A DNA stretch of 64,000 bases. It comes from an uncultured Bacteroidales bacterium. Its GTDB lineage: Bacteria; Bacteroidota; Bacteroidia; Bacteroidales; FEN-979. The stretch's first letter is position 1. Each line of letters opens with the position of its first letter. The notes below the pieces were generated by a model. The model was not told where the DNA came from, did not search any database, and was given only the letters and a program-made list of their open reading frames with translations. The DNA lies in the NCBI GenBank assembly GCA_903887775.1, contig CAISRB010000028.1, positions 62,001 to 126,000 on the forward strand, given 5' to 3'. Shown one piece after another: positions 1-64,000 of the stretch. The position numbers and the translations under genes were made by a program.

Positions 1-1536
1 CCTCTGGATCACAATGTCGGTGAATTCCAACTCCAGCTGCAGGACTTTATTCTTTATGATCTCCTTGCCCAGATCCGCATCTTTGTACTGCTCCATTTTC
101 AGGGCATGTTTGACACGGGCAATGTTACGCGGACTGCGTACGAACTCGAGCCAGCCTGAATTTGGTTTCTGGTTTTTAGAATTAAGGATCTTAACCGTGT
201 CGCCGTTCCTGAGCATATGCTTCAGCTGAACGATCTTCCCGTTCACTATGGCCCCTGTACAGGTATGCCCTATCGTGGTATGGATCTCAAACGCAAAATC
301 AAGGACAGTATAGCCGTTCTTCAGTCTTTTTAAATCGCCTTTCGGAGTAAAAACAAATATCTCGTCGGAATACAGCGCTCTTTTCTCTTTGTTTGTTGTG
401 ATCCCCTGGTTATTGACAGGAGTTTCCAGCATTTCCCTGATCGCGGTATACAGGTCGGTTCCCTCTTCAGTCCTTGTTCCCGACTTATATTTCCAGTGAG
501 CAGCCAGGCCTTTTTCGGCAATCTCATCCATGCGCCTGGTGCGGATCTGCACCTCCACCCAGCGACCATCAGGTCCTATGACGGTTGAATGAAGCGACTC
601 ATATCCCGTGGATTTGGGAAATGAAATCCAGTCCCGAAGACGGCGGGGATTCGGAGTGTAGATATCAGTAACCAGCGAATAGATCTTCCAGCAGTCCGCC
701 TTTTCGCTTTCAACCACCTCGTTCAGGATGATGCGAATGGCGAAGAGATCATAAATTTTTTCGAATTCCACTTTCTGGGCCTGCATCTTGCGGTTAATCG
801 AAGGGATCGATTTAATGCGGCTCCTGATCTCGACCTTAAAGCCGTTTTCCTGTAATACTTCTTCTATAGGGCGGATGAAATCGCGGGTAAACCTGTCACG
901 GTCATCTCGTGTTTCGGCCAGCTTCTGCTCAATATGCTGGTAAATATCCGGTTTTGTATACCGCATGACACGGTCCTCAAATTCAGTTTTTAACCTGTAA
1001 AGTCCTATACGATGCGTGATCGGCAAATACAACATCGATGCCTCCTTGAAAATTTCGGCCTGCTGTTCTTCAGGGGCTTCGCTGATGTGGCGCAACTGGT
1101 ATAGTTTCCTGGCAGTGCGGATGAGAATCACCCTGATATCGTCGGAACTCGTAAGCAGCAGCTTTATGAAATTTTCAACATTGGAATGGGCTTTGCGGGT
1201 ATCAAAAAGATCAATTTTCCGCAGGGCGGAAAGAAGCATGGCAATACCTGATGTATATTCCCTCCCAACCTGCTCAGGGTCAAGCTTTCCTTTGTCTATC
1301 AATGGCCAAAGCATGACAGTGACCATGGTCTCTGCATCCTGGTTCATTTCGCAAAGCAGAATATAGGAGATCTCGAAAGAAGCGCTTAAAAGTTCCGGGA
1401 ATTCCGCTTTGACATGTTCCTGCCGGATATATGACAAGGCCTTCTCCAGGAGGGGTTTCCCCCCGGCAAGGCGTGGGTCGTTCAGAAGACTTTCCCAAAA
1501 TACCCCGTTGGCCATAATTATATCCTGTTCACTCAT
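1..1536 (-). CDS. relA: RelA/SpoT-family (p)ppGpp synthetase with degenerate hydrolase domain, 3' end outside window
   Basis: Makes the alarmone (p)ppGpp from ATP and GTP/GDP. 512 codons are visible, in one open frame that runs off the left edge. The start is ATG at 1536 (MSEQ), with an alternative in-frame ATG at 1515. The synthetase domain is at about residues 230-350, with YDLFAIRI, DWISFPKSTGYESLHSTV and VEVQIRT blocks. A TGS domain follows at about 393-451 (IFVFTPKGD, NGDTVKIL). In the N-terminal region the HD hydrolase motif is replaced (MLWPL at 75-79 where LLHDV is expected) and the KxADRxHNMR block reads RTARKLYQLR (140-149). I infer a synthetase-only, RelA-like enzyme. It is divergent from the leucine operon, 88 bases away. 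Family assignment is secure; loss of hydrolase activity is inferred from motifs. Confidence 0.95.
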   Translation of the reverse strand, partial: MSEQDIIMANGVFWESLLNDPRLAGGKPLLEKALSYIRQEHVKAEFPELLSASFEISYILLCEMNQDAETMVTVMLWPLIDKGKLDPEQVGREYTSGIAMLLSALRKIDLFDTRKAHSNVENFIKLLLTSSDDIRVILIRTARKLYQLRHISEAPEEQQAEIFKEASMLYLPITHRIGLYRLKTEFEDRVMRYTKPDIYQHIEQKLAETRDDRDRFTRDFIRPIEEVLQENGFKVEIRSRIKSIPSINRKMQAQKVEFEKIYDLFAIRIILNEVVESEKADCWKIYSLVTDIYTPNPRRLRDWISFPKSTGYESLHSTVIGPDGRWVEVQIRTRRMDEIAEKGLAAHWKYKSGTRTEEGTDLYTAIREMLETPVNNQGITTNKEKRALYSDEIFVFTPKGDLKRLKNGYTVLDFAFEIHTTIGHTCTGAIVNGKIVQLKHMLRNGDTVKILNSKNQKPNSGWLEFVRSPRNIARVKHALKMEQYKDADLGKEIIKNKVLQLELEFTDIVIQR

Positions 1537-1624
1537 CCAGGGTCCAAAATTAGATGATTTTGATGCATGATAATTTCATTTTATTAAAATTGTTTCTAAA
1601 TTAGTTGCCTGATAATCCCTTTTT

Positions 1625-3232
1625 ATGTTTCGAATTGAAAGCAAGATAGATACATCTTCCTCTGATTTTATACGAAATAAGGAAGAATACCTGAATGTCC
1701 TTAAGACTTATAAACTGGTCCTTGCGAAAGTGAAGGCAGGCGGTCCTGAAGCGGCAGTCAAAAGGCATAAGGAGAGAGGGAAACTGCTTGCAAGGGAGAG
1801 GATAGACCTTCTTGTCGACAGGAACACTCCTTTTCTTGAATTATCTGCTCTGGCAGCTTACGATATGTATAACAACGAATTTCCTTCGGCCGGCCTGGTC
1901 ACGGGAATAGGTGTGATACACGGGAAGGAAACGATGATAGTGGCAAACGATGCCACCGTTAAGGGTGGCACATACATGAAAGAAGGTATCAAAAAACACG
2001 TCCGCGCTCAGGAGATCGCGATGGAGAACAGGCTGCCCTGTGTTTACCTGGTTGACTCGGGAGGTGTGTTTCTTCACGAGCAGGCTTCAGTGTTTCCCGA
2101 CAAATATGACTTCGGAAGGTTTTTTTTCAACCAGGCCAGGCTTTCCGCTAAAGGCATTCCGCAGATTGCAGTGGTCATGGGATCATGTACGGCAGGAGGA
2201 GCTTATGTACCGGCAATGAGTGATGAAACCATCATTGTAAGAAAACAGGGAACAATTTTTATCGGGGGCCCCCCTCTGGTAAAGGCAGCTACCGGGGAGG
2301 AGGTGAGCGCCGAGGAACTGGGAGGAGCCGAGGTACATACCAGCATTTCGGGCGTGGCCGACCATCTGGCAATGAACGATGTTCATGCCTTACAGATCTG
2401 CAGAAACATTTTTGAATCAATCGGCAGGAAGGAATACCAGGAGCTGCAGATGCAGGAAGTTCAGGAACCTTTGTATCCTGCGGATGAGCTTTACGGTATT
2501 TTGCCGCTCGACCTGAAAAAGCCTGTGGATTCACGGGAAATCATTGCAAGGATAGTCGACGGCAGCCTGTTCCACGAATTCAAGGAAAGATACGCCCCCA
2601 CGATAGTCACTGGTTTCGCACATATTATGGGGTATCCTGTCGGGATACTTGCCAACAACGGGGTGCTTTTCGGTGAAACTGCTTTAAAAGGCGCCCATTT
2701 TGTGGAGCTCTGCACCTCAAGAAATATCCCGCTTTTGTTCATGCAGAACATCACCGGCTTCATTGTTGGAAAACAGTATGAGCGGGCAGGTATCGCGCGT
2801 GACGGTGCTAAATTCGTCCATGCTGTTGCCAATGCCAGCGTACCCAAGTTCACGGTGATTTTCGGCGGATCCTTCGGCGCAGGCAATTATGCTATGGCAG
2901 GCAGGGCTTATGAACCCAGGTTTCTTTGGATGTATCCCAACTCGAAGATTTCGGTCATGGGAGGCGAACAGGCAGCCAGCGTGCTGATCACAGTTAAGGA
3001 AGACCAGCTCAGGGCACAGGGAACAACCTTGTCAGCGGAAGAAAGGAAGAAGATGCTTGAGACCATTCTTGAAAAATATGAGAATGAAGGCTCGGCCTAC
3101 TACAGTACAGCAAGGTTGTGGGACGATGGCATCATTGACCCGGCAGATACCCGCAAAATACTGGCAATGGCCATTGCCATCAGCCAAAACAGGAATTATG
3201 AAAAAACCGAATATGGTGTATTCAGAATGTAA
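1625..3232 (+). CDS. liuB: Methylcrotonyl-CoA carboxylase, carboxyltransferase (beta) subunit
   Basis: Carboxyltransferase half of the biotin enzyme that carboxylates 3-methylcrotonyl-CoA to 3-methylglutaconyl-CoA in leucine/isovalerate breakdown; cytoplasmic. 535 aa is the normal length. It has the two crotonase-like carboxyltransferase domains, with [14 protein letters not shown] in the N-domain, [21 protein letters not shown], which is characteristic of the methylcrotonyl type, and [16 protein letters not shown] in the C-domain. The ATG at 1625 follows an AT-rich leader and there is no Shine-Dalgarno sequence. It is first in a same-strand run, and the hydratase begins 9 bases after the stop. 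A geranyl-CoA specificity cannot be excluded from motifs, but the adjacent hydratase and lyase genes favour methylcrotonyl-CoA. Confidence 0.95.
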
Positions 3233-3240
3233 TCCAATGT

Positions 3241-4041
3241 ATGAACACATACCAGACTATTGAAACCAGCAAAGACGAAAGGGTTCTGACAATACGCCTG
3301 AACCGTCCCGATAAGCATAATGCTTTCAACGAGCTTATGCTGCAGGAGCTTACCGATATTTTCGGAAAAGTGCAGCAATTCGATGATGTAATCTGTGTTT
3401 TGCTGCGGGGCAATGGCAGGAGTTTCTGCGCCGGGGTTGACCTGAACTGGATGAAGGACGTGGCTGCGAACACCTATGAAAAGAACTACCGGGAAAGTCT
3501 TTACCTGGCAGAATGTTTTTACACAATTTATTCGTGCACAAAACCCACTGTTGCCGTCGTACACGGTTCGGTTCTCGGCGGGGCTAACGGCCTGGTGGCA
3601 TCATGCGATATGGCATATTGTACCGATGATGCCGTGTTTTCGCTTTCAGAAGTGAAGATAGGCATTGTGCCTGCCTGCATTTCACCCTATGTGATCAAGA
3701 GGATAGGTGAATCCGGGGCAAAGGAGCTGATGCTTACAGGGCGACGGATTTCGGGAAAGGAAGCCGAGGCTTACCGGCTCGTAAACCGTTCATTTCCTTC
3801 AAACGAACTCGATGCAGCCGTCGAAGCTGTCATAAGCCAGCTGAGAAGCAGCGGGCCCGAAGCAATGAGCCATTGTAAAACGCTTATCGATAATGTTTCC
3901 AATAACCTCAGCATGAAAGAAGCCATTGAATTCACGGCAAGGATGATAGCTGAGATCAGGGCCTCGGAAGAGGGACAGGAGGGGATGGCTGCCTTCCTCG
4001 AAAAACGCAAACCGAAGTGGGTAAATAAAGCAGCGAGATAG
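3241..4041 (+). CDS. liuC: Methylglutaconyl-CoA hydratase (enoyl-CoA hydratase family)
   Basis: Predicted to hydrate 3-methylglutaconyl-CoA to HMG-CoA, the step between the carboxylase and the lyase of the same operon. 266 aa, a typical crotonase-fold length. The N-terminus reads LTIRLNRPDKHNAFN; the oxyanion-hole segments are GRSFCAGVDLNWM (about 61-73) and VHGSVLGGANGLVASCDM; SLSEVKIGIVPACISPYV follows. The C-terminus ends in a RKPKW-type tail common in this family. The start is ATG at 3241, 9 bases after the previous stop. The stop codon lies inside a GCGAAA-rich simple repeat. Substrate is inferred from context, because the fold alone does not separate it from other enoyl-CoA hydratases. 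Confidence 0.9.
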   Translation: MNTYQTIETSKDERVLTIRLNRPDKHNAFNELMLQELTDIFGKVQQFDDVICVLLRGNGRSFCAGVDLNWMKDVAANTYEKNYRESLYLAECFYTIYSCTKPTVAVVHGSVLGGANGLVASCDMAYCTDDAVFSLSEVKIGIVPACISPYVIKRIGESGAKELMLTGRRISGKEAEAYRLVNRSFPSNELDAAVEAVISQLRSSGPEAMSHCKTLIDNVSNNLSMKEAIEFTARMIAEIRASEEGQEGMAAFLEKRKPKWVNKAAR

Positions 4042-4088
4042 CGAAATAGCGAAATTTCGCTTTTCACCTTTCGCCTTTTGCTTTTAAT
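4030..4088. repeat. GCGAAAR heptad repeat / AGCGAAATTTCGCT palindrome between liuC and liuD
   Basis: Right after the liuC stop there are two TAGCGAAA units, then the same heptad in the opposite orientation (GCGAAAT, GTGAAAA, GCGAAAG, GCAAAAG read on the minus strand). The switch of orientation makes a perfect palindrome AGCGAAATTTCGCT, which can fold as a small hairpin in the 56-base gap before liuD. The same unit forms a long array at 59083-59229. Confidence 0.8.
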
Positions 4089-4097
4089 TTTTAATTG

Positions 4098-6095
4098 ATG
4101 AAACAAATCAAAAAGATACTGATAGCGAACCGTGGCGAGATCGCTTTACGGATCATGCGCACAGCCAAAAAGATGGGAATAAAGACTGTTGCCGTGTATT
4201 CGGAGATCGATCATGATTCCCCGCATGTGGACCATGCCGATGAAGCTTTCTGCATAGGCTGTTCGGAACTCAGCGAGACCTATCTCAATATTTCTAAAAT
4301 CGTTGAAACAGCCCTCAGGGCAAAAGCTGACGCCATACACCCCGGGTATGGTTTTCTGGCCGAGAACCCTTTGTTTGTTCAGGCCTGCGATGATGCAGGC
4401 ATCATTTTCATAGGTCCTGATGCAAGGGCCATGAAGCTCATGGGAAATAAAATCGAAGCCAGAAATTTCGCCAAAAAGATCAATATCCCAATCACCGAAG
4501 GGGTTACAGGCTCTGCTAAAGAGCTGGTTAAAGCCGCGCCAAAAATAGGGTTCCCTGTACTTCTGAAAGCAGCAGCCGGAGGCGGCGGAAAAGGAATGAG
4601 AATTGTCGATGATCCTTCAGAACTTGAGGAAGCTATTGAAAGCACTGCAAGGCAAGCCAAGGCCTATTTCGGGGATGAAACGGTTTATATCGAAAAATTC
4701 ATTGAAGATCCCAGGCATATCGAGGTTCAGATACTGGGGGATGAGCATGATAATGTGATCCATCTTTTCGAAAGGGAATGCTCCATTCAGAGACGTTACC
4801 AGAAAATTATCGAAGAATCCCCCTCCCCCACCCTGAGCCCTGAGGTCAGGATGAAAATGGGCGAAGCAGCAGTGAGGATAGGAAAGGAGGCGGGTTACAA
4901 CAGCGCCGGGACTATCGAATTCCTGGTTGACAAAGACCTGAATTTCTATTTCCTTGAGATGAACACCCGGATACAGGTCGAACATGCTGTGACCGAAATG
5001 GTGACCGGCATCGACATTGTGGAAGAGCAGATCGTTATTGCTTCAGGGCATCCTCTCAGGATCAGGCAGGAAGATGTGAGGCAGAAAGGTCATGCGATCG
5101 AATGCAGGATATATGCGGAGGATCCTTTGAATAACTTCCAGCCGTCGCCGGGGAAAATGAGCTTGTATAAAGAGCCCGCGATCCCGGGAATAAGGCTTGA
5201 TACAGGAGTAATCGGGGGTACGGAGATCAAGAGTTCTTTTGACCCGATGATTGGCAAGCTGGTGGTTTGGGGAGACGACAGGGAAGAAGCTACCAGGATC
5301 ATGGTCAGCGCATTGCAGGATTACATAATACACGGCATAAAAACGAATATTTCTTTTGTTACGAGCCTGCTTCAAAGCAAGGCTTTTGTTTCGAATTCCA
5401 TTTCGACCAGGTTCTGCGATGAGCATTTGCAGGGGCTGATCACTGTGATGGAAAAAGAAAAGCAGGCGTTCCCGCTGTACGTCCCCATTGCCGGGTACCT
5501 GCTGTCAAGCCTAACCAATTCACTTGTAAATTCAGGTGAAAAACAAAGTATATGGCAACGGATCGGATACTGGCGCGACCTGATGAAGATCAGGCTGACA
5601 GCAGGCAGTGAGATCACTGTAAGGGTAAACCGCAAAGGGAAAGATTTGTTTGACCTTATATTCCCCGACGGTTCCTACAGCTGCAGCATAGAAAGCTGGA
5701 AAAATAACCGACTTGCATTTACTTTCAACGGGCATGATTATGTTGTTTATGTTTCGGAGGGCACAAACAATCATGGTTTTGTAAGTGCAGGAGGATTCCT
5801 GTATTTGATCGAAAGAGCCGATCTGCTCACCGAAACCGTTTCAGCGGCTTCGCTGGATTCATCAGGCGAAGGGGGCGGCCATATCACTTCTCCTATGCCC
5901 GGCAAGGTAACCAGGATCAATGTTCAGGAGGGGGAAGAAGTAAAAAAAGGCAAGGTCCTGCTGATCATTGAAGCGATGAAAATGGAAAATATGATCGCAG
6001 CCCCTGTCGATGGAACTGTAAATAAACTCAACGTAAAACTGAACCAGATGGTAGAAACCAGTACAGCCCTGGTGGACCTGGAGAAGAGAGACTGA
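4098..6095 (+). CDS. liuD: Methylcrotonyl-CoA carboxylase, biotin carboxylase/biotin carrier (alpha) subunit
   Basis: Carboxylates its own biotin with ATP and bicarbonate, then hands CO2 to the LiuB subunit. 665 aa from ATG 4098; a TTG three bases upstream is less likely. Order: biotin carboxylase N-domain (KILIANRGEIALRI), ATP-grasp with glycine-rich loop AAAGGGGKGMRIV, catalytic block EMNTRIQVEHAVTEMVTG, C-terminal domain, a linker, then a C-terminal biotinyl domain with EAMKMEN; the biotinylated Lys is about residue 628. This is the full length for a methylcrotonyl/propionyl-type alpha subunit. The gene order beta-hydratase-alpha is typical of leucine clusters. Propionyl-CoA carboxylase alpha is the main alternative, disfavoured by the neighbours. 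Confidence 0.95.
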   Translation: MKQIKKILIANRGEIALRIMRTAKKMGIKTVAVYSEIDHDSPHVDHADEAFCIGCSELSETYLNISKIVETALRAKADAIHPGYGFLAENPLFVQACDDAGIIFIGPDARAMKLMGNKIEARNFAKKINIPITEGVTGSAKELVKAAPKIGFPVLLKAAAGGGGKGMRIVDDPSELEEAIESTARQAKAYFGDETVYIEKFIEDPRHIEVQILGDEHDNVIHLFERECSIQRRYQKIIEESPSPTLSPEVRMKMGEAAVRIGKEAGYNSAGTIEFLVDKDLNFYFLEMNTRIQVEHAVTEMVTGIDIVEEQIVIASGHPLRIRQEDVRQKGHAIECRIYAEDPLNNFQPSPGKMSLYKEPAIPGIRLDTGVIGGTEIKSSFDPMIGKLVVWGDDREEATRIMVSALQDYIIHGIKTNISFVTSLLQSKAFVSNSISTRFCDEHLQGLITVMEKEKQAFPLYVPIAGYLLSSLTNSLVNSGEKQSIWQRIGYWRDLMKIRLTAGSEITVRVNRKGKDLFDLIFPDGSYSCSIESWKNNRLAFTFNGHDYVVYVSEGTNNHGFVSAGGFLYLIERADLLTETVSAASLDSSGEGGGHITSPMPGKVTRINVQEGEEVKKGKVLLIIEAMKMENMIAAPVDGTVNKLNVKLNQMVETSTALVDLEKRD

Positions 6096-6125
6096 GAAAT
6101 GTACGCTGAACGAATTTTAACGATG

Positions 6126-6160
6126 AACGCAATAACGCAACAACGCAACAACGCAATAAC
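6126..6160. repeat. Octamer tandem repeat AACGCAAY, four units
   Basis: Four adjacent 8-base units (AACGCAAT, AACGCAAC, AACGCAAC, AACGCAAT), followed by a decayed unit, fill most of the 71-base gap between liuD and the next gene, ending just before its ATG. No hairpin or terminator is visible here, so the operon can read through. Confidence 0.8.
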
Positions 6161-6166
6161 GAACAA

Positions 6167-7174
6167 ATGAATTATCCGAAAAAAGTAACCATTGGAGATA
6201 TAACGGTAAGGGACGGTTTTCAGCATGAAGAAACCTTTATTCCCACCGAGGCGAAGCTATGGGTTGCGGAGCAGCTGATACTTGCCGGCTTCAGGCATAT
6301 TGAATTAACCAACCTTGGGAACCCTCAGGGAATGCCGCAGTTCAGGGATGCCGAATTATTGCTTAAAGGCATCCGGAGCAGTAAAAAAGTTGCACACCTG
6401 CTCGATAAGGTATCGGTGACTGCTATTACCATACGTGAGAAAGCCATTGAGAGGGCCATACAGGCCAGGAAAGAAGGATGGGGGCCGAACCGCATTTTGC
6501 TGATGGTGTCGACGAGCGAATCACATCACAAAAAGAATTCCGGCTTATCATTGGCCGAGTACTGGGCTATGGCCGAAAAGTGGATCCCGCTTGCGAAGGA
6601 AGCGGGCCTGAAGGTGAACGGGACCGTAAGCACAATCTGGGGTTGCCCGATTGAAGGGCCAACGGAGATGAGCAAAGCAATAGAATTTGCCAGGCGCTGG
6701 TTCGAGATAGGCGCAAACGATGTGGAGCATGCCGATCACGACGGCAGCGCTTCTCCCGACAGGGTATACAAATATTATTCAATGCTGCTGGATGCCATAC
6801 CCCGGCCCGAAAAGCAGATCGCTCATTTTCATACTACCAGGGGCTGGGGGCTGGCTAATGTACTTGCGGCACTCCAGGCCGGCATGGTCAACTTTGAATC
6901 CACGATGGGAGGCATAGGCGGGCAACCTGCAAATTTCGTCAGCGGGGTGCCGGTAAGCGGCACAGGAAGCTATTATTATAAAGATCCGAACATTACCGGG
7001 CTTGTCCCGACCGAGGATATGGTTGTGATGATGGATGAGATGGGGATCGATACAGGGCTTGATGTGGACAAGGTTCTTGAGATCGGCTGCATGGTCGAAA
7101 GGATAGCAGGCCGCCGCCTGCGTTCCGAGGCCATCAGGAATGGCAGGATACCTAAGTCAATGACCGGAAAATGA
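6167..7174 (+). CDS. HMG-CoA-lyase-like DRE-TIM protein (first of an overlapping pair)
   Basis: 335 aa of the pyruvate-carboxyltransferase/HMG-CoA lyase TIM-barrel family. It keeps the catalytic Arg-Asp (ITVRDGFQHE, about 12-21), the HxH metal motif (AHFHTTRGWGLANV) and a GGIGG loop. At the position of the lyase active-site cysteine (GGCP in classical enzymes) it has GGQP, and the following Asn ligand region reads GLVPTED after an insertion containing SYYYKD. The stop overlaps the next start by four bases (ATGA). I infer a carbon-carbon lyase or carboxyltransferase-like role on an acyl-CoA of this pathway, perhaps with its partner; the exact reaction is not assignable. The start ATG 6167 is the only good one. 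Confidence 0.8.
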   Translation: MNYPKKVTIGDITVRDGFQHEETFIPTEAKLWVAEQLILAGFRHIELTNLGNPQGMPQFRDAELLLKGIRSSKKVAHLLDKVSVTAITIREKAIERAIQARKEGWGPNRILLMVSTSESHHKKNSGLSLAEYWAMAEKWIPLAKEAGLKVNGTVSTIWGCPIEGPTEMSKAIEFARRWFEIGANDVEHADHDGSASPDRVYKYYSMLLDAIPRPEKQIAHFHTTRGWGLANVLAALQAGMVNFESTMGGIGGQPANFVSGVPVSGTGSYYYKDPNITGLVPTEDMVVMMDEMGIDTGLDVDKVLEIGCMVERIAGRRLRSEAIRNGRIPKSMTGK

Positions 7175-8016
7175 AGATCATTGAATCACCGAGGGAAGGG
7201 ATGCAGGGGCTCAAACGGTTTATTCCCACAAGGCAGAAGGCGGAGTATATCAATGCCTTGCTGCAAGCCGGATTCGATACCGTCGAGGTGGGAAGCAGCG
7301 TTTCGGCAAAAGCAATCCCCCAGATGAGGGATAGTATCGAGGTTTTGAAAATGCTTGATCTGACTTCAAACAAATCAAAGCTGATGATGCTGGTGGTGAA
7401 TAAAAAAGGTGCTGAGCTCGTTTCCGAAAGGGATGAGGTAAACTGCCTCTCCTATCCTTTCTCTTTCTCCCCTGAATTCCTGAAGCGCAATCTTAATACA
7501 ACCTGTGATGAAGCCATTTTAATGGCGGATTACCTGCTGAATCTTTGCACCCGCCGGAAGAAAACCCTTGTCATGTATATATCGATGGCTTTTGGCAGTC
7601 CATATGATGAGGATTGGTCTTATGAACATCTGCTTCGAGCCGTTGACAAATTGCAAAAAATGGGTGTAAGAATAATGTCTTTATCAAATGTTTCCGTACC
7701 TTTATCCAAAGAGACGATCAACGAAGTATTTTCGATGCTTCCTGATGATTTTCCTTGTGTTGAATTCGGCTTGCATCTCCACACATCAGGCGAGGGTTGG
7801 TTTGATAAGGTCGATGCTGCATACCAGCAAGGCTGCAGGAGGTTCGACGGTGTGATAGGAGGTCTTGGCGGATGCCCAATGGCAGATAAAAATCTGCTTC
7901 AAAATCTGAAGACTGAGAATCTTCTTGAATTTACACGGAATCGCAATCTGCAAACAAGCATTGACCCATCCGCGGTGGACTATGCATCAGCACTGTCGAA
8001 AAAGTATTTATTTTAA
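7171..8016 (+). CDS. liuE: Hydroxymethylglutaryl-CoA lyase, Bacteroidota type
   Basis: Expected to split HMG-CoA into acetyl-CoA and acetoacetate, closing leucine degradation. 281 aa; it resembles the short Bacteroidota HMG-CoA lyases over its whole length (KIIESPREGMQG, VSAKAIPQM, YISMAFGSPY, GLHLHTSGEGWFDKVDAAY, GGLGGCPMA, LQNLKTENL). The HxH metal ligands, the lid cysteine and the C-terminal Asn are present. Two residues are odd: the catalytic Asp of the RDG/RDA motif is Glu here (PREG), and the SL(S/G)DT aspartate is Asn (SLSNV). Both codons are unambiguous in the sequence. It overlaps the upstream paralogue by ATGA, so the two are probably translationally coupled. Family certain; full activity less so. 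Confidence 0.85.
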   Translation: MKIIESPREGMQGLKRFIPTRQKAEYINALLQAGFDTVEVGSSVSAKAIPQMRDSIEVLKMLDLTSNKSKLMMLVVNKKGAELVSERDEVNCLSYPFSFSPEFLKRNLNTTCDEAILMADYLLNLCTRRKKTLVMYISMAFGSPYDEDWSYEHLLRAVDKLQKMGVRIMSLSNVSVPLSKETINEVFSMLPDDFPCVEFGLHLHTSGEGWFDKVDAAYQQGCRRFDGVIGGLGGCPMADKNLLQNLKTENLLEFTRNRNLQTSIDPSAVDYASALSKKYLF

Positions 8017-8051
8017 CATCATAAGTATTAACAACCGATAAAATCATAATT

Positions 8052-9197
8052 ATGCTGTTGACCGAAGAACATCATAACATCCGCAAAACTGTGAGGGATT
8101 TTGCAGAACGGGAGATCAAACCCCTGGCCCGTGAACTGGATGAGAAAGCCGAATTTTCAATCTCTTTGACGAAGCGGATGGGCGAACTGGGATTTTTCGG
8201 TATACGAACATCCCATGAATACGGCGGGCTGGATATGGATACTCTTTCATACGTCATTGCAGTTGAAGAACTTGCCAGGGTTGACGGATCCCAGGCAGCC
8301 ACTCTTGCAGCCCATATTTCGCTGGGTATCGGCCCCATTATGAATTATGGTACGGAAGAGCAAAAGAAGAAGTACCTGCCTATGCTTTCGGCAGGTGAAG
8401 GATTATGGGCATTCGGTCTTACCGAGCCTGACGCGGGCAGTGATTCAAGGGCAACGAAGACCACTGCGAGGCTGGAAGGCGATCAATGGGTTATTGCGGG
8501 TTCGAAGATCTTCATCACCAATGGGGCATCAGCTATGAACAAGGGAGCAACTGTTCAGGTGGTCAGCGGGGATCAGGACGGCCAGAAAGAATTTTCGACT
8601 ATTTTGGTGGATGCCGACACACCTGGTTTCAGGCGGGTTTCTATGCACGGGAAGATGATGTGGAGGGCTTCTGATACAGCCCAGTTGTTTTTTGACAACT
8701 GCAGGGTTCCTGCTTCCAATCTCCTGGGCAAGAGAGGGGAAGGCTCTAAGATCATGCTGAACACCCTCGACAGCGGCCGCCTGGCTATTGCAGCAATGGG
8801 TCTTGGCTGCGCCCAGGGAGCCTTCGAAATGGCACTGAAATATGCCAAACAACGCAAACAATTCGGGAAGCCTATTGGCCATTTTCAGGTGATCGCATTC
8901 AAGCTGGCTGATATGGCAACCAAGATAGAACTGGCACGTAATTTGCTATATAAAGGTGCATGGCTTAAGTCAAACAGCCAGCCTTTCGCAAAAGAAGCAG
9001 CCATGGCAAAATTGTATTGTTCGGAAATTGCAAAGGAAGTAGCTGACGAAGCGGTTCAGATCTTCGGAGGATACGGGCTGATGAAGGACTACGACATTGA
9101 AAGGTTTTACCGTGATCAGAGGCTCCTTCAGATAGGCGAAGGGACATCAGAGATCCAAAGACTTGTAATATCAAGGTATATAGGAGTATACGACTAA
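8052..9197 (+). CDS. Acyl-CoA dehydrogenase (short/branched-chain type)
   Basis: FAD enzyme oxidising an acyl-CoA to the 2,3-enoyl-CoA and passing electrons to ETF. 381 aa, a standard length. Blocks: the FAD/substrate region (FGLTEPDAGSDS, IAGSKIFITNG), then KQRKQFGKPIGHFQ and the C-terminal FGGYGLMKDYDIERFYRD and GEGTSEIQRLVI. Within that last block Glu363 is at the catalytic position used by short-chain, medium-chain and 2-methylbutyryl/isobutyryl enzymes; classical isovaleryl-CoA dehydrogenases have Ala there. Position at the end of the leucine operon suggests isovaleryl-CoA as substrate, but the motif points to a general short- or branched-chain enzyme. It begins 35 bases after liuE. Confidence 0.9.
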   Translation: MLLTEEHHNIRKTVRDFAEREIKPLARELDEKAEFSISLTKRMGELGFFGIRTSHEYGGLDMDTLSYVIAVEELARVDGSQAATLAAHISLGIGPIMNYGTEEQKKKYLPMLSAGEGLWAFGLTEPDAGSDSRATKTTARLEGDQWVIAGSKIFITNGASAMNKGATVQVVSGDQDGQKEFSTILVDADTPGFRRVSMHGKMMWRASDTAQLFFDNCRVPASNLLGKRGEGSKIMLNTLDSGRLAIAAMGLGCAQGAFEMALKYAKQRKQFGKPIGHFQVIAFKLADMATKIELARNLLYKGAWLKSNSQPFAKEAAMAKLYCSEIAKEVADEAVQIFGGYGLMKDYDIERFYRDQRLLQIGEGTSEIQRLVISRYIGVYD

Positions 9198-9209
9198 AAA
9201 TAAAAAATT

Positions 9210-11699
9210 ATGAAACGAATCAGCATTTTCATCATGAGCCTGTGCTTAAGTCTTATGGTGATGGCCCAGGCAAAGCAGGATACCCCATCAAACTGGCCTA
9301 AACAGATCAATACAACAAACGGAAAGATCCTGGTGTACCAGCCTCAGCCCGATTCTCTCATCGGGATCAAGCTATATGGAAGAGCTGCGGTTTCCTACAC
9401 AAAGAACGGGCAGCAACCGATTTTCGGCGCCGTCTGGTTTATGACCACGATAGCGGTGGACCGCACGAGCAGGGAGGTCAGCATGAGCAGTGCAAAAATA
9501 CTGCATGCCCGTTTCCCAAACCAGGATTCGTCGAAGGATGATAAGATCCAGAAATTCAAAAATACCCTGGAGACTGAGATCCCGAAGTGGAACCTTGATA
9601 TGACGATGGACGAGCTGAATACCAGCCTTACGGATGCGAAGGCTGTTATGAAACAGGAAGCCGGCCTGAACAATGCCCCTCCCGAGATTATTTTCGTGAA
9701 GACCCCTTCCGTACTCGTGCTGTTTGACGGAGAACCTAAGTTCAAACCTGTTCCGGATTCAAAGATAGAGCAGGCGATCAATACCCCCTACTTTGTGGTA
9801 CTTGAAACATCAAAAAAAGAATATTATCTCTATGGAAGCACATGGTGGTATAAAACAAACGATGTGGTGAAAGGCCAATGGGTCAGCATAAAGGAACCTC
9901 CGAAGGATATCAAAAAACTCCAGGCTGATCTGGAGGCCAAAGCAAATGCAACTAAGGATAACAGCCAGCAGGCTGCATCAACCGACAATAAATCGAAAAG
10001 CAAAACACCGCCCCCCTCACCCCCGCAGATCATCGTGAGGACAGCGCCTGCAGAGCTCGTACAGAGCAGCGGCGAACCTGATTTTGCACCCATACAGGGC
10101 ACACAACTGTTGTATATGACCAACAGCGAGAACAATATTTTCATGTACATCGACAAACAGATGTATTATATACTGATCTCAGGCCGGTGGTACACTTCTT
10201 CGGCGATGGCCGGGCCCTGGGCTTTCATTGCTGCTGACAAGCTTCCTGCAGATTTTGCAAGTATTCCCGAAGGTTCCGAGAAGGACCAGGTACTGGCTTC
10301 CGTAGCCGGGACAGAGGCTTCGAAGGAAGCTGTGCTGGACGCCCAGATACCTCAAACGGCAGCAGTCGACCGCAAGACAGCCACCTGCCAGGTGACTTAC
10401 GACGGAGACCCTAAATTTGTGCAGATCAAGGGGACCCTTTTATACAGGGCATCAAACACCAGCAGTACCGTGATCATGGCCGACAAGAGTTATTATGTAT
10501 GCGATAATGCGGTTTGGTTTGTCGGCAATTCCCCTGTGGGCCCATGGGCTGTTGCCACGGAGATACCTGCAGATATCCAGAATATTCCTCCGGAAGATCC
10601 CGTTTATAATGTTAAATACGTTTACATCTATGAGTCTACACCGGATGTGGTGTACGTGGGTTACCTGCCGGGCTATACAGGATGCTATGTTTACGGGCCC
10701 ACGGTCGTATACGGGACCGGGTTTTATTATAACCCCTGGTATGGTCCGTATTATTATCCAAGGCCTGTTACTTATGGGTTCGCAATGAGTTATAATCCCT
10801 GGACAGGATGGGGTTTCGGCTGGGGAATGTCGGTAGGCTTCATGAGTGTTGGCTTTTACGGACCGCATCCGGGTGGATGGTGGGGCCCCCCAATGTTCCA
10901 TCCCCCGTTCTGCCCTCCCTACAACCATTTTTATGGACCGCGCCCGCCCGTATACAGGAATACTACTGTCAATGTAAATGTGAATAACAATTATTACAAC
11001 AGGAATAATGTCTATAACAATCATCAAAACGGAGTAAGGCCTGCCCCCTCGACAAATCAGAGACCCGGGACCACTACCGGCAGCAGGGGGAATCCATCAA
11101 CCCAGCCGGGGACCAGGCCGGGACAGGGTGGTCAGCCTGCTGACAGGGGCAAACCATCCACAATGCCCGGGGGCCAGGGTACAGGGGTGAACCGTGCCGG
11201 CACTGCTCCCAATACAAAAAACAACGTATACACCGATAAGAACGGGGATGTGTACAGGAAGGACCAGAACAACAACTGGCAAAAGAACGACGGGAAGAAC
11301 TGGAATAATGTAGACCAGGGTTCAGGCAGGACAGGCGGTCAACCATCAACCCAGCCGGGAAGGCAGGATCCTTCAGCAAAACCTGCAGGACAGCCATCGA
11401 CCCAGCCTGGAAGGCAGGATCCCTCTGCAAGACCAGGGGGCCAGCCAGGCACTCAGCCTTCGGCAAGGCCTGCACCAAGCCAGCAACCTGCGGCAAGGCC
11501 TGCACCAAGCCAGCAGCCTGCAGCCCGTCCGGGCGGCGGCAACAGCGGTGGAAATTCCGGGTTTGACCGGTCCTCAATGGACAGGCAGAGCCAGAGCCGA
11601 GACCGCGGCCAGCAACTGAACCAGAATGCCGGAAGTTTCCAGCGCAATTCAGGAGGTGGTGGAGGCGGCCGTCCTGCCGGAGGCGGTGGCAGAAGGTAA
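9210..11699 (+). CDS. Secreted protein with three repeated modules and a Pro/Gly/Gln-rich tail
   Basis: 829 aa, function unknown. Signal peptide at 1-20 (cut after VMAQ). Three related modules at about 166-234, 279-352 and 391-460 share the pattern (D/S)GEPxF, a tyrosine pair, a Trp and GPW or GQW followed by P-x-D-I or similar. A Tyr/Trp/Gly/Pro-rich segment (about 500-585, YYNPWYGPYYYP style), an Asn/Val stretch and a low-complexity tail (620-829) with QPSTQPGRQDPS and ARPAPSQQP repeats follow. Similar proteins are sometimes annotated as carbohydrate-binding on weak grounds; I see no catalytic motif. It starts 12 bases after the acyl-CoA dehydrogenase and may be co-transcribed. Likely periplasmic or surface. 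Confidence 0.85.
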   Translation: MKRISIFIMSLCLSLMVMAQAKQDTPSNWPKQINTTNGKILVYQPQPDSLIGIKLYGRAAVSYTKNGQQPIFGAVWFMTTIAVDRTSREVSMSSAKILHARFPNQDSSKDDKIQKFKNTLETEIPKWNLDMTMDELNTSLTDAKAVMKQEAGLNNAPPEIIFVKTPSVLVLFDGEPKFKPVPDSKIEQAINTPYFVVLETSKKEYYLYGSTWWYKTNDVVKGQWVSIKEPPKDIKKLQADLEAKANATKDNSQQAASTDNKSKSKTPPPSPPQIIVRTAPAELVQSSGEPDFAPIQGTQLLYMTNSENNIFMYIDKQMYYILISGRWYTSSAMAGPWAFIAADKLPADFASIPEGSEKDQVLASVAGTEASKEAVLDAQIPQTAAVDRKTATCQVTYDGDPKFVQIKGTLLYRASNTSSTVIMADKSYYVCDNAVWFVGNSPVGPWAVATEIPADIQNIPPEDPVYNVKYVYIYESTPDVVYVGYLPGYTGCYVYGPTVVYGTGFYYNPWYGPYYYPRPVTYGFAMSYNPWTGWGFGWGMSVGFMSVGFYGPHPGGWWGPPMFHPPFCPPYNHFYGPRPPVYRNTTVNVNVNNNYYNRNNVYNNHQNGVRPAPSTNQRPGTTTGSRGNPSTQPGTRPGQGGQPADRGKPSTMPGGQGTGVNRAGTAPNTKNNVYTDKNGDVYRKDQNNNWQKNDGKNWNNVDQGSGRTGGQPSTQPGRQDPSAKPAGQPSTQPGRQDPSARPGGQPGTQPSARPAPSQQPAARPAPSQQPAARPGGGNSGGNSGFDRSSMDRQSQSRDRGQQLNQNAGSFQRNSGGGGGGRPAGGGGRR
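11338..11530 (+). repeat. In-frame tandem repeats in the tail of the secreted repeat protein
   Basis: Two copies of a roughly 60-base unit encoding QPSTQPGRQDPSA-(K/R)P are followed by two copies of a 33-base unit encoding ARPAPSQQPA. Both keep the reading frame, so copy number could vary without disrupting the gene. Confidence 0.75.
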
Positions 11700-11704
11700 A
11701 TGTG

Positions 11705-11747
11705 GAAAAAACGAGGCCCGGGCGTTAACCCGGGCCTCGTTTTTTTC
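11705..11747. terminator. Strong bidirectional intrinsic terminator
   Basis: A perfect 12-bp stem, ACGAGGCCCGGG (11711-11722) with CCCGGGCCTCGT (11729-11740), loop of 6, is flanked by an A tract on the left and a T tract on the right. It sits between the plus gene ending at 11699 and the minus gene ending at 11767, so it can stop transcription from both sides. Confidence 0.95.
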
Positions 11748-11766
11748 CATTCACCAGGAACCCGGC

Positions 11767-13587
11767 CTAAGGTTTCAGCTCATCCAGAACAGGATGATCC
11801 AAAAACTGTATAACCTCCTGCTCCGGCTTCAACTCTTCTATAATAATAATATCATTGACCCCCTTCTTCAGCCACTGGGCCGGGACATATAAAGTTTGCT
11901 GAGGCCCTATATTCCAATACTTTCCAATACTGCGGCCATTGATCCAAACATGCCCCTTTCCCCACTTACTCAGGTCCACATAAGTGTCGCCCAGTTCATT
12001 TACAGTGAATACCCCCCTTCGATAAACCGGTCCGCCCTTAGCTGTGGTAGCGGAAAACTTCACCCCATCAACATTCTTCATCGGGAAACCGTACATCTTC
12101 CATCCCCTGATATCCTTACCGTTAAGGGTCACCTTTTCGGTGATCCCCTGCTTATTGTCATTCAGGTAATAGCCATAATTGATCCTACCGTTATTTTCCA
12201 CAAGAATATCAAGCAGCGCCCCTCCCTCAGGAATACTCACTTCAAGCGAATCCTGGTCAAGGCGCCGGTCCAGAACAGCGATCTGCCTGCCATCAATATA
12301 AACCAGGGCATAATCACGTAAGCGGGAAATCTTCAGAAGTCCCTTGACGGGACCCTTTATACTGGTACGATAAAGCATATAACCATAACCCTGTCCGAAA
12401 TCCTCAAAGCTTAATGGTGCTGAAACAGCAATGGGTGAAGTGAGGTTGTCAAACAAAGGAGATGATTGTGAAAGCCTGATCTCCGGGATGGCTATGGCTT
12501 TTTTCTTACCTGGAACGTCAGGCAGGATCACATCCTTAGGAAGATGCTTCATGATGACATCCCTCATGGCATAGAATTTCGGAGTTGCATTGCCCGCCTC
12601 ATCGATGGGCGCATCATAATCGTAGCTTGAAGTCTGGGGAGAGTATGGATCCCTTCGTCCCATATTGGCCCCGTTCCAGAACCAGCGCGTTGTCCCTCCG
12701 TGGGCCATATAGATGTTGATCGAAAGCCCGGCTGCCAGCACCGAATCATAGGTCTGTATGAATTCCTGGTAAGGCACGACATGATGCTTCAAACCCCATG
12801 AATCAAACCAGGCAGGGTACCATTCGGCAATAAAATAAGGGCCGTGGTTATCATTGTATTTATTGATCAGTTCCTTTACTTCCTTCACATTATCAAGCCC
12901 GTTCACTGCAGGCAATATCCCGGGCAGATACCCCGCAGGCATCTGGGAAGGCCCGTCGCAGGTATAGAGATCCACATCAAAGCCAGCCTCCCTGTATATG
13001 TCTCGGTATTTGGAAAGGTATACCTTGTCTTTATCATATGAACCATATTCATTTTCTATCTGCACCATGATGACCGGTCCTCCATGTGTGACCTGCAAGG
13101 GAACCAGCTGTTTGCCCAGGGCCGCAAAATATTTTGTGCTCATATCCATAAAGCGGGGATCCTGGCTGCGGACTTTCAGTCCCTTTTCCCGGAGCAGCCA
13201 CCAGGGATAGCCCCCGAACTCCCATTCTGCGCAGGCATACGGACTGGGCCTGATGATCACCCAAAGGCCTTCCTGCTGTGCCAGCCTGCAGAATTCGGCC
13301 ACATCGGCATTGTCCTTAAAATTGTATTTTCCCTTTTCAGTTTCATGGTAATTCCAGAAAATATATGTCGCAACAGTGTTCAGCCCCATGGCTTTGGCCA
13401 TATGCAAGCGGTCCCGCCAACACTCCCGCGGGATACGTGCAAAATGCATTTCCCCGCTGATGATCTGGAAAGGTTTTCCGTCGAGAAGGAATTCATCATG
13501 CCCGATTTTGAAAATATGGGATTGAGCATTCAGGCCGAATGTCAGCAAGGAAAAACAGGCTGCCAGGTAAAAGATTTGTGACTTCAT
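11767..13587 (-). CDS. Secreted beta-galactosidase, glycoside hydrolase family 35
   Basis: Hydrolyses terminal beta-galactosides. About 606 aa from ATG 13587, which gives a clean signal peptide (MKSQIFYLAACFSLL, cut near LNAQ); upstream in-frame starts (ATG 13608, TTG 13623) only add a charged extension. GH35 signature GGPVIMVQIENEYGSY, with acid/base Glu about residue 180; nucleophile in FIAEWYPAW, Glu about 255. The substrate-side blocks YIFWNYHE and AEWEFGGYPWWL are present, followed by C-terminal beta-sandwich (jelly-roll) domains. It lies 32 bases after the MFS gene on the same strand, suggesting uptake and hydrolysis of a galactoside, and opposite a GH2 beta-galactosidase. Confidence 0.95.
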   Translation of the reverse strand: MKSQIFYLAACFSLLTFGLNAQSHIFKIGHDEFLLDGKPFQIISGEMHFARIPRECWRDRLHMAKAMGLNTVATYIFWNYHETEKGKYNFKDNADVAEFCRLAQQEGLWVIIRPSPYACAEWEFGGYPWWLLREKGLKVRSQDPRFMDMSTKYFAALGKQLVPLQVTHGGPVIMVQIENEYGSYDKDKVYLSKYRDIYREAGFDVDLYTCDGPSQMPAGYLPGILPAVNGLDNVKEVKELINKYNDNHGPYFIAEWYPAWFDSWGLKHHVVPYQEFIQTYDSVLAAGLSINIYMAHGGTTRWFWNGANMGRRDPYSPQTSSYDYDAPIDEAGNATPKFYAMRDVIMKHLPKDVILPDVPGKKKAIAIPEIRLSQSSPLFDNLTSPIAVSAPLSFEDFGQGYGYMLYRTSIKGPVKGLLKISRLRDYALVYIDGRQIAVLDRRLDQDSLEVSIPEGGALLDILVENNGRINYGYYLNDNKQGITEKVTLNGKDIRGWKMYGFPMKNVDGVKFSATTAKGGPVYRRGVFTVNELGDTYVDLSKWGKGHVWINGRSIGKYWNIGPQQTLYVPAQWLKKGVNDIIIIEELKPEQEVIQFLDHPVLDELKP

Positions 13588-13619
13588 ATTTATTCTTATA
13601 ATTCTCATGATTTCGTTAT

Positions 13620-14822
13620 TCAATATTCGACATTCGGCTTGTTCCTTCCAACCAGCACCAAAACCCTCCTTTTCAGGTAGTATTTAAGAGTGAACAACCT
13701 GAAAAGTATGAGCCCTGCAGCGCAATATGCGGAACAGCAGAGAAAGGCCGTTGAGATACTGTATGTCTGGGAAATCATCCCTGCGGATATCATTCCCAGG
13801 CCCATTCCGAGATCCATCGCTATAAATAAAGTCGAATTTGCAGCGCCGCGGCGGTTTGAGGGAACTATATTATTGACCATGGCCTGGAAAGTCGGCCACA
13901 CCACCCCATTCCCGAAACCAAGTATCAGTGCAGCCGAATAGAAACCCCAGGCGTTCCGTAGCAAAGCAAGTAATGGATAACCGACGATCAGCAGTGAAAG
14001 GCATATCAGGATTACAAGGCGGGGACCATTCCGGTCGACCGCTTTTCCCGCCGAAAACCTGGAGGTGATAATCCCCAGGGCGAAGACGAGGAAAAATCCG
14101 GAGGGATTCTGAACCCCGATCTCCTTGCCAAAGAGTGCTATAAAGGAGATCAGTCCCCCGTAAGAAAGCCCTATGATCAGCAAATTAACCGATGGAATTA
14201 CAGTTGAAACTTCGAAGAGGTTCTTCCATTTGAACTGGCGGTTCCGGGGAAGTGGCTGATAGACCGGGTACTTAATCAGCCCGGCCATAATCATACTGAT
14301 AATACTGAAGACAAATCCTGTAATGAACATGGCGTTATAGCCTGAATGCTGGAGGATAAAAATCCCGATAGGAGGACCCAGCGCCATACCGACAGTGGTG
14401 GAGACCCCGAAAAGTCCAAAGCCCTCACCCCTTTTTTCAGCAGGTATGATATCCCCGGCAAGCGTTGTATTTGAAGTTGTCGTAAGCCCCCAGGTCAGTC
14501 CGTGCGCAAACCTTAAAATTAACATGATCGTCACGGTGGTAGCTAATATATAAGCATTAAAGATGAGTCCGTAAACAAGCAATGAGGCAATAAAGATGGT
14601 CTTACGGCCAAAGTAATCAAGTCCGAATCCGGTAAACGGCCTTATCAGTATGGCTGCAACCGCATAGGCTGACAGCACCAGACCGACGATGCTGTGCGGG
14701 GCATGCAGCACTTTTGAGACATAGACAGGAAGGGTGGAGATGAGCGAATAATAGGCAGAACACATTAAAAAGTTGGAAATGGTCAGCAGTGTAAAGTTTG
14801 TGTTCCAGAGTTTGCTTTTCAT
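13620..14822 (-). CDS. Major facilitator superfamily transporter
   Basis: 400 aa inner-membrane carrier with about 12 hydrophobic segments in two halves. The loop 2-3 motif FGLDYFGRKTIF is the MFS motif A variant. Start ATG 14822, an ordinary hydrophobic N-terminus without signal peptide. Substrate is unknown from sequence; adjacency to GH35 (same strand) and GH2 (divergent) suggests a sugar, while similarity to the arabinose/multidrug-efflux-like MFS branch leaves export possible. Promoter boxes lie at 14880-14912 on the minus strand, within a 7-base tandem repeat. Confidence 0.85.
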   Translation of the reverse strand: MKSKLWNTNFTLLTISNFLMCSAYYSLISTLPVYVSKVLHAPHSIVGLVLSAYAVAAILIRPFTGFGLDYFGRKTIFIASLLVYGLIFNAYILATTVTIMLILRFAHGLTWGLTTTSNTTLAGDIIPAEKRGEGFGLFGVSTTVGMALGPPIGIFILQHSGYNAMFITGFVFSIISMIMAGLIKYPVYQPLPRNRQFKWKNLFEVSTVIPSVNLLIIGLSYGGLISFIALFGKEIGVQNPSGFFLVFALGIITSRFSAGKAVDRNGPRLVILICLSLLIVGYPLLALLRNAWGFYSAALILGFGNGVVWPTFQAMVNNIVPSNRRGAANSTLFIAMDLGMGLGMISAGMISQTYSISTAFLCCSAYCAAGLILFRLFTLKYYLKRRVLVLVGRNKPNVEY

Positions 14823-14879
14823 TACAGGGGGTTAAATGGCAATCGGCCGGGCGGAACCGGAACCAACCCGGCATCTATG

Positions 14880-14912
14880 CAAAAATAATAAAAGGATGAG
14901 ACAATGTTCAAT
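14880..14912 (-). promoter_or_regulatory. Promoter of the MFS/GH35 pair
   Basis: On the minus strand, a TATTTTTG -7 box (14887-14880) matches TAnnTTTG exactly; 21 bases upstream is ATTG (14912-14909), three of four bases of the -33 box. Further ATTG copies occur every 7 bases because the region is a CAATGTA repeat. Confidence 0.6.
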
Positions 14913-14934
14913 GTACAATGTACAATGTACAAAT
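14909..14934. repeat. CAATGTA tandem repeat, about 3.5 units
   Basis: Three full 7-base units (CAATGTA at 14909, 14916, 14923) and a partial CAAATG unit. It overlaps the upstream box of the minus-strand promoter and lies between the divergent MFS and GH2 genes. Confidence 0.85.
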
Positions 14935-14979
14935 GAGAATTATTCAGGCCTGATCTGATTTCGTCAGCACATAATTCCT

Positions 14980-14987
14980 TATTTTTG
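14980..14987 (+). promoter_or_regulatory. -7 box upstream of the GH2 gene
   Basis: TATTTTTG matches the Bacteroidota -7 box and ends 26 bases before the ATG at 15014. The upstream box is poor: TTTC about 18 bases away. Confidence 0.5.
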
Positions 14988-15013
14988 ATTGTTCAATTTA
15001 GCCCCCCGAAATC

Positions 15014-17455
15014 ATGAAAAAATCGTTGCTTTTCCTCAGTCTTTTTGTTTGTTTCACAGCATTCGCCACACATAGCGGGAGTTCCCGTGAACAATTACTT
15101 ATGGACCGCGGGTGGAAATTTCATCTTGGCAGCTCCTCGTCCGCAGAAAAAGATTTTGGTTACGGGGCTTCTGCCCTATTTGCGAAGGCCGGTGAAGCCT
15201 ATGGACCTGTTGCTCCCGGGTTCAACGATTCAACATGGCGCTCGCTGGACCTCCCCCACGACTGGATGGTGGAGCAGGAATTTGTGAAAAGCGATAACGA
15301 AAATGTACTGAGCCATGGTTTCAAGCCGGCAGGCCGTATCTATCCTGAAACCACGATAGGATGGTACCGCAGGGCTTTCACTCTCCCCGAAGCAGACAGG
15401 GGCAAGAGGATACGTCTCCGTTTCGACGGGGTGTTCCGCGATTGCAAAATATGGCTCAACGGCCATTATATGGGATGCAATATGAGCGGGTATTCAGAAT
15501 TTGGTTTCGATGTGACCGATTACATCTGGTTCGGGAAGAAGAACGTGCTTGTGGTCAGGGCTGATGCCTCTCAGTATGAAGGCTGGTTCTATGAAGGCGC
15601 AGGTATATACAGGCATGTATGGATGGAGAAATACGCCCCCCTGCATATCACCGAATACGGGGTGTTTGCCCAGGCCGTGGTCCGCGACGGTAAGGCATTC
15701 ATTGAAGCCCGGACCGAAGTAATTAACGAAGGAGATAAGAATTCAGAATTCGTGCTGGAATCAACAATACTTGACCCCGATGGGAAACAGCAAGCCTTCG
15801 CAACATCCGGAGGGCTGTCGGCCAACACGCTTCAGACGGTTGTTTCGTCTTCAGGGCTGACTGTGATCAACCCGAAGCTATGGTCCCTCGAAACGCCGAA
15901 CCTCTATACCCTGGTTTCTCTGGTCAGGGCAGGGGGCAGGATAGTCGACAGTGTAAGTACCACCTTCGGTATACGTACTCTTTTATACGATAAGAACAAA
16001 GGCTTTTTTCTTAACGGGAAGAGGGTTGAGATCATGGGTGTATGCTGTCATCAGGACCATGCCGGTGTTGGTTCCGCATTACCCGACCGCCTGCAGTATT
16101 ACCGCATCGAAAAGCTGAAAGAAATGGGCTGCAACGCATATCGCACCAGCCACAACCCGCCCACACGCGAACTGCTCGACGCCTGCGACAGGCTTGGGAT
16201 GCTGGTATTTGACGAAACCAGGTTAATGGGCAGTTCGCCGGAATATATGGGACAATTTGAAAAACTTATTTTAAGGGACCGCAATCATCCATGCGTTTTC
16301 ATCTGGTCGATAGGCAACGAAGAATGGGTGGTCCAGGGGAATGAAACGGGCCATAATATCGCGAAATCTCTTATCGCAAGGCTGAAACAACTGGATACAA
16401 GCAGGTTGTTTTCCTATGCAGGAAATAACGGGAACGAATACAAGGGGGTGAATGAACTTGTGCCAATACGCGGATTCAATTATATGAACAACAATGCGGA
16501 TATCGACAAATATCATAAGGAACACCCTGACCAGATCCTGATGGGCAGCGAGGAAGCAAGCACTTTATGCACCAGGGGTATCTATAAAAAAGACAGTGTG
16601 AAGGGTTACGTTCCCGATTACGATGTGACTCATCCCTATTGGGGGGCCCTCGCTGAAACATGGTGGAAATATTACTCTGCAAGAGAGTTCCTGCTCGGAG
16701 CTTTCGTATGGACAGGCTTCGATTATCGCGGTGAACCAACTCCATACGGATGGCCCTGTATTAATTCCCATTTCGGTATCATGGATGTATGCGGGTTTCC
16801 GAAGAACAATTATTATTATTACCAGAGCTGGTGGACTGCGAAGGACGTACTTCACATATACCCCCACTGGAACTGGAAAGGCAGGGAAGGTGACACCATC
16901 AGCGTTTGGTGCAACTCAAATTGTGAAAGCGTGGAACTTTTCCTGAACGGGAAAAGCCTGGGCTTGAAAAAAATGCCGCTTAACTCACATCTTGAATGGA
17001 AAGTGATATACAAGCCGGGAACGCTCGAAGCACGAGGTGTTAAAAACGGGAAACAACTTATTTCAAAAATCGAAACGACAGGCCAGCCTGCAACCATAAT
17101 TCTGAGCCCTGACCGCAGTACCATCAAAGCCGACGGTGAAGATGTAAGTGTGGTCAATGTGAGTGTACTTGATGAAAAAGGCCGTGAAGTTGCAGATGCA
17201 GGGAATCTCATCAAATTTGAACTGACAGGCAGCGGCAGGATAATTGGTGTTGGCAACGGCGACCCGAGCTCTCATGAAGCCGACAAATGCAGCCCGGGCA
17301 ATTACCAAAGGCGGTTGTTCAACGGAAAATGCCAGGTGATTGTGCAGGGGGGCAGAAATGCCGGGAGCCTTCAGCTGAATGCAACATCTGAGAATCTGAA
17401 GGCGGCATCTTCTGTGATACAGCTTGAGCAATGCAAACTAAGGGATGAATTGTAG
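15014..17455 (+). CDS. Secreted beta-galactosidase, glycoside hydrolase family 2
   Basis: 813 aa with a signal peptide (MKKSLLFLSLFVCFTAFA). Domain order is the usual GH2 one: sugar-binding jelly roll (about 25-210, with GWYRRAFTLP and DGVFRDCKIWLNG), an immunoglobulin-like domain, the catalytic TIM barrel from about 325 (GVCCHQDH, RTSHNPP), acid/base in WSIGNEEW (Glu436), nucleophile probably in MGSEEAS (Glu513), then C-terminal Ig-like domains including an invasin-like segment (IKADGEDVSVVNVSVLD). This layout matches Bacteroidota beta-galactosidases with extra C-terminal domains; beta-glucuronidase is possible but less likely. Divergent from MFS/GH35, forming one galactoside locus. Confidence 0.92.
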   Translation: MKKSLLFLSLFVCFTAFATHSGSSREQLLMDRGWKFHLGSSSSAEKDFGYGASALFAKAGEAYGPVAPGFNDSTWRSLDLPHDWMVEQEFVKSDNENVLSHGFKPAGRIYPETTIGWYRRAFTLPEADRGKRIRLRFDGVFRDCKIWLNGHYMGCNMSGYSEFGFDVTDYIWFGKKNVLVVRADASQYEGWFYEGAGIYRHVWMEKYAPLHITEYGVFAQAVVRDGKAFIEARTEVINEGDKNSEFVLESTILDPDGKQQAFATSGGLSANTLQTVVSSSGLTVINPKLWSLETPNLYTLVSLVRAGGRIVDSVSTTFGIRTLLYDKNKGFFLNGKRVEIMGVCCHQDHAGVGSALPDRLQYYRIEKLKEMGCNAYRTSHNPPTRELLDACDRLGMLVFDETRLMGSSPEYMGQFEKLILRDRNHPCVFIWSIGNEEWVVQGNETGHNIAKSLIARLKQLDTSRLFSYAGNNGNEYKGVNELVPIRGFNYMNNNADIDKYHKEHPDQILMGSEEASTLCTRGIYKKDSVKGYVPDYDVTHPYWGALAETWWKYYSAREFLLGAFVWTGFDYRGEPTPYGWPCINSHFGIMDVCGFPKNNYYYYQSWWTAKDVLHIYPHWNWKGREGDTISVWCNSNCESVELFLNGKSLGLKKMPLNSHLEWKVIYKPGTLEARGVKNGKQLISKIETTGQPATIILSPDRSTIKADGEDVSVVNVSVLDEKGREVADAGNLIKFELTGSGRIIGVGNGDPSSHEADKCSPGNYQRRLFNGKCQVIVQGGRNAGSLQLNATSENLKAASSVIQLEQCKLRDEL

Positions 17456-17502
17456 GTTAGAAATTGCGAACGTAAAAAATCATTAACCAAAAACCCATTC
17501 AT

Positions 17503-17571
17503 ATGAGCAGGCTCAATGAATTCAGGGAATTTGCGATGAAGGGCAATATAATCAGAATTTCCCCAGCCTGA
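17503..17571 (+). pseudogene. mscL: Remnant of mscL: N-terminal 17 codons only
   Basis: ATG 17503 opens a 22-codon frame whose first 17 residues, MSRLNEFREFAMKGNII, match the conserved start of the large-conductance mechanosensitive channel (EFREFAMRGN is its hallmark N-terminal helix). After Ile17 the match stops and the frame runs into the 3' end of the convergent outer-membrane gene (stop at 17552) and terminates. The transmembrane helices are absent from the rest of the gap and from the far side of the neighbouring gene, so this is a broken gene end, not a working channel. Found by eye; too short for routine gene calling. Confidence 0.75.
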
Positions 17572-18256
17572 AACTCAGTTTTGCATTGAACTGGTTCAGT
17601 TCGTATTGGGATACGCCCTGGATGCTGAAGTTGGGGCTGTAACGGTAGCTTATGGTTATTCCCATCCTGAACATCCTTACCAGGTTGAATTCGGCCCTGA
17701 TCCCCGGCTCTATGATAAAGCAGTAAGTATCGGCTATCGTATGATTATTACGGTCTCCCTCCCAGTTTGAGTTGCTTGAGTGGTTGTATTTCCCGGGATT
17801 TCTGAAGAAGAAATACCCCATATCGATCATCAGGGGGAAAGAAACGTGAACCACTGAATTCGGCAGGAGCGTATATTCAAGCAGCAGTCCGCCGTAGATA
17901 CCATTAAGACAAGCCCCTTTCTTCGGCTGTCCTACAGTATCAGTATAGATACTGTCGTAACGAAGGCCATTGGGATTACCCAGTACGCTGCCGCTCAGAC
18001 CAATGGTCCAATGGTGATTGAGGATCACCCCGACGCTGATACCCGGCAGGAATACGCTGTTTGATCCGAGCATGGTATACGCGGCATTGATTTCGAAAAA
18101 ATATCCCAGGGGTACTTTTGTTTTATTTTTACCCGGTCCGAAAACTGTTTTGAATTCTGTTTGATCACTTTTGCTTTTAGGCTGTGACTGATCAGACTGT
18201 GCATAAGCCGAAACAAGAAGGCTCAGGCAAAAAATGAAAATGAATATCTTTTTCAT
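17552..18256 (-). CDS. Outer-membrane beta-barrel protein
   Basis: 234 aa from ATG 18256, which gives a clear signal peptide (MKKIFIFIFCLSLLVSAYAQ); the longer frame to 18496 has an implausible N-terminus. The mature protein has alternating aromatic/small-residue strands, such as GISVGVILNHHWTIGLSG, and ends in a strand with a terminal Phe (KLSFRLGKF), as outer-membrane barrels do. Specific function is not recognised. Its 3' end cuts into the mscL remnant on the other strand, so it may have arrived by rearrangement. Confidence 0.8.
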   Translation of the reverse strand: MKKIFIFIFCLSLLVSAYAQSDQSQPKSKSDQTEFKTVFGPGKNKTKVPLGYFFEINAAYTMLGSNSVFLPGISVGVILNHHWTIGLSGSVLGNPNGLRYDSIYTDTVGQPKKGACLNGIYGGLLLEYTLLPNSVVHVSFPLMIDMGYFFFRNPGKYNHSSNSNWEGDRNNHTIADTYCFIIEPGIRAEFNLVRMFRMGITISYRYSPNFSIQGVSQYELNQFNAKLSFRLGKF

Positions 18257-18368
18257 GGGAGGGTGTTTAAAAACCAGTGACTTCCAATTAAGCACACAAT
18301 ATACGAAATATTTCCGAAGCAACCCTGGCAGAAAAATCATATCTATATAATCAGACAACAATGCTAAC

Positions 18369-20906
18369 ATGACAAAAATTTTACTCTGCATTTCAATCAC
18401 CATCGCATTCCAGATGAGCAGCATTGCACAGGTACCCGTTGCATGGTATAGCAGGGGGATAGGCGGGGGAGGTGCATTATTTTCGCCCTCAATCAACCCT
18501 TTGAACCATAACGAGATTTATATGGGCTGCGATATGAGCGGGCTCTATCATTCCACCGACCTGGGATACAGCTGGAAAGAGGTTAATTTCCTGCAGATCC
18601 AGGGAGGGCATGATGCCTGCGTACAGTTCACAAACAATCCCCAGATATTATACTGTGTTGATTATACTTCCATCCAGGGTTCCGATTATATAAGGCCCAT
18701 GAAAAGCACCGACGGGGGCAATACATGGAGCGTGATCAGCGGGAATCCTTATCCTTTGGCGCCCAACGGGAGTATCTTAAGGCTGCTGGCCGATTATAAT
18801 GATCCCAGGCTCGTGATGATAGCCGATTACGGAACTATTTATTTCTCTGCGGATGGCGGAGCTTCGTTTCACCAGGTTCATACCTGCCTTGACAACGGTT
18901 CGGGGAACCATATTGCAGGTATTTTCTTCGACAGCCCGAACATTTATATAGGCACCAACGACGGCTTGCTGGTATCTACGAATAACGGAGTAAGCTTCAG
19001 CACCCTGAGCATTATCGGCATTCCCTCCACTGAATATATGCTATCCTTTGCAGGCGCCAAACAAGGTGGGACGCTTCGGTTCCTTTGTCTAACCGCGGCC
19101 AATGTCTGGGCAGGGTACCAGTACGGAAGTAATTACTGGAATGCCATGAAAGGGGTTTACGAGATGGTCAATGCAAACGGCAGCTGGGCTTTAACACTCA
19201 ATGGTATTACACCTGGAAGTGATTTCCCTGTTTTTGTAGGGATGTCGGCTGATGACATTTTCACGGCTTACCTGAGCGGGGGAAGTTCTGCCGGAGTACC
19301 CATAGTGATGAAATCAGGGATGGGCGGTTACTGGACGCATACGTTCCTTACAACCAACAACCAGGATATTTATACCGGCTGGGCAGGATATGGAGGAGAC
19401 CACGGATGGAGTTTCCCGGAAGCCCCCTTCGGGTTCACTGTTGCGCTGAACGACGCGAATACCGTGATGCTCAGCGATTATTCCTGCGCCCATATCACGA
19501 CCGATGGAGGGGCATCCTGGCACCAGCAATACCTCAGCCATGAGGATGAAAACCCCATGAACAACCCTACTCCGACCGGGAAAAGCTATCACGGTATTGG
19601 GCTGGAGAACACCTCCTGCTGGCAGCTCCTTTGGACCGACAGCCTGCACCTTTTGGCGGGATATTCAGATATCAATGGCATAATGAGCGATGATAAGGGA
19701 GAAAGCTGGAAATTTATCCCAAATCTCACGCAGAATACTGTTTACAGGATAGTAAAGCACCCCAACGGGAATATCTATGCCTGCACATCGAATATACATG
19801 ATATGTTCCAGAGCACAAGGATATATGATGCACAGATCGACGCCGGAACCGGCGCGGTGTATGTTTCTACAGATAACGGGAACAGCTTTACGCTGCTTCA
19901 CAATTTCGGGCATCCCGTGGTATGGATAGCCCTTGACCCTTCGGATCCCGGGAAGATGTATGCCAGCGTACTTCATCACAACAGCCAGGCTACCGGCGGG
20001 ATATGGATGACTACGAACCTGGGCTCGGGAGCCGCTTCAGCCTGGAGCAAGATGCCTGCTCCTCCTAGGAGCAACGGCCACCCCTTTGCAATCAATGTAC
20101 TGAGCAACGGGGACCTCGTTTGCAGTTTTTCGGCCAGGAAGCCCAGCGGCAGCAAACCGTTCACCGACAGTTCAGGAGTGTATTATTATAACAAGGCTGC
20201 TTCGGCCTGGTACGACCGTTCGGATGCCAATATGCGCTTCTGGACACAGGATGTTGTGGTCGATCCGAACGATACAGGCGGGAATATATGGTATGCCTGT
20301 GTTTTCGAGGGATGGGGAACGTCGGGGATACAAGGCACGGGAGGTTTGTTCAGGACCACGAACCAGGGCCAGAGCTGGACCAGGATCAACGATAATTTCA
20401 GGGTCAATTCCTGTACCCTGAAACCCGGGAGCCCCAACGAAATGTATTTCACAACCGAGACCGACGGCTTATGGCACAGCAGCGATGCTTCAGCAATCAG
20501 TCCGCAGTTTACCCAGGTAAGCAATTATCCATTCAGGCACCCGATGCGGGTATTCTTCAATCCGTTTAAGCTGCAGGAAACATGGGTAACTTCTTTCGGG
20601 AGCGGCATCATGCTCGGAGGAGATTCTTCAGCTGGCAATGAAACCCTGCAAGCTACAGATGCCGGGATCTGTCTTTATCCGAATCCATGCAGCGAATCGG
20701 TAAATCTTAAGATCACAAACACTCCGCCATCCGCAGTTATTAAATACAAAATAAGTGATATTACAGGAAGGCTTATTCTGAGCGGCGAGCTTGCAGGTTG
20801 CAAGGAAATCACTGTCAGCACTGTCTCTCTTTCGAAGGGTATTTACATCATGAGTGTTTTCTGCAATGGCAGTAAGCTCGGAAATTCGAAGCTTTTGAAG
20901 CTCTGA
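18369..20906 (+). CDS. Secreted Asp-box beta-propeller protein (GH74/sialidase-like) with T9SS sorting domain
   Basis: 845 aa. Signal peptide at 1-20 (cut near SSIAQ). At least eight Asp-box motifs (S-x-D/N-x-G-x-S/T-W/F), for example HSTDLGYSW, KSTDGGNTW, FSADGGASF, ITTDGGASW, MSDDKGESW, VSTDNGNSF and RTTNQGQSW, spread over residues 60-700. They indicate tandem propellers as in family 74 xyloglucanases and related exo-enzymes. The final 80 residues are a type A sorting domain (YPNPCSESVNL, YKISDITGRLI, GIYIMSV), so export to the cell surface by T9SS is expected. Catalytic aspartates cannot be assigned by eye; a non-enzymatic propeller is possible. Confidence 0.85.
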   Translation: MTKILLCISITIAFQMSSIAQVPVAWYSRGIGGGGALFSPSINPLNHNEIYMGCDMSGLYHSTDLGYSWKEVNFLQIQGGHDACVQFTNNPQILYCVDYTSIQGSDYIRPMKSTDGGNTWSVISGNPYPLAPNGSILRLLADYNDPRLVMIADYGTIYFSADGGASFHQVHTCLDNGSGNHIAGIFFDSPNIYIGTNDGLLVSTNNGVSFSTLSIIGIPSTEYMLSFAGAKQGGTLRFLCLTAANVWAGYQYGSNYWNAMKGVYEMVNANGSWALTLNGITPGSDFPVFVGMSADDIFTAYLSGGSSAGVPIVMKSGMGGYWTHTFLTTNNQDIYTGWAGYGGDHGWSFPEAPFGFTVALNDANTVMLSDYSCAHITTDGGASWHQQYLSHEDENPMNNPTPTGKSYHGIGLENTSCWQLLWTDSLHLLAGYSDINGIMSDDKGESWKFIPNLTQNTVYRIVKHPNGNIYACTSNIHDMFQSTRIYDAQIDAGTGAVYVSTDNGNSFTLLHNFGHPVVWIALDPSDPGKMYASVLHHNSQATGGIWMTTNLGSGAASAWSKMPAPPRSNGHPFAINVLSNGDLVCSFSARKPSGSKPFTDSSGVYYYNKAASAWYDRSDANMRFWTQDVVVDPNDTGGNIWYACVFEGWGTSGIQGTGGLFRTTNQGQSWTRINDNFRVNSCTLKPGSPNEMYFTTETDGLWHSSDASAISPQFTQVSNYPFRHPMRVFFNPFKLQETWVTSFGSGIMLGGDSSAGNETLQATDAGICLYPNPCSESVNLKITNTPPSAVIKYKISDITGRLILSGELAGCKEITVSTVSLSKGIYIMSVFCNGSKLGNSKLLKL

Positions 20907-21004
20907 TCATTCTTCATTTTTAGTTAACTTCGCCGCCGCAATAAATATGTTTCCCGGGCGTTTTTCAAAGACATTCTGAGGAATTTTCCCGGACTCAGCT
21001 GAAG

Positions 21005-23050
21005 ATGCCGAAGCTATACCCTGCTTTAACGAAAATATTTTTAGGAATAAATTCCAGTAAAGAGAATTGGGCCATTAGTCATTGGAGAAAAACCGTCAAC
21101 CATGCAGGGTTTTTCCTGATTTTTGCGGCCTTTTCCCTTTTTTGCCCACCTGCTTACCCCCAGGCTGTTAGTAATTATGTAAGGGATGCCCAGACCAACA
21201 TCCATAACGGGCAATTTGTTGAAGCCCTGAAGAATCTCAACCTGGCCATCGAGACCGATCCATCTGTTCCGGAGCTTTATTATATGCGCGGATATACAAA
21301 GTTCAGCCTTGACGATTATATAGGGGCAGAAATGGATTTCACGAAATCGATCGCTTTGTTTCCTTACCTGCCCGATGTTTATGTAAACCGCGCCCAGGTC
21401 AGGAGCCAGCTGCAGAATTACAACGGTGCACTTGAAGATCTTTCAGCCGCTTCGAAAATTGACAGCACCAATGCCGAAATCTTTTTCACCCTTGCGAGGA
21501 TCAAGCTTTATCTTAAAAAATATTATGCCTGCCTGAGCGACTGCAACCGCGCCATCAAGTTGAAATATGAAAGCGAAACAGTATATATCATCAGAGGTGC
21601 AGCCGAACTGGGAATCGACCGTTTTGATGCAGCCGTAAGCGACCTGAAAAAGGCGATTGAAATAAACCCGGCAAATATATACGCGTACATTCAGCTTGGG
21701 ACGGCCTGGAGCGATAAATTAAAATACGATTCAGCCCTGGTTTATTTCGACAAAGCTGTCAGCCTTGACAGTAATAACATTTTTGCACTGTTTGACCGTT
21801 CCATCACCCTGATCAAAAAAAAGGATAACACGGCAGGGCTCGCCGACCTGGGCAAGATCATCCGCCTTTCCCCATATAACTCATATGCATACTTTAACAG
21901 GGCAATATTGTACAATGACATGGGCGACAGGAAATCGGCCATAGGAGATTTCGACAAAGTGATCAAGCTCAATCCGAAGAACATTGTAAGTTATTATTAC
22001 CGGGGGCTGATGAAGATGCAGGAAAATGATCCGAAGGGAGCCCTTGAGGATATGGACAAGACCGTGGAGTTGTTGCCCGATTATGCTGATGCCTGGTATG
22101 CAAGGTACGAGATCAAGCTGAAGCTGAAAGATTTAGCAGGTGCACAGAAAGATTACAAGATGGCAATGGATATAGCTAAAAAAAATAATCTTTCAACCGA
22201 CAGCCTTACCACGAAAAAGAAAGACTTTTTACAAAGCCTGGTCAAGCTTAGCGGGGATTTCGAGGAGATGAACACCAGCAACAGCAAATTCCAGAATCAG
22301 GCCGTGGAGATCCAACTGATGCCAATGTTTAAACTTTTCCAGGGTAAGGCAGGGTATGATGTGATTGAGCTTTATGACACTTATCACAAGGATCATTATT
22401 TCACAGGCATACTCTCGCTTACCTATCGTCCTTACCTGATCAGTGATTCCCTTTGCAATAAACAACTGGAGTTTCAAACCCGGAGAATCAGCACCGGCGC
22501 TGAGCTTTCCGATGCTTATTTGCAGAGGGCTGTAGCGTATTCGGGGCTCAGAAGATATAATGATGCTTTCTCCGATTATTCAGCAGCTGAAGAACTTGAT
22601 ACCCTTTATGCCCTCCCCTATTTCTGCAGGGCAATAACCAGGTATGACCTGATACAACTGATCAACACTCTTGATAATTATGACCAGCAGATCACTATTG
22701 GGAAATCCAATGCAAAAACAAGGGAACAGTATACCACAACAGAGCTTGAGCACACATACGATGCTGTTGTCTGCGATTTTGAATCGGCCATCAAAATCGA
22801 TCCCGGTTTTTTCTTCGCCTATTACAACCGTGGTATTGTTTACTGCAAGATGGGCAATTACCACCGTGCACTCGAAGATTTCAGCAAAGCCATCAGCCTC
22901 CGTAAGAACTTTGCAGAAGCATTGTTTAACCGGGGCCTGGTACAGATAATGCTTGAAGATTCCCAGGCCGGTTGCGAGGACCTCAGCCGGGCCGGCGAGC
23001 TCGGTATTTCTGAAGCCTATAAGGTGATGAAGAGATACTGTTACAAATGA
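21005..23050 (+). CDS. TPR-repeat protein with N-terminal signal/anchor
   Basis: 681 aa. A long basic N-terminus leads into a hydrophobic segment (about 38-56, FFLIFAAFSLF) ending with a cleavable-looking YPQA. From residue about 60 to 400 there are some nine tetratricopeptide repeats (A-L-x-D-L/F-x-K-A-I-x-L-x-P periodicity). A different segment follows (430-530, ELYDTYHKDHYFTGILSLTYRP), then two or three more repeats to the end. Such periplasmic TPR proteins scaffold protein-protein contacts; the partner is not apparent. The start at 21005 is the only ATG before the hydrophobic stretch. Confidence 0.85.
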   Translation: MPKLYPALTKIFLGINSSKENWAISHWRKTVNHAGFFLIFAAFSLFCPPAYPQAVSNYVRDAQTNIHNGQFVEALKNLNLAIETDPSVPELYYMRGYTKFSLDDYIGAEMDFTKSIALFPYLPDVYVNRAQVRSQLQNYNGALEDLSAASKIDSTNAEIFFTLARIKLYLKKYYACLSDCNRAIKLKYESETVYIIRGAAELGIDRFDAAVSDLKKAIEINPANIYAYIQLGTAWSDKLKYDSALVYFDKAVSLDSNNIFALFDRSITLIKKKDNTAGLADLGKIIRLSPYNSYAYFNRAILYNDMGDRKSAIGDFDKVIKLNPKNIVSYYYRGLMKMQENDPKGALEDMDKTVELLPDYADAWYARYEIKLKLKDLAGAQKDYKMAMDIAKKNNLSTDSLTTKKKDFLQSLVKLSGDFEEMNTSNSKFQNQAVEIQLMPMFKLFQGKAGYDVIELYDTYHKDHYFTGILSLTYRPYLISDSLCNKQLEFQTRRISTGAELSDAYLQRAVAYSGLRRYNDAFSDYSAAEELDTLYALPYFCRAITRYDLIQLINTLDNYDQQITIGKSNAKTREQYTTTELEHTYDAVVCDFESAIKIDPGFFFAYYNRGIVYCKMGNYHRALEDFSKAISLRKNFAEALFNRGLVQIMLEDSQAGCEDLSRAGELGISEAYKVMKRYCYK

Positions 23051-23075
23051 TCCTCTGATCAAAACACTTTTTTAT

Positions 23076-23083
23076 TATATTTG
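23076..23083 (+). promoter_or_regulatory. -7 box for the VOC-like gene
   Basis: TATATTTG, a perfect TAnnTTTG match, 20 bases before the ATG at 23104. No TTTG at the expected upstream distance (TCTG with 18-base spacing). Confidence 0.5.
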
Positions 23084-23103
23084 ACTTTTTACAACTGATT
23101 TTT

Positions 23104-23436
23104 ATGAAGAATAAAGGCTTAAAATATCATCATCTTGGTGTGCCGTCTACTGAACCCATTGAAGGGGAAGAGTATTTAAAGGATTACAAGGTTTATCATT
23201 TCGGATATGGAGGGAATCCTTATGGGATTGAATGGATGAGGTATGAACCTGGCTGCAGTCTGCCGGAGATTGTAAAAACTATGCCTCATATAGCTTTTGA
23301 GGTGGAAGACGTTTATGAAGCTATCAGGGGAAAGAAAGTTATTATAGAACCCAACAGTCCGTCAGAGGGTTGCCTTGTTGCATTTATTGAAGAATGCGGA
23401 ATGCCGATAGAGTTCATTCAGATAGAGAAGGAGTAG
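23104..23436 (+). CDS. VOC/glyoxalase-fold small protein
   Basis: 110 aa, cytoplasmic. It starts KYHHLGVPS, has IEWMRYEPGC and PHIAFEVEDVYEAI in the middle and ends with FIEECGMPIEFIQI, the order of elements in a vicinal-oxygen-chelate (glyoxalase/bleomycin-resistance) fold. Possible metal ligands are the His of YHHLG, the His of PHIAF and the Glu of IEFIQ. Substrate unknown. It sits alone with its own -7 box. Confidence 0.7.
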   Translation: MKNKGLKYHHLGVPSTEPIEGEEYLKDYKVYHFGYGGNPYGIEWMRYEPGCSLPEIVKTMPHIAFEVEDVYEAIRGKKVIIEPNSPSEGCLVAFIEECGMPIEFIQIEKE

Positions 23437-23476
23437 CACGCCGTATGCTGCAATAAAACTAAGGCATTGCTTCTGA

Positions 23477-23568
23477 TAAATTTGCTTTATTGAAGTAAAA
23501 TACTCTCTGGATATCCCTTCTAAAAGTACGATTTCAAAACTGAATTTGAATAAGTAAACTTTACTTAT
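23477..23568 (+). promoter_or_regulatory. -7 box and 19-base palindrome upstream of the 23576 gene
   Basis: TAAATTTG (23477-23484) is a perfect -7 box but lacks a good upstream box. At 23550-23568 lies a palindrome with 9-bp arms around a single C (ATAAGTAAA-C-TTTACTTAT), ending 8 bases before the ATG. It could be an operator or a start-site hairpin. Confidence 0.5.
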
Positions 23569-23575
23569 AAAATTT

Positions 23576-23986
23576 ATGGAGCAGAAAGATTATTTAATGA
23601 GGGAAATCGAGAAAATCGGATTGCTGCTGCGGGCTATCATAGGTAGTCTTATCAATAAAAAAGAAGACTTTTCAATAACTGCAGAAAACCATTTCGAAAA
23701 GGCGAAGGAAATGCTGTTGAATGAAACCGGTTTTTATTTAAATAAGTTTTTAACACTTAATGAAGCTGCTTCCAATATATACCTGCTTCAATTTAAGGGC
23801 ATTAATCCTGCAAACATTGAGTTACTGGCTGAAGCAATGACTCAATTTGGGCTTAATGAGCAATCAGGCAATAAAAGAATGTTTTTTGAAAAAGCATTAC
23901 AGCTTTATGAATTATGCGAAAGGACTGACAGGACTTTTTCTTTCGATCGGGAAAGGAAAATAAGTGAAATAAAAAACGCCCTTTAA
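23576..23986 (+). CDS. Hypothetical helical protein, DUF6483-like N-terminus
   Basis: 136 aa, no signal peptide, predominantly helical. The N-terminus (MEQKDYLMREIEKIGLLLRAIIGSLI) resembles the small firmicute/bacteroidota family DUF6483; I hold this lightly. The remainder (LLAEAMTQFGL, KALQLYELCE) looks TPR-like. AT-richer than the genes before it. Preceded by a palindrome immediately before the start. No function can be assigned. Confidence 0.6.
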   Translation: MEQKDYLMREIEKIGLLLRAIIGSLINKKEDFSITAENHFEKAKEMLLNETGFYLNKFLTLNEAASNIYLLQFKGINPANIELLAEAMTQFGLNEQSGNKRMFFEKALQLYELCERTDRTFSFDRERKISEIKNAL

Positions 23987-23998
23987 CATGCTGTAAAA

Positions 23999-24031
23999 TT
24001 TGCTTTTAAAAGTTGATCGTTTATACATTTG
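23999..24031 (+). promoter_or_regulatory. Promoter for the small membrane protein genes
   Basis: TTTG (23999-24002), 21 bases, TACATTTG (24024-24031): a full match to both Bacteroidota promoter boxes. Transcription would start near 24038, leaving about a 100-base leader that contains a 17-codon frame at 24067 (MNTIINTF...). Confidence 0.7.
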
Positions 24032-24137
24032 CAAGCCTGGCATTATGCCTGTTAAAAGCTTTAACGATGAACACCATTATAAATACTTTCATTGGTTTAT
24101 GGATTCGAAAATGCTTTTAATTTAATATCCGGTAAAT

Positions 24138-24356
24138 ATGAAAAACGCAAAGAATGAATTATCCCAGACTGAAATGGATTTAAAAAAGAAAAATCAAACT
24201 AAGCTGAGAAATATTTTATATCCATTAATGATTATTTTTGGTGCCCTCGCTGGATTTACTTCTGGTCACTTACACACTGTTTACGGAATACTGCTCTTTT
24301 CAATTTCACTTATTGCAATCGGGATTATCCTCTATTTTTATTATTTTAAAAAATAA
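24138..24356 (+). CDS. Small two-helix membrane protein
   Basis: 72 aa: a Lys-rich cytoplasmic N-terminus (about 1-25, KNELSQTEMDLKKKNQTKLRN), then two hydrophobic helices (about 27-42 and 48-69) separated by SGHLHT, and a KK end. Similar in shape to AtpI/toxin-like small membrane proteins but not recognised. It has a good promoter upstream and is followed after 23 bases by another small membrane frame. Confidence 0.6.
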   Translation: MKNAKNELSQTEMDLKKKNQTKLRNILYPLMIIFGALAGFTSGHLHTVYGILLFSISLIAIGIILYFYYFKK

Positions 24357-24379
24357 ATCCATTATTAACTTGATGGTTT

Positions 24380-24535
24380 ATGGCCTTTGTAATGATGTGG
24401 CTGGTTATCGGCAATTTAAGTGTATTGCCTTACGGTCTTTTAGTGTATGCAATTCCTCTAAGTATTCTTGAATCATTTATTGCAACATTGATTATAAATA
24501 CTTTCAAAATAAAAGAGATAACGAAAGCAAACTAA
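24380..24535 (+). CDS. 51-residue hydrophobic protein
   Basis: A frame from ATG 24380 to TAA 24535 encodes 51 residues: MAFVMMWLVIGNLSVLPYG..., with two hydrophobic helices and a basic tail (INTFKIKEITKAN). It lies 23 bases after the 72-aa membrane protein and 11 before the next gene, so all three are probably co-transcribed. The tail words (IINTF) recur in the 17-codon leader frame at 24067, and the DNA there shares ATTATAAATACTTTCA. It may be a real small protein or the last piece of a decayed membrane gene. Confidence 0.5.
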   Translation: MAFVMMWLVIGNLSVLPYGLLVYAIPLSILESFIATLIINTFKIKEITKAN

Positions 24536-24546
24536 ATAACTAAAAT

Positions 24547-25182
24547 ATGAGAGCACAACTTATTATTTTACTGACCCTCGGCGGACTGCTTTTTGCCTCA
24601 TGTAAACGGGAAATAAAAGTGGCTTGCGTGGGAGACAGTATTACCGAAGGAGCAGGACTGAATGATCAAAGCAGGGCTGCTTATCCCGTAATCCTGAATA
24701 CTATGTTAGGGCATGACTACCTGGTGTTTAATTGCGGACGAAGCGGGGCCACGATGCAAAAAAACGGAGATCTCCCTTATTGGAAATGCAAGGAATTTTA
24801 TAATGTCTTTGCTTTTCGTCCAGATATTATAATCATCACTTTAGGGACAAATGATTCGAAAAATTATAACTGGAAAGCAATGGTTTTCGAAAAGGATTTC
24901 CAGGCCATGATCGATACCTTCAATACCATCAGGCCAAAACCGAGAATTTATATTTGTTTACCTCCTCCGGTATTTAAAATGGCATGGAGCATTGACGATT
25001 CGACTGTTGTAAATGGAATAATTCCTCTGATTGTCAGATTAGGAAAAATCAATGATCTTCCGTTAATTGATTTGAATCATAAAATGAGAGGGCAGCCGGC
25101 GATGTTCCCCGACGGGGTTCACCCTGATGAGAACGGGGCAAAGGTTATTGCCGGTATTATTGCCGGTGAATTGAAAAAGTAG
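24547..25182 (+). CDS. SGNH/GDSL esterase lipoprotein
   Basis: 211 aa. Lipoprotein signal with lipobox LFASC (Cys19). SGNH-hydrolase blocks are all present: GDSITEG (nucleophile Ser31), the block II Gly in NCGRSGATM, GTND with Asn102 and FPDGVHP with Asp189 and His192. Deacetylation of a carbohydrate or another ester is likely, in the periplasm or outer membrane. First of three tightly spaced genes with an exported phosphatase and a methyltransferase. Confidence 0.85.
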   Translation: MRAQLIILLTLGGLLFASCKREIKVACVGDSITEGAGLNDQSRAAYPVILNTMLGHDYLVFNCGRSGATMQKNGDLPYWKCKEFYNVFAFRPDIIIITLGTNDSKNYNWKAMVFEKDFQAMIDTFNTIRPKPRIYICLPPPVFKMAWSIDDSTVVNGIIPLIVRLGKINDLPLIDLNHKMRGQPAMFPDGVHPDENGAKVIAGIIAGELKK

Positions 25183-25194
25183 ACCATCTGCAAT

Positions 25195-26121
25195 TTGAAA
25201 AAAGTGCTTCTTCCTTGTTGTCTCTTGCTTGCCGCTTTTTTAACCAATGCCCAGATCTGGGCCCAGGTTATTGAGCCTGAGAAAAATAATATTAAAGAGC
25301 CCAGGCCTGTAAGGATAGGGATTTTTACCGACTGCCAGTATTGTAATTGTCAGCCGGACGGGAAACGGCAGTATAAACTTTCCCTGGCGAAACTTGACAG
25401 CTGCATCGAAATGTTCAACTCACTGCCGCTTGATGAAGTGTTTGATCTTGGCGATATGATTGATCATGATAACGGAAGTTATGACAGTATACTCCCACGT
25501 TTGAAAAGGTTTGTGGCTCCGCTGAACCTCGTACTCGGGAATCATGATTACATGATTAAAAAGAAATACAAAGAAGGTTTGATTTCTCATTTAGGGATGA
25601 TTGACGGCTATTACACCGTACATAAGGGATCATGGAGTTTTATCATCCTGAATGGTGATGATATGAGTTTTTTTGCACCTCAGAGCAATGAACAGAAAGC
25701 TGAAAGGAATGATGAGATCGGTGATTTATATATGAATCTTCGTTTTAATGGAATGCCCTGGAACGGAGGAATTGGGAAAAAGCAGATGAAATGGCTCGAA
25801 GAACAGCTGGAGACAGCCAGGCAGGAAGGTCAAAAGGTGATCATATTATGTCATTTCCCTCTGTTTGGAAAAGAAGATCATCTGCTGTTTAACGGGCGGG
25901 AGGTTTTTACATTAATTTCGGGATATTTATGTGTCAAGGCTTATTTCAACGGGCATTATCATGCCGGGGGATATGAAGAGCGGGAAGGCGTTCATCTCGT
26001 GAATTTCAAGGGCATGGTTGATACGGAAAGGAATACCTTTGCTGCAGTAACACTGACATCCGACAGCATTATCATTAAAGGCTATGGCCGTGAGACAGAC
26101 AGAAAATTAAAAATCAGGTAG
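25195..26121 (+). CDS. Exported metallophosphatase of the ADPRibase-Mn (ADP-ribose/CDP-alcohol diphosphatase) type
   Basis: 308 aa starting with TTG at 25195, 12 bases after the previous stop; no ATG is available. Signal peptide (KKVLLPCCLLLAAFLTNAQ). Calcineurin-like metal motifs: GIFTDCQY (D-x-Q variant of D-x-H), DLGDMIDHD, LGNHD, CHFPL and FNGHYHAGGY. The order and the flanking words (SLAKLDSC, FKGMVDT near the end) follow the Mn-dependent ADP-ribose/CDP-alcohol diphosphatase family closely. Known relatives are cytosolic; this one carries an export signal, so it may act on extracytoplasmic nucleotide-linked substrates. Confidence 0.8.
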   Translation: MKKVLLPCCLLLAAFLTNAQIWAQVIEPEKNNIKEPRPVRIGIFTDCQYCNCQPDGKRQYKLSLAKLDSCIEMFNSLPLDEVFDLGDMIDHDNGSYDSILPRLKRFVAPLNLVLGNHDYMIKKKYKEGLISHLGMIDGYYTVHKGSWSFIILNGDDMSFFAPQSNEQKAERNDEIGDLYMNLRFNGMPWNGGIGKKQMKWLEEQLETARQEGQKVIILCHFPLFGKEDHLLFNGREVFTLISGYLCVKAYFNGHYHAGGYEEREGVHLVNFKGMVDTERNTFAAVTLTSDSIIIKGYGRETDRKLKIR

Positions 26122-26124
26122 CTC

Positions 26125-26979
26125 ATGATCGATGAACATATAAATAATCCAAAAAGCCAGAAATACTATGTCAGGCGTTACTTTGACATGATCAGGAATG
26201 AACTGAAAGGCAAAAAGGTAATTGATATTCCCGCGGGCAACGGAGTCACCACCGAAATATTAATGGAGGCCGGAGCCGATGTTGAGCCTTTTGACCTTTT
26301 CCCGGAATATTTCCTGCTGAAAAATGTTGTGTGTAAACGAGCCGATATTACGGAACGGATTCCGGTGCCTGATGAGTATGCCGATTGGGTCACCTGCCAG
26401 GAAGGGATTGAACATTTCAGTGATCAGCTGCGAGCCTTAAAGGAGATCAACAGGGTGCTGAAAAAAAATGGAAGATTGCTGCTTACAACACCAAGTTATT
26501 CCAATCTCTCAGCTAAAATCAGTTACCTTCTTTTTGAGAGTGAAACCCATAAACAAATGCCTCCCAATGAACTTGATGATATCTGGATGGCAGATAACAG
26601 TGTCACCCGTGAAATGTACCACGGGCATATCTTCATGATCGGTTTGCAGAAGCTCAGGATACTGGCAGTACTCAGCGGTTTCAGGATTGCTGAAGTAAGA
26701 TATATGAGGCTAAGCAAGGGGTCTCTGCTTTTATTTCCTTTCTTTTATCCACTGATCTGGGTTAGTTCGTGGCTGAGGTATTACAGGAATCTGAAGAAGC
26801 ATCCGGAGATTCAGAAGCAGTCGAAAAAAAAAGTTTACCGTGAGCAGCTCAGGCTCAACCTGAACCCAAAGAACCTTCTGAATAAGCACACTTTCATAAT
26901 CTTCGAAAAAGAAAACAATTGGAAGGACGTGTTTTTCCGGATCGAAAGCATCGTAAAACCTTTCGGTCAGATTATGTGA
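26125..26979 (+). CDS. Class I SAM-dependent methyltransferase
   Basis: 284 aa, cytoplasmic. SAM-binding motif I is VIDIPAGNGVTTEIL (about 35-49); an acidic residue follows at VEPFDLF, and EGIEHFSDQLRALKEINRVLKKNGRLLLTTP covers motifs II-III. A hydrophobic stretch after residue about 195 (LLLFPFFYPLIWVSSW) could bind the membrane. It begins 4 bases after the phosphatase stop, so the three genes at 24547-26979 form one operon. Substrate unknown; a lipid or cell-surface component would fit. Confidence 0.85.
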   Translation: MIDEHINNPKSQKYYVRRYFDMIRNELKGKKVIDIPAGNGVTTEILMEAGADVEPFDLFPEYFLLKNVVCKRADITERIPVPDEYADWVTCQEGIEHFSDQLRALKEINRVLKKNGRLLLTTPSYSNLSAKISYLLFESETHKQMPPNELDDIWMADNSVTREMYHGHIFMIGLQKLRILAVLSGFRIAEVRYMRLSKGSLLLFPFFYPLIWVSSWLRYYRNLKKHPEIQKQSKKKVYREQLRLNLNPKNLLNKHTFIIFEKENNWKDVFFRIESIVKPFGQIM

Positions 26980-27004
26980 CCACCTCTTAATCCTCCTTAT
27001 TTAA

Positions 27005-27012
27005 TACCTTTG
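27005..27012 (+). promoter_or_regulatory. -7 box upstream of the 27032 gene
   Basis: TACCTTTG, an exact TAnnTTTG match, 19 bases before the ATG. No recognisable upstream box. Confidence 0.45.
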
Positions 27013-27031
27013 CAGTCCTTTATAATCGTGC

Positions 27032-27736
27032 ATGAAAAGGGTAATACAGAACATTCTGATCGTTTCGGTTTTCTTCTTTGGCTTTTGCCCGGCCGTAAAA
27101 AGCCAGGGCGGATTTCAACGCTGGCTTCAGGAAAAACCGAAAGGATTATACAACAACACCAGTTTTGCGATTGTAAGTGAAAGAGGTAATTTATTCAGCG
27201 GTATGCAGACTTCATTCGGGTATAAATTCAATCCTCACCTGGGCCTTGGAGGAGGGATCGGTATCGAGCGGTTTTCGAATCTTCCGACTTACAGCTATTA
27301 TGAAGCCAATTTCACCTTGTTGCCGGTGTTTGCTGAGCTGAGGTATACTGTGCTGAAAACCAGGTTTTCACCGGTGATCGCTGTTCAGGGTGGATACAAG
27401 ATACTTGTTAATACTCCTTCTTCGCAAATGGATGAATGGATGACCTGGATTTACCCACCCTATGCCTGGAATTATTATTACAATTACGACATTTATCACA
27501 GGGGCGGCCCTTTCGTGACTATTGAAATCGGGGTGAATGCGAAGGTTTACAAGAGATTCGGAATATATGCTTCAGTTGATTACTCCCTATGGTCAGTCTC
27601 GGGCGACAATCATTATTGGGTTTACCAGGCTACATCGTTCGACCCGGGTCAGACGACAGCAATCGTAAATGAATATATAACAAACGTTTTTGCTTACCAG
27701 CATATCTTCCTGTTCAGGCTCGGGTTCACCTTTTAA
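27032..27736 (+). CDS. Outer-membrane beta-barrel protein
   Basis: 234 aa. Signal peptide at 1-25 (cut near VKSQG). Amphipathic strands with alternating Gly/aromatic residues (NPHLGLGGGIGIERF, YYEANFTLLPVFAELRYTVL, GGPFVTIEIGVNAKVY) and a terminal strand ending in Phe (LFRLGFTF). The pattern is typical of eight-stranded OmpA-like barrels of Bacteroidota; no specific function. Confidence 0.75.
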   Translation: MKRVIQNILIVSVFFFGFCPAVKSQGGFQRWLQEKPKGLYNNTSFAIVSERGNLFSGMQTSFGYKFNPHLGLGGGIGIERFSNLPTYSYYEANFTLLPVFAELRYTVLKTRFSPVIAVQGGYKILVNTPSSQMDEWMTWIYPPYAWNYYYNYDIYHRGGPFVTIEIGVNAKVYKRFGIYASVDYSLWSVSGDNHYWVYQATSFDPGQTTAIVNEYITNVFAYQHIFLFRLGFTF

Positions 27737-27770
27737 AACCCATCCGCCTGGGGTCAGATTAAGGATAGTT

Positions 27771-28562
27771 TCAGAAAACGCTTCTTGCAAAATTTCGTAA
27801 GGCTTTCAGCGTAATCTCCGGAGCTTCTATATAACCCATATGCCCGCAGTCGCGAAGAATAAGGCTTTCACTTATGGCAGGCAGAGAGATCATATCCCAG
27901 AGCTTCGCTACAGGTGCCTTCGCGTCTTTCAACCCAAGTATAAACAAAACAGGGAGCTTTGTGGTCTTCAGCAGCTCGGTCTGATCTTTACGAACGAGCA
28001 TTCCCTTCTGAGCTGCGATAATGCCTTCGCGCGGAATTTCCCGGGCGCACCATTTCAGGAATTCTATTTCCTTCGAGAACTTTTTTTGCACATCTTCAGG
28101 AAAAAGTCCCGGGATGAACAGGGAAACAAATCCGAAGTGATCTTTTTTCACCACTTCGATCGTTCGTCTGCGGTTCTTTTTATCTTCCGGGGTATCGGCG
28201 AAGCAGTGAGAATGAAAAAGTCCGAAGCCTTTCAGCATCCGCGGATACTTTGAAGCAAAGGCAAGGCTTACATATCCTCCCATCGAATGACCTATCATCA
28301 GGCATGTCTTCACCTGATTATGTTTCAGGACTGCGGATACCGATTCTGCGAGAAGTTCCATGGTATGGGTTTCTGCCAGGCAGTCGCTTCTTCCATGGCC
28401 CGGAAGGTCAATACAGATCACCCTGTAATTCTTTGAAAGCCGCGCAGAGAATTGCTTCCATATCCTAAGGTCTTCAGTGAATCCATGCAGAAGAACGATA
28501 GTGTCGCCCTTACCCTTTTCAGTATAATGGATTTCTTTTCTTTTAAATGTTATAAATGCCAT
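27771..28562 (-). CDS. Alpha/beta hydrolase
   Basis: 263 aa, no signal peptide. The nucleophile elbow is GHSMGGY (Ser about 93), the oxyanion segment VLLHGFTEDLRIW (about 23-35), the catalytic Asp near LGLKDAKAP and the His near RDCGHMGYIEAP. These fit the general esterase/haloperoxidase-like alpha/beta hydrolases. Convergent with the outer-membrane gene upstream; isolated on its strand. The substrate cannot be told. Confidence 0.88.
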   Translation of the reverse strand: MAFITFKRKEIHYTEKGKGDTIVLLHGFTEDLRIWKQFSARLSKNYRVICIDLPGHGRSDCLAETHTMELLAESVSAVLKHNQVKTCLMIGHSMGGYVSLAFASKYPRMLKGFGLFHSHCFADTPEDKKNRRRTIEVVKKDHFGFVSLFIPGLFPEDVQKKFSKEIEFLKWCAREIPREGIIAAQKGMLVRKDQTELLKTTKLPVLFILGLKDAKAPVAKLWDMISLPAISESLILRDCGHMGYIEAPEITLKALRNFARSVF

Positions 28563-28582
28563 CGCGTGATGTTTAATTTATG

Positions 28583-28657
28583 ATATCCGATGTGGATATT
28601 TTGGTTATGATTGCAGAGGAGCATTGCCATCCGCAGACATAAAGGTAATGCTTTTTT
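28583..28657 (+). terminator. Two hairpins, the second followed by six T, without an upstream plus-strand gene
   Basis: ATATCC/GGATAT (28583-28588 with 28594-28599) is followed by GCATTGCC (28621-28628) paired with GGTAATGC (28644-28651, one G-U) and TTTTTT (28652-28657). It reads as an intrinsic terminator on the plus strand, but the only nearby plus gene starts downstream at 28776, so it may end a short leader or small RNA. Confidence 0.45.
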
Positions 28658-28775
28658 GGAAGGAAGAGTTGTTAGCGTTATTAAAACTGACAAGGGGTTG
28701 TTCACAAAAAAATTGTTCGTGGAATAAGGTCATGCAGTTTTGATCCTATTTTTACAGGCTTGCTAATCAGTTGTC

Positions 28776-29924
28776 ATGAAATTTAAGCAGGGGATAGCCT
28801 GGGTCATCTTTTTCTTCATTTTCAGTGTGGCTGGATTTCCCCAGTATAAACCCGTAATTTCGAATTACCATTCTGAAGTTGCAAATACAGGGCAGTTTGG
28901 GTTTACCTTCGGCCCTGCCATTTACCACGGGGACCTGAACGTTGGGAACTTTAACCTGAAACGCTCAACCGGTCTTGCAGCCAGCTTGTTCGGGCAATAT
29001 TATTTTTCGGAAGCCTTTGGTTTCAGGATCTCGCTGTTCAGCGGGATATTGAATGGGGGGATTAAGACCTACGTGAAAAGCGGGAAAGAGGTGGAGGATT
29101 CCTTCACAGGGATCATACTCGAGGGGGATCTCCACATGATCATCAATTTCTCCAACCTGTTTTTCAGGCATAGTCCAAAGCGGAGATTCTTCGTATATGG
29201 GACTGTAGGGCTGGGATATGCAGGATGGTACTCCAAACTCACGAATATGGTTTACAATTATGATTCCCTGCCATATGTCAATCCCCTGTCCAATTTCAAC
29301 GCGTCTTTCGTGATTCCGGCCGGACTGGGAGTTTACTACAGGATTGGGAACAGGTTGAATGCAGGGCTGGAATATACTTACAAAACATATCTGTCTGATA
29401 AGCTTGACAACGAGGTGCCGGCCGGCTATCCTTACGATGTGGTTCATTACATTGCATTGAACATTTCAGTCAACCTCGGGACAGGGCAGGCGAAACAAAA
29501 ACCCCGCGTCAGCAATGAGCTGCAGCCTATGGAGTATTCTGTATCATACCCGGTAAGTCCCAGGGTCTATTCACCTCCTCCTCCTGAAGTTAAACCTGTG
29601 CAAGAAGATATTCCCAGGATAGAGTATTATGAAGAAAAACCAATCCCGAAGATCATCCCGAAGGCAAGGGGAAGGTTCTGCTATTCAGTGCAGATCTGTG
29701 CCTTTGACCAGCACAGATATTCGACCGGATGGATTAGAAAACATTATCATATTTCCGAAGAGGTCAGGCTGGAAAAGGAGGGCAAAATGGAAAGGTTTAT
29801 GGTTGGCCGGTGTAACAATGAGGAATGTGCAAGAGCGTTATTAGAGAAAATGAAAACGCATGGGATACCCGATGCTTTTATTGTAACCTATCAGAGTGGC
29901 AGGCGGTATAATTTTTTTAAATAA
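28776..29924 (+). CDS. Outer-membrane barrel with C-terminal SPOR-like domain
   Basis: 382 aa. Signal peptide at 1-22. Residues 30-235 form a beta-barrel (QFGFTFGPAIYHGDLN, VYYRIGNRLNAGLEYTYKTYLSD). A Pro/Val-rich linker follows (240-295), and the last 80 residues look like a SPOR peptidoglycan-binding domain (FCYSVQICAFDQ, FMVGRCNNEECARALLEKMKTHGIPDAFIV). This would tie the outer membrane to the cell wall, an OmpA-like job with a different binding module. The SPOR call is by pattern. Confidence 0.75.
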   Translation: MKFKQGIAWVIFFFIFSVAGFPQYKPVISNYHSEVANTGQFGFTFGPAIYHGDLNVGNFNLKRSTGLAASLFGQYYFSEAFGFRISLFSGILNGGIKTYVKSGKEVEDSFTGIILEGDLHMIINFSNLFFRHSPKRRFFVYGTVGLGYAGWYSKLTNMVYNYDSLPYVNPLSNFNASFVIPAGLGVYYRIGNRLNAGLEYTYKTYLSDKLDNEVPAGYPYDVVHYIALNISVNLGTGQAKQKPRVSNELQPMEYSVSYPVSPRVYSPPPPEVKPVQEDIPRIEYYEEKPIPKIIPKARGRFCYSVQICAFDQHRYSTGWIRKHYHISEEVRLEKEGKMERFMVGRCNNEECARALLEKMKTHGIPDAFIVTYQSGRRYNFFK

Positions 29925-29956
29925 TTTGCTTTTTCGATAAGGGTTACCTATATTTG
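29925..29956 (+). promoter_or_regulatory. Promoter of the 29999 lipoprotein
   Basis: TTTG (29925-29928), exactly 20 bases, TATATTTG (29949-29956). A textbook Bacteroidota promoter, starting one base after the stop codon of the previous gene. Confidence 0.8.
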
Positions 29957-29998
29957 ACCCAACATAGTTAAACTGTATAAATCTAAAAAAATAATCAT

Positions 29999-30556
29999 AT
30001 GAAAACACGCCCGTATTTTTTACTTTTTCTTTTATTTGTTGCTCCACTGACTTTTCTGTCTTCCTGCAATAAAATAAAGGAACTTACTGCTGTACCTGTA
30101 ACGATGAACCTGCCACGGCAGCATTTCACATATTCCCCGACCCTGTTAAAATCGAATGAGGTTATCCTGTATGCTGCGAAGATTACCATAAACCTCGACA
30201 GTTTGCTGAGTGCCAACGGCTTATCATCATCAACAATCCCCACCGCCACTTTTACCAATATTGCCGTAACGATGGAAAGACCGGCTGATTCAACTTTCCA
30301 TTGGCTTTCATCAATGCGGGCCACGGTTGCCGACAACCAGGCCTTTAATCCGGAGTACACGGTTGGAAGTGTGATCAACACGAATCCGCTTGCAAAGACT
30401 GTTATTGTCACTTTGAACGATGTGAATATCCGGCCTTACCTTTCACAGACAGGCTTTTATTTAAGGATTTACGCTGTGTTGAACGGACCGCTGCCTGCCT
30501 TAACGGTTGGCATGTTCCTCGACGGAACCATATTATTAACCATTCAACCTGTATAG
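29999..30556 (+). CDS. Lipoprotein of unknown function
   Basis: 185 aa. Lipoprotein signal with lipobox LSSC (Cys23) and charged residues after it (NKIKE). The rest is beta-rich (VTMNLPRQHFTYSP, NPLAKTVIVTLNDVNIRPYL), ending in hydrophobic strands. Own promoter and own terminator, so a single-gene transcript. Not recognised. Confidence 0.7.
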   Translation: MKTRPYFLLFLLFVAPLTFLSSCNKIKELTAVPVTMNLPRQHFTYSPTLLKSNEVILYAAKITINLDSLLSANGLSSSTIPTATFTNIAVTMERPADSTFHWLSSMRATVADNQAFNPEYTVGSVINTNPLAKTVIVTLNDVNIRPYLSQTGFYLRIYAVLNGPLPALTVGMFLDGTILLTIQPV

Positions 30557-30573
30557 GGAATCCCCGGATTTAT

Positions 30574-30608
30574 AAAAAGGCTGCAGGGAAAAACCCTGCA
30601 GCCTTTTT
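30574..30608. terminator. Intrinsic terminator after the 29999 lipoprotein
   Basis: GGCTGCAGGG (30579-30588), A5 loop, CCCTGCAGCC (30594-30603), with A5 before and T5 after. Ten perfect base pairs. Confidence 0.92.
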
Positions 30609-30610
30609 GC

Positions 30611-30644
30611 TTTGTTGATTTTGGGTTTCCATTTTGTATCTTTG
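30611..30644 (+). promoter_or_regulatory. Promoter of the URO-D-like gene
   Basis: TTTG (30611-30614), 22 bases, TATCTTTG (30637-30644). The -7 box is exact and the spacing slightly long. It places the transcript start after the longer candidate start at 30634, so it fixes translation at ATG 30664. Confidence 0.6.
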
Positions 30645-30663
30645 TTTACTAATTTACGACAGA

Positions 30664-31701
30664 ATGACTTCACTGGAAAGGGTCCTGAAAACTATGAGTC
30701 ACCAGGAGCCGGACCGTGTTCCCCTGTTTCTCCTGCATACCATGCATGGTGCAAAAGAGCTTGGGCTCAGCATCGAGGAATATTTCTCAAAATCCCAATA
30801 TGTAATTGAAGGCCAGCTCAGGCTGGGCCAGAAGTACCAGAACGACTGCATTTATACGTTCTTCTATGGGGCGATAGAGTCCGAGGCTTTCGGGGGTGAG
30901 GTTGTTTGGGCAGAGGATGGTCCGCCCGTTTCGGGTGAGCCCTTTATACGCAATTTTGAACAGATAAATCAGCTCAACGTTCCGGATATAACATCAAGCA
31001 AAGCGCTCAGGAAGGTATTCCAGGCAACAGAAGTGTTAGGCAAGGAAGTTGGGCATCATATCCCGATCATCGGTGCGGTGATGTCGCCTTTCTCATTACC
31101 GGTAATGCAGTTGGGTCATGATAAATACCTCGAATTAATTCAATCGAGGCCTGATCTTTTTAATCGCCTGATCAAAGTGAACCAGGAATTCTGTGTGAAT
31201 TATGCGAATAAACAACTGGAAGCCGGAGCCACTGCAATCAGCTTTTTCGATCCCTTATCTTCGTCGGGTATGGTTCCTCCGGAAACATACTTTAAAACCG
31301 GGTTCCAGGTCGCGAAGCAAACTATTTCGATGATCAAAGGGCCTGTTATCACCCGTTTTGCTACCGGGCAGATACTGGACTTTATCAATGATATTGCAGA
31401 AACAGGTACCATAATTGCAGGGGCCGGGGCCCTGGAAGATATTGGTATTATCAAATCTGAATGCAAAGGTAAATTCACGCTGTTGGGTAATATGAACGGA
31501 AACGAAATGCCGGGCTGGGACCATAAAAAAACATTACAAACCGTTAAAGAAATTATTAGGAAAGCTTCTCCGGGCGGAGGTTTTATATTATCAGACGATC
31601 ATGGAGAGATCCCTTTCCATGTAAGTGATGAAACTCTGATGACCATCTCTGAGGCCGTTCAAACTTACGGGTATTACCCGATAACGTTATCAGAAAGCTA
31701 A
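30664..31701 (+). CDS. Uroporphyrinogen decarboxylase/MtaA-family protein lacking the usual zinc ligands
   Basis: 345 aa from ATG 30664 (MTSLERVLKTM, the canonical family start). Members such as MtaA/MtbA move methyl groups between corrinoid proteins and thiols using a zinc held by H-x-C and a later Cys. Here the expected HxCG segment reads VITRFATGQ and the later TGC segment reads LSDDHGEIPFH, so none of the Cys ligands is there; the barrel framework (GATAISFFDPL, GGGFIL, AVQTYGYYP) is intact. Not haem-type UroD: no heme genes nearby. No corrinoid protein is adjacent. Role unknown; perhaps a different metal or none. Confidence 0.8.
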   Translation: MTSLERVLKTMSHQEPDRVPLFLLHTMHGAKELGLSIEEYFSKSQYVIEGQLRLGQKYQNDCIYTFFYGAIESEAFGGEVVWAEDGPPVSGEPFIRNFEQINQLNVPDITSSKALRKVFQATEVLGKEVGHHIPIIGAVMSPFSLPVMQLGHDKYLELIQSRPDLFNRLIKVNQEFCVNYANKQLEAGATAISFFDPLSSSGMVPPETYFKTGFQVAKQTISMIKGPVITRFATGQILDFINDIAETGTIIAGAGALEDIGIIKSECKGKFTLLGNMNGNEMPGWDHKKTLQTVKEIIRKASPGGGFILSDDHGEIPFHVSDETLMTISEAVQTYGYYPITLSES

Positions 31702-31768
31702 ATCCCTTTGTATTGAAATGCCGGATTCCCGGGAAATTCCGATCTTTGGCAAACTCAAACCTTATTCT

Positions 31769-33814
31769 ATGAAAAAGATTTTCTTCCTGATGGCTTTTCC
31801 GGCCATGCTGTCAATTGTCATTTCATGCAAATCAGGTAAAACCAAAGACCAGGGGGTTGACCCTTTGGTATCCCATATTGATTCGACCGTGAAAGCAGGC
31901 GATGATTTTTTCCTGTTTGCGAACGGCAAATGGTTTAAGGCAAACCCGATCCCTAGAAGTGAGCAGGCCAACGGCCTCTGGCAGCTTATTCAGGATACAA
32001 TCAATGCACAGGTACGGAACATATGTGAATCCTCGGCGGCAATAAAAGATCCTTCAAAAGGAAGCAACAAGCAGAAGATTGGCGACTTCTTCTATACCGG
32101 AATGGACAGTGTGAAACTGAACAGCAGGGGTCTTTCCGACCTGAAAGAAGATCTTGCCCGAATTGATGCGATCAGGGATGTGAAAGGAATTGTAAAAGAG
32201 GCAGTGTATATTCATTCTGTTGCCGGCTCTCCGCTTTTCCGCTTTTATGTTGTGCAGGACGACAGGATCAGTAGCAAGTACGCGATCTTTATCGGACAGG
32301 GTGGATTAAGCCTGCCCGATCGCAGCTTCTATTTTGACAAAGATCCCAGGGCTGTGATGATACGCGGGAAATTCACAGAACATCTCACTAACATGTACAG
32401 GGTCATGGGATACTCTGAAGCCGGCGCCAAACTTGCAGGAGAACATACGATGAAGCTGGAAACCGCCCTGGCCAAGGCATCCCGTAAGCGCGAAGACACT
32501 CGTGACCCCCTGAAGAATTACAACAAAATCACCCTGCCAAAATTGAAAGCCACTATGCCGAATTTTGACTGGGACTTGTTTACTCAAAGTGCGGGTCTGA
32601 AAAATGTAGATACTGTTATTGTAGGCCAGCCAGAATTCCTGGCTGCTGAAAACGGATACCTGAAATCCATTCCATTGGATGACTGGAAAAACTATCTTAA
32701 ATTTCAAGTTATCCGCAGCCTTTCACGTTACCTGGATGACAGGACCTTCCTCGAATCGTTCAGCTTTTATTCGACGGTACTGCGGGGCGTGAAAGAACCA
32801 AAACCCAGGTGGAAAAGGGTTGTTGAGCAAACCGATCAATCTCTCGGAGAACTCATCGGACAGGTCTATGTGAATGAATATCTGCCGAAAGGCACAAAAG
32901 AAAAACTCCAGGAGATAGGTAAAGCTATCATCACCGTTTATGCAGAAAGAATAAAGAACCTTGACTGGATGAGTCCTGTAACGAAAGAAAAAGCACTCAA
33001 AAAACTCGGAACGGTTATCATCAAGGTCGGGTACCCCGACAAATGGAAGGATATGAGTTCCCTGCAGGTTGACCGCAGCTCCTATGTAAAGAACGCTATG
33101 AATGCCAACAAATGGGAGTTTGCCTACAATATCTCGAAATTCGGAAAGCCGGTTGACCGCAGCGAGTGGGGTATGGAACCCCAAACCTACAATGCATATT
33201 ACAATCCTTCGAACAACGAGATCGTGATCCCCGGCTGCAATATCATCGTTCCCGGTTATGAACGGATTCTGGCAGATGATGCCCTGCTTTATTCAATCAT
33301 CGGGGGCTCAACATTCGGCCATGAGATAACGCATGGTTTTGATGACCAGGGTTGCAAGTATAATGAATTTGGGAACCTGCATAACTGGTGGACAAAGGAT
33401 GACAGCGCCAAATTCTTTACAAGGACCAAACTGATCGTAAAGCAGTTCAACCAGTATATTGCTGTTGACAGCCTGCACATCAACGGCGAGCTGACCCAGG
33501 GCGAGAACATTGCCGACCTGGCGGGTGTGATCATGGGTTATGAAGCTTTTAAAAAGACTGCCCAGTTTAAAAACAATGAATTGATTGCCGGCCTGAGCCC
33601 CGACCAGAGGTATTTCCTGGGATATGGCCTGGCCTGGATGATCAATACCCGGCCGGAGGCTATTGCAAACCAGGTGAGAAGTGATGAACATTCACCGGCT
33701 AAATTCAGGGTTATCGGCCCGCTTTCGGATATTCCCGAGTTTTACTCAACATTCAATGTAAAACAGGGTGATGCCATGTGGAGGCCCGACAGCCTGAGGG
33801 TGAAAATCTGGTAA
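31769..33814 (+). CDS. pepO: M13-family (neprilysin-like) zinc metallopeptidase, lipoprotein
   Basis: 681 aa from ATG 31769, chosen over 31718 because it yields a lipoprotein signal (MKKIFFLMAFPAMLSIVISC). It cleaves oligopeptides in the periplasm or at the outer membrane. Zinc motif GHEITHGFDDQG (His518, Glu519, His522) and third ligand in GENIADLAG (Glu579); NAYYNPSNNEIVIP and the C-terminal MWRPDSLRVKIW are the family's usual ends. Full length. It stands alone, 67 bases after the URO-D-like gene. Confidence 0.93.
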   Translation: MKKIFFLMAFPAMLSIVISCKSGKTKDQGVDPLVSHIDSTVKAGDDFFLFANGKWFKANPIPRSEQANGLWQLIQDTINAQVRNICESSAAIKDPSKGSNKQKIGDFFYTGMDSVKLNSRGLSDLKEDLARIDAIRDVKGIVKEAVYIHSVAGSPLFRFYVVQDDRISSKYAIFIGQGGLSLPDRSFYFDKDPRAVMIRGKFTEHLTNMYRVMGYSEAGAKLAGEHTMKLETALAKASRKREDTRDPLKNYNKITLPKLKATMPNFDWDLFTQSAGLKNVDTVIVGQPEFLAAENGYLKSIPLDDWKNYLKFQVIRSLSRYLDDRTFLESFSFYSTVLRGVKEPKPRWKRVVEQTDQSLGELIGQVYVNEYLPKGTKEKLQEIGKAIITVYAERIKNLDWMSPVTKEKALKKLGTVIIKVGYPDKWKDMSSLQVDRSSYVKNAMNANKWEFAYNISKFGKPVDRSEWGMEPQTYNAYYNPSNNEIVIPGCNIIVPGYERILADDALLYSIIGGSTFGHEITHGFDDQGCKYNEFGNLHNWWTKDDSAKFFTRTKLIVKQFNQYIAVDSLHINGELTQGENIADLAGVIMGYEAFKKTAQFKNNELIAGLSPDQRYFLGYGLAWMINTRPEAIANQVRSDEHSPAKFRVIGPLSDIPEFYSTFNVKQGDAMWRPDSLRVKIW

Positions 33815-33850
33815 GGCAGGCATCCTGTACATAATTTAGATTTATTTCGT

Positions 33851-33858
33851 TATTTTTG
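33851..33858 (+). promoter_or_regulatory. -7 box upstream of the 33910 methyltransferase
   Basis: TATTTTTG, exact TAnnTTTG, 51 bases before the ATG. No TTTG at the expected upstream place. Confidence 0.45.
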
Positions 33859-33909
33859 GCGCGGGTAAATTTTATCCATTCAGCCGGATCATAAATTAAT
33901 TCTTACTCG

Positions 33910-34860
33910 ATGCCAGCATCAGGAACACAGAGAGGAGGATCATCCGCAAAACTTACTTCTTATTTTTTTGACCTGCTTAATCCCGCCAGGATTTTTCGTG
34001 CAGTGCAATTCCACCGTAAACAGAAAAAATATTGTAAAGTCAGTCATGACCAGGAATTAAGGCTTTATTCCGAGATGCTTTCAAATGACATGCTCCATTA
34101 TGGCTATTTCGCGAATGCCGGTATTGAGCCGGAGAACTTGTCTTTTCATGACATGGAAACTGCACAACTTGACTATGCCGAAAAACTCATTTCTCATTTA
34201 CAGGATAAAACGCTGGCAGTTCTGGATATTGGATGCGGGATTGGTGGTATTGCCAATCTGATCTGTCAGAAAGGATTTACTGTGGATGTTCTCTCTCCGA
34301 ATGTCAATCAGATAACGTATATAAAAAACAAGTATCCGGGTTTAACCGGTTACAATGTCAGGTTTGAAGCTTTTCATTCCGACAAAAAATACGGGAGCCT
34401 GCTGAATGCCGAATCATTTCAATACATCGATATGAAAAAGGCGTTCGAGAAGGCCGGCGAGATCATTACTCCTGAAGGCAGGTGGATCATAGCAGATTAT
34501 TTCCCGATAAAAGACAGTGGTGATAAAAAGCCTCAGAAAAAGTTTGAGGATTTAGAGAAGCTGGCAGCCGGGTATGGCTGGAAGATCATTTACCAGGAGG
34601 ATATTACATACCATGTCCTGCCAACTCTGAAATTTGTAAATATGTATGTCACACGCATCGTAAACCCACTTATATCCTATCTGGAGAACAAACTTTTAAT
34701 TAAACTTGCCTGGCTGCATCATCTTACTCACGAAATCAGGGAAAAACTTTCATTAAAGCTGAATAAAGAATTTTCAAAACTTGACGTTGAGGCGTTTGTT
34801 GCTGAGAAAAAGTACATGATTGTTGTTCTTGAGAAACAGTTGGTCAAAGAGAATAAATAG
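33910..34860 (+). CDS. Class I SAM-dependent methyltransferase
   Basis: 316 aa. An N-terminal region with DMLHYGYF leads to motif I LAVLDIGCGIGGIANLI (about 101-117), VDVLSPNVNQITYIKNKYP for the ribose-binding acidic strand, ESFQYIDMKKAFEKAGEIITPEGRWIIADYF for the later motifs. The layout recalls the sarcosine/tocopherol/mycolate-type small-molecule methyltransferases. Substrate unknown; monocistronic by appearance. Confidence 0.85.
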   Translation: MPASGTQRGGSSAKLTSYFFDLLNPARIFRAVQFHRKQKKYCKVSHDQELRLYSEMLSNDMLHYGYFANAGIEPENLSFHDMETAQLDYAEKLISHLQDKTLAVLDIGCGIGGIANLICQKGFTVDVLSPNVNQITYIKNKYPGLTGYNVRFEAFHSDKKYGSLLNAESFQYIDMKKAFEKAGEIITPEGRWIIADYFPIKDSGDKKPQKKFEDLEKLAAGYGWKIIYQEDITYHVLPTLKFVNMYVTRIVNPLISYLENKLLIKLAWLHHLTHEIREKLSLKLNKEFSKLDVEAFVAEKKYMIVVLEKQLVKENK

Positions 34861-34923
34861 CTTCCTTTTAATTTTCATTTCACATCTTTTTTCTCTATCA
34901 TTGTAACTAAAGAAAGAAATACG

Positions 34924-36180
34924 ATGGAACGGACAATCAGATTCAGGCGGTTTTATTGCCTTGCGTTACTTCTGCTTTTTTATAGTACAAGCAAAGCTCA
35001 ATATGTAAACCAATGGAGGGGCCCTGAACGGAGGGGCGTCTACCATGAAGCTCATTTACAGAATTTCTGGCCGCCCGAAGGACCCGTCCTGGCCTGGGCC
35101 AACGAGGAAATCGGGAACGGATACGGATCGCCTTCGTTTTATGAAAACAAGATCCTGATCTGCGGAGAGATCGACTCCACGGCTTATCTGTTCGCACTGG
35201 ACGAGGCTGGAAAAATACTTTGGAAAACTGCTTTTGGCAGGGAATGGACGAAGAGCTACCAGGGTTCCCGGATGACCCCGACCATTCATGAAGGAATGAT
35301 CTATGTAAGTTCGGGTATGGGGAACCTGGCATGTGTCGAACTGAAAACAGGCAAACTGAGCTGGATGGTCAACCAGAACGATCTTCATGGAGTATTCCCC
35401 AGGTATGGATATTCCGAATCACCTCTTATCGAAGGGGATATGGTTTTTTTCATGCCGGGTGGAAAGGACACGAATGTAGTTGCCTTAAACCGCTTAACCG
35501 GGAAGATCATCTGGATATGCAAAGGCCGGGGTGAAAGGCCTGGTTATAATTCACCATTGCTTGTAAGATACGGGGATCGATCGATACTGGTCGTTTTTTC
35601 GGCTTATTCCCTGTTGGGGATAGATGCAAAAACCGGGAAACTTCTATGGGTTCATGAACAGGTAAACACACCCCTTGCAGACAGGAAACCTGGTAACGGC
35701 GATACCCACAGCAATACGGTATGGTATGAGGACGGAGTAATATATTATATAGCAGGAGATGGCAACGGCGCTGTAAAACTCGCCCTAGAGGACAAAGGCA
35801 GCAGTGTTCGCCAGGTATGGAGAAATCCTACGGTCGATAATTACATGGGCGGTTTCATTATCTCGGGGGAAAAGATCTATACCTGCTCCGACAGCCGCAA
35901 GTCCCTGCTTTGCCTGGATTCCAAAACCGGTAATATCATCGATTCACTGAAGTGCGGAACAGGTGTTGTAATTTCCGATGGAAAGATGCTGTATTATTAC
36001 AATCAGAAAGGGGATATTCAACTGATCAATCCCGATAAGGGAAAGATGAATATCATAAGCTATTTCAGGATACCAAAAGGCAGCAAGGAACATTTTTCCC
36101 ATCCTGTAATTGAGCGGGGGAAACTGTATGTAAGGCATGGCAAGGCGCTGATGGATTTCAATATTGCAAAAGCAGAGTAA
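34924..36180 (+). CDS. Secreted PQQ-type beta-propeller protein
   Basis: 418 aa. Signal peptide at 1-25 (cut near SKAQ). Repeated outer-strand motifs such as LFALDEAGKILWKTAFG, ELKTGKLSWM, LNRLTGKIIW, DAKTGKLLWVHEQ and LDSKTGNIIDSL are the PQQ/quinoprotein-like propeller repeat (about seven to eight blades). No dehydrogenase active-site residues can be assigned, so it is probably a binding or scaffold propeller like the outer-membrane assembly BamB group rather than an enzyme. Confidence 0.8.
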   Translation: MERTIRFRRFYCLALLLLFYSTSKAQYVNQWRGPERRGVYHEAHLQNFWPPEGPVLAWANEEIGNGYGSPSFYENKILICGEIDSTAYLFALDEAGKILWKTAFGREWTKSYQGSRMTPTIHEGMIYVSSGMGNLACVELKTGKLSWMVNQNDLHGVFPRYGYSESPLIEGDMVFFMPGGKDTNVVALNRLTGKIIWICKGRGERPGYNSPLLVRYGDRSILVVFSAYSLLGIDAKTGKLLWVHEQVNTPLADRKPGNGDTHSNTVWYEDGVIYYIAGDGNGAVKLALEDKGSSVRQVWRNPTVDNYMGGFIISGEKIYTCSDSRKSLLCLDSKTGNIIDSLKCGTGVVISDGKMLYYYNQKGDIQLINPDKGKMNIISYFRIPKGSKEHFSHPVIERGKLYVRHGKALMDFNIAKAE

Positions 36181-36189
36181 GGTTGCTGA

Positions 36190-36579
36190 TCACTTCTTCC
36201 TGCTTGCCCAGAAAACAATACCTGAAACGCCTGCCACAAATCCCGGAATACAAATAAGGCCAATGAAGCCCATGACCATCCCTTCGCTGATATATTCGGT
36301 TTTGTGCACAGCTGAGAGTAAATAAATTACTAAAAAAGTGAGTGCGATCAGTCCCAGACATACACCGGCCAGTATTCCATAATTCGCCGGTTTTCTCCAG
36401 GGGTTTATAATAGCATAAAAGAGAAAAACCATCCCGAGAAGAAGCATTGAAATTCCCGGAAGATTGTCAGTAGTGCCGACCACCTGGGAAGCTATGATCA
36501 GCAATACAGATGCAAGAAAAAAGGATATCGTGAACCAGCGGTGTGATGGATCCAGAAGAGAACTGAAATGATTTTTCAT
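36190..36579 (-). CDS. Small integral membrane protein (four helices)
   Basis: 129 aa from ATG 36579; the longer frame needs a TTG. Hydrophobic helices at about 17-33, 42-59, 66-88 and 103-123 and a KK end. No family recognised. Convergent with the propeller gene; 20 bases after the next minus gene, probably co-transcribed with 36600-37621. Confidence 0.65.
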   Translation of the reverse strand: MKNHFSSLLDPSHRWFTISFFLASVLLIIASQVVGTTDNLPGISMLLLGMVFLFYAIINPWRKPANYGILAGVCLGLIALTFLVIYLLSAVHKTEYISEGMVMGFIGLICIPGFVAGVSGIVFWASRKK

Positions 36580-36599
36580 GCTTTGCAATTAAGGAATTT

Positions 36600-37004
36600 T
36601 TATCTCATTATAAACGGAACTACCGATGCAATCAGGCCTGTACATACCACGACCATGAGGAAGAGGTTATACCTCACGTTATAATTGCTCAACAGGGTCT
36701 CGTCGTAATATTTGGAAACATTCTGGTCGCGGTACATCGCAATGAGCCCGTTCGTAAGTTTTACCCTGGTCTGCCTGCCTTTTAACAAACCAATTATAAC
36801 AACAAGGTTCACTACAACGATAAGGACGACAAATATGAACATCACCATGAGTGAGGAACTTTCGGTGCGTGATTTTTCAACCATTCCTGAATTCACCCCC
36901 AGAGTGATCAGGTTCAGGACTATTGAAGTCAGAATGAAGATCGTATCGGTCTTTGTATTCTGCTCAAGTTCTTTTGTTATGTGATTATGGACCTGTTCTA
37001 ACAT
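36600..37004 (-). CDS. Small membrane protein (three helices)
   Basis: 134 aa. A polar N-terminus (EQVHNHITKELEQNTKTD), hydrophobic segments about 20-38, 51-73 and 112-131, and a conserved-looking soluble loop (MYRDQNVSKYYDETLLSNY) between the last two. It resembles a minimal membrane sensor but matches no family I know. Middle gene of a three-gene minus run. Confidence 0.6.
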   Translation of the reverse strand: MLEQVHNHITKELEQNTKTDTIFILTSIVLNLITLGVNSGMVEKSRTESSSLMVMFIFVVLIVVVNLVVIIGLLKGRQTRVKLTNGLIAMYRDQNVSKYYDETLLSNYNVRYNLFLMVVVCTGLIASVVPFIMR

Positions 37005-37039
37005 AGTTTTTGGTTTTAAAGTTTGTTACAAAATTAATA

Positions 37040-37621
37040 CTATTTCTTACCAAACATTTTACAGTAACCATCCAGCATATCCATTTCTATTCCCAACTCT
37101 TCAATCGGGACAGGAGCCTGAGCGGCGATATCTGCAGACATTTTATCGATATTCTCCTTCGGCTGGAAAAGCGCTGCCACCTGTTTGGTCAGGTCAACGA
37201 TTTCAAATGAAGGGTCACTGTAATTGAGTTCCCATTTGCTGATTATAATACTGACACCAGCTGTTTTTGCCAGTTCGGGAAGTTTGTCTTTAACTACTGC
37301 CATAACAGATGCAACTGATCCCGTGCTGAAAACCATCTGGTGGAGCAAATGCTGATATGATATCGCGTCAACGCTCAGTTCCTTAATCCTGGCCGTGTCA
37401 TGTACTTTTGTTGCAGAATCGGTCTGCTGGCTTAATTTTATCATATGCTGTTTTAAAAAGTCCGTCCTTGACCAGGCAAAAATTATTATCCTTGAATCGT
37501 ATACACCGATCTTAATGCCTGCTGATTTCTTTTGTGAAAATGCCTCAAATGAAATCATTGCGCTTAATAATAAGGTAAGTGCGAAAAAAACTGATACGAT
37601 GGTTTTGTTTCTTGTTCTCAT
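37040..37621 (-). CDS. OmpH/Skp-like periplasmic protein
   Basis: 193 aa. Signal peptide at 1-29 (cut near AFSQ). The mature part begins IKIGVYDSRIIIFAWSRTDF, like the VDSRxV start of the OmpH/Skp chaperone family, and later has ISKWELNYSDPSFEIVDLTKQV, the usual end of Bacteroidota OmpH-like proteins. Unusually for this genome there is a strong Shine-Dalgarno (AAAGGAGG, 9 bases before ATG 37621). Long coiled coil of Skp is shortened, so a chaperone role is uncertain. Confidence 0.65.
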   Translation of the reverse strand: MRTRNKTIVSVFFALTLLLSAMISFEAFSQKKSAGIKIGVYDSRIIIFAWSRTDFLKQHMIKLSQQTDSATKVHDTARIKELSVDAISYQHLLHQMVFSTGSVASVMAVVKDKLPELAKTAGVSIIISKWELNYSDPSFEIVDLTKQVAALFQPKENIDKMSADIAAQAPVPIEELGIEMDMLDGYCKMFGKK

Positions 37622-37623
37622 TG

Positions 37624-37637
37624 TTTACTCCTCCTTT
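37624..37637 (-). promoter_or_regulatory. Strong Shine-Dalgarno of the OmpH-like gene
   Basis: On the minus strand AAAAAGGAGG lies eight to nine bases before the start codon. Most genes in this window have no such site. Confidence 0.7.
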
Positions 37638-37650
37638 TTTGATTGTTAAT

Positions 37651-37682
37651 TTTGATTTCTGTGATTCTTTTTCTTATTTTTG
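37651..37682 (+). promoter_or_regulatory. Promoter reading toward the 37821 gene
   Basis: TTTG (37651-37654), 20 bases, TATTTTTG (37675-37682): exact match to both boxes and spacing. It implies a leader of about 130 bases that contains the 18-bp inverted repeat. Confidence 0.75.
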
Positions 37683-37745
37683 GTTTGACAATGCCCGCGG
37701 GTATTTTTACATCGCGAAATTAAACCTGGTTTGATGCTTGCCATA

Positions 37746-37792
37746 GTAACACTCTTGTAAAATCGTTGTAAAATATTTTACAAGAGTGTTAC
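37746..37792. promoter_or_regulatory. Perfect 18-bp inverted repeat with repeated TTGTAAAAT half-sites
   Basis: GTAACACTCTTGTAAAAT (37746-37763) and its exact complement ATTTTACAAGAGTGTTAC (37775-37792) enclose 11 bases, which contain a further direct TTGTAAAAT. It lies between the promoter at 37651-37682 and the start at 37821. No T tract follows, so it is not a terminator; an operator or a leader-RNA switch are both possible. Confidence 0.8.
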
Positions 37793-37820
37793 ATACAATA
37801 ACTTATAAAACAGAAGAACT

Positions 37821-38792
37821 TTGTCCCGGAACGATAAAGCATATTTTGAAGAGCTGAAAAAAAAGATTGTGGCCATGATGCAGCAATCATATCCGGGCAT
37901 TAATCCGTCAATCTCTGAATGGAGAGGACAGGAAATAACTGATTTCCAGGAAGAGCTGCTTAGAAAAGCGAATGCGCATATCAGTGAGAAATGGTTTTAC
38001 AACCATATGAAATCTGTAAGCAGGACCTTACCAAGAATTGATGTTTTAAATCTTTTATGCAAGTATGCAGGGTATGCTAACTGGGATGATTTTGTATTTA
38101 AGAACCAGGACCTTATATCGGCCGCCCAAAGTGAAAACACCTCTGCAGATGCCGTAACCAAACCTGATGCCATCAGGGCAAACCACTATTTCCTCCTTAT
38201 TCCCTTTGCCGCAATAATAATATTCCTGATCTTTTTCGGCATATTCAAACTCTTCAACACCCGTGAATATAAGTTCTGTTTCTATGATTTTGACACTAAG
38301 GAGCCTATCACCAACTCAAAAATCGAGGTGAAGGTTTTACTTGAAGGCGAAACTCCGGCAAGCAGTTTCTGCAGTAATGACGGCTGTTTCTTTTTGAAAA
38401 CGGATAAAAGCCTGGTGAGGCTGGTTGTTTCCACACCGTATTACCAGACTGATACCATCACCCGCATTGTAAGGAAGCTCAACCCGAACGAAATAGTGAG
38501 CCTTCATGCCAACGATTATGCCCTTATGATCCATTATTTCTCACAAATGAAGGTGGATGACTGGGGCAAACGAAGAATCCGCCTCGACAGCATGATTGAT
38601 GATGGTGCAATGATCTACCAGTTATATAATGAAAAGAATGCGGCAAGCGGGATGGAACTCCTGAACAAACAGGAATTTATAGATAAACTGACAATGCCTT
38701 CGGGCAGCCTGAAAAATATTGAAGTACTGGATACAAAGTTCCATGCCGGAAAGATCATGGTTCTTAGGTTCAGGGTTAAGTTACCGGTATGA
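37821..38792 (+). CDS. Membrane-anchored regulator-like protein
   Basis: 323 aa from TTG 37821. Residues 1-95 are helical and cytoplasmic, with ISEKWFYNHMKS, LPRIDVLNLLCKYAGYANWDDF, a pattern found at the N-terminus of Bacteroidota proteins with DNA-binding-like domains. One transmembrane helix at about 123-145. The C-terminal 175 residues are extracytoplasmic, beginning with a carboxypeptidase-regulatory-like strand set (YDFDTKEPITNSKIEVKV). Architecture suggests a one-component signal transducer across the inner membrane. It overlaps the lipoprotein gene by ATGA. DNA binding is inference, not shown. Confidence 0.6.
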   Translation: MSRNDKAYFEELKKKIVAMMQQSYPGINPSISEWRGQEITDFQEELLRKANAHISEKWFYNHMKSVSRTLPRIDVLNLLCKYAGYANWDDFVFKNQDLISAAQSENTSADAVTKPDAIRANHYFLLIPFAAIIIFLIFFGIFKLFNTREYKFCFYDFDTKEPITNSKIEVKVLLEGETPASSFCSNDGCFFLKTDKSLVRLVVSTPYYQTDTITRIVRKLNPNEIVSLHANDYALMIHYFSQMKVDDWGKRRIRLDSMIDDGAMIYQLYNEKNAASGMELLNKQEFIDKLTMPSGSLKNIEVLDTKFHAGKIMVLRFRVKLPV

Positions 38793-39352
38793 AAAGGATC
38801 GTTAAAATATTGCCGCTTATTCTCATTTACCTGATCGTATGCGCTAAAAGTTGTGATAACAACGAGCAATCCACCCTTGAATTTGAGAGATACAAGGCAA
38901 CTAATGTTAAAGACAGCATCACCTCCGTGTTTGAAAGTAACACCCTGAATCAGAATGAGCTCAAGGCATTTGAAACAATGGCCCGCTTAAAATTGAACGA
39001 CCTTGCCGACTATCTGAAGATTATGAATGACAGCTCGGCTGAAAAAACATTTAAGGAGAAGGCCCGTGAGATGGCCACTGCATTGTTCATCCCGGGAAAG
39101 AAAGTTCCTGAATACCCTCCGGGAACTGTGTTCGATTCAATACGGGTTTGCCTGGAACTGCAAGCAGTCAGTGATTCTTTATACTCCGGGCAGTTAGGTT
39201 TTTCGGTCAAACTTTCTCCCTTCTATCAGGTCAAGAGGAATATCACTGATGCCGGGACCAGAATCGTCGATATCTTTGCACTAAAACAAAAAAAAGTTTT
39301 CGGCAGGGATACTTTAAAAATATGGAATGTCCTTCTCGGGGACATCAGGTAG
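38789..39352 (+). CDS. Lipoprotein-like secreted protein
   Basis: 187 aa, starting within the stop of the previous gene (ATGA overlap). Signal with a Cys cluster (LIYLIVCAKSCDNN); lipid attachment at either Cys18 or Cys22. The mature part is charged and mostly helical (FKEKAREMATALFIPGK). No family recognised. Translationally coupled to the membrane regulator-like gene, so they probably act together. Confidence 0.65.
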   Translation: MKRIVKILPLILIYLIVCAKSCDNNEQSTLEFERYKATNVKDSITSVFESNTLNQNELKAFETMARLKLNDLADYLKIMNDSSAEKTFKEKAREMATALFIPGKKVPEYPPGTVFDSIRVCLELQAVSDSLYSGQLGFSVKLSPFYQVKRNITDAGTRIVDIFALKQKKVFGRDTLKIWNVLLGDIR

Positions 39353-39379
39353 TCAAATCCCGTTTGTTTTTATAGCTTT

Positions 39380-41728
39380 ATGAAATGCCAGGATCTGATC
39401 ACTGCAATTATTTTTTCATTTGCTTTTTCCCAGGTTCCGACCCAGGTTCCGACCCAGGTAGTCCGCGGGAAGGTCATTGACCTTGAAACACGTACCGGGC
39501 TGGAGGGAGCACATGTTGTAGTGCTGCATTCCGATCCCCTGCTGGGAGGAGTTACGAAAGCCGATGGCAGTTTCAGGATCGAGAATGTGCCGGTAGGAAG
39601 GCACAGCATTCAGGCCAGTTTCCTGGGGTATAAAACTGCAATCATCCCTGAGATCCTTATTTCATCGGGCAAGGAAACAGTCCTCTTCATCGAGATTGAG
39701 GAGATCACTTTCATGGCAAAGGAAGTTGAAGTCAAAGCCGATATCAATAAAGACAAGGCTATAAATCCAATGGCCATGGTGAGCGCCCGTTCATTTAACG
39801 TGGAGGAAAGCAGGCGGTATGCCGGTTCGGTGGATGACCCGATGCGGGCCGTTTCGAATTTTGCAGGTGTGGCATCCAATGCAGGGGTCAATTCAAACCA
39901 GATCATGATACGGGGTAATTCACCAAAAGGCCTGCTCTGGAGGGTGGAAGGTGCTGATATCCCTAACCCGAATCATTTTGCATTTGTGGGAACATCCGGA
40001 GGGGGATTCACCATTTTCAGCAGCCAGGTTCTCAGCAATTCAGATTTTTACACCTCGGCATTCCCGGCACAGTTTGGGAATGCTTTGTCGGGCGTATTTG
40101 ACATGAGGTTCAGGAACGGCAACAATGCCAGGCATGAGTATGCTTTCCAGTTAGGTGTCCAGGGCCTGGATGTATCGGCCGAAGGCCCCTTCTCAAAAAA
40201 GCAGACCGGCTCCTATTTGTTTAATTACCGTTATTCGATATTGTACTTCCTTGGCTATATCGATCCCGGCATGAAAAACGTGATCCCTTCGTTCCAGGAC
40301 CTTTCGTTCAAGATCAATCTGCCGACACCAAAGGCAGGAACCTTTTCTATTGTTGGTATTGGCGGGGCTTCACGGATAAGCTCCGTACCAAAACAGGATT
40401 CTTCGGAATGGATTACACTCGATGATCGTTCCAAATCTTACCTCGACAACCTGATGGGAGCCATTTCGGTTAACCACCTGATCTATTTAAACAGGGAATC
40501 TTTTCTCCGCTCTTATATCTCTGCAACCTATAACAAAATCGTTTCAGAGGAGAGCCTGATGACTTCCGGGTACCAGCTGAGGCCCGAAACCAATTTGAAC
40601 CATCAGAATTTAAGGATTAACGCCTCCCTGTTTTTTAACAGGAAATTCGGGACGCGTTATACATTCAGAACCGGGATCATTTACTCTTCGCTTTTTTACA
40701 AACTGGATGTACAATCGAGAAATCCTTTTACAGGGATTTACGGTTATGTGAACCAGGGAACCGGACAAACCGGCATGTTACAAGCCTATGCTGAAGCAAG
40801 AAACGACTTCACAAACAATTTTTCCCTTACCGGCGGACTGAATTTTGAGTACTTCTTCCTGAACAACCATTATTCATTGGAACCCCGCCTGGCTCTTCGC
40901 TGGCAGTTCGCGCCAAAACATGCATTAAGTTTAGGATATGGCACACATTCCCAACTGGAGGATATCGGGGTGTATCTCACCGGGGTCCCGGTAAACCAAA
41001 GCATTACCACCCAGCCCAACAGGTCGCTGAATTACAGCAGGGCACAGCATTTTGTGCTGGGATACGACTATCTCATAAGCCAGGATATGAGGCTTAAAAT
41101 CGAAACCTATTATCAGTATCTGTATAGTATTCCTGTGATCTCGGGCAGTTATTATTCCCAGCTTAACAGTACAGGTTATTATATCAGTGATTCACTCATC
41201 AATAAAGGCAGCGGCCGGAATATCGGCATCGACATAACTTTTGAGAAGTTCCTTACAAAACAATATTATTATATGGTCACGATTTCCCTGTTTGATTCGA
41301 AATATACCGGGGGAGACGGCATATTAAGGAATACAAGATTCAATACAAACTACGTGGTTAATCTGCTGGGAGGCAAGGAGTGGACTATCCGAAGCAAGAA
41401 TATTTTCGGTCTGAACCTTAAAGGCAGTTTTACCGGAGGAGAATACTACGTTCCCATAGATCTCGCTCAATCCATCTCACAGCAGAGGGAGATCCTTGAT
41501 GAAGGGGCTGCTTATACTGTGAGGCTGCCCTCTGTATTCTATCTTGACCTGACTCTGACCTACCGTACAAACCATAAAAAATTCTCCGGCATATGGGCCT
41601 TGCAGATAAGGAACCTCCTGAACCAGAAACCCATTGTAGGATATGTTTATAATGATTTCAACGAATCTGTGGAGACTCAGAAATCACTGGGGATTGTCCC
41701 GCTTTTGAGTTATAAGATTGAATTTTAA
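39380..41728 (+). CDS. TonB-dependent outer-membrane receptor
   Basis: 782 aa. N-terminal signal peptide-like segment (ITAIIFSFAFSQ); a CarboxypepD_reg-like domain at about 28-110 (VVRGKVIDLETRTGLEGAHVVV, DGSFRIENVPVGRHSIQASFLGYKT); a plug domain with MIRGNSPKGLLWRVEGADIPNPNHF; then a 22-strand-type barrel ending in an aromatic strand (LGIVPLLSYKIEF). Imports an unknown substrate with TonB energy. No SusD partner follows, so it is not a Sus pair. It comes 27 bases after the lipoprotein gene. The signal region has a 15-base tandem duplication (PTQV PTQV). Confidence 0.88.
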   Translation: MKCQDLITAIIFSFAFSQVPTQVPTQVVRGKVIDLETRTGLEGAHVVVLHSDPLLGGVTKADGSFRIENVPVGRHSIQASFLGYKTAIIPEILISSGKETVLFIEIEEITFMAKEVEVKADINKDKAINPMAMVSARSFNVEESRRYAGSVDDPMRAVSNFAGVASNAGVNSNQIMIRGNSPKGLLWRVEGADIPNPNHFAFVGTSGGGFTIFSSQVLSNSDFYTSAFPAQFGNALSGVFDMRFRNGNNARHEYAFQLGVQGLDVSAEGPFSKKQTGSYLFNYRYSILYFLGYIDPGMKNVIPSFQDLSFKINLPTPKAGTFSIVGIGGASRISSVPKQDSSEWITLDDRSKSYLDNLMGAISVNHLIYLNRESFLRSYISATYNKIVSEESLMTSGYQLRPETNLNHQNLRINASLFFNRKFGTRYTFRTGIIYSSLFYKLDVQSRNPFTGIYGYVNQGTGQTGMLQAYAEARNDFTNNFSLTGGLNFEYFFLNNHYSLEPRLALRWQFAPKHALSLGYGTHSQLEDIGVYLTGVPVNQSITTQPNRSLNYSRAQHFVLGYDYLISQDMRLKIETYYQYLYSIPVISGSYYSQLNSTGYYISDSLINKGSGRNIGIDITFEKFLTKQYYYMVTISLFDSKYTGGDGILRNTRFNTNYVVNLLGGKEWTIRSKNIFGLNLKGSFTGGEYYVPIDLAQSISQQREILDEGAAYTVRLPSVFYLDLTLTYRTNHKKFSGIWALQIRNLLNQKPIVGYVYNDFNESVETQKSLGIVPLLSYKIEF

Positions 41729-41765
41729 CCCGCCTCTTCTATAGTATTGCGTCGTAGATTTTCTA

Positions 41766-41797
41766 TTTGCGAAACCATCATTTTTTTACTATTTTTG
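41766..41797 (+). promoter_or_regulatory. Promoter of the 41814 gene
   Basis: TTTG (41766-41769), 20 bases, TATTTTTG (41790-41797), 16 bases before the ATG. Exact match to both boxes. Confidence 0.8.
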
Positions 41798-41813
41798 CAG
41801 AAACCACATTACC

Positions 41814-42860
41814 ATGAAGTCAATTTCTCTTTCCGTTTTAGCACTGTTTATTGCGGTTATCTCTCTATCCCAGACTACGATAACTTTTAAAAACAATGCG
41901 CTTTTAACCGGTGACATAAACTCATCACAGGAAATACAATATGTTTTACCCGGCGATTCAGGACCAAACCAGATATGGGACTTCTCAAAAATCCAGTTTA
42001 CAGGAACCACAAGTCAAAGTTCTGTGACTCCTGTCCCTTCAAAAACCCTGAACAGCTTTAACGCTTCAAACGTCGTCCTCAAAGAATCTGATAAAGACTA
42101 TTATTTTACAATTACCGATGCGCTTTTTGAAGAAAACGGCTATATCTCAAAAGACATCACACTTAACTATTCTGATCCGGTGCTTAAAATGAAATATCCT
42201 TTTTCCTATGGGGATCAGTTCACCGACAGGTGGGCTGGAAGTGCTTTATTCCAGAACGTAACGAAGATCGATCTCAGCGGTGATTTTTCTGTTTCCGCTG
42301 ATGCATATGGCACATTAATTCTTCCCAACCAGGTCCTGAAAAATACATTAAGGGTAAGAACGGAAAAAAACAGTGTTGAAATAAATCCCTGCAGTACTGT
42401 TGAAAGCCAGACAATCCGTTATTTCTGGTACGCTCAACAATACCGTTACCCGGTTCTCATCATCACGACCATTCAGGTTAAAACTTCAGGAAAGGATTCA
42501 GGGATTACCCGTTCAGCTTCTGTAAACCTTGAGCAACCATTAAACGGGGAGGTTATCTCGGGCGTTACAGATACACAGGTGTCTCCTGACAATTCGGATG
42601 TTTCAGTGATTATATACCCGAATCCTTTTACAGAAAAACTAACCTACAATTATTTCCTCAGGAAAGAACTGCCGGTGACCCTTGATCTGTATGATATGAC
42701 CGGCAGGCTCAGCCGCCGGCTTATTCAAACACAAGTTCAGCCTGAAGGCCTGCACTCAGGGGTTTTACATTCTGATGAAGTCGGGATGTCGCCCGGTATT
42801 TATTATCTCCGCTTTACATTTGACCACAAGGTTTCGATCAGCAAGGTTGTAAAAATGTAG
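41814..42860 (+). CDS. T9SS-secreted protein of unknown function
   Basis: 348 aa. Signal peptide at 1-19 (cut near SLSQ). The middle is beta-rich (GPNQIWDFSKIQ, MKYPFSYGDQFTDRW, the style of Bacteroidota surface proteins). Residues about 265-348 form a type A sorting domain: IIYPNPFTEKL, LDLYDMTGRLSRRL, GIYYLRFTFDHKV and a SKVVKM end. Expected on the cell surface. Single-gene unit with a strong promoter. Confidence 0.82.
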   Translation: MKSISLSVLALFIAVISLSQTTITFKNNALLTGDINSSQEIQYVLPGDSGPNQIWDFSKIQFTGTTSQSSVTPVPSKTLNSFNASNVVLKESDKDYYFTITDALFEENGYISKDITLNYSDPVLKMKYPFSYGDQFTDRWAGSALFQNVTKIDLSGDFSVSADAYGTLILPNQVLKNTLRVRTEKNSVEINPCSTVESQTIRYFWYAQQYRYPVLIITTIQVKTSGKDSGITRSASVNLEQPLNGEVISGVTDTQVSPDNSDVSVIIYPNPFTEKLTYNYFLRKELPVTLDLYDMTGRLSRRLIQTQVQPEGLHSGVLHSDEVGMSPGIYYLRFTFDHKVSISKVVKM

Positions 42861-42890
42861 TTTGCAAAGCCCTGCCGGTACGGAGAAACC

Positions 42891-44447
42891 TTACCTTGGT
42901 TTTTCCGGAATCTGCGACATGGCGTATTCTGCCTGAGCCGTGATCGTAAAGCTCGGATTGACTCCGAGGTTCCCTTGTATAGCAGAACCATCGATGATAT
43001 ACATACCCGGATATCCGAAGACCTGAAAGTTACTGTCAATGACCCCTTCGCTGACATTATCCCCCATCGGGTTACCGCCCAGGATATGCGCGGTTGAAGG
43101 GATATTGAAGAGTATTTCCATTGTTGAATTCTGAGGGATGGCATTTACCTTTTCTGCATAGCGGTTCATGACTTCCTGGCCCAGGGGGATAAATGCATTC
43201 ACTTTTTTGTTGCCGTCATTTTTAATTGTCAGACGATGGTGGAAGAACCCTTTTTTCAGGGTCATCCGCATGGCATTGTCGGCAGTCTGCATGACGAGGA
43301 AAATGACAGTATTGGAAGCCCAGTTGAAGTTAAACAGCATGCGCAGGAACTTCAAGGGATGGCTCAGTATATTCCCCAAAAACTTCAACGTACGTAAATA
43401 ATACGGGTTGGCATTCCCTGTGGCCATTGTTAACAGTCCTTTCATGACGCCCGAGCCGTTGGGATATTTCACAATCTCGATCCAGGTGTCGTCGGATGGT
43501 TTAAAGATGGAACTTATGGCCAGGCCATTATTCAACTTGACATCAGCCCCGGAAGCGGTACACAGTGTTTCGGAATTGGTCCTCAGGCCATTTCCCAGCT
43601 TGTCACTGAGGCCGGTCATGGTTTTATAAATATGTTTCTGATGAAGGAGCAGTTTCATTGTGCCCATCACACCTCCTGCCACGATCAGTCCCCTTGAACG
43701 AAACACCTGCTCCCCCCTGACATTTAAGCGGTGTGTATGAACCGTATAAATCCCTTCCTCCCAGGAGATCTTCCAGGCCTGGGTTTCTGGGAGGATCACG
43801 GCACCATGTTTTTCGGCGAACCAGAGATAGTTTTTGTCGAGAGTGTTCTTTGCATTTTCGCGGCAACCCACCATGCAACCTGCACATTCCTTGCAGGGGT
43901 TTCTGGGCGGGCCTTCTCCATGAAAATACGGATCGCAGGCCTTTTCCTCTTCATTATAATAAACGCCCACGTATACATGGTCGAACGAATCCTCCCTGCC
44001 CATATCCTTCGCAACCTCTCTGAGCGTTTCATCCTCCACATAGAATTTCTGCAGCTTGACCCTCCCGAGCATCCGATGGGCTTCTTCATAAAAGGGTTCA
44101 AGTACCGATTTCCAATCCCTGAAACGCTTCCATTGTTCATGCCTGAAGAATTGATCAGGGGGTTTCATCAGTGTATTGGCATACACCAGGCTGCCTCCTC
44201 CGACCCCGGTTCCACTGAGAATGAAAGCATGCTTGAACAAGTCAAGGCGCTGGAAGCCATACAAGCCAAAACGGGGTATCCAGAGGTATTTCCTGAGGTT
44301 CCAGTTGGTCTTTGGAAAATCTTCTGTTCTGTATCTTTTCCCTTTTTCAAGTACAAGTACCGAATATCCTTTCATGGCCAGCCGCATTGCCGCGACGCTT
44401 CCGCCAAAACCTGAACCTATCACTATATAATCCTGGGGCTCACTCAT
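42891..44447 (-). CDS. GMC-type flavoprotein oxidoreductase with CxxCxxCxxxC motif
   Basis: 518 aa. FAD-binding Rossmann start YIVIGSGFGGSVAAMRL (7-23), GTGVGGGSLVYANTL (79-93), and the C-terminal GMYIIDGSAIQGNLGVNPSFTITA, as in cholesterol oxidase-like GMC enzymes. It therefore probably oxidises an alcohol (sterol-like or other). Cys185, Cys188, Cys191 and Cys195 form a ferredoxin-like CxxCxxCxxxC, which could bind an Fe-S cluster, unusual for GMC oxidases in general. No signal peptide. Convergent with the T9SS gene, 30 bases apart. Confidence 0.85.
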   Translation of the reverse strand: MSEPQDYIVIGSGFGGSVAAMRLAMKGYSVLVLEKGKRYRTEDFPKTNWNLRKYLWIPRFGLYGFQRLDLFKHAFILSGTGVGGGSLVYANTLMKPPDQFFRHEQWKRFRDWKSVLEPFYEEAHRMLGRVKLQKFYVEDETLREVAKDMGREDSFDHVYVGVYYNEEEKACDPYFHGEGPPRNPCKECAGCMVGCRENAKNTLDKNYLWFAEKHGAVILPETQAWKISWEEGIYTVHTHRLNVRGEQVFRSRGLIVAGGVMGTMKLLLHQKHIYKTMTGLSDKLGNGLRTNSETLCTASGADVKLNNGLAISSIFKPSDDTWIEIVKYPNGSGVMKGLLTMATGNANPYYLRTLKFLGNILSHPLKFLRMLFNFNWASNTVIFLVMQTADNAMRMTLKKGFFHHRLTIKNDGNKKVNAFIPLGQEVMNRYAEKVNAIPQNSTMEILFNIPSTAHILGGNPMGDNVSEGVIDSNFQVFGYPGMYIIDGSAIQGNLGVNPSFTITAQAEYAMSQIPEKPR

Positions 44448-44537
44448 CCGCAGTCAATAAAAATTATTTCAAATTCATAAGTCCAAAGGTATTGAAAATA
44501 CCTAAGAATGATTATCAGGAGTTTAGTATGGATTTCC

Positions 44538-44545
44538 TATCTTTG
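44538..44545 (+). promoter_or_regulatory. -7 box upstream of the 44598 operon
   Basis: TATCTTTG, exact, 52 bases before the chosen ATG. It overlaps the longer candidate frame and so supports the internal start at 44598. Confidence 0.5.
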
Positions 44546-44597
44546 AAATGTTATTTTGGATAACCTGTTGATATTTTTAATGTTTAAAACCAGCTAT

Positions 44598-45245
44598 ATG
44601 AATCACAAATTATTATTTCTTATTGCCTGCCTGATTGCTCCTTTGCTGATGCAGGCTCAAAAGACTGTTGAAATCACTCCCTTCGGCGGTTATGTATTTG
44701 CTTCAAGGATGAGCGGTGCCGACGGGTATGTTCGCTTTGTCGACAATGCGCAGTACGGAGGCATGCTTTCAGTCGGGGTGAGCCGGGTTTTTGACCTGGA
44801 TCTGATCTATAACCGCATCGATACCAAAGCCCAGGTGAACCTTACCAGTTATCCTTACCAGGAAAGTCCCCTGAGCATCAATTACATGAATATCGGATTC
44901 ACAAAGAATTTCCGCGTAAACCCAACGGTTTCACCTTTTATCGGCTTCAGCATGGGGGCTTGCCTGATGGCGCCAAAAAACGGGAACTCTTATGACTACT
45001 GGTTTTTTGATGTAGGTTTGAGCGGAGGTGCGAAGGTTTATTTCGGTAAACATTTCGGATTGCGTTTACAGGCCCAAATGTATGTCCCTATGCAGGCTGC
45101 GGGCTATACTTTTTATTTCGGCACCGGTGGTTACAGTTCAGGCGTTTCGGTTTATTCCACAATGATTCAGTTCGGGTTTACCGGTGGCCTCATTTTCAGG
45201 CTTGGCCATGTACCCGATGCCAATTCTACTAGGGTAAGATATTAA
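44598..45245 (+). CDS. Outer-membrane beta-barrel protein
   Basis: 215 aa from ATG 44598 (signal peptide MNHKLLFLIACLIAPLLMQAQ). Barrel strands: TVEITPFGGYVFASRM, GFTKNFRVNPTVSPFIGFSMGACLM, KVYFGKHFGLRLQAQMYVP and IQFGFTGGLIFRLG. First of three envelope genes on this strand (with 45283 and 45915). Confidence 0.75.
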   Translation: MNHKLLFLIACLIAPLLMQAQKTVEITPFGGYVFASRMSGADGYVRFVDNAQYGGMLSVGVSRVFDLDLIYNRIDTKAQVNLTSYPYQESPLSINYMNIGFTKNFRVNPTVSPFIGFSMGACLMAPKNGNSYDYWFFDVGLSGGAKVYFGKHFGLRLQAQMYVPMQAAGYTFYFGTGGYSSGVSVYSTMIQFGFTGGLIFRLGHVPDANSTRVRY

Positions 45246-45282
45246 TAACAAGAATGAAAATTAATTTTAAAACAAACAATAT

Positions 45283-45909
45283 ATGAAAATTCTAAGACTG
45301 ACATTCATTGCCCTGGGGATTTTTGCTATGGTTTCATGCACGAAATACCCTCCTACTTCGAGCCGGCTGCTTGAAGATCTTGCCGTTTTGACCCAATATG
45401 ACGTCAATACGAATTTCGGCCTTTATAAAACATACAGCATTGTCGATACCGTTTATTACATCACCGACAAAGGCACTCAAAAGATTATTTCGGCCAATAC
45501 CAAAATTATCATCAACCAGATCATCGCAGACATGAATGCCAGGGGGTTTAAACAGGTCGCCAAATCGGCAAAACCGGATCTCGGTATCAATGTATCTGCT
45601 ATAAAAACAACTACAACAGTATATTATCCCGGATGGTACTGGGGTTACCCGGGTTATTATCCTCCTGACTGGTGGGGTTATAACGGATATTATTATCCGT
45701 ATTATCCTACATATTATACATCTTACTCGGCAGGGACACTTGTCATCGAAATGGTGAATTTCAAAAACATCACTCCTGCTGGAGATCTTCCTGTAGTATG
45801 GGATGCAATTATACGCGGGCTGGTCACCGACACACATACCACGACGGATGTCACGAACTCCATTGACCAGTGTTTCACCCAGACCCCTTCGATAAAGACA
45901 AGCTTATAA
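45283..45909 (+). CDS. DUF4136 lipoprotein
   Basis: 208 aa. Lipobox MVSC (Cys19). The sequence after it (FGLYKTYSIVDTVYYI, NQIIADMNARGFKQVAKSAKPDLGINVSA, GTLVIEMVN) follows the DUF4136 pattern of Bacteroidota/Proteobacteria lipoproteins. A Tyr/Trp/Pro/Gly-rich insert (about 112-146) interrupts the domain. Function unknown. 37 bases after the barrel gene and 5 bases before the next. Confidence 0.8.
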   Translation: MKILRLTFIALGIFAMVSCTKYPPTSSRLLEDLAVLTQYDVNTNFGLYKTYSIVDTVYYITDKGTQKIISANTKIIINQIIADMNARGFKQVAKSAKPDLGINVSAIKTTTTVYYPGWYWGYPGYYPPDWWGYNGYYYPYYPTYYTSYSAGTLVIEMVNFKNITPAGDLPVVWDAIIRGLVTDTHTTTDVTNSIDQCFTQTPSIKTSL

Positions 45910-45914
45910 TAATT

Positions 45915-46589
45915 ATGAAAATTGAACATGCTATGAAAAAAACATTTATAATACTCATGATAGGATTGCTTTTTACAGGGACTGTCAGTGCACAGGATCA
46001 GGGTACAAAACCGACTTTCGGGTACAAACCATCTTCCTATTATTCCTTTGGCTGGAACACCCTTTGGACCATTGGCGATTTCAACAAATGGGTGGGTAAC
46101 GGAAGTCCGGCAGGGTTTAACCTCGGCGGCCGTTATTTTATCCCCGGTACAAATTTTGCAGCCGGTTTCAACATCCAGTGGCAGCGTGTATGGCAGGATT
46201 ATCCTCAACAGACTTTTTATGGCGACAACGGGGTAGCGCTAACCGCGATGAATTACCGTTTCACATGGATGGTGCCGTTCCAGGCCGCCATCGATTATTA
46301 TTTCATCCCTTCGAAGATGATTTCGCCTTATATCAGCCTGGGCATCGGTGGTGATTATATGGAGCATCACCTACTGATCCAGGATCTGGATATTTACAAA
46401 ACCCGCTGGGATTTTTCGCTGACTCCCGAAATCGGCGTTCTCATCAAGTTTGGCGCCTTCAGTAATTTTGGGGCAAATATTGCGTTCAATTACAAATGGA
46501 CAACAAACCAGATCGATTTTTCCGGCAATTCACTTAAGAACCTGCAGATGTTACAGCTCAGGGTAGGGCTTTGCTATATTTTGAGGTAA
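45915..46589 (+). CDS. Outer-membrane beta-barrel protein
   Basis: 224 aa from ATG 45915, or 218 from ATG 45933, the latter giving a compact signal peptide (MKKTFIILMIGLLF, cut near VSAQ). Strands such as NLGGRYFIPGTNFAAGFNIQW, FQAAIDYYFIP, PYISLGIGGDYM and a final LQLRVGLCYILR. Third gene of a likely envelope operon, closed by a terminator. Confidence 0.75.
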   Translation: MKIEHAMKKTFIILMIGLLFTGTVSAQDQGTKPTFGYKPSSYYSFGWNTLWTIGDFNKWVGNGSPAGFNLGGRYFIPGTNFAAGFNIQWQRVWQDYPQQTFYGDNGVALTAMNYRFTWMVPFQAAIDYYFIPSKMISPYISLGIGGDYMEHHLLIQDLDIYKTRWDFSLTPEIGVLIKFGAFSNFGANIAFNYKWTTNQIDFSGNSLKNLQMLQLRVGLCYILR

Positions 46590-46603
46590 ACGTTACAAGC
46601 TTT

Positions 46604-46646
46604 AAAAAATCGCCTCTGGATTAATTAATCTTCGGGCGATTTTTTT
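46604..46646. terminator. Intrinsic terminator after the 45915 gene
   Basis: AAAAAATCGCC (46604-46614) pairs with GGCGATTTTTT (46635-46645) around a 20-base loop that holds the inner palindrome GATTAATTAATC. Confidence 0.8.
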
Positions 46647-46672
46647 ATTACCTTTATCCCCGATTATGGCCT

Positions 46673-46906
46673 ATGAAGAAAATCATTTCCATACTGATTA
46701 TTATAGGATTTATAGGTTTTGGCCCGGTAGAACCTTCTTTTGCCGGGATGATGCTTTCATCAAACAGTATTCAAAAACCTAAACCTCCCCCTCGGCCAAA
46801 GGGGTCAAAGAAACCAAAACCTCCTCCCCGGCCCGGTAAACCCAAAGAGCCGAAAAAGCCAAGCCCAAAGAAACCGAAACCTCCTCCCAGGCCTCCCAGG
46901 CCATAA
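46673..46906 (+). CDS. Short secreted Lys/Pro-rich protein
   Basis: 77 aa: signal peptide (about 1-24, IISILIIIGFIGF, cut near SFAG), then about 45 residues made almost only of Lys, Pro, Arg and Gly in KPKPPPRP-type repeats. Strongly basic. It could be a cell-wall or polyanion-binding tail, an antimicrobial-type peptide, or a linker relic. 14 bases before the next envelope gene. Real coding is supported by the clean signal peptide and by a terminator just upstream. Confidence 0.6.
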   Translation: MKKIISILIIIGFIGFGPVEPSFAGMMLSSNSIQKPKPPPRPKGSKKPKPPPRPGKPKEPKKPSPKKPKPPPRPPRP

Positions 46907-46920
46907 TCCAGTCCCTGCAT

Positions 46921-48126
46921 ATGCGATTATATTTTCTTGTTTTATTACTCCCGGTATTCTTTTGCTGCCCTGCATTCCCGCAATCTCCTGACTGGGACCA
47001 GAGAGTAGCTTTTGCTGATAATGTGCATAAAATCAAGTACTGGGCCTTCATCGAAGGGGATTCCACGTATAACTGCTATGCCGATGCGGTGAAGGGTATA
47101 CAGGATATGCTCAATAAAAAAGGATATGATAATCAGAGGGTCTTTTATTTCCCGAATGGATCTTTATCCCTGGAATCCTGGAAAGCAAAACAGATAAAAG
47201 ACCTGAATTCCGATGAAGCCTTTCTTGAAATCAGGGTTGGCATACGTGTCGACACCAGTGGCCTTGGTGAAAGGGGCAGCCCCACTACATTAATGGTACA
47301 GGATGCAAGCGGAAGAGTTTATGCACAGCATTCACTCCGGCCGGAGGAAGTTCGGGGAGTGGATTACACTTCAATCTCCCAGGCCAATTTGTATTTAAAA
47401 ATGGAAAACACGCATTTAACCACCGCCATCCCGTTCTATTCTAAAAAAGCTACTGTTACCAGCCCCGACATTGGCAGCGCTGCCCGGAACTCTTTGAGAG
47501 GTATACCCGCTTCACGTCATCCTGTTGCCAGAAAAAAGCCGGCTTATCTTAATAAAGACGGTTTTACGATGTTTGAATTTGCTGCTTACGGCGGATATTG
47601 TTCCGGCGGGACCATTGACGTTACCGGCGGCAAGGCAACTTTTGACCCGGGACCTGATTATGGATTGGAGTTCATGGTCAATGTCTACAAAGGGCTTGAC
47701 GTTTCAATCGGGTATAAGCGTGAGGACACTTTTACGAAAGTGGACGCCCCAAGATACTCTAAGGAGGGTGATCTGGCTCTTAGCAACAATTACATCCTGA
47801 TCAGCTGCTTATACAGGTTTTTTCATAAAAATAACCTTCAGCCTTATGTGGGTTTTGATTTCGGCAGTGTAAATCTTGTTATGAAGGACAAGTTATACAG
47901 GGATGTCTGGTATTTCGCTGTCGGCGGGAGAGCCGGGCTCAATTGGTATGTTACGAGGGTTCTTGGCTTCCGGTTCCAGACACAATTATTATACCAGGTA
48001 CACCCAACGGATGCACCCTTTATTTACAGTGACGAAATCAGTGAGATGTCTCATACACTCAATGCTGAATCAACCCTTCCCCAGTTTGATGTTACCCTGG
48101 GGATATTAATCAGGCTCGGGAAATAA
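46921..48126 (+). CDS. Envelope protein with C-terminal outer-membrane barrel
   Basis: 401 aa. Signal peptide at 1-20 (cut near AFPQ). N-terminal domain (about 25-170: GDSTYNCYADAVKGIQDMLNKKGYDNQRV, EIRVGIRVDT), linker with Pro/Lys, and a barrel from about 215 (MFEFAAYGGYCSGGTIDV, GLEFMVNVYKGLDVSIGYKR, FDVTLGILIRLGK). Two-part proteins of this kind are common among Bacteroidota surface proteins; no function known. Confidence 0.75.
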   Translation: MRLYFLVLLLPVFFCCPAFPQSPDWDQRVAFADNVHKIKYWAFIEGDSTYNCYADAVKGIQDMLNKKGYDNQRVFYFPNGSLSLESWKAKQIKDLNSDEAFLEIRVGIRVDTSGLGERGSPTTLMVQDASGRVYAQHSLRPEEVRGVDYTSISQANLYLKMENTHLTTAIPFYSKKATVTSPDIGSAARNSLRGIPASRHPVARKKPAYLNKDGFTMFEFAAYGGYCSGGTIDVTGGKATFDPGPDYGLEFMVNVYKGLDVSIGYKREDTFTKVDAPRYSKEGDLALSNNYILISCLYRFFHKNNLQPYVGFDFGSVNLVMKDKLYRDVWYFAVGGRAGLNWYVTRVLGFRFQTQLLYQVHPTDAPFIYSDEISEMSHTLNAESTLPQFDVTLGILIRLGK

Positions 48127-48132
48127 AGATAT

Positions 48133-50163
48133 TTGTTCAAAAGAAAGATGGCAACCGGTAAAGCATTAAAAGAAGCTCTGGAACAGGAACGAAAAGCCAG
48201 GCTGGAAGCTGAAAAACGCTTAGAGGAAACCATTGCCAGCCGGGCTTCCGAACTTTCGGGTACCGCGAACCGCCTGTCAAACCTTATTTCCAATATGCAG
48301 GAAGGTTTACTGGTAGAGGATGAGAACCGGCTGATCATCCTTGTAAACGAAAAATTCTGTTCGATGTTCGGCATCCCGGTAAGCCCCGAATTGCTTGTCG
48401 GATCCGATTGTTCAGGTTCAGCTGAACAGGCGAAACATTTCTTTGTAGATCCGGATGGTTTCGTAAGCGGGATCAACACCCTTTTGGCTCATCGGAAAAA
48501 AGTAATGGGAGAGATTCTTGAACTGAAAGACGGGAGCACTTTTTCAAGGGATTATGTGCCGATTGTGATTGAAGGATCATATAGGGGACACTATTGGAAA
48601 TACGCCGATATCACAAAGAGCAGGAGATATGAAGATGCGTTAAGAAGGAGCGAGGAGAAATACCGTCTGCTCATCGAGAACATGAACCTTGGATTGCTTG
48701 AAGTGGACATGGATGGCAAAGTCATTTATGCCAACCAGAGTTTTTGCGAGATGTCGGGCTTTGAACGTGAAGAGATGTATGGTAAAATAGCCGAAACCCT
48801 CTTTACCGCTCCCGAGAACCGGGGTTTTGTCTATCAGAAAAACGAATCCCGTAAACAGGGAATTTCAGATGCATACGAACTGGAGATCACAAATAAGAAA
48901 GGCCTGAAAAAATGGTGGTTGATCTCCGGTGCTCCGCTTTACAATAATGAAGGCATTCAGATCGGATCGACAGGGATACATCTTGACATAACCGGTCGCA
49001 AGCAGCTTGAGTTTACTCTTCGTGAGGCAAAGCAGATGGCGGAAGATACGGCGAAAACGAAGGAGATCTTTTTAGCCAACATGAGCCATGAAATCAGGAC
49101 TCCCATGAACGCCATCCTGGGCCTTGGCAAACAGCTGTTGAAGACCCGGTTAAATGCATACCAGAGGTCGTTCCTGGAGTCGATTAACAGCGCTGCTGAC
49201 CACCTCCTGGTTATCATTAATGATATTCTTGATTTCTCCAAAATTGAATCCGGCAAACTTGACCTGGAGTCTATAGGGTTCAGCCTGCCCGACCTTCTTA
49301 CCCAAATCAGCAACATGCTTACTTTAAAAGCTGAAGAAAAGGGGCTGCAGTTCAACATGCAGGTGGATCCTGCTATCGCAACGGTACTGATTGGTGATCC
49401 ATACCGTATCAACCAGGTACTGCTTAATCTTCTCAGCAATTCGATCAAATTTACCGATAAGGGCAGTATTTCGATGAGCTGCCGGGTTGAAGAAACCAGT
49501 ACCGCAGAGCAGACAATTGAACTGTCAGTTGCCGATACTGGGGTCGGCATTGATAAAAAATACCTGAAAAAGATCTTCCAGAAATTTTCGCAGGAAAGTG
49601 TTAATGTGGCAAGAAAATATGGTGGGACCGGACTTGGCATGGCGATAACAAAACAGCTGGTCGATCTCATGGACGGGAAGATCAGCATTGAAAGCAATAA
49701 GGACCAGGGTACAACAGTAACTATACATATGACCTTCCCTGTAGGCAGGCAGGAGGAAAAACCTGAAAAGAAGCAGCATCTCATCCGCCAGTATAAACTT
49801 AAAGGGAAGAAAATCCTGCTGGTTGAAGACAACAAACTGAACCGTCTTGTAGCTTCGACAATCCTTAAACATTTCGGTATGCTGGTAACCGAAGCTGTGA
49901 ACGGCGAAATTGCTGTTCAGATTCTCAGAAAGGAATCTTTTGATGTTGTGCTGATGGATATGCAGATGCCCATAATGGACGGTATAGCAGCAACCATCAT
50001 GATCCGGAAAGAGATTAGTCCCACCATACCTATTATTGCTCTCACCGCTCATGCTCTGAAGTCGGAAGAGTCGAGATGCCTTGATGCCGGAATGAATGAT
50101 TTTATTTCGAAACCCTTTGAGGAAGACAAGCTGATGAGCACGATTTTAAAGTTTCTAATCTGA
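48133..50163 (+). CDS. Hybrid sensor histidine kinase (PAS-PAS-HisKA-HATPase-REC)
   Basis: 676 aa from TTG 48133 (ATG 48148 is possible, five residues shorter). N-terminal coiled coil (about 6-45, ALKEALEQERKARLEAEKRLEE), PAS 1 (50-160), PAS 2 (180-300), HisKA with phospho-acceptor His319 (ANMSHEIRTPMNAIL), HATPase with N box NLLSNSIKF, DTGVGI and GGTGLGMAI, then a receiver with phospho-acceptor Asp609 (VVLMDMQMP). No transmembrane segment, so a cytoplasmic sensor. No separate regulator follows; the output probably goes through another protein. 6 bases after the envelope gene. Confidence 0.93.
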   Translation: MFKRKMATGKALKEALEQERKARLEAEKRLEETIASRASELSGTANRLSNLISNMQEGLLVEDENRLIILVNEKFCSMFGIPVSPELLVGSDCSGSAEQAKHFFVDPDGFVSGINTLLAHRKKVMGEILELKDGSTFSRDYVPIVIEGSYRGHYWKYADITKSRRYEDALRRSEEKYRLLIENMNLGLLEVDMDGKVIYANQSFCEMSGFEREEMYGKIAETLFTAPENRGFVYQKNESRKQGISDAYELEITNKKGLKKWWLISGAPLYNNEGIQIGSTGIHLDITGRKQLEFTLREAKQMAEDTAKTKEIFLANMSHEIRTPMNAILGLGKQLLKTRLNAYQRSFLESINSAADHLLVIINDILDFSKIESGKLDLESIGFSLPDLLTQISNMLTLKAEEKGLQFNMQVDPAIATVLIGDPYRINQVLLNLLSNSIKFTDKGSISMSCRVEETSTAEQTIELSVADTGVGIDKKYLKKIFQKFSQESVNVARKYGGTGLGMAITKQLVDLMDGKISIESNKDQGTTVTIHMTFPVGRQEEKPEKKQHLIRQYKLKGKKILLVEDNKLNRLVASTILKHFGMLVTEAVNGEIAVQILRKESFDVVLMDMQMPIMDGIAATIMIRKEISPTIPIIALTAHALKSEESRCLDAGMNDFISKPFEEDKLMSTILKFLI

Positions 50164-50232
50164 GCCAGGAAGATCGTAATAACGTTATTTCTGCTCTTTT
50201 ACAAAGATTATGGTTACAACTACCAATTTAAC

Positions 50233-50264
50233 ATTGTACGGTAGTCGGGTCAGAACTACTTTTG
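50233..50264 (+). promoter_or_regulatory. Promoter of the LruC lipoprotein
   Basis: ATTG (50233-50236), 20 bases, TACTTTTG (50257-50264). The -7 box is exact, the upstream box has three of four bases. It lies inside the longer frame and so supports the ATG at 50282. Confidence 0.6.
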
Positions 50265-50281
50265 CCAAAAATAAAAACGCA

Positions 50282-52345
50282 ATGAAAACTTTTTCTCTTT
50301 TAAAAACCAGAATTGAGTGGATTAAGATAATGGTGAGTTCCATAGTGGTATTGCTTGTACTGGCAGGATGCCACAAACAGGAGACCAATACCAATACCGG
50401 TACATCTATTGATCAGTTAAAGATTGCATCAACTTTCAGCTGGGCGACCACAACCAATGTGAGTATTTCCATATCTGCGAAAGACAATCTGGATAACCCT
50501 ATTCAAGGAGTAAGATTTACTTTATATACTGCTAATCCTGACTCGGGAGGCATTTATCTTGTGAGCGGAATTACCGGCACCGACGGAATCTGGAATTCGA
50601 TAGCATCTTTACCGACAGCGATGAACAAGGTGACGGTTTTCAATAATTTCCTGGGGCTGATACGTCAGATGGAATTGCCTGTCACAGCCACAGGGGTTAG
50701 CGCCCAGTTCGGCGGAAAGTCACCGGCACCCATTGCCAGCAAATCTCTGGCTGCAGGAGCTGAACTTAAAAGCACGAACTCTGTGAAATGGGTATATATG
50801 AGTAATTATGATTCACAGGGAGTACCGAAAAATCTCATGCCTGTAAACGATCCTGTTGACCAGACGCTAATGCATGATATCAATACTGCTCTTCCTGAAT
50901 ATAAAAATGAGGTCGCGGCTCATCCTGAATGGTTTAGCGGCAATCCACCAAACAATATTGATATCCTGAGCACGAGCGATGTTTATATCACCTATATTAC
51001 AGAAGGAGCCGGATGGATGAACAGCATGGGGTATTTTACATTTAGTACCAATAATCCGCCTGTTTCAGCAGCTGCGATCGATACCATACACGTCATATTC
51101 CCAAACGTCAGTAATACCGGCAGCGGTGGAGGACTTAATCCCGGCAACAAGATTTATTTAGGCAAATTCCCTGCCGGCAAATCTATAGGCTTTGCCTGCG
51201 TTCCTCATGGATGGAATGGCAACTCAACCTATGTTGGCTCGGGAAGCGATGTATGGTACTCCATACCGGCTTTTAATACCACCGACCCCCTGATGCTGAA
51301 ACATCTGCTCTTTTTCAAAGATCCTTCGCGCCAACAGATCCTTTTCACTATGGAGGATCAGGGTAAATACCAGGGAGCTGACCTGGATTGCAATGATAAT
51401 GTCTTCTACATATCTGTCAGCCCATCTATCCAATCTGTCAATACAGTAAATATGCCTTTGCTTGCAACCACAGTTATTGATGCAGACCATGACGGTGTTC
51501 CTGATGTTTCAGATGATTATCCTAACGATCCCACGAAGGCATTCAATAATTTCACCCCTTCGAAAACAGGTTATAGTTCCCTTGCTTTTGAAGACCTCTG
51601 GCCGGGGAAAGGAGATTATGACTTTAACGACGTTGTGGTATCCTATCGTTTTAACCAGATCACCAATGCCCAGAACCAGGTTGTTGAGGTGGATGCCACA
51701 ATCATCCCTGAAGCTTCGGGTGCCACCTTGAGTAACGGTTTTGCATTCCAGCTTCCTTATACTCCCGATAAAGTGCAGAGTGTTACGGGTGCCAGCTTAA
51801 AACATAATTACATCACCCTTTCTTCCAACAATACCGAAGCCGGTCAGTCAAAAGCAGTAGTCATTGTTTTTGACAATGCATTTGATCTGTTACCAATGCC
51901 CGGACTGGGAGTGGGTACCAACACTGAACCCAGCGCTCCCTATGTTACTCCCACCCCCCTGAATCTTATAATTACCTTATCCACTCCGATAGCACTAAGC
52001 CAGGCAGGGATCCCTCCGTATAATCCATTCATTATCGTGAACGGAAACCGTAACCGTGAGGTCCATCTTGCTGACCAGCCGCCGACTGACAAAGTAGACG
52101 GAAGCGATTTCGGGTCAGTCGACGACAATAGCATTCCATCCCAGAACCGTTATTACAAGACAGCCAACAATCTACCCTGGGCTATAAATATTGCCGGTAA
52201 ATTCAGCTATCCTATCGAAAGGGCAGCTATCAATACCGCGTATTTAAAGTTTAGCGATTGGGCTCAGAGTTCAGGAGCTTCATATCCTGACTGGTACCAG
52301 GATGTGTCAGGATACCGTCAGGCTTCAGCAATTTACTCTCATTGA
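50282..52345 (+). CDS. LruC-domain lipoprotein
   Basis: 687 aa from ATG 50282; the frame open to 50210 is upstream of the promoter. Lipobox LAGC (Cys30). Order: an Ig-like/macroglobulin-type domain (about 40-130), a middle domain with DUF4114-like words (ILFTMEDQGKYQGADLDCNDNVFYI), a thrombospondin-3-like calcium loop (DADHDGVPDVSDDYPND) and the C-terminal LruC domain (FEDLWPGKGDYDFNDVVVSYRF onward, DUF4842). Found in Bacteroidota and marine Gammaproteobacteria on the cell surface. Function unknown. Confidence 0.83.
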   Translation: MKTFSLLKTRIEWIKIMVSSIVVLLVLAGCHKQETNTNTGTSIDQLKIASTFSWATTTNVSISISAKDNLDNPIQGVRFTLYTANPDSGGIYLVSGITGTDGIWNSIASLPTAMNKVTVFNNFLGLIRQMELPVTATGVSAQFGGKSPAPIASKSLAAGAELKSTNSVKWVYMSNYDSQGVPKNLMPVNDPVDQTLMHDINTALPEYKNEVAAHPEWFSGNPPNNIDILSTSDVYITYITEGAGWMNSMGYFTFSTNNPPVSAAAIDTIHVIFPNVSNTGSGGGLNPGNKIYLGKFPAGKSIGFACVPHGWNGNSTYVGSGSDVWYSIPAFNTTDPLMLKHLLFFKDPSRQQILFTMEDQGKYQGADLDCNDNVFYISVSPSIQSVNTVNMPLLATTVIDADHDGVPDVSDDYPNDPTKAFNNFTPSKTGYSSLAFEDLWPGKGDYDFNDVVVSYRFNQITNAQNQVVEVDATIIPEASGATLSNGFAFQLPYTPDKVQSVTGASLKHNYITLSSNNTEAGQSKAVVIVFDNAFDLLPMPGLGVGTNTEPSAPYVTPTPLNLIITLSTPIALSQAGIPPYNPFIIVNGNRNREVHLADQPPTDKVDGSDFGSVDDNSIPSQNRYYKTANNLPWAINIAGKFSYPIERAAINTAYLKFSDWAQSSGASYPDWYQDVSGYRQASAIYSH

Positions 52346-52356
52346 TTGTAACCAAC

Positions 52357-53013
52357 TCAGATTAGCATTTCGGGGATATCCCCTTCAATGATAAGGTTGC
52401 CTTCAGTGGCATTAAGAATGTCTTCGACACTGACGCCGGGGGCACGTTCCAGGAGCTTGAAACCCTGAGGCGTGACATCCAGCACCGCCAGGTCGGAGAC
52501 AATCTTTTTTACGACACCAACGCCTGTAAGCGGAAGCGTGCATTTTTTCAGAAGCTTCGATTCTCCCTGAGGGTTGGTATGCATCATGGCAACGATGATG
52601 TTGCGGGCTGAAGCAACAAGATCCATGGCACCTCCCATTCCCTTCACCAGTTTTCCGGGTATTTTCCAGCTGGCAATATCGCCGGTTTCCGAAACTTCAA
52701 AAGCTCCCAGGACAGTAAGGTCAATATGCCCTCCCCGTATCATTGCAAAGCTCATCGATGAATCGAAAAATGCCGCACCGGGTAAAGCCGTAATAGTCTG
52801 TTTCCCGGCATTGATCAGATCGGGATCTATTTCGTTTTTTGCGGGGAAAGGGCCAATCCCCAGAAGGCCGTTTTCGGATTGCAGGATGATCTGCATGCCC
52901 GGGGGGACATAATTCGCAACAAGGGTCGGGATTCCAATTCCGAGGTTCACGTAATACCCGTCGCGGAGTTCCTGTGCTATGCGTTTTGCTATTCCGTTCT
53001 TATCAAGTGCCAT
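52357..53013 (-). CDS. scoB: 3-oxoacid CoA-transferase subunit B
   Basis: 218 aa. Transfers CoA from succinyl-CoA or acetyl-CoA to acetoacetate (or the reverse). Catalytic Glu47 is in the SENGLLGIGP motif of class I transferase beta subunits; GGHIDLTVLGAFEV and GMGGAMDLV are also typical. It lies 86 bases after the A-subunit gene on the same strand. Probably uses acetoacetate from the HMG-CoA lyase at the other end of the window, although they are 45 kb apart. Confidence 0.92.
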   Translation of the reverse strand: MALDKNGIAKRIAQELRDGYYVNLGIGIPTLVANYVPPGMQIILQSENGLLGIGPFPAKNEIDPDLINAGKQTITALPGAAFFDSSMSFAMIRGGHIDLTVLGAFEVSETGDIASWKIPGKLVKGMGGAMDLVASARNIIVAMMHTNPQGESKLLKKCTLPLTGVGVVKKIVSDLAVLDVTPQGFKLLERAPGVSVEDILNATEGNLIIEGDIPEMLI

Positions 53014-53099
53014 ATGTTGATTTACGATTTTCGAAGGCAGATTTACAATTTCAGTTACGATGTTACGGTTTATTGCTGAACTCCATAACGAATTATGGG

Positions 53100-53792
53100 T
53101 CAGTCCCTTGTTGTTGCGAACTCGATCCGTTTTTCATAATTCTGACCCTGGAATATCCTTTGGACAAATACTCCCGGGGTATGAATATGGTTAGGCTCAA
53201 GGGCACCAACTGGTACAAGTTCCTCCACTTCTGCAATGGTGATCTTTCCTGCCATTGCCATCGCATGGTTGAAGTTGTTGGCCACATACCTGTATATGAG
53301 GTTGCCATTCGTATCGCCTTTCCATGCCTTGACAATTGAGAAATCGGCTTTGAGCCACTGCTCTTCCAGGTACATTTTATCTCCAAATTGCCTAACCGGT
53401 TTGCCTTCAGCGACCTCGGTCCCGTAACCTGCCGGCACGTAAAATGCAGGAATTCCCGCCCCGCCTGCACGTATACGTTCAGCCAGGGTTCCCTGGGGGA
53501 TGAGTTCGACTTCGAGTTCCCTGCTGAGCAGCTGGCGTTCAAATTCTTTGTTCTCTCCAACATAAGAAGAAATCATTTTTTCAATCTGGTGCCTGCGCAG
53601 GAGCATGCCAAGACCGAAGCCATCAATACCCGCGTTGTTAGAGATACAGGTAAGGCCTGTGATATCCGTAGCGGCAAGAGCTGCGATACAGTTTTCGGGG
53701 ATCCCGCAAAGGCCGAAACCACCCAGCATAAGAGTCATCTGGCTTTCAATTCCACGTATCGCTTCTATTGCATTTTGTACTACCTTGTTCAT
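53100..53792 (-). CDS. scoA: 3-oxoacid CoA-transferase subunit A
   Basis: 230 aa, alpha subunit of the same enzyme: LGGFGLCGIPENCIAAL (glycine-rich CoA-binding loop at about 23-39) and IRAGGAGIPAFYVPAGYGTEVAEGK are its signatures. ATG 53792. A -7 box TAGATTTG sits 19-26 bases upstream. Together with scoB a two-gene unit, convergent with the LruC gene. Confidence 0.92.
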   Translation of the reverse strand: MNKVVQNAIEAIRGIESQMTLMLGGFGLCGIPENCIAALAATDITGLTCISNNAGIDGFGLGMLLRRHQIEKMISSYVGENKEFERQLLSRELEVELIPQGTLAERIRAGGAGIPAFYVPAGYGTEVAEGKPVRQFGDKMYLEEQWLKADFSIVKAWKGDTNGNLIYRYVANNFNHAMAMAGKITIAEVEELVPVGALEPNHIHTPGVFVQRIFQGQNYEKRIEFATTRD

Positions 53793-53810
53793 AAGTTAAA
53801 GAATCTTTCA

Positions 53811-53818
53811 CAAATCTA
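53811..53818 (-). promoter_or_regulatory. -7 box of scoAB
   Basis: TAGATTTG on the minus strand (53818-53811), 19-26 bases before ATG 53792. No convincing upstream box. Confidence 0.5.
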
Positions 53819-53972
53819 TAATAATTCTAAATAAAACTAAGAAAAGGAGGAAAAATATCCTGATTCCATATTTGAGGATATACTCATTATTTGAACACAT
53901 TAAGCCGGAAAAACCTGAAAAACTTGAACAGGAGGCTGTTGATATCCCAAGAGTTAAAAAATGTTAAAACCC

Positions 53973-54004
53973 CTTGACAAATGGCTCCGGCTGGATTACA
54001 TTTG
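53973..54004 (+). promoter_or_regulatory. Promoter reading into the structured RNA region
   Basis: CTTG (53973-53976), 20 bases, TACATTTG (53997-54004). The -7 box is exact. The nearest plus-strand gene start is 1.7 kb further on, beyond a minus gene, so the transcript should be noncoding. Confidence 0.6.
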
Positions 54005-54010
54005 TACCAG

Positions 54011-54175
54011 AACTAATCTGAAAAAAGAAAGAGAAACAGATTACAAAATGTAAGTTTTGTGCACATCGGGGGAGACCTTGATGCGGTTCAGAGAGCCCAC
54101 GGCTCAATAAAAAGATCCGTTAAACGGATAAAAGCAAGAATGCTTGAACGCCCCCCTGCGGGGCGTTCGTATTTT
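54011..54175 (+). ncRNA. Candidate small structured RNA with seven consecutive hairpins
   Basis: The 385-base gap between scoA and the Gfo/Idh/MocA gene has no coding frame worth calling. From 54014 it folds locally into: TAATCTG/CAGATTA (54014-54020 with 54037-54043, purine-rich loop of 16); CAAAA/TTTTG (54044-54048, 54055-54059); CATCGGGG-GAGA-CCTTGATG (54064-54083), with a GNRA tetraloop and two G-U pairs; GAGCC/GGCTC (54093-54105); ATCCGT/ACGGAT (54115-54129); AAGCA/TGCTT (54132-54145); and GAACGCCCC/GGGGCGTTC (54146-54168), which with the following TATTTTC can end the transcript. A promoter at 53973-54004 fits. I do not recognise it as SRP RNA, 6S, tmRNA or RNase P. Upstream, 53793-53972 holds only the scoAB promoter and a small AACAG/CTGTT hairpin. 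Confidence 0.55.
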
Positions 54176-54177
54176 CA

Positions 54178-55590
54178 TTACATCCTTACCTGTATGATCT
54201 GTTGGGTAGCACGGCTTTTCTCGGCGGCAAATCCCATCACATGACTTTCTATTGACTGGTCGATGGTTGAAGTCAGGTATTTAGGGTCCTGGTTTGAAAC
54301 TGAAAGTATGAAATCCCGCATCAGGCTCCAGTCCCCTCCTCCATGCCCGCTGTTTTTGAGCTGGTCGAGGTCTTCGGCTCTTGGGACGAGTTTCACCGAT
54401 TTGCCGGTGCGGAAATCGGTCAGGTTCAGTTCTTCCATATCTCCCACCATATCTCCCATCGCTCCCATTACCCTGGTTCTTCTGCCACCGTAAGAAGTAA
54501 ACGCTTCCATCGAGAAGTTTGCAGTAATATTGCCGTCGAACCTCATCGAAGTGATGTAATGGTCGGGCTGGTCATTATCCATATCGTAGACACATCGGCC
54601 GTAATTCGTGGTGCGGAGATATTCGATGACGGCAGCCTGCTGCTTGTCTTTATCATCGGGAAGGTCAAAAACATAAGTCCAGTCCCTGGATCCCCCGTAA
54701 ACCTTAAGGGCAGAGTAAGGGCATCCTGCCTCCGCTGCACAGCCGTCCATGCAACGACTGGTGCTTCCTGCCGGAGCGTTCTCTTTTCTGAACCATTTGA
54801 GGTCACCCATGGCTACAATGTCTTTACAGGGTTTGCCTATCATCCAGCGAAGGATATCCAGGTCATGGCAGGACTTGGCAAGGATTATAGGCGTGGTTTC
54901 CTTTGAATTATGCCAGTTGCCCCGAACATAGGAATGTGACATATGGATATGGTAAATGGGTTCCATATGCTGAAAACTGATCAGTTCACCTATCGCGCCA
55001 TCGGCAATAAGTTGTTTCATCTTGATGAAATAGGGTGTATAACGCAGAACGTGGCATATCGCGACTATCCTTCCCGTGTTCTTCACTTTGGCAAGTATGT
55101 CGCGGCATTCCTGTTCAGTCTGGGCCATTGGCTTTTCAAGCAACACATCATAACCCATCTCCAGAGCCGTCATACAAGGTACATAATGCAGGTTATCCGG
55201 CATCGTGATGATGACGGCATCGGCGAATTTTGGTCTTTTGAAAACATCCTCCCAGGTCTTAAACCTGTTTTCTTCAGGGATATGATGGATTTTGGTATAC
55301 CTTTCATTCCTGATAGGGATGGGTTCAGCAACGCCTATTATCCTGATCTGCCCGGGAAAATTAGCAGCGTAACCACCATAAACATTGCCCCTGTTCCCTG
55401 CGCCGCAGGTGATGGCCGTGATGGGTCTCCCCAGCGGATTGTCGATAGGCTTGAAAACCTCGTCAAGTCCGAGGGAATATTCAACTTTATTATCAGAGAC
55501 CTGGGAAAATCCCTGTACGCCGATGGCAGCGCCTCCGATCGTCAACCCGAGGGTCTTCAAAGCTTCACGGCGGGTAAGATTCTTTGACAT
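54178..55590 (-). CDS. Gfo/Idh/MocA-family oxidoreductase, exported
   Basis: 470 aa. N-terminus NLTRREALKTLGLTIGGAAIG is a twin-arginine-like export signal (RR at 7-8). Rossmann domain with CGAGNRGNVYGGYA; the EKPMA motif of the family (about 153-157); and catalytic-side HDLDILRWMIGKPC. Related proteins oxidise sugars or inositol, or act as GH109-type NAD-dependent glycosidases. A cysteine-containing segment (CMDGCAAEAGCPY) is an added feature of this subfamily. Divergent from the T9SS gene at 55685; substrate unknown. Confidence 0.85.
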   Translation of the reverse strand: MSKNLTRREALKTLGLTIGGAAIGVQGFSQVSDNKVEYSLGLDEVFKPIDNPLGRPITAITCGAGNRGNVYGGYAANFPGQIRIIGVAEPIPIRNERYTKIHHIPEENRFKTWEDVFKRPKFADAVIITMPDNLHYVPCMTALEMGYDVLLEKPMAQTEQECRDILAKVKNTGRIVAICHVLRYTPYFIKMKQLIADGAIGELISFQHMEPIYHIHMSHSYVRGNWHNSKETTPIILAKSCHDLDILRWMIGKPCKDIVAMGDLKWFRKENAPAGSTSRCMDGCAAEAGCPYSALKVYGGSRDWTYVFDLPDDKDKQQAAVIEYLRTTNYGRCVYDMDNDQPDHYITSMRFDGNITANFSMEAFTSYGGRRTRVMGAMGDMVGDMEELNLTDFRTGKSVKLVPRAEDLDQLKNSGHGGGDWSLMRDFILSVSNQDPKYLTSTIDQSIESHVMGFAAEKSRATQQIIQVRM

Positions 55591-55684
55591 AGCAGCAGTT
55601 TTTTGTACTGTAAAGATAAAAGTATTTTTTCAGGGTTCGGTGGGTCCTGTATTTTTTGTACTTTAACATTTTAAAACCATATTT

Positions 55685-57121
55685 ATGTGCCGGCGGATGA
55701 CATTATTACTGCTGTTTCTGCCTTTAGGCCTGTTCTCCCAGAACTGGAGGAATATCTGTTCGGCAGGAAAGACATTTTATGTTGATACAGCATTTTCGAT
55801 GGCCGCTTTCCGCCTGGACTCGGTGCAGGTACAAAGCAATGGCGATACCATATATTATTCATACCTCACCCTAAGGGGGGCAAATGCAGTTTGTCTCGAC
55901 AGTCTGTATGGCTCTGTTCTCGGCAATAAGGTGATAGGCAAAGCCGGCGGCCTTTTCTGTTTTTTCAACGCATCCGGCGATTCGCTCTGGATCAATACAA
56001 CAGCTGAATTGAATGATTCCTGGGAGTTCTTACATCCGCAGTCAGGAAATATAATTACAGCCAGGGTGATTGATATAAAGCCCGACACCATCATGGGGGT
56101 TATTGATTCGGTCAGGTTCATTTCGCTCAGGGATAATCATCAAACGGTCGACGCAGTGATCAAACTTTCAAAGCATTACGGATTAACACAAATCCCCGAT
56201 CTGTACTATGTTCCGGCAATCACAGGATATTTCACCCTGGCAGGCAAATCCGCAGCCGGGATAGGATTTCAGCAGTGTATGCGTGCTCAGGGAATCTACG
56301 ATTTTTCAGTCGGCGATGAATTCCATTATTATCACACAAAAGATATAGCATATCCACGTCATTTTGATACCACTGAAATCCGTAAAGTGCTTGCCGTATC
56401 CTGGTCTGCCGACTCAGGCAGTGTAATATACAAATTCAGACGCTGCATGCATGTTCAGCATGTATGGGAATACCCTGTCGACACGATTTACGCAGATACT
56501 GTTGACTGGAAGTACAACTTTTCTGCTACATGGAACAATACTTATCTGGTCAGCTTACCAGGGGAGAAAGACGGGGTTTGGGCTCATGACTTTATCTATC
56601 ATCAGTATAACCAGCGCAGCACTTCTTATTCCAGATATGGCCAATACTGGTATTATACTTCCGACAGCTGCTGGAAATCGGGAGGCGGAGGAGGGGTTTT
56701 GGTTGCTGGGAATAGTTATTTTGCACCAGGACTTGGCATGACCGGGCTGACATCGGAGGGTCATTCCACCGGGGAATGGCTGGAGCTGAAATACTACAGT
56801 AAAGGAAGTGAAAGCTGGGGCAGCCCGGTGGATGTAGAATGTGCAGGTACGGGGATTGAAGAGAACCTGCCAGGCTTGAATGTTCAGGTAAGCCCAAACC
56901 CTGCCGCTGACGGGTTTTCTGTTTCAATTCCCGGGATAAACGAGGGCGAAAGATTTACTTATTCCGTCAGGGATCTGCTTGGCCGCAGATTCCTCAGCGG
57001 CAGTTTTTCAGGCAGAAGCTGTTTTATAAACGGGTCAGGGATGCCTTCCGGACTTTATATCCTTATGCTTAACGACAGCAGGGGAAGATCGTTCCCGGCA
57101 GTGAAGGTCTTACTTAAATAG
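55685..57121 (+). CDS. T9SS-secreted protein of unknown function
   Basis: 478 aa. Signal peptide at about 1-19 (LLLLFLPLGLFSQ). Beta-rich middle with many Tyr/Trp/Asp residues and no recognised motif. The last 80 residues are a type A sorting domain (LNVQVSPNPAADGFSVSIP, YSVRDLLGRRF, MPSGLYILML). Expected on the surface or in the medium. The old yellow enzyme gene starts 5 bases after its stop, an odd pairing of secreted and cytoplasmic proteins. Confidence 0.8.
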   Translation: MCRRMTLLLLFLPLGLFSQNWRNICSAGKTFYVDTAFSMAAFRLDSVQVQSNGDTIYYSYLTLRGANAVCLDSLYGSVLGNKVIGKAGGLFCFFNASGDSLWINTTAELNDSWEFLHPQSGNIITARVIDIKPDTIMGVIDSVRFISLRDNHQTVDAVIKLSKHYGLTQIPDLYYVPAITGYFTLAGKSAAGIGFQQCMRAQGIYDFSVGDEFHYYHTKDIAYPRHFDTTEIRKVLAVSWSADSGSVIYKFRRCMHVQHVWEYPVDTIYADTVDWKYNFSATWNNTYLVSLPGEKDGVWAHDFIYHQYNQRSTSYSRYGQYWYYTSDSCWKSGGGGGVLVAGNSYFAPGLGMTGLTSEGHSTGEWLELKYYSKGSESWGSPVDVECAGTGIEENLPGLNVQVSPNPAADGFSVSIPGINEGERFTYSVRDLLGRRFLSGSFSGRSCFINGSGMPSGLYILMLNDSRGRSFPAVKVLLK

Positions 57122-57126
57122 TTTGT

Positions 57127-58194
57127 ATGAGTTTGCTTTTCAGTAAAATCAATATCAGGGGAATTGAAATAAAGAACCGTATCATCGTTTCTCCCATGTG
57201 CCAGTATTCTGCCACTGACGGGTTTGCCAACGAATGGCACCTGGTGCACCTGGGCAGCAGGGCAGTGGGAGGCGCAGGAATTATCATAGCCGAAGCAACA
57301 GCTGTTTGTCCCGAAGGCAGGATCTCGATCAATGATCTTGGCCTGTGGAAGGACGATCATATTCCCTGCCTGAAGACCATCACAGCTTTTATCCGGAGCC
57401 AGGGATCTGTACCCGGTGTTCAGCTTGGGCATGCAGGGCGAAAGGCAAGCCATGCGGCCCCCTGGATGGGGGAACGCCTGCTTGGCCCGGAAGAAGGAGG
57501 CTGGCAAACCTATGCACCCAGCGCCCTTGCCTTTACAGCAGATAATGCCATGCCTTTGGCACTTACGGCTGAAGGCATCGTGAAGGTGAAAAACGACTTC
57601 ATCACGGCAGCAAAAAGGGCAGTACAGGCCGGGTACCAGGTTTTGGAGTTACATGCTGCACATGGTTATCTCCTGCACCAGTTTCTTTCACCGGCAAGTA
57701 ATCACAGGCCAGACGAGTATGGAGGATCTTTCGAAAACCGCATACGTTTGCTCCTCGAAATCGTAGCAGGGGTAAGGCAGAATATTCCGGAAAGCTGTCT
57801 GTTATTTGTGCGTATCTCTGCAACAGATTGGGTTGACGGAGGGTGGAGCCTCGAGGAATCCGTTGCCCTTGCAAAGATCCTGAAAGAGCTTGGAGTCGAT
57901 CTTATAGATTGTTCGAGCGGAGGTAATGTCGCAGGGGTGAAAATCACCCTGGAACCCGGCTACCAGGTGAGGTTTGCCGAAACCATAAAGAAAGAAAGCG
58001 GTATACTCACCGGGGCGGTTGGACTTATCACCACGGCAGCCCTGGCAGAAGAAATTCTGGCAAACGGCAGGGCCGACATGATCCTTATGGGCCGGGAATT
58101 CCTGCGCGATCCCTATTTTGCAATGCATGCGGCATCAGAGTTGGGCGCTGAGCATGCATGGCCAAACCAGTACCTGAGGGCAAAAAAGAAGTAG
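57127..58194 (+). CDS. namA: NADPH dehydrogenase of the old yellow enzyme family (YqjM type)
   Basis: 355 aa, FMN enzyme reducing the C=C bond of alpha,beta-unsaturated carbonyls and nitro compounds. It has the YqjM-type redox Cys25 in SPMCQYS, substrate-binding His176 and His179 in ELHAAHGYLLHQF, HAGRKAS and the FMN phosphate-binding end (GLITTAALAEEIL, DMILMGREFLRDPYFA). Normal length. Role probably detoxification. Confidence 0.93.
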   Translation: MSLLFSKINIRGIEIKNRIIVSPMCQYSATDGFANEWHLVHLGSRAVGGAGIIIAEATAVCPEGRISINDLGLWKDDHIPCLKTITAFIRSQGSVPGVQLGHAGRKASHAAPWMGERLLGPEEGGWQTYAPSALAFTADNAMPLALTAEGIVKVKNDFITAAKRAVQAGYQVLELHAAHGYLLHQFLSPASNHRPDEYGGSFENRIRLLLEIVAGVRQNIPESCLLFVRISATDWVDGGWSLEESVALAKILKELGVDLIDCSSGGNVAGVKITLEPGYQVRFAETIKKESGILTGAVGLITTAALAEEILANGRADMILMGREFLRDPYFAMHAASELGAEHAWPNQYLRAKKK

Positions 58195-58276
58195 CTTACG
58201 CTCGCAACTTCACACCGTCGCTAAGGGGTTGATTTATGTTGGTAAATTTTATAAATTGCGCTATAAAATCTCCATT

Positions 58277-59083
58277 ATGCAAAGATTTACTGTTTACTCC
58301 TGCATTCTGATCACCTCCCTGATCCTGGTTTCAGCCTGCAAAAAGAGCGACAATATCACTTATATCCCTGCCGGTCCTGATATGGCAGCTCTGAAAAAAC
58401 AATATAACCTGGCGGTGATGGATGCAAAGTATGCCGAACCCTGGGAGATATACAGGAGCCTGATCGCGATCAATTATTATGCCGACAGCAGTGCCGGCCA
58501 GGGAAATCTTGTATGGTCGATGGATTCAGTGGGAAAGCCGCGCCTGCTGGTGATTTCCTGGATGAAGCAATCCTCGACTACATTCTGGCCTGTTGGAAAA
58601 ACCATTAAAACCAGTAATGTTTTAGCATATATGTCATGGATCACGAGCTGCCCCGAGATGCTTGATTTTTTGAAGAAGAATCCATTCACCGACAGTTCGG
58701 CCCTGCACCTTAGGATTGCACAGGTCCTGGGAATGCCTCCCGACACTAAGAATAATTTCTTTGTCGAATACTGGGTTTACCCCGAAAACCTGTTCCGTCC
58801 CACACCTGACCCTGAAATAACCGACCACGAAGCAGAACTTTATTTCCCTTCCTGGGTAAGCCAGTCTTACCGCGACTGGTTCAATAACGAGATCAAAAAC
58901 AAATACGATACCACTACAACTTCAGCTTTTCCATGGACAAGGTTAGGTTATACCTATGACTGGGCTACCCCCCTGCATCCAATCGGGTTTAGCGAATTCG
59001 TTGTCGATACCTCATCCACGGTGACTATAAAAGCTGTGTATTCTTCCTGGCAGTATTACCAGCTGAGCCTGACGAAGAAGTAG
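58277..59083 (+). CDS. Lipoprotein of unknown function
   Basis: 268 aa from ATG 58277, giving a lipoprotein signal (MQRFTVYSCILITSLILVSAC; lipobox VSAC). The upstream extension to 58229 is not signal-like. Conserved-looking C-terminus: WTRLGYTYDWATPLHPIGFSEFVV, a pattern I associate with uncharacterised Bacteroidota lipoproteins. The stop codon is the first unit of the heptad repeat array. Confidence 0.7.
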   Translation: MQRFTVYSCILITSLILVSACKKSDNITYIPAGPDMAALKKQYNLAVMDAKYAEPWEIYRSLIAINYYADSSAGQGNLVWSMDSVGKPRLLVISWMKQSSTTFWPVGKTIKTSNVLAYMSWITSCPEMLDFLKKNPFTDSSALHLRIAQVLGMPPDTKNNFFVEYWVYPENLFRPTPDPEITDHEAELYFPSWVSQSYRDWFNNEIKNKYDTTTTSAFPWTRLGYTYDWATPLHPIGFSEFVVDTSSTVTIKAVYSSWQYYQLSLTKK

Positions 59084-59229
59084 CGAAAGGCGAAAGGCGA
59101 AAAGCGAAAGGCGAAAAGCGAAAGGCGAAAGGCGAAAGGCGAAAAGCGAAAGGCGAAAGGCGAAAAGCGAAAAGCGAAAGGCGAAAGGCGAAAGGCGAAA
59201 AGCGAAAGGCGAAAGGCGAAAAGCGAAAT
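59083..59229. repeat. Array of 21 heptamers GCGAAAR
   Basis: Twenty-one uninterrupted 7-base units, each GCGAAAG, GCGAAAA or (last) GCGAAAT, with no spacers. It begins on the G of the TAG stop of the lipoprotein and ends before a short ATCGTAAATC-type filler and the stop of the convergent gene. It creates artificial open frames on the minus strand coding FAFRLSP repeats. Confidence 0.95.
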
Positions 59230-59260
59230 CGTAAATCGTCAATAGTCAATCGTAAATCCC

Positions 59261-60997
59261 TTATGATCTTCCCAGTGCTTCCTCTTCCTCGGCTCCCTCG
59301 ACGTCATACCAGTGATAGAGTCCTTCCATCAGGCGTTTCTGTTTTTCTTCAGGGCTGAGACGTTCGTATGCTTCACGGGCTTCATGGGCTTTACGCCGTT
59401 TTTCTTCCTCGATAGCCCAGATATTGGTCGTGTATTTATCTTCAACGCAATTCTGAAGGAATTCACGTGCTACCGTCGGGAAAAGTTCGAGCAACAGTTC
59501 ATCCTTTTCATTTTCCGCCAGGTGCAATCCGCCGTAATCCTCAAAAATTGTATTTTCCTGTTTTTTATAATTCCTTGTATCGTATGGTGTCTCTTCACGA
59601 ACCCCGGTAAGCAGTTCCCTGAAGTCAGGGTCTACGGGAATGGGCGTCCTGCCATAAAGACCCTTGACCAGGTTGACAAACTGTATTGATTTAGTCGTAA
59701 AAAAAGCCTGTCCTTTGTTTTCATCGATTACGCAATTGACAGCCTGAACGCCAACGATCTGGGATGTTGGAGTAACCAATGGGGGGCAGCCCGATTTGAT
59801 TCGCACCAGGGGAACCAGCTCGAGAACCCGGGGAAGAAGGTGGTCGAGTTTCAGCTGCTTCAGCTGGGCCAGCATATTGGTGTACATCCCTCCGGGGATC
59901 TCGGCTCTTTTAACTTCCTCATCGGGTTCGGGGAAACCGAATTGCTTTTCTATTTCCTGGCACACCTGAAGGAGTTCAGGCTCCTTGTCGTGTTTGGCCA
60001 GGTAAATGGCCTGCACAAACAGGCGGTTTTCCTCTTTTGACAGTTTGTAGTTTGTAATGTCGAATTCTCTCGGGAAGGAGGTTGTGTCAAATTCTTTCAA
60101 CTCGGCCCTGATCTCTTTGAGTTCATTGTCGATCTTTTTAACAGCCTGCCTGTTGACACCGGTATCTATCCCGAGTTTATCGCAGAAAACCTGGATCAGT
60201 TCAAAAGCAGGAGCAGCCGGTCCGCCGGCGAAATGCCAGATACTGGTATCCACGACATCCACCCCGTTGACAATAGCCATAAGCACCGAAGCAAGCCCGT
60301 AACCAGGAGTACAATGGGTGTGAAAATCTATTGGGACGCGTAGTTCGGCTTTCATCCTCCGGATCAGTTCACCGGATTGTAATGGAGTTATCAGCCCAGC
60401 CATGTCTTTGATACTGATCATATTAGCACCAAGGGCCTCAAGCTGCCTGGCTTTCTCCATAAAATAATCTATCGTAAAAATGTCATGCGGTAATGCCTTA
60501 AGGTGGATGAGCGACCTTAATCTCTGTCTTGTGCTGAACTTGGGATCTACCGTGAAACTTATCGCGCAATCGGCCATGCCACCGCTTTCTTTCACATATT
60601 TTATGGTCGATTTCATATTATCGACATCATTCAGGGCATCGAAGATCCTCATGATCCCTATGCCCGATTTAACCGCATTCCGGTTAAACCCTTCAATTAC
60701 TTCGTCGGGATATGGGTTATAGCCGAAAAGATTACGGCCTCTTGAAAGGGCAGTGAGTTTCGATACATCGCCAATGGATTCCCTGATTTTTTCAAGCCTC
60801 GTCCAGGGGTTTTCGTGAAGGTAACGCATAATGCTGTCGGGGACAGCTCCACCCCAGACTTCCATAGCATAAAAGCCGGCGTCTTTATAAAAGGGGAGCA
60901 CACGGTCAACCTGCTCCTGGGTCATTCGGGTTGCAAAAAGGGACTGTTGTCCGTCACGGAGGGTAAGATCCCTTATCAGTAGTTTTCGGCGAGACAT
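59261..60997 (-). CDS. Biotin-dependent carboxyltransferase, oxaloacetate decarboxylase alpha/transcarboxylase 5S type
   Basis: 578 aa. Moves carboxyl between carboxybiotin and pyruvate/oxaloacetate. DRE-TIM start LLIRDLTLRDGQQSLFATRM; IRIFDALND-like block GIMRIFDALND; conserved metal/carboxylysine region MISIKDMAGLITP; DFHTHCTPGYGLASVLMAI with the HxH metal ligands; conserved C-terminal carboxylase domain with PGGMYTNMLAQLKQL. No biotinyl domain at the C-terminus, which is instead an Arg/Glu-rich helix (EEKRRKAHEAREAYERLS), so it must use a separate carrier, probably the one at 63229. Divergent from mmdA, 195 bases away. Confidence 0.9.
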   Translation of the reverse strand: MSRRKLLIRDLTLRDGQQSLFATRMTQEQVDRVLPFYKDAGFYAMEVWGGAVPDSIMRYLHENPWTRLEKIRESIGDVSKLTALSRGRNLFGYNPYPDEVIEGFNRNAVKSGIGIMRIFDALNDVDNMKSTIKYVKESGGMADCAISFTVDPKFSTRQRLRSLIHLKALPHDIFTIDYFMEKARQLEALGANMISIKDMAGLITPLQSGELIRRMKAELRVPIDFHTHCTPGYGLASVLMAIVNGVDVVDTSIWHFAGGPAAPAFELIQVFCDKLGIDTGVNRQAVKKIDNELKEIRAELKEFDTTSFPREFDITNYKLSKEENRLFVQAIYLAKHDKEPELLQVCQEIEKQFGFPEPDEEVKRAEIPGGMYTNMLAQLKQLKLDHLLPRVLELVPLVRIKSGCPPLVTPTSQIVGVQAVNCVIDENKGQAFFTTKSIQFVNLVKGLYGRTPIPVDPDFRELLTGVREETPYDTRNYKKQENTIFEDYGGLHLAENEKDELLLELFPTVAREFLQNCVEDKYTTNIWAIEEEKRRKAHEAREAYERLSPEEKQKRLMEGLYHWYDVEGAEEEEALGRS

Positions 60998-61039
60998 GTT
61001 CAGAGGTTGTTAAGATTATTGTTAATAAAATAACAAATG

Positions 61040-61047
61040 CAAAGTTA
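61040..61047 (-). promoter_or_regulatory. -7 box of the 5S/OadA-like gene
   Basis: TAACTTTG on the minus strand (61047-61040), 42 bases before ATG 60997. The 195-base divergent gap holds no other strong signal; toward the plus strand the best box is TAGTATTG at 61162-61169 (7 of 8). Confidence 0.45.
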
Positions 61048-61192
61048 CAGATTTAAATAATTGGTCTTTTTATCTTTAAACAAAAAGAAGGGAATATTTT
61101 TTTTGCTTTTTAAGTACTCACCTGTACAAAGAAACGAAATTTCCCTTAACTTGCAGGCTTTTAGTATTGTTAATTTATTCACACTGTTAATT

Positions 61193-62749
61193 ATGAAACA
61201 AAATCAGATCGAAGAGCTGCTCAACAAGCGTGAGGAAGCCAGGAAAGGGGGAGGTGAAGACCGTATAAAATCCCAGCATAAGAAAGGCAAATTCACTGCC
61301 AGGGAAAGGATTGAAAAAGTCCTTGATGAAGGCAGTTTTGAGGAGTACGATATGTTTGTGACACATCGCTGTACTGATTTCGGACTTGAAAATGAGCATT
61401 ACATGGGTGATGGTGTTGTAACCGGCCGTGGTACAATTGACGGCAGGGTAGTGTTCGTATTTGCCCAGGATTTCACGGTATTCGGGGGTTCTCTTTCAGA
61501 GACATTTGCCCGTAAGATTTGTAAGATCATGGACCAGGCCGTGAAAGTCGGGGCGCCGGTGATCGGCATCAACGACAGCGGCGGGGCGCGTATCCAGGAA
61601 GGGGTGAACAGCCTTGCAGGCTATGCGGAAATTTTCATGCGTAACATAGCTGCTTCGGGAGTCGTCCCCCAGATCTCGGCCATTTTCGGTCCGTGTGCAG
61701 GAGGGGCCGTCTACTCCCCTGCCCTTACAGATTTTGTGATTATGAGCGAGAAAACCAGCTATATGTTCGTCACCGGGCCAAAGGTGACTAAGACTGTGAC
61801 GGGAGAAGATATTACCACCGAGGATCTTGGCGGTGCGACAGTCCATTCGACAAAGTCGGGTGTGGCTCATTTTCGCGTTGTGAATGAAGACGAAGGACTG
61901 CTGATGATACGGAAGCTGCTCTCCTACCTTCCCCAGAACAACCTTGAAGATGCTCCCCAGACCGAATGCCTTGACCCCATTGACCGCATTGAGGACGCCC
62001 TCAACGAGATCATCCCTGCAAACCCGAACCAGCCTTATGATGTAAAGGATGTGATTTACCTGGTGGTCGATGATCATGAGTTCATGGAGGTCCATCAGCA
62101 TTATGCAAAAAATATAGTTGTAGGTTTTGCCAGGTTCAACGGTATTTCCTGCGGTATTGTCGCCAACCAGCCCAACTACCTGGCCGGCGTCCTGGATATC
62201 GAAGCTTCACGCAAAGCCGCAAGGTTTGTGAGATTCTGCGATGCTTTCAACATCCCTATTATTACACTGGTCGACGTACCCGGTTTCCTCCCCGGAAGCC
62301 TGCAGGAATACGGAGGTATTATTATCCACGGGGCCAAACTTCTGTTTGCCTACGGTGAAGCCACTGTCCCAAAGATCACCATCACACTGAGGAAATCATA
62401 CGGGGGAGCCCATGATGTGATGGGCTGCAAACAGCTTCGTGCCGATATCAATTATGCCTGGCCAAGCGCCGAGATCGCCGTTATGGGCCCTAAAGGCGCC
62501 ATTGAGATCCTGGAAGGCAAAAAAATCAGCGAGATCCAGGATCCCCGCGAGAAAGTCAAATACCTGAACGAAAAAGAGCTCGAATACAAGAACAAATTTG
62601 CAAATCCATACGATGCAGCCCGTTACGGTTTCATCGACGATGTGATCGAACCCAGGAACACAAGGTTCAGGATCATTCGTGCATTGCAGACACTGCAAAC
62701 GAAGAAAGACTCTCTTCCCCCTAAAAAGCACAGCAATATTCCCCTGTAA
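61193..62749 (+). CDS. mmdA: Methylmalonyl-CoA decarboxylase alpha / propionyl-CoA carboxylase beta-type carboxyltransferase
   Basis: 518 aa from ATG 61193; an upstream extension (to 61061) has no signal or homology. It carries carboxyl between (2S)-methylmalonyl-CoA and biotin. Carboxyltransferase signature blocks: [55 protein letters not shown], and in the C-domain [28 protein letters not shown] and YGGAHDVMG. Same family as the transcarboxylase 12S subunit. The downstream genes for a membrane subunit, carrier and pump favour methylmalonyl-CoA decarboxylase. Confidence 0.93.
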
Positions 62750-62763
62750 TCATCACATAGCAT

Positions 62764-63135
62764 ATGAGAACCCTGTCTATAGTATTCGATCCAAGCCTGA
62801 TTGGCAGCCAGACCCTGATCCTCAGCATTCTTGGGTATTGCATTGTACTTCTCACCCTCTCGGCGATGGCTTATTTTATGGTACGCTTTCATTCCTTTCG
62901 CGATTATATGAGGACTAAGAAACTGAAGAAAGAAACCACCCAGGCCAAGGCAGCTCCTGTAAAAGTGGTTATGACAGGAGAGGAAAATGCAGCCATTGCA
63001 GCAGCCCTTTATCTTTTCTTTTCGGAGCTGCATGACCAGGAAAAATATGTAATGACCATCAAGAAAGTATCACGCACCTACTCACCCTGGAGTTCGAAGT
63101 TTTACAACATCTGGAACAACATGAAATACTGGTAA
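62764..63135 (+). CDS. OadG-family small subunit of a sodium-pumping decarboxylase
   Basis: 123 aa. One transmembrane helix (about 20-40, LSILGYCIVLLTLSAMAYFM) followed by a basic linker (TKKLKKETTQAKAAPVKV) and a conserved C-terminal part (EENAAIAAALYLFFSELHDQEKYVMTI..., SPWSSKFYN) that binds the carboxyltransferase. Named delta in methylmalonyl-CoA decarboxylase and gamma in oxaloacetate decarboxylase. 14 bases after mmdA. Confidence 0.88.
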   Translation: MRTLSIVFDPSLIGSQTLILSILGYCIVLLTLSAMAYFMVRFHSFRDYMRTKKLKKETTQAKAAPVKVVMTGEENAAIAAALYLFFSELHDQEKYVMTIKKVSRTYSPWSSKFYNIWNNMKYW

Positions 63136-63140
63136 TTATT

Positions 63141-63205
63141 AAGTAGCGAGGTAGCGAGAAGTGAGGTAGCGAAAAGAGAGGTAGCGAGAAGCGAGGTAGC
63201 GAATA
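63141..63205. repeat. 15-base tandem repeat GNGAGGTAGCGARAA, four units
   Basis: Units start at 63146, 63161, 63176 and 63191 and share GAGGTAGCGA. It follows the OadG-like stop and fills most of the 93-base gap before the biotin carrier gene. It shares the TAGCGA core with the arrays at 4030 and 59083. Confidence 0.85.
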
Positions 63206-63228
63206 TCAGAGTAAATATAATTTGAAGT

Positions 63229-63660
63229 ATGAAAAAATTCAGCTTTACCATTAACGGGAACAACTACGAGGTTGACATCCTTGGTTTTGAAGAAAACACG
63301 GCCCATGTGGAAGTAAACGGGACACTATACAATGTAGAGGTACAGCGTGAGCTTAAACTCACGAAAACACCAACACTTGTCCGTGCAGAGCCCCCGAAGC
63401 CATCACCAAAGGAAGCAAGGATCCCGAAAACACAGTCACAGACCAGCAATATGGCCATCAAGGCGCCTCTGCCGGGAACCATTATCACGGTGCTTGTCAA
63501 GCCGGGCGATAAAGTTGCCATGGGGCAGAAACTTCTTACGATGGAAGCCATGAAAATGGAGAACAACGTTTTATCAGAAAAAGACGGTACGATCAGGTTG
63601 GTCAATGTAAAGCCGGGCCAAACCGTTGCACAAAATGAAACTTTAGTGGAAATCGAATAA
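63229..63660 (+). CDS. mmdC: Biotin carboxyl carrier protein of the decarboxylase/transcarboxylase
   Basis: 143 aa. An N-terminal beta domain (KFSFTINGNNYEVDILGFEENTAHVEVNG), a Pro/Lys-rich flexible linker (about 50-78, PPKPSPKEARIPKTQSQ) and a biotinyl domain with EAMKMENNV, biotin on the Lys of this motif (about 107). This is the gamma/1.3S-type carrier. It would swing between MmdA, the pump subunit and possibly the 5S-like protein. Confidence 0.93.
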   Translation: MKKFSFTINGNNYEVDILGFEENTAHVEVNGTLYNVEVQRELKLTKTPTLVRAEPPKPSPKEARIPKTQSQTSNMAIKAPLPGTIITVLVKPGDKVAMGQKLLTMEAMKMENNVLSEKDGTIRLVNVKPGQTVAQNETLVEIE

Positions 63661-63672
63661 AGGCAACCAGCT

Positions 63673-64000
63673 ATGAAACTCCTCTTGATAAACAACCTGT
63701 TTCAAGGCATCTGGGCCGATACCGGATTCTCAAACCTTTACTGGGACAATGGCATCATGATCTTTGTTGGGCTGGTGCTGATCGTTTTGTCCATCAAATT
63801 CAACCTGAAGCCGATACTGCTGATCCCCCTGGCCCTTGGCATAGTGATCGGCAATATACCGTTCATGCACAGCACTCCCTATCCCCTGGGGATATATGCC
63901 GAAGGCAGTATTCTTCACTATTTGTTTTTTGGTGTGCTGAAGGGTATTTATCCCGCGCTTATTTTCTTAGGCCTGGGTGCTATGGTCGACCTTTCACCAA
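63673..64000 (+). CDS. mmdB: Sodium-pumping decarboxylase beta subunit (OadB/MmdB), 5' part
   Basis: 109 residues visible; the gene continues past the right edge. Membrane protein coupling decarboxylation of carboxybiotin to sodium export. The visible part has GIMIFVGLVLIVLSIKFNLKPILLIPLALGIVIGN, then a periplasmic stretch and ALIFLGLGAMVDLSP, corresponding to the conserved GAMTDFGP-type motif of this family. Start ATG 63673, 12 bases after mmdC. Confidence 0.92.
   Translation, partial: MKLLLINNLFQGIWADTGFSNLYWDNGIMIFVGLVLIVLSIKFNLKPILLIPLALGIVIGNIPFMHSTPYPLGIYAEGSILHYLFFGVLKGIYPALIFLGLGAMVDLSP

Follow-up and report, generated by a model that had tools for sequence, protein, structure and literature searches.

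The gap between a divergent CoA-transferase gene and a convergent oxidoreductase gene in the window (the whole stretch of 64,000 nucleotides that was analysed, from genome G000, 3,827,741 bases in 33 contigs) very probably contains a small-RNA gene that has not been described before and that has a promoter and a stop signal of its own. A housekeeping-type Bacteroidota promoter, a predicted structured RNA (about 165 nt) and an intrinsic terminator form a conserved unit, which has been kept in two related genera although the neighbours and much of the letter sequence have changed. With a probability of roughly 0.6, this is an independent small-RNA gene whose free transcript would act in trans as a post-transcriptional regulator, and a trans-acting regulatory RNA is its most likely role. 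The family is new, although RNAs of this ordinary kind are already known. The letters of the window had led to the proposal (the sequence-only reading) of an RNA of its own, about 165 nt long and uncharacterised, and comparison with related genomes, through covariation and copies that persist without the neighbours, supports that proposal. The features of the locus, with the hairpins numbered H1 to H7, are as follows.

52357..53013, minus strand: second CoA-transferase subunit, presumably atoA (Pfam CoA_trans, 2.5e-46)
53100..53792, minus strand: CoA-transferase subunit, which we take to be atoD, divergent (Pfam CoA_trans, 5e-70)
53953..53972, plus strand: upstream element with two GTTAA blocks, both invariant across the seven rows of alignment A7
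53974..53979, plus strand: -33/-35 box TTGACA, with TTGAC in 22/22 plus 2/2 further homologues
53997..54004, plus strand: -7 box TACATTTG (TAnnTTTG), in 22/22 plus 2/2 homologues with a spacer of 17 or 18
54010..54176, plus strand: predicted small RNA, 5' end placed from the -7 box and 3' end from the terminator
54014..54043, plus strand: H1, with a 16-nt A-rich loop; inner six pairs 100% paired and no two-sided change among the seven genus members
54043..54060, plus strand: H2, weak; 87.5% of cells paired in the genus, no two-sided change
54064..54083, plus strand: H3, 8 bp with a GAGA loop; two-sided changes in 4/8 pairs in the genus and 8/10 over 24 homologues
54093..54105, plus strand: H4, GAGCC-CAC-GGCUC, inside the most conserved block and invariant in the genus
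54115..54129, plus strand: H5; 92.9% paired in the genus, no two-sided change
54132..54145, plus strand: H6; two-sided change at a single pair in the genus
54146..54176, plus strand: H7 and T-rich tail, intrinsic terminator found by terminator scan; the H7 stem itself is 54146-54168
54178..55590, minus strand: Gfo/Idh/MocA oxidoreductase (Gfo), convergent (Pfam)

The order on the plus strand is TTGACA, 17 bases, TACATTTG, seven stems within 155 nt and the terminator. The consensus letters of the Bacteroidota housekeeping promoter are TAnnTTTG with an upstream TTG. The arrangement TTGAC-N18-TAnnTTTG has one occurrence in the 64 kb, both strands included, where 0.03 would be expected. A simple sigma-70 scan of 601 bases recovered the window promoter but was no better than shuffles (1 site versus 1.2), and it is therefore the TAnnTTTG form, together with its conservation, that carries the promoter claim. 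A -7/-33 promoter motif is described in the accessible text of PMC7366714. Several details of the sequence-only reading could be confirmed directly: CTTG at 53973-53976 is followed after exactly 20 bases by the -7 box at 53997-54004, the seven hairpins have their stems within 54014-54168, and the closing hairpin, H7, is of 9 bp and is followed by the T-rich GTATTTTC. Base 54043 is common to H1 and H2, and either hairpin must therefore give up one pair. The plus-strand frames at 54343-55666 are mechanical frames over the minus-strand gene at 54178-55590, and the next likely plus-strand gene beyond the predicted RNA starts at 55685. A 5' leader, which the earlier reading had also set aside, or a riboswitch does not fit, as the next likely gene is convergent in all seven layouts read out of the 24 copies (the window, G031, G030, G040, G019, G001 and G022).

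The minimum free energy of the predicted RNA was -58.6, compared with -35.6 +/- 3.7 for 200 dinucleotide shuffles (z -6.2), and this value, the homologues and the covariation support the predicted small RNA at 54010..54176. When the plus strand of the window was scanned in 798 segments of 166 nt (step 80, 40 shuffles each), the segment at 54011 ranked third (z -5.8). The two better-folding segments overlap and, by eye, both represent one terminator hairpin after a gene end. Other strong folds, at 11710-11745 and 30580-30609, are also ordinary terminator hairpins after gene ends when viewed by eye.

Within the genus of the window's genome (g1), the RNA is present in seven of the eight genomes, the DNA search and a covariance model built from the seven copies (R1) giving the same result. 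The eighth (G006, 80% complete) yielded no RNA and no match to either flanking gene. The core motif lies on six named contigs from uncultured Bacteroidales/Bacteroidetes MAGs, two of them labelled LacPavin. In G001, G007 and G002, the spacer ahead of the promoter (53840-53919) is unalignable, with 0-15% identity, whereas 53960-54159 retains 55-97%; G005 and G003 have a conserved spacer as well (80-97%), and this contrast thus comes from three genomes only. In G001, Gfo had no match at E 1e-100, although the RNA and its terminator are intact. Here (L142 6900-9085) the RNA is followed by the convergent gene that is found 5 kb further along in the window (59261-60997), and the Gfo, 55685 and FMN-oxidoreductase genes have been lost up to a carboxylase-like gene, with remnants of the lost intervening genes visible by eye. 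The claim of a GNRA loop stood in part: the 8-bp H3 does have GAGA in the window, but the loop type is not a general feature, being kept in four of the seven genus members (GAGA, GAGA, GCAA and GAAA, with a GAUGA pentaloop in the other three, by eye), while the sister genus has a loop of about 7 nt in its place. H1 and H2 were detected in the window's own genus only.

A diverged form of the RNA was found in 17 of the 19 genomes of the sister genus (g3), 15 with a joint g1 and g3 covariance model (R2) and two with looser searches. With filters on, R1 matched none of these 19 in the family search, and 'absent' in filtered searches is therefore weak. Without filters, R1 gave 12 matches at E <=0.0034 (the next being >=1.2) among 23 CoA-transferase loci of other genera, and all 12 belong to the sister genus; two further sister-genus loci among the 23, L046 and L050, cover the RNA incompletely. 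The 12 copies have the promoter, H3, H4, a longer H5, H6 and the terminator in common, and H4 is AGCC-AAA-GGCU in most, with other forms in L040 and L034. R2 matched 22 of the 43 family genomes at E <=7.3e-16, namely the seven g1 genomes and 15 of the 19 from g3. In all 22 copies TTGAC, 17 or 18 bases and TAnnTTTG were located 36-49 bases upstream of the modelled core. The remaining two copies, in G040 and G019, were not matched by R1 and were recovered by R2 with looser filters (E 9e-4 and 0.002) and locally without filters (E 1.4e-6 and 3.7e-6), with fold z-scores of -4.1 and -3.1. Both have the promoter with a spacer of 18, and H6 is missing. They come after two genes whose G030 counterparts lie ahead of atoA-atoD and the RNA (50% and 67% identity between G040 and G030; G019 is the same by eye), and they were accepted as copies because promoter, gene order and score agree. 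In total, 24 of the 27 genomes of the two genera carry the RNA, with one accepted copy per genome, and in G006, G025 and G038, where the weak matches were inspected, there was no detectable copy. A TAnnTTTG box with the upstream TTG element, in the form TTGAC-N17/18-TAnnTTTG, precedes all 24 copies, and a terminator stem and T-rich tail are found in all 24 when aligned, as expected of intergenic small RNAs with a housekeeping-type promoter.

Compensatory base changes among homologues, which had been proposed as a check on the RNA, are present both within g1 and across the two genera. Within g1, five pairs showed two-sided changes, four of them in H3, compared with 1.3 in shuffles and <=2 in slid controls. 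H4 and H7 are invariant there and hence neutral, and the further pair types did not exceed shuffles (154/500 reached the count). In the alignment of all 24 copies, 88.4% of cells pair. Two-sided changes affect 20 pairs (13.2 in shuffles) and 86 cells (29.2 in shuffles, 12-26 in slid controls), cells that are not independent events as the copies are related, and the covariation score is 0.338 (0.161 in shuffles, <=0.103 in slid controls). One of the five measures, the further pair types, did not exceed shuffles (40 versus 37.0, reached by 59/500; in another cross-genus alignment the count was reached by 267/500). The compensatory changes fall mainly in helices 3 and 5, the pairs with two-sided changes numbering eight in H3, two in H4 (of four pairs), six in H5 (of ten), one in H6 and three in H7 (of eight). 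H5 is longer in the sister genus. H5 and H6 could not be aligned between the genera and are partly broken in the g1 rows, where g1 has stems of its own.

Outside these two genera, neither the rest of the family nor the order and class samples gave a homologue that could be accepted. The strong R2 matches were the window's own genome and the sister-genus member G009 in the order sample (393 genomes), and the own genome alone in the class sample (395 genomes). In the remaining genera of the family, an unfiltered R2 search of nine CoA-transferase loci produced a single match (E 0.08), and whole genomes gave weak matches only, of which all but a few second ones were inspected. R2 E-values are rough, and gene-end terminators alone score down to about 1e-5. 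Weak matches were inspected in 12 genomes in the family search (at least one match of each), in 28 of the 62 order-sample genomes besides G000 and G009, and in 11 of the 16 class-sample genomes besides G000. Among 36 weak loci (eight from the family and 28 from the order), 35 had no TAnnTTTG in the 150 bases or fewer upstream, the exception being L121, and the promoter was absent from all 11 class-sample loci and all five further family loci, which come from five genomes, with G006 represented in both family sets. By eye, most of the weak loci resemble gene ends with terminators. The hairpin motif test would miss diverged copies but the promoter test should not. A 34 bp DNA match in G008 was dropped, as no promoter was seen by eye and neither R1 nor R2 without filters gave a match there. 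Viral contigs contained no exact match to either motif, and the open-licence literature, as far as its accessible text responds to general search terms, yielded nothing on this RNA.

Two other kinds of sequence were encountered among the weak matches. At L121 1351-1630, the match has a TAnnTTTG box 26 bases ahead of it and a terminator is present without the hairpin motif, and this is possibly another small RNA. L111 1501-1638, L115 1501-1614 and L118 1501-1615 represent a conserved intergenic stretch in three genomes of genus g166 in another family, f8, which includes an inverted repeat around AAGATT/AATCTT, the run GTTTAGTTTAGGGTTAGTTTAGTTATG and a terminator; these weak R2 matches are not this RNA.

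The RNA and atoD are divergent in all 21 genomes that have both on one contig, G037 having them on two. The distance from the RNA core to atoD is 148-303 bp in g1 and G030 and 1261-1430 bp in the other g3 genomes. In G031 and G022, an FMN-oxidoreductase gene (identified by Pfam on G031 only) fills the gap. The CoA-transferase genes of G031 (L135 859-6035) are followed by homogentisate dioxygenase, hydroxyphenylpyruvate dioxygenase and fumarylacetoacetase domain genes, while the pair in the window stands without these adjoining tyrosine-breakdown genes. Tyrosine breakdown yields acetoacetate, which a CoA-transferase could activate, and in this context atoD is a natural candidate target. The constant orientation, too, would suit an RNA that regulates the divergent CoA-transferase operon by pairing of the 5' arm of H5 with the atoD leader, but we regard this as improbable and as a weak lead. 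The longest complementarity between RNA and leader (7-11 bp) falls on this same arm in nine of the 13 g3 genomes whose leader could be read, a count that leaves out G037, where the leader is from a contig without atoD, and G009, which gave none; in G030 the two partners have changed together (AAAAUCUUU versus GGAGAUUUU, by eye). However, the g3 sequences are related and these are not nine events, and in none of the seven g1 genomes, the window included, does the arm hold the longest complementarity. Duplex energies with the atoD start region were below all 30 shuffles in the window, where the signal extends over a longer stretch than the H5 arm, and in G007, but only three of 19 genomes (G000, G007 and G032) beat 95% of 30 mononucleotide shuffles. 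In addition, G040 and G019 keep the RNA although atoD, the one subunit searched for, had no match there at E 1e-40, and these copies also break the rule that the RNA occurs exactly where atoD does.

As the RNA persists without Gfo in G001 and without a close atoD in G040 and G019, neither neighbour alone is required for it, and it is neither a 3' tail nor only a shared terminator. It is thus highly improbable, and already contradicted, that the locus is just a terminator working in both directions, with hairpins that arose by chance, or that it is the 3' UTR of Gfo on the minus strand. The opposite strand of the predicted RNA does fold well (z -4.9) and has a terminator-like site at 54129-54115, but Gfo, missing at E 1e-100 from G001, is on another contig than the RNA in the eight g3 genomes that have it, and the promoter, H3, H4 and H5 persist without an adjoining Gfo. 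The sequence-only reading had named the tail of the minus-strand gene as the outcome that would undo its proposal, and the same genomes speak against it. The RNA is probably not coding. A frame ending RFREPTAQ-stop is common to six of the seven g1 copies and an 11-codon ATG frame over H3 to five of 15 g3 copies, which might suggest a peptide gene or a dual-function RNA with a tiny reading frame. That is very unlikely, as the two frames sit at different places, starts, stops or frame differ in the remaining copies, the G040 copy is without any frame of eight codons and the H4 block has no synonymous change in g1. A protein-binding RNA, with the small hairpins serving as a scaffold or decoy and no mRNA pairing, would account for an architecture that is kept while stem sequences turn over and for back-to-back hairpins with short linkers. 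Decoy RNAs such as CsrB have repeated loop motifs, but no motif was seen by eye to be repeated among the loops of the window or the sister genus, and we consider this reading unlikely. It is similarly doubtful that the architecture, not the sequence or the neighbours, is under selection and that the RNA acts via a protein partner new to Bacteroidota.

The trans-acting regulatory RNA remains the preferred reading. The predicted RNA would be transcribed as a free RNA and act in trans on gene expression after transcription, its single-stranded A-rich 5' part and linkers would be open to pairing with mRNAs, and the series of hairpins may stabilise the RNA or bind a protein. The natural gene losses make it unlikely that controlling one or the other neighbour is all it does. 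In the parts of the literature available, what is known of regulatory RNA in Bacteroidota comes mainly from gut Bacteroides, and the finding here is an RNA family of uncultured relatives that shows covariation and is defined by its promoter, obtained from raw sequence. The 24 copies provide a starting alignment.

The Rfam 15 search gave no match at the gathering cut-off within the window, in agreement with the earlier view that this is none of the common housekeeping RNAs. The best score at the locus was to sraL (RF01408), at 14.2 bits compared with a gathering value of 39 (E 0.67, chance), and the likeness to sraL is limited to this score below the cut-off. Four sister-genus loci gave sub-threshold scores only, and two such scores lie over the L040 RNA (23 bits versus 55 and 21.5 versus 56). 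A 6S-type RNA is one long hairpin that pairs the 5' and 3' ends around a bubble, and this does not describe the separate local hairpins seen here in the folds and the alignment, where a short closing stem appears in some minimum-energy folds and just two of its pairs are in the consensus. The Bacteroidales-1 RNA (RF01693), which appears in a table in the available portion of PMC2864571, is also a structured Bacteroidales RNA of similar length (179 model positions), but it had no match in the window or in G000, G001, G007, G030 and G031 (E 0.001). The control, Bacteroides ihuae, does carry it.

Similar in organisation, as far as the accessible text of the sources goes, is GibS of Bacteroides thetaiotaomicron, a 145 nt intergenic RNA with its own promoter and an end terminator (PMC7366714, PMC11697453), which is likewise conserved among relatives. 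According to the same sources, most of GibS lacks structure: its 5' part is single-stranded, it has two meta-stable hairpins, and its promoter is of the motif-2 type (PMC7366714, PMC11697453). This description sets it apart from the RNA reported here, which has a TAnnTTTG promoter and as many as seven hairpins. Both GibS and FopS are described there as pairing through open 5' parts (PMC7366714, PMC11697453). FopS, of about 65-70 nt with 14 paralogues, has a 5' stretch and one terminator hairpin according to the part of PMC11697453 available. It resembles the present RNA in being a Bacteroidales small RNA with a canonical housekeeping-sigma promoter, but the latter has one accepted copy per genome, a length of about 165 nt and four to seven hairpins, and is not assigned to FopS because copy number, length and hairpin count all differ.
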